Made by a program: the position numbers and the translations under genes. Below are positions 1 through 5,846 of a stretch of DNA of 5,846 bases, in pieces. This DNA is from Chloroflexota bacterium (GTDB lineage Bacteria > Chloroflexota > Dehalococcoidia > Plut-88900), in assembly GCA_022572865.1 (NCBI GenBank), contig JACZVB010000111.1:1-5846 (forward strand). The letters are read 5' to 3'. Under the pieces are notes generated by a model, which did no database searches, was not told the origin of the DNA, and saw only the letters and a list, made by a program, of their open reading frames with translations. Numbering within the stretch: position 1 is the stretch's first letter; each line of letters starts with the position of its first letter.

Positions 1-83
1 TTATGAAAGACATCCCAATTATGATAACTGTGGTCCTGTGGGTGGCCACCACCGTGGCTGTGCTGTGGACATATCGAGGCTGA
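1..83 (+). CDS. C-terminal fragment of a membrane protein, possibly UbiA-family prenyltransferase
   Basis: An open frame enters from the left edge and stops at TGA 81-83. The readable end, from an in-frame ATG at 3, is 26 residues and is mostly one hydrophobic helix (IMITVVLWVATTVAVLW) ending in a short basic tail, TYRG. The pattern D-x-P-x-x-x-T-V-x-L-W followed by a hydrophobic run resembles, from memory, the last transmembrane helix of UbiA-family decaprenyl-phosphate phosphoribosyltransferases. That family assignment is an inference from about 20 residues and is weak. What is seen directly is a membrane segment followed by a stop. The gene is separated from the rpmH promoter by about 230 nt, so it belongs to a different transcription unit. 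It could also be a complete small membrane protein starting at 3. Confidence 0.45.
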   Translation, partial: MKDIPIMITVVLWVATTVAVLWTYRG

Positions 84-317
84 CCCAGGGCCCGGCGCTC
101 ACGCCTGGTGCGTTCGCATGCCCCACGCCTGTCAGGACCGGAACCTTTTGAATCCCGCGGTGGAGTTGATTAGACCCCCCTCAACTGAGCGTTCCGACAG
201 GCCCTATGGGCACCACGCGACGAAGCTCGAGTCCACTGCAGCCCGCCTCAGACAGCAAAAGAAGGGACCATGGCCCTTGAACCCGGATGAAAGAGCGCTC
301 ACTGAGGCCCTATCAGA
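84..317. other. Gene-free stretch upstream of the rpmH promoter
   Basis: I see no supportable gene here. A 67-codon open frame (118-321) lacks a ribosome binding site, has low-complexity unrelated-looking composition, and runs into the -35 box of the rpmH promoter. Two weak inverted repeats are present: GGCG-CTCA-CGCC (94-105) just after the upstream gene's stop, and AGTTGA/TCAACT (164-169 and 181-186) with an 11-nt loop containing six C. Either could help end transcription of the upstream gene, but neither has a T-tract. I saw no TTATCCACA-like DnaA boxes, so there is no sign of an origin. Confidence 0.5.
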
Positions 318-347
318 TTGACACCCTCAAACATGAGGGCTTATACT
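318..347 (+). promoter_or_regulatory. Sigma70-type promoter of the rpmH-rnpA-yidD cluster
   Basis: A perfect -35 box TTGACA (318-323) is followed after 18 nt by TATACT (342-347), which matches the -10 consensus at five of six bases. Transcription would begin near 353-355, leaving a leader of about 19 nt that contains only the ribosome binding site of rpmH. A strong promoter at this place fits a ribosomal protein gene leading an operon. Confidence 0.8.
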
Positions 348-356
348 CTCGAAATC

Positions 357-364
357 AAGGAAGG
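357..364 (+). promoter_or_regulatory. Ribosome binding site of rpmH
   Basis: AAGGAAGG lies 8 nt before the GTG at 373. It fixes the GTG as the start of rpmH, since no ATG fits the family's N-terminus. Confidence 0.75.
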
Positions 365-372
365 TATAAAAA

Positions 373-510
373 GTGCCCAAACGGACCTATCAGCCGAAGA
401 AGCGGCGTCGGAAGCGAAAGCATGGATTCAGGGCTCGGATGAGCACCCGGGGCGGTCGTGATGTATTGCACAGGCGTCGGGTGAAGGGTCGTGATAAGCT
501 GTCCGTATAG
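373..510 (+). CDS. rpmH: 50S ribosomal protein L34
   Basis: This 45-residue, extremely basic protein starts at GTG and ends at TAG. The N-terminus reads [19 protein letters not shown], followed by [17 protein letters not shown] and KGRDKLSV. This is the complete L34 signature ([25 protein letters not shown]), and the length is normal for the family (44-46). L34 sits on the large subunit contacting 23S rRNA. It is the first gene behind the strong promoter at 318-347 and is followed after 45 nt by rnpA, the near-universal bacterial pairing. The GTG start is supported by a good ribosome binding site at 357-364. The gene is too short for many ORF callers but is certain here. Confidence 0.97.
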
Positions 511-555
511 GGCTAAACGCTAGAAAACTAAAGAAAGGGAAACCCGGTCAACGGG

Positions 556-906
556 ATGTTGAAGGGCCAGAGGCTGCGGAGGAGCCGGGACATTACGGCG
601 GTACTGAGGGAAGGTAGGCGCTGGTCCAACGGTCTCCTGGTCTTGGGAATACGTCCCAACGACCTGGGAGTGAACAGGTACGGATTCTCGGTAGGGAAGA
701 GGGTAGGCAAGGCGGTCAGCAGAAACCTGGTCAAACGTAGAATGAGAAACACAGTCAGGGAGCTATCTACTAAACAGGGGTGGGATATCGTGATCATCGC
801 CCGGCAGAACGCCTCCAAGGCCCCGTATAGAGTGCTCCGGCTGGCGCTCCAGGACCTGCTGCGGTCTGCCGGATTGCTGGACACCAAAGCGCTGGCCGCG
901 GGCTGA
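556..906 (+). CDS. rnpA: Ribonuclease P protein component
   Basis: The 116-residue basic protein is the protein subunit of RNase P. It binds the catalytic RNA (rnpB, not in this window) and the 5' leader of precursor tRNAs. The hallmark RNR motif is intact: GKAVSRNLVKRRMR at residues 51-64, preceded by the family's RR(W)S..LLVL strand (21-30) and the YGFSVGKRVG stretch (42-51). A C-terminal WDIVIIAR strand (76-83) and a final helix follow. The length is typical (110-130). The ATG is the only reasonable start in frame, because a stop (TAA 529-531) lies just upstream. The nearest purine-rich tract, AAAGGGA (534-540), is rather far from the ATG, so translation may depend partly on coupling to rpmH. 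The stop is an ordinary TGA. Confidence 0.97.
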   Translation: MLKGQRLRRSRDITAVLREGRRWSNGLLVLGIRPNDLGVNRYGFSVGKRVGKAVSRNLVKRRMRNTVRELSTKQGWDIVIIARQNASKAPYRVLRLALQDLLRSAGLLDTKALAAG

Positions 907-915
907 GGAGAAGGG

Positions 916-1131
916 TTGAAGAAGATTGCTCTTGGTTTGATCAGTTTTTACCAGATTGCCCTATCTCCTTTTTACGGCCCCGGGCCTAATTGCCGTTTCC
1001 TGCCAACCTGTTCAGCCTATGGGCACGAGGCGATTGATAGACACGGCGCTGCCAAAGGCGGCTGGTTGACCCTTAGGCGTCTCGGACGCTGTCACCCGCT
1101 GTCCAGTGGCGGCTACGACCCCGTGCCTTGA
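916..1131 (+). CDS. yidD: Membrane protein insertion efficiency factor YidD
   Basis: YidD is a small protein at the inner face of the membrane that aids YidC-dependent insertion of membrane proteins. The 71-residue product shows the whole family signature in order: an amphipathic N-terminus ([17 protein letters not shown]), the GP.CRF.PTCSAY motif around residues 23-35 with its conserved cysteines, [21 protein letters not shown] and the terminal GGYDPVP. The start is TTG 916, with GAGGAG (905-910) five bases upstream overlapping the rnpA stop, so translation is probably coupled to rnpA. The length matches the compact members of the family (70-85). The stop is TGA. Confidence 0.96.
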
Positions 1132-1169
1132 ACGGATGTCTTCCTCCATTCTGCCTGGTGGCCTCGCTC

Positions 1170-1181
1170 CCCGGGCCCGGG
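1170..1181 (+). other. 12-nt perfect GC palindrome between yidD and the propeller gene
   Basis: CCCGGGCCCGGG is a perfect palindrome followed by GTTT's T-run (TTT 1182-1184) and then a pyrimidine-rich stretch. As RNA it folds as CCCG-GGCC-CGGG. It could act as a weak or partial terminator separating rpmH-rnpA-yidD from the downstream genes, or as part of the leader of the propeller gene. The T-tract is too short to call it a terminator with confidence. Confidence 0.35.
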
Positions 1182-1196
1182 TTTCCATCTTAATCT

Positions 1197-2474
1197 ATGC
1201 CACTTCTTACTAGTTTAAGGGCTGTGTCTCGGGAAGCTTGCCCGAAGGAGGCCGGCTCTGGCCGGCTTCACCTGACTCCTTTTAGATCGCTCCTCATTTT
1301 CTTGGCCATAGCGCTGTTCGTTACCCTTTCGTGCACCCAAGCGGGACTAGGCGGGGGCTTTGACGGTTGGGGCGGGCCCGCTATATCAGGGGATTCAATC
1401 TACCAGCCCTCCAAGAAGGGAAGCGATAGGGCCAGCCTCCGTGTCTTCAGCGCCTTCAATGGGACGGATGAGGGCCGGTTCACTGCGGGAGGAGAGCCTA
1501 TAGCCATCTACGGGACGCCCCTGATAGTGGATATCCCAGGTGGTGGAACGATGATCTACACCACAATGGTGTACAGCGGTGACGGTGGCGATTTCGGACG
1601 AATATTCGCTGTGCGAAAGGGTGATACGGCTGAGAGCGCCTGGGAGTTTCCGGCCCAGGGCCAGGACACCGTCGACCCCATATTTGGGGGCGTGGCCTAT
1701 TCACGGGACACCAATACGGTCTACTTCGGGTCCGAGGACGGCAACCTGTATGCCCTGGACGCACTGGACGGCTCTCCCAAGATCGGCACCGGTGGAGCGT
1801 TTTTTCCCGCAAAAAGCCCAATCTGGTCAACGCCTACGGTCGATAACGGCATAGTCTATTTCGGCACCATGGGAGGCACCCTATTCGGGGTCAGGGAGGA
1901 AGGCGGGAAGGTTATGGAGTTCAAGGCGGGGGGCGCGATTGCAGCCAATCCCGTGGTGAAGGACGGAGTGGTGTATGTGGGGTCGTTCAACAAGAACTTC
2001 TATGCCATCGATCCCAGCGGCAGGGTTAGATGGAGTTTTCCCACCGGCAACTGGATATGGGCAGAAGCCCTCTTGGCCCAGGACCCTAGGGCTGGAGATA
2101 TCATCTTCGTTGGGTCTCTGGATGGTGTCATCTATGCCCTGGAGGCGAACAGTGGAACGCCTCGCTGGGCCTCCCCAGTCGGACAGGGCATTCGAGGGAA
2201 ACCGGTCCTGGCAAGCCGAAGCCTCACCTCTGGACGCACATCCAGCCTGATTGACCAGGTCCTGGTGGTAGGGTCTCGGAACGGCATGGTCTTTGGCTTC
2301 GATGCGAATACAGGAACGGCAGCTTGGGAGCAGCCCTTCGCTGCCGGGGAAAGGGTCCTGGCGCCCCTAGCAGCGCGCAACAACGTAGTCTTCGTATCCA
2401 ACACCGACTACGACCTCTTCGCCATCGACGCCTCCACGGGCCAAAGCATACCGAATTGGGTCACAGGCCAATAG
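1197..2474 (+). CDS. PQQ-type beta-propeller protein, putative lipoprotein
   Basis: The protein has an N-terminal hydrophobic export segment (residues 30-45, FRSLLIFLAIALFVTLS) followed by Cys46, then a repeat domain. At least six copies of a V-x-F/V-G-S/T-x-x-G-x-x-Y/F-A/G-x-D-x-x-x-G blade motif are visible, near residues 175-192, 220-237, 259-275, 303-320, 355-373 and 397-415. A weaker one lies at 120-143. This is the PQQ-like/BamB-type propeller fold, which often scaffolds proteins at the cell surface; no enzyme active site is evident. The lipobox (V-T-L-S-C) is imperfect at -3, so lipidation is likely but not sure. The start is uncertain: the ATG at 1197 has no ribosome binding site and leaves about 30 residues before the signal. 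GTG 1224 and even CTG 1272 are alternatives, and a consensus AAGGAGG sits at 1245-1251. yidC follows after 20 nt, so the two are probably co-transcribed. Confidence 0.85.
   Translation: MPLLTSLRAVSREACPKEAGSGRLHLTPFRSLLIFLAIALFVTLSCTQAGLGGGFDGWGGPAISGDSIYQPSKKGSDRASLRVFSAFNGTDEGRFTAGGEPIAIYGTPLIVDIPGGGTMIYTTMVYSGDGGDFGRIFAVRKGDTAESAWEFPAQGQDTVDPIFGGVAYSRDTNTVYFGSEDGNLYALDALDGSPKIGTGGAFFPAKSPIWSTPTVDNGIVYFGTMGGTLFGVREEGGKVMEFKAGGAIAANPVVKDGVVYVGSFNKNFYAIDPSGRVRWSFPTGNWIWAEALLAQDPRAGDIIFVGSLDGVIYALEANSGTPRWASPVGQGIRGKPVLASRSLTSGRTSSLIDQVLVVGSRNGMVFGFDANTGTAAWEQPFAAGERVLAPLAARNNVVFVSNTDYDLFAIDASTGQSIPNWVTGQ
1229..1266 (+). promoter_or_regulatory. Shine-Dalgarno consensus flanked by two hairpins inside the predicted 5' end of the propeller gene
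   Basis: TCGGG-aagcttg-CCCGA (1229-1245) and GCCGGC-tctg-GCCGGC (1251-1266) are two stable inverted repeats. Exactly between and touching them lies AAGGAGG (1245-1251), a full ribosome binding site. No ATG, GTG or TTG follows at normal distance in the propeller frame. An in-frame CTG at 1272 would yield a textbook signal peptide beginning TPFRSLLIF, with normal effective spacing only if the second hairpin is folded. The layout suggests either a structured leader controlling translation or chance. Confidence 0.3.
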
Positions 2475-2494
2475 CGCTGGTAGAGAGAAGATAA

Positions 2495-3412
2495 TTGGGT
2501 TTCATCAGAGACTTCTTGGGGGAATTCCTAGGCATCATCATCGATGTGATGATGAATGCTCTCATTTTCTTGTATGGGATCCTGGGCGATAACTTTGGGA
2601 TCAGCATAATTGCTTTCACCATAATCGTACGTATCGCCATGTACCCGTTGACCCGTAAGCAGCTTCGCGCCTCCAAGGCTATGTCCACACTCCAGCCCCG
2701 GATTCGCGAGATCCAGCAGAAGTACAGCAAAGATAGGGCCAAGATAAGCCAGGAGACCATGCGGCTGTACAAGGAAGAGGGCGTGAACCCAATTGGCTGC
2801 CTGGGTCCTATGATGATTCAGATGCCCATTTGGATTGGGCTTTACCAATCCATCATAAAGGCCCTACCCAGTAATCCAGAGGGCCTCGTGAGCCTTTCCC
2901 AGAGGCTTTGGGCCTGGGTGCCCGGGGTCCACGAGGCGATTCCATTAAACGAGGGCTTCCTGTGGCTGGACCTCTCGGAGCCCGATCCCTCCAGGGTGCT
3001 TCTTCCCATCCTAGTTGGGGGCTCAATGTGGGTGCAGCAGAAGATGATGACCAGCGGGTCCACCGACCCCAAACAGGCATCGATGAACAGAATGATGCTC
3101 TGGATGATGCCTGTCATGTTCGGTATGTTTACCCTGGGATTTCCCAGCGGCCTGGCCCTTTATTGGGTGGTATCCAACATGATCGGGATAGCGCTGCAGT
3201 ACAGGGCATCGGGGTGGGGCAACTTGTTCCCGGCCTCCGTCCCAGGGGCAGAGGCTGCCAAACAGGCTGCAACGGATACTTCAAAGGAGATGGTGGTCCA
3301 TGGAGAGCTTGGAAGTGACGGCCAAGACGGTGGAGGAGGCGATAGAGCTGGCGCTGAAGGAGCTAGGCGTAGACCGAGAAGAGGTCGACGTCGTCGTCGT
3401 CACCGAAGGTAG
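2495..3412 (+). CDS. yidC: Membrane protein insertase YidC/Oxa1 family, short form with arginine-rich C-tail
   Basis: YidC inserts and folds proteins in the cytoplasmic membrane, alone or with SecYEG. This 305-residue form lacks the large periplasmic domain of Proteobacteria and has no lipobox. Seen in order: the core NFGISIIAFTIIVRIAMYPLT (33-53) with the hydrophilic-groove arginine R46; the cytoplasmic charged hairpin with QPRIREIQQKYSKDRAKISQE (67-87); NPIGCLGPMMIQMPIW (98-113); a membrane segment near 168-180; and the last pair of segments with FPSGLALYWVVSN (216-228). The tail from about residue 240 is hydrophilic and ends in RRRPRRGRRRRRHRR, with 12 arginines in 15 residues. The start is TTG 2495 behind GAGAGAAG (2482-2489). 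The last 113 nt overlap jag in another frame. The nearest relatives of this tail type are ribosome-binding tails of Oxa1 and some bacterial YidCs, a functional inference here. Confidence 0.95.
   Translation: MGFIRDFLGEFLGIIIDVMMNALIFLYGILGDNFGISIIAFTIIVRIAMYPLTRKQLRASKAMSTLQPRIREIQQKYSKDRAKISQETMRLYKEEGVNPIGCLGPMMIQMPIWIGLYQSIIKALPSNPEGLVSLSQRLWAWVPGVHEAIPLNEGFLWLDLSEPDPSRVLLPILVGGSMWVQQKMMTSGSTDPKQASMNRMMLWMMPVMFGMFTLGFPSGLALYWVVSNMIGIALQYRASGWGNLFPASVPGAEAAKQAATDTSKEMVVHGELGSDGQDGGGGDRAGAEGARRRPRRGRRRRRHRR
3283..3289 (+). promoter_or_regulatory. Ribosome binding site of jag, inside yidC
   Basis: AAAGGAG lies 10 nt before the ATG at 3300, within yidC codons for residues 263-265. It fixes the jag start well upstream of the yidC stop and so establishes the 113-nt overlap. 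Confidence 0.75.
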
Positions 3413-3935
3413 ATCTGGAATCCTCGGTATCGGAGGTGAGCCGGCCAGGGTCCGGGTGACTCCGACAGAGAAGACTGCCCACCACGTTACCCTGGCCAAA
3501 GAGATACTGGAGGAGGTGTTGGAGCGGATGGAGGTAGACGCTTCGGTTCGGTTGAAGGAAGGCGACTCGCCGGATAATCCCCTCTCACTGGACATCTCTG
3601 GAGACGACTCGGGCCTGCTCATCGGGAGGGGCGGCGCAAGCCTGAGTGCTCTCCAGTTTCTGGTGAACTTCATGGTCAGCCGCAAACTAAAGGAGTGGTC
3701 GCCGGTCAACATCGATGTAGAGGGTTACAAGCAGCGCAAGCAGCGCTCATTGGAGGCCCTGGCCCACAGGCTTGCCAAGCGTGTTCAAAACTCGGGCAGG
3801 CCCTTTACCCTAGAGCCGATGCCTGCCAGTGAGCGTCGTATAATACACATGACCCTCGCCGACGACGCCCACGTTACCACCGAGAGCACCGGGTTTGGAG
3901 ACGGCAGGCGAGTCTCCATCCAGCCCAAGACCTAA
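3300..3935 (+). CDS. jag: Jag/KhpB RNA-binding protein (Jag_N, KH, R3H)
   Basis: The 211-residue cytoplasmic protein has the complete three-domain layout of Jag (KhpB, EloR). The Jag_N domain (1-53) includes VEEAIELALKELGV and the hallmark GRSGILGIGGEPARVRV ending. The KH type II domain (about 75-142) carries the RNA-binding loop IGRGGASLSALQFL at 108-121. The R3H domain (about 148-210) carries the family core ERRIIHMTLAD (178-188, with R179-x3-H183) and TTESTGFGDGRRVSI. Family members bind RNA with KhpA and influence cell elongation and division in Firmicutes. The position directly after yidC is conserved across many bacteria. The start is firm because Jag_N begins at MESLEVTAKTVEEA and a good ribosome binding site precedes it. 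Residues 28-35 include VVVV, encoded by a GTC repeat that in the yidC frame encodes arginines. The stop is TAA. Confidence 0.96.
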   Translation: MESLEVTAKTVEEAIELALKELGVDREEVDVVVVTEGRSGILGIGGEPARVRVTPTEKTAHHVTLAKEILEEVLERMEVDASVRLKEGDSPDNPLSLDISGDDSGLLIGRGGASLSALQFLVNFMVSRKLKEWSPVNIDVEGYKQRKQRSLEALAHRLAKRVQNSGRPFTLEPMPASERRIIHMTLADDAHVTTESTGFGDGRRVSIQPKT

Positions 3936-3993
3936 GGCCGCTGGCCACCCCAAGACCGGAAACCCCTCCTTCTATCAGCCCGAGGCAGGTCCT

Positions 3994-4872
3994 GTGACGT
4001 TGCATGCGCCCGATTTTCTAGCCATAGGCCACGTGGCTAAGGACAGAGACCCACACACCGGCAAGCTTCGAACCGGCGGCACCGCAGCCTATTCGGCTTT
4101 GACTGCTGCCAGGCTGGGATTGAGGGCCGCCTTGACCACCAGCTTGGCCTGCCGGGAGCTGCTATCGCCCCTCGGGCCGGATATACAACTGTTCGTGGCG
4201 CCTTCTCCCAATACGACGACTTTCATCAACGACTATTCCCTGGGTCTGCGGCGCCAGCAGGTAAGCTCCATAGCTGGGACCATCCAGGCACAACATGTTC
4301 CCCTTCGTTGGCGGGAGGCCTCGATTGTCCACATCGGCCCCATCGCCCGGGAGATCGAGCCCGGCATCATAGACCTGTTTCCAGATGCGCTGGTATGCGT
4401 CAGTCCTCAGGGCTGGATGCGCCGCTGGGACGATGCCGGTGAGGTGACGATGGGACCCTGGGAGGATGCCGAACCGGTGCTGTCCAGGGCCGATATCCTG
4501 GTGCTGTCCGAGGAGGACACAGCCCACGAGCCGGGATTGGAACGAAGCTACAGTTCAACGGTGCCCGTCGTGGTACTCACCCAGGGCAGCCGTGGGGCCC
4601 AGGTGTATGCCCGAGGGGACCGGTTCCACGTCCCCGCATTTCCATCCCAAACGGTGGACCCCACCGGGGCCGGCGATGTATATGCCGCAGCCTTCGCTAT
4701 CCGCTACCACGAAACCCGCGACCCACTCGACGCTGCAACCTTCGCCGCCTGCACCGCCAGCTTTGTCGTGGAGGGCTGGGGCCTCGAGGCCATTCCAACG
4801 AGAAAACAGGTGACTACTCGCCTAGACCAATGGGGACTGGGCTCGAAAGGTTCCCCTTCCAAGGCCCGGTGA
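3994..4872 (+). CDS. PfkB/ribokinase-family carbohydrate kinase
   Basis: This family transfers phosphate from ATP to a sugar or nucleoside; the substrate cannot be read from the sequence. The signatures are an N-terminal strand DFLAIGHVAKDR, the substrate-side GGTAAYSALTAARLGL motif, VVVLTQGSRGAQVY (ATP-side strand), and the PfkB signature 2, TVDPTGAGDVYAAAFA. The anion-hole GAGD ends in the catalytic Asp (residue 228 from this start). A final AACTASFVVEGWG helix follows. From GTG 3994 the protein has 292 residues, a normal length, and GAGG (3982-3985) lies 8 nt upstream. The same frame is open from TTG 3895, overlapping jag by 41 nt, but the added 33 residues are Pro/Ser/Gly-rich and precede the fold, so I prefer 3994. 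It lies where mnmE often follows jag. The stop is TGA. Confidence 0.88.
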   Translation: MTLHAPDFLAIGHVAKDRDPHTGKLRTGGTAAYSALTAARLGLRAALTTSLACRELLSPLGPDIQLFVAPSPNTTTFINDYSLGLRRQQVSSIAGTIQAQHVPLRWREASIVHIGPIAREIEPGIIDLFPDALVCVSPQGWMRRWDDAGEVTMGPWEDAEPVLSRADILVLSEEDTAHEPGLERSYSSTVPVVVLTQGSRGAQVYARGDRFHVPAFPSQTVDPTGAGDVYAAAFAIRYHETRDPLDAATFAACTASFVVEGWGLEAIPTRKQVTTRLDQWGLGSKGSPSKAR

Positions 4873-4913
4873 CCTTACCCAGCGAGAGCAGGGAGGGAAT
4901 ACGGCTATAGTCG

Positions 4914-4936
4914 AAGAGGGTAACGCTTGTCCTCTT
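4914..4936 (+). terminator. Possible weak terminator hairpin after the kinase
   Basis: AAGAGG (4914-4919) and CCTCTT (4931-4936) form a 6-bp stem with an 11-nt loop, followed by only one or two T. It lies about 40 nt after the kinase stop and may end the operon. The stem is AT-rich at its base and the T-tract is minimal, so this is a weak call. It overlaps the suggested -35 box of the tRNA gene. Confidence 0.25.
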
Positions 4937-4963
4937 TACAAAGGCATTGGGTTAGCTTAACAA
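4935..4963 (+). promoter_or_regulatory. Possible promoter of the tRNA-Ala gene
   Basis: TTTACA (4935-4940) matches the -35 consensus at five of six bases. A 17-nt spacer leads to TAACAA (4958-4963), a poor -10 match (three of six). An A-rich stretch (4962-4973) then leads to the tRNA 5' end at 4981. The position is right for a tRNA promoter but the -10 is weak. Confidence 0.35.
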
Positions 4964-4980
4964 TAAAAAAAGAAGGGCGT

Positions 4981-5018
4981 GGGGCTGTAGCTCAGTTGGG
5001 AGAGCACCTGCTTTGCAC
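4981..5018 (+). tRNA. Truncated tRNA-Ala(UGC), 5' half only
   Basis: The sequence matches the 5' half of a bacterial tRNA-Ala: acceptor strand GGGGCTG (4981-4987), TA, D-stem GCTC and GAGC (4990-4993 and 5002-5005) around loop AGTTGGGA, A26, anticodon-stem strand CCTGC (5007-5011) and loop TTTGCAC (5012-5018) with anticodon TGC at 5014-5016. The next bases should be the pairing strand GCAGG, then variable loop, T-arm and acceptor complement. Instead TTATTCCGCC follows, and I find no T-arm plus CAGCTCC end anywhere to the right. Identity as tRNA-Ala is firm; the gene as present cannot give a functional tRNA. Integration or recombination at the anticodon loop, or an assembly join, could explain the break. 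Confidence 0.85.
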
Positions 5019-5031
5019 TTATTCCGCCGAA

Positions 5032-5095
5032 TGCGAACTAGATGATAGTACCTTTCCGTACAGTCTACTATCTATTGTTGTTGCGAATTAGATGA
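5032..5095 (+). repeat. Imperfect 14-nt direct repeat flanking a hairpin next to the tRNA break
   Basis: TGCGAACTAGATGA (5032-5045) recurs as TGCGAATTAGATGA (5082-5095) with one mismatch and a 50-nt period. Between them GATAGTA (5044-5050) and TACTATC (5066-5072) form a 7-bp stem, with a nested GTAC-CTTTCC-GTAC (5048-5061). Direct repeats with an internal inverted repeat close to a tRNA break resemble recombinase arm or core sites, but the function is unknown. Confidence 0.45.
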
Positions 5096-5116
5096 ATTAG
5101 GCACACTTTCAAATTC

Positions 5117-5254
5117 GTGGATAATCGGACCATTCCATGGCCGATAGCCCATTCTGTCCCATCCTGCACCAACCAGTACATTCGCGAAAAAATCAGCTCG
5201 AGAATTGAGGATCTCGAGTTTCTGATCCAGGCCTATCGGCAAATTGAAAACTAG
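5117..5254 (+). CDS. Possible small ORF or gene remnant with an amphipathic C-terminal helix
   Basis: I do not recognise this. A frame open from the TGA at 5093-5095 to TAG 5252-5254 contains a GTG at 5117, giving 45 residues. The second half, QYIREKISSRIEDLEFLIQA (residues 20-39), has alternating charged and hydrophobic residues as in an amphipathic or coiled-coil helix, which is more protein-like than any other frame here. No ribosome binding site precedes the GTG and the N-terminal half looks unremarkable. It may be the 3' end of a gene damaged when the junction at 5018 formed, or a chance frame. It ends convergently to the minus-strand DsrE-family gene. Confidence 0.25.
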   Translation: MDNRTIPWPIAHSVPSCTNQYIREKISSRIEDLEFLIQAYRQIEN

Positions 5255-5264
5255 ACGGGGAGAT

Positions 5265-5286
5265 CGGGTAGAGTGGAACTCGCCCG
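5265..5286. other. Hairpin between two convergent reading frames
   Basis: CGGG-ta-GAGT-GGA-ACTC-g-CCCG forms two stacked 4-bp stems around a small internal loop. It lies between the + frame ending at 5254 and the minus-strand gene ending at 5328, a natural place for a bidirectional terminator. No T-tract is present on either side, so its role is unproven. Confidence 0.3.
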
Positions 5287-5315
5287 TGAACGCGACCTAA
5301 CTGTGCTGCTGGCTG

Positions 5316-5332
5316 CTTAGGCTTCACCTAAG
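5316..5332 (-). other. Hairpin spanning the stop codon of the DsrE-family gene
   Basis: CTTAGG-cttca-CCTAAG is a perfect 6-bp stem with a 5-nt loop that includes the minus-strand TAG (5330-5328). It has no following T-tract. It may protect the mRNA 3' end or contribute to termination. Confidence 0.3.
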
Positions 5333-5690
5333 TCGATATGACGTTGGTCGCAGCAGCTGAAAGCTCAGCAAACTCTCTCGGATTTGTAAATTTGGCGTTC
5401 TTACCTTGAAGGTCTGCCTCGGTGACCCCACGGGCCGTCGAGCAACCACCTCAGACATATACTTGAACGCCGTGGCCAATCGTCGTTGCCATGATGTCCT
5501 TGAGAGGCGGCCAGCCGACGGGAACGATGCTTTCTGCTACGACGTCTTTCATGATTACTACAGCGTCCCCGAATAGCACAATCTGGGCCTCATGGCCTGC
5601 ATCTACCGCTCCATTTGCGCCGAGAAACGGCAACACCGCCTTGGTTGGATTCTCCGAGCCATTAGTGCTGAAATACAGTAGTGTTGCCAT
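5328..5690 (-). CDS. DsrE-family selenoprotein with in-frame UGA (Sec80) in a UGGC motif
   Basis: Read with UGA as selenocysteine, this is a 120-residue protein. It starts at ATG 5690 (MATLLYFSTNGSENPTKA) behind GGGAGGT (5707-5701). The N-terminal part is the DsrE/DsrF fold: an MATLLYF strand, a helix containing the AVLPFLGANGAVDAGHEA stretch, the strand QIVLFGDAV, IVPVGWPPLKDIM, and the strand VQVYV (75-79). Codon 80 is TGA (5453-5451). The frame then continues GGCSTARGVTEADLQGKNAK, FTNPREFAEL and a final helix to TAG (5330-5328). In cysteine homologues of this family, as I remember them, this place reads CGGC followed by (S/A)RARGVT..DL.GKN, so the UGA replaces the first Cys of a CxxC redox pair. 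Sec80 and Cys83 would form the active pair. A hairpin follows the UGA directly. DsrE-like selenoproteins are known from marine metagenome surveys. An inactivating mutation or sequence error is the alternative. Confidence 0.8.
5421..5450 (-). promoter_or_regulatory. Candidate bacterial SECIS hairpin directly after the UGA codon
   Basis: On the minus-strand transcript, GGUGGU (5450-5445) pairs with GUCACC (5426-5421), including two G-U pairs. An upper stem ACG/CGU (5438-5436 with 5432-5430) closes a small G-C-C loop, with further CUC/GGG pairing possible in between. The hairpin begins at the first base after the UGA, and its apical loop begins with G about 15 nt downstream. This fits the general geometry of bacterial SECIS elements, which lie within the coding region just 3' of the Sec codon. 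Folding was judged by eye. Confidence 0.5.
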
Positions 5691-5738
5691 AGGGTTCGAT
5701 ACCTCCCACACAGTGTGCATCAACCTGGGGTAGCCTGA

Positions 5739-5767
5739 GGTATTGGTAGAATCGCTTGCGATGTCAA
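5739..5767 (-). promoter_or_regulatory. Possible promoter of the DsrE-family gene
   Basis: On the minus strand a perfect TTGACA (5767-5762) is followed by a 17-nt spacer and AATACC (5744-5739), a poor -10 match (three of six). It lies about 50 nt upstream of the start codon. The -35 box is convincing, the -10 is not. The rest of 5768-5846 shows no gene I can support. Confidence 0.3.
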
Positions 5768-5846
5768 TGTCCCGGAATCCGCCTTAGACCAGGTCAGCGC
5801 ACTCCCGCCCACAGGAAATATCAGAGCTTACTGGTCAGTGCTGCCA

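Follow-up and report, generated by a model that had tools for sequence, protein, structure and literature searches.

A DsrE-domain frame with an in-frame TGA

The window, i.e., the whole stretch of 5,846 nucleotides analysed here, carries on its minus strand (5690-5328) a single frame encoding a DsrE domain, in which a start codon (ATG, 5690-5688) is followed by 78 codons, an in-frame TGA at codon 80 and 40 further codons (GGCSTARGVTEADLQGKNAKFTNPREFAELSAAATNVIST) that run to a TAG at 5330-5328 (Table 1). The TGA falls in the first position of what is C-x-x-C in cysteine homologues. Read through this codon, the frame matches the Pfam DsrE family (PF02635) with an E-value of 2.1e-11 and 44.4 bits against a gathering cut-off of 22.7, while the 79-aa stub stays under the cut-off (17.4 bits, E 0.0053) and the 40-aa tail by itself gives no DsrE match in a Pfam scan. 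Elsewhere in the window UGA is an ordinary stop, ending rnpA (904-906), yidD (1129-1131), a kinase gene (4870-4872) and the left-edge gene (81-83), names that were given from sequence without a family scan; thus, the code is not reassigned. The original prediction had described both this interrupted frame with its 40-codon continuation and the ordinary UGA stops of the same four genes, and the codons, re-read in the window, together with the Pfam result agree with it on either point.

Table 1 Features of the DsrE locus in the window (minus strand)
Feature	Position	Strand	Basis or remark
Predicted DsrE-family selenoprotein gene, 120 residues with U80	5328..5690	-	frame, Pfam, AlphaFold2 pLDDT 96.1
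In-frame TGA, codon 80, putative Sec	5451..5453	-	TGA in 61/83 distinct genes
Cys83 codon TGC, probable resolving partner in U-G-G-C	5442..5444	-	
Shine-Dalgarno-like GGGAGG, 11 nt before ATG 5690	5702..5707	-	sequence
Apical hairpin, bacterial SECIS-type, GGCCC-GUG-GGGUC	5424..5436	-	loop starts 19 nt past UGA; conservation, folding
Longer stem-loop enclosing UGA and apical hairpin; lower stem variable in relatives	5407..5453	-	-20.3 kcal/mol, z about -1

A protein search recovered 407 homologues, and of the 120 listed, 113 are exactly 79 aa long, i.e., predicted up to the same codon, just as had been guessed when a truncated annotation was foreseen for this gene. Many database entries for this DsrE branch are shortened at the putative Sec codon.

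On the plus strand, positions 4981-5017 resemble the 5' half of a tRNA gene, by its likeness a tRNA-Ala(TGC), which ends abruptly within the anticodon loop. ARAGORN and Rfam (gathering scores) gave no hits over the window, and the DNA after the half tRNA is not tRNA. Similar half-tRNA-like stretches are present in three other genomes of the class (98-100% over 38-41 nt), and none was found in the DsrE loci of the relatives compared. An integration scar, an interrupted tRNA, a rearrangement or an assembly join could each have produced it, and given this half tRNA, the link between the DsrE gene and the rest of the contig could be non-native.

TGA, cysteine and serine among relatives

In a collection with one genome per species, eight of nine loci carry the TGA with the frame continuing past it, and the ninth (L009) ends at a contig end ahead of codon 80. 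Additional loci were obtained by searching 294 genomes of the class, 247 of the order, two of the order (the search starting from G001) and 400 of the phylum, these sets overlapping; loci were kept for the best matches only, and 14 more were chosen in the phylum search for having a TGA inside. After duplicate removal, column 80 of the 83 distinct genes is TGA in 61 (the window included), Cys in 17 and Ser in five, a TGA share biased toward TGA forms and close relatives by the use of best-match loci and of the 14 chosen ones. The second motif codon of the 61 TGA-form genes is TGC or TGT in 58 and again TGA in three.

Only one full-length Cys homologue (P0001, 62% identical, C-G-G-C) occurs among the 120 listed proteins, and a search starting from it returned 17 proteins (itself counted). 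Homologues had been expected to hold Cys at position 80, and they largely do so, both in the non-TGA genes (17 of 22, with Ser in five) and in the proteins found from P0001 (16 of 17, with Arg in one); the in-frame UGA is hence aligned with the Cys of homologues, a criterion for bacterial selenoproteins. The protein with Arg at the Sec/Cys column, P0122, is a 120-aa homologue (longest contig 1.7 Mb), for which loss of function and error stand as alternatives. Five loci (L042, L060, L072, L074 and L088) have Ser at both motif positions (S-x-x-S), which indicates that some relatives function without a thiol or selenol at the motif. None of nine viral-contig stretches matching a pattern encodes a relative.

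Coding constraint was compared on both sides of the TGA using 88 pairs of TGA-form genes with at least 60% identity over residues 1-79 (44 genes, seven duplicate loci excluded). The pN/pS ratios are 0.300 for codons 1-79, 0.216 for codons 81-92 and 0.326 for codons 93-119, and protein-level selection in these genes is unchanged across the TGA. The 79-aa database predictions and the normal use of UGA as a stop elsewhere in the window would both suit a pseudogene or a true 79-residue protein followed by a decayed remnant. We consider this very unlikely, as the TGA is shared by most of the distinct genes, constraint is about equal on its two sides (the downstream pN/pS already contradicts decay), the Pfam cut-off is reached only with both halves, and the predicted fold places its final two strands and three helical segments after the TGA.

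A conserved hairpin downstream of the TGA

When 47 TGA-form genes were folded with RNAalifold, a single helix was obtained, pairing positions 18-22 with 26-30 from the UGA around a GUG loop. The closing pair (18/30) is G-C in 27 genes, C-G in 17 and unpaired in three, and at the fourth pair (21/27) 43 genes have C-G, two U-A and one U-G, with one unpaired. The sequence GCCCGTGGGGT at +19 to +29 is exact in 51 of 61 TGA genes, with ten deviating from this 11-mer, vs. none of 22 others. Codon usage follows the same line: Arg87 is CGT in 43/47 TGA genes and in 0/17 Arg codons of the Cys/Ser genes, Gly88 is GGG in 43/46 vs. 3/13, and in TGA genes Ala86 is GCC in 44/46 and Val89 is GTC or GTG in 44/44. 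At least four of the five apical pairs are possible in 45/47 TGA genes compared with 3/22 others, and for the exceptions (L023 and L052) a shifted hairpin looks possible by eye. The single-sequence MFE fold is without the apical helix in 13/47 TGA genes. Comparison of these sequences shows a hairpin that is conserved and covarying.

Folding energy (-18.7 to -20.5 kcal/mol) was dropped as evidence, given z-scores of only about -1 (-0.75 to -1.15), and covariation and codon invariance were used instead. The published bSECIS model (PMC13188914) describes an apical loop of 3-9 nt with G within its first two positions, an upper stem of 4-16 bp, a spacing of 16-37 nt and an MFE <= -7.5. The window hairpin, with its 3-nt GUG loop, 5 bp, 19-nt spacing and the folding energy given above, fits this rule, which we applied as a scripted version and not through bSECISearch. 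In its loose form the rule is passed by 59/61 TGA genes and 6/22 others, and also by 54% of shuffles (a figure covering its loop, stem and spacing part), so it was set aside as evidence; with stems of at least 5 bp, 59/61 TGA genes, 3/22 others and 29% of shuffles pass. A SECIS prediction downstream of the TGA had been suggested as a check, and the hairpin seen there is conserved and fits the published bacterial rule, in this scripted and loose form.

These comparisons also bear on whether the TGA might be a sequencing or assembly error for TGC or TGT. The codon is seen in the assembly only and Cys homologues such as P0001 exist, yet the TGA recurs in many separate genomes, together with a hairpin sequence missing from the 22 Cys/Ser forms, and an error is in our view exceedingly improbable.

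Selenocysteine machinery in relatives

A tRNA-Sec was found above cut-off in eight of the first nine genomes (66-76 bits), with a leaky cut-off that 5/14 controls also pass. In 36 hand-chosen genomes (35 TGA carriers and G009, where the gene is cut by the contig end), SelA, SelB and SelD lie above cut-off in 33, 32 and 31, respectively, against 1, 2 and 2 of 14 controls. An in-frame TGA is present inside 30 of the 31 SelD genes, which is an independent sign of Sec decoding. G322, whose gene has two TGAs, is the sole genome among the 36 in which SelA, SelB and SelD are all absent above cut-off; SelB above cut-off was likewise not found in G001, G005 and G561, with fragment-like matches in the first two.

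SelB is common in the class (above cut-off in 198/294 genomes), and among the 47 class genomes with a DsrE match it occurs in 6/7 TGA carriers vs. 30/40 others; SelB presence was discarded as a discriminator, and its link with the gene is expected but not specific. One genome, G014, matches window positions 1-3281 at 96.25% and encodes SelB in a frame of 620 aa. The class-genome search did not find the DsrE gene there, and the matching G014 contig stops at window position 3281, so that the DsrE locus lies beyond that contig. From the relatives and the SelB-bearing G014 we infer that the organism of the window probably decodes Sec.

Conserved coding past the TGA would also be explained if a standard residue were inserted at UGA (Trp, or by near-cognate suppression) or if the codon had been reassigned. 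However, UGA stops four other genes in the window, column 80 otherwise holds Cys, Ser and, in a single protein, Arg but not Trp, and most carriers tested have the Sec machinery and a UGA-containing SelD; such a reading is highly unlikely.

Fold and possible function

AlphaFold2 (17 sequences, with Sec80 as Cys) models the whole 120 residues with a pLDDT of 96.1. A strand (76-80) ends at Sec80 and gives way to a helix (81-87), after which come helix 91-94, strand 99-102, helix 104-113 and strand 116-119. These three helical segments and the final two strands lie past the TGA, and a confident, complete fold is obtained with the read-through part included. The model has the DsrE/YchN fold, its top five structural matches being YchN, SSO1126 (2qs7), TusD, 3mc3 and DsrE (TMq 0.74-0.83). 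A single-sequence PDB search gave no match at E <= 1, and NCBIfam at E <= 0.1 gave no family for the window protein (TusD, DsrE and DsrE2 included), while 20 aligned members searched in NCBIfam gave weak matches to TusD (two) and DsrE2 (one).

YchN (1jx7), the top structural match (TMq 0.74), has a C-K-T-C that a weak profile match (E 0.052) places opposite U80-C83; it shares only 16% identity with the window protein and has Cys in place of Sec. Several of the proteins P0121 and P0123-P0136 are named "predicted peroxiredoxin", and this group shows C-G-x-C-xxARGVT at the same columns, differing in having Cys for Sec and mostly an N-terminal extension that looks signal-sequence-like by eye. The fold is also like that of TusD (2d1p) and DsrE (2hy5) of the sulfur relay, whereas the window protein is without an NCBIfam match and is known here from gene and model.

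This likeness, together with the persulfide on Cys78 of A. vinosum DsrE (PMC3397948), raises the possibility of a TusD/DsrE-type sulfurtransferase rather than a redox enzyme, with Sec80 carrying the transferred sulfur, which would be compatible with Sec decoding. Against it stand the lack of any NCBIfam match for the window protein and the second Cys of UxxC, which suggests a redox pair. In the ORF list, read by eye, the neighbours vary among L001-L008 and no dsr/tus operon was recognised among them, which also weighs against a sulfurtransferase; as a function clue, the gene neighbourhood was discarded because the neighbours differ. A sulfurtransferase role is possible but less likely than not, and from motif and modelled fold our preferred reading is that U80 and C83 take part in redox or sulfane-sulfur chemistry.

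Forms with two TGA codons

In L021, L052 and L054 both codons 80 and 83 are TGA (U-x-x-U), and only ~10 nt separate the second TGA from the hairpin loop, a spacing below the published range of 16-37 nt. Of the three carriers, G097 and G377 possess selA, selB and selD, and G322 showed none of these. It seems fairly probable that in this sub-branch a single hairpin directs Sec insertion at both codons, the pair forming a diselenide in the DsrE fold. These relatives are less expected than UxxC: UxxU is reported for Prx-like and other families, and a UxxU DsrE was not found among the matches listed in a search of open-licence PMC articles, taken without supplements.

Discussion

We conclude, with a probability of roughly 0.95, that the locus encodes a selenoprotein of 120 residues with a DsrE/YchN fold, probably cytosolic, in which UGA80 is decoded as Sec and U80-C83 would take part in a redox or sulfane-sulfur reaction. 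The selenoprotein interpretation first proposed for this DNA is strongly supported by what comparison at the sequence level brings out, i.e., the conserved UGA, continued coding downstream, the covarying hairpin and the machinery in relatives. During translation, tRNA-Sec and SelB would decode codon 80, with SelB presumably binding the mRNA hairpin just 3' of the UGA (loop GUG 19 nt downstream). Sec80 would then sit at the strand end and helix start, in the CxxC place of the Cys homologues and with Cys83 as its partner, and would most likely be the reactive nucleophile in a thiol/selenol redox or sulfane-sulfur-handling reaction, which may be resolved via a Sec80-Cys83 selenenylsulfide.

DsrE-like selenoproteins had been said to be known already from ocean metagenomes, and they have indeed been published since 2005: two UxxC genes from the Sargasso Sea (PMC1088965), a report for Desulfovibrio vulgaris in 2006 (PMC1794560), the UxxC groups "DsrE 2" (19 sequences) and "DsrE 1" (two) from GOS in 2008 (PMC2398784), and WP_014524487.1 (UxxC) in a 2026 review table (PMC13188914). 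Compared by description only, these have PF02635 and a predicted Sec in a bacterial gene in common with ours, and the 2005, 2008 and 2026 papers also give the UxxC motif. The UxxC kind is already known and novelty here is modest; a Chloroflexota branch of DsrE selenoproteins was not found among the matches listed for open-licence PMC articles without their supplements.

A 2006 survey counted three selenoproteins for the phylum (PMC1794560), and the TGA-form gene recurs across it in the genomes sampled. The truncated entries are an annotation error with biological content, as they lose a third of the protein, including the second Cys of the motif along with two strands and three helical segments. 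Genes with the nearly invariant hairpin make up a natural series in which recognition of the SECIS by SelB can be studied, and with the UxxU forms one could ask if two insertions spaced by 9 nt can depend on a single SECIS.
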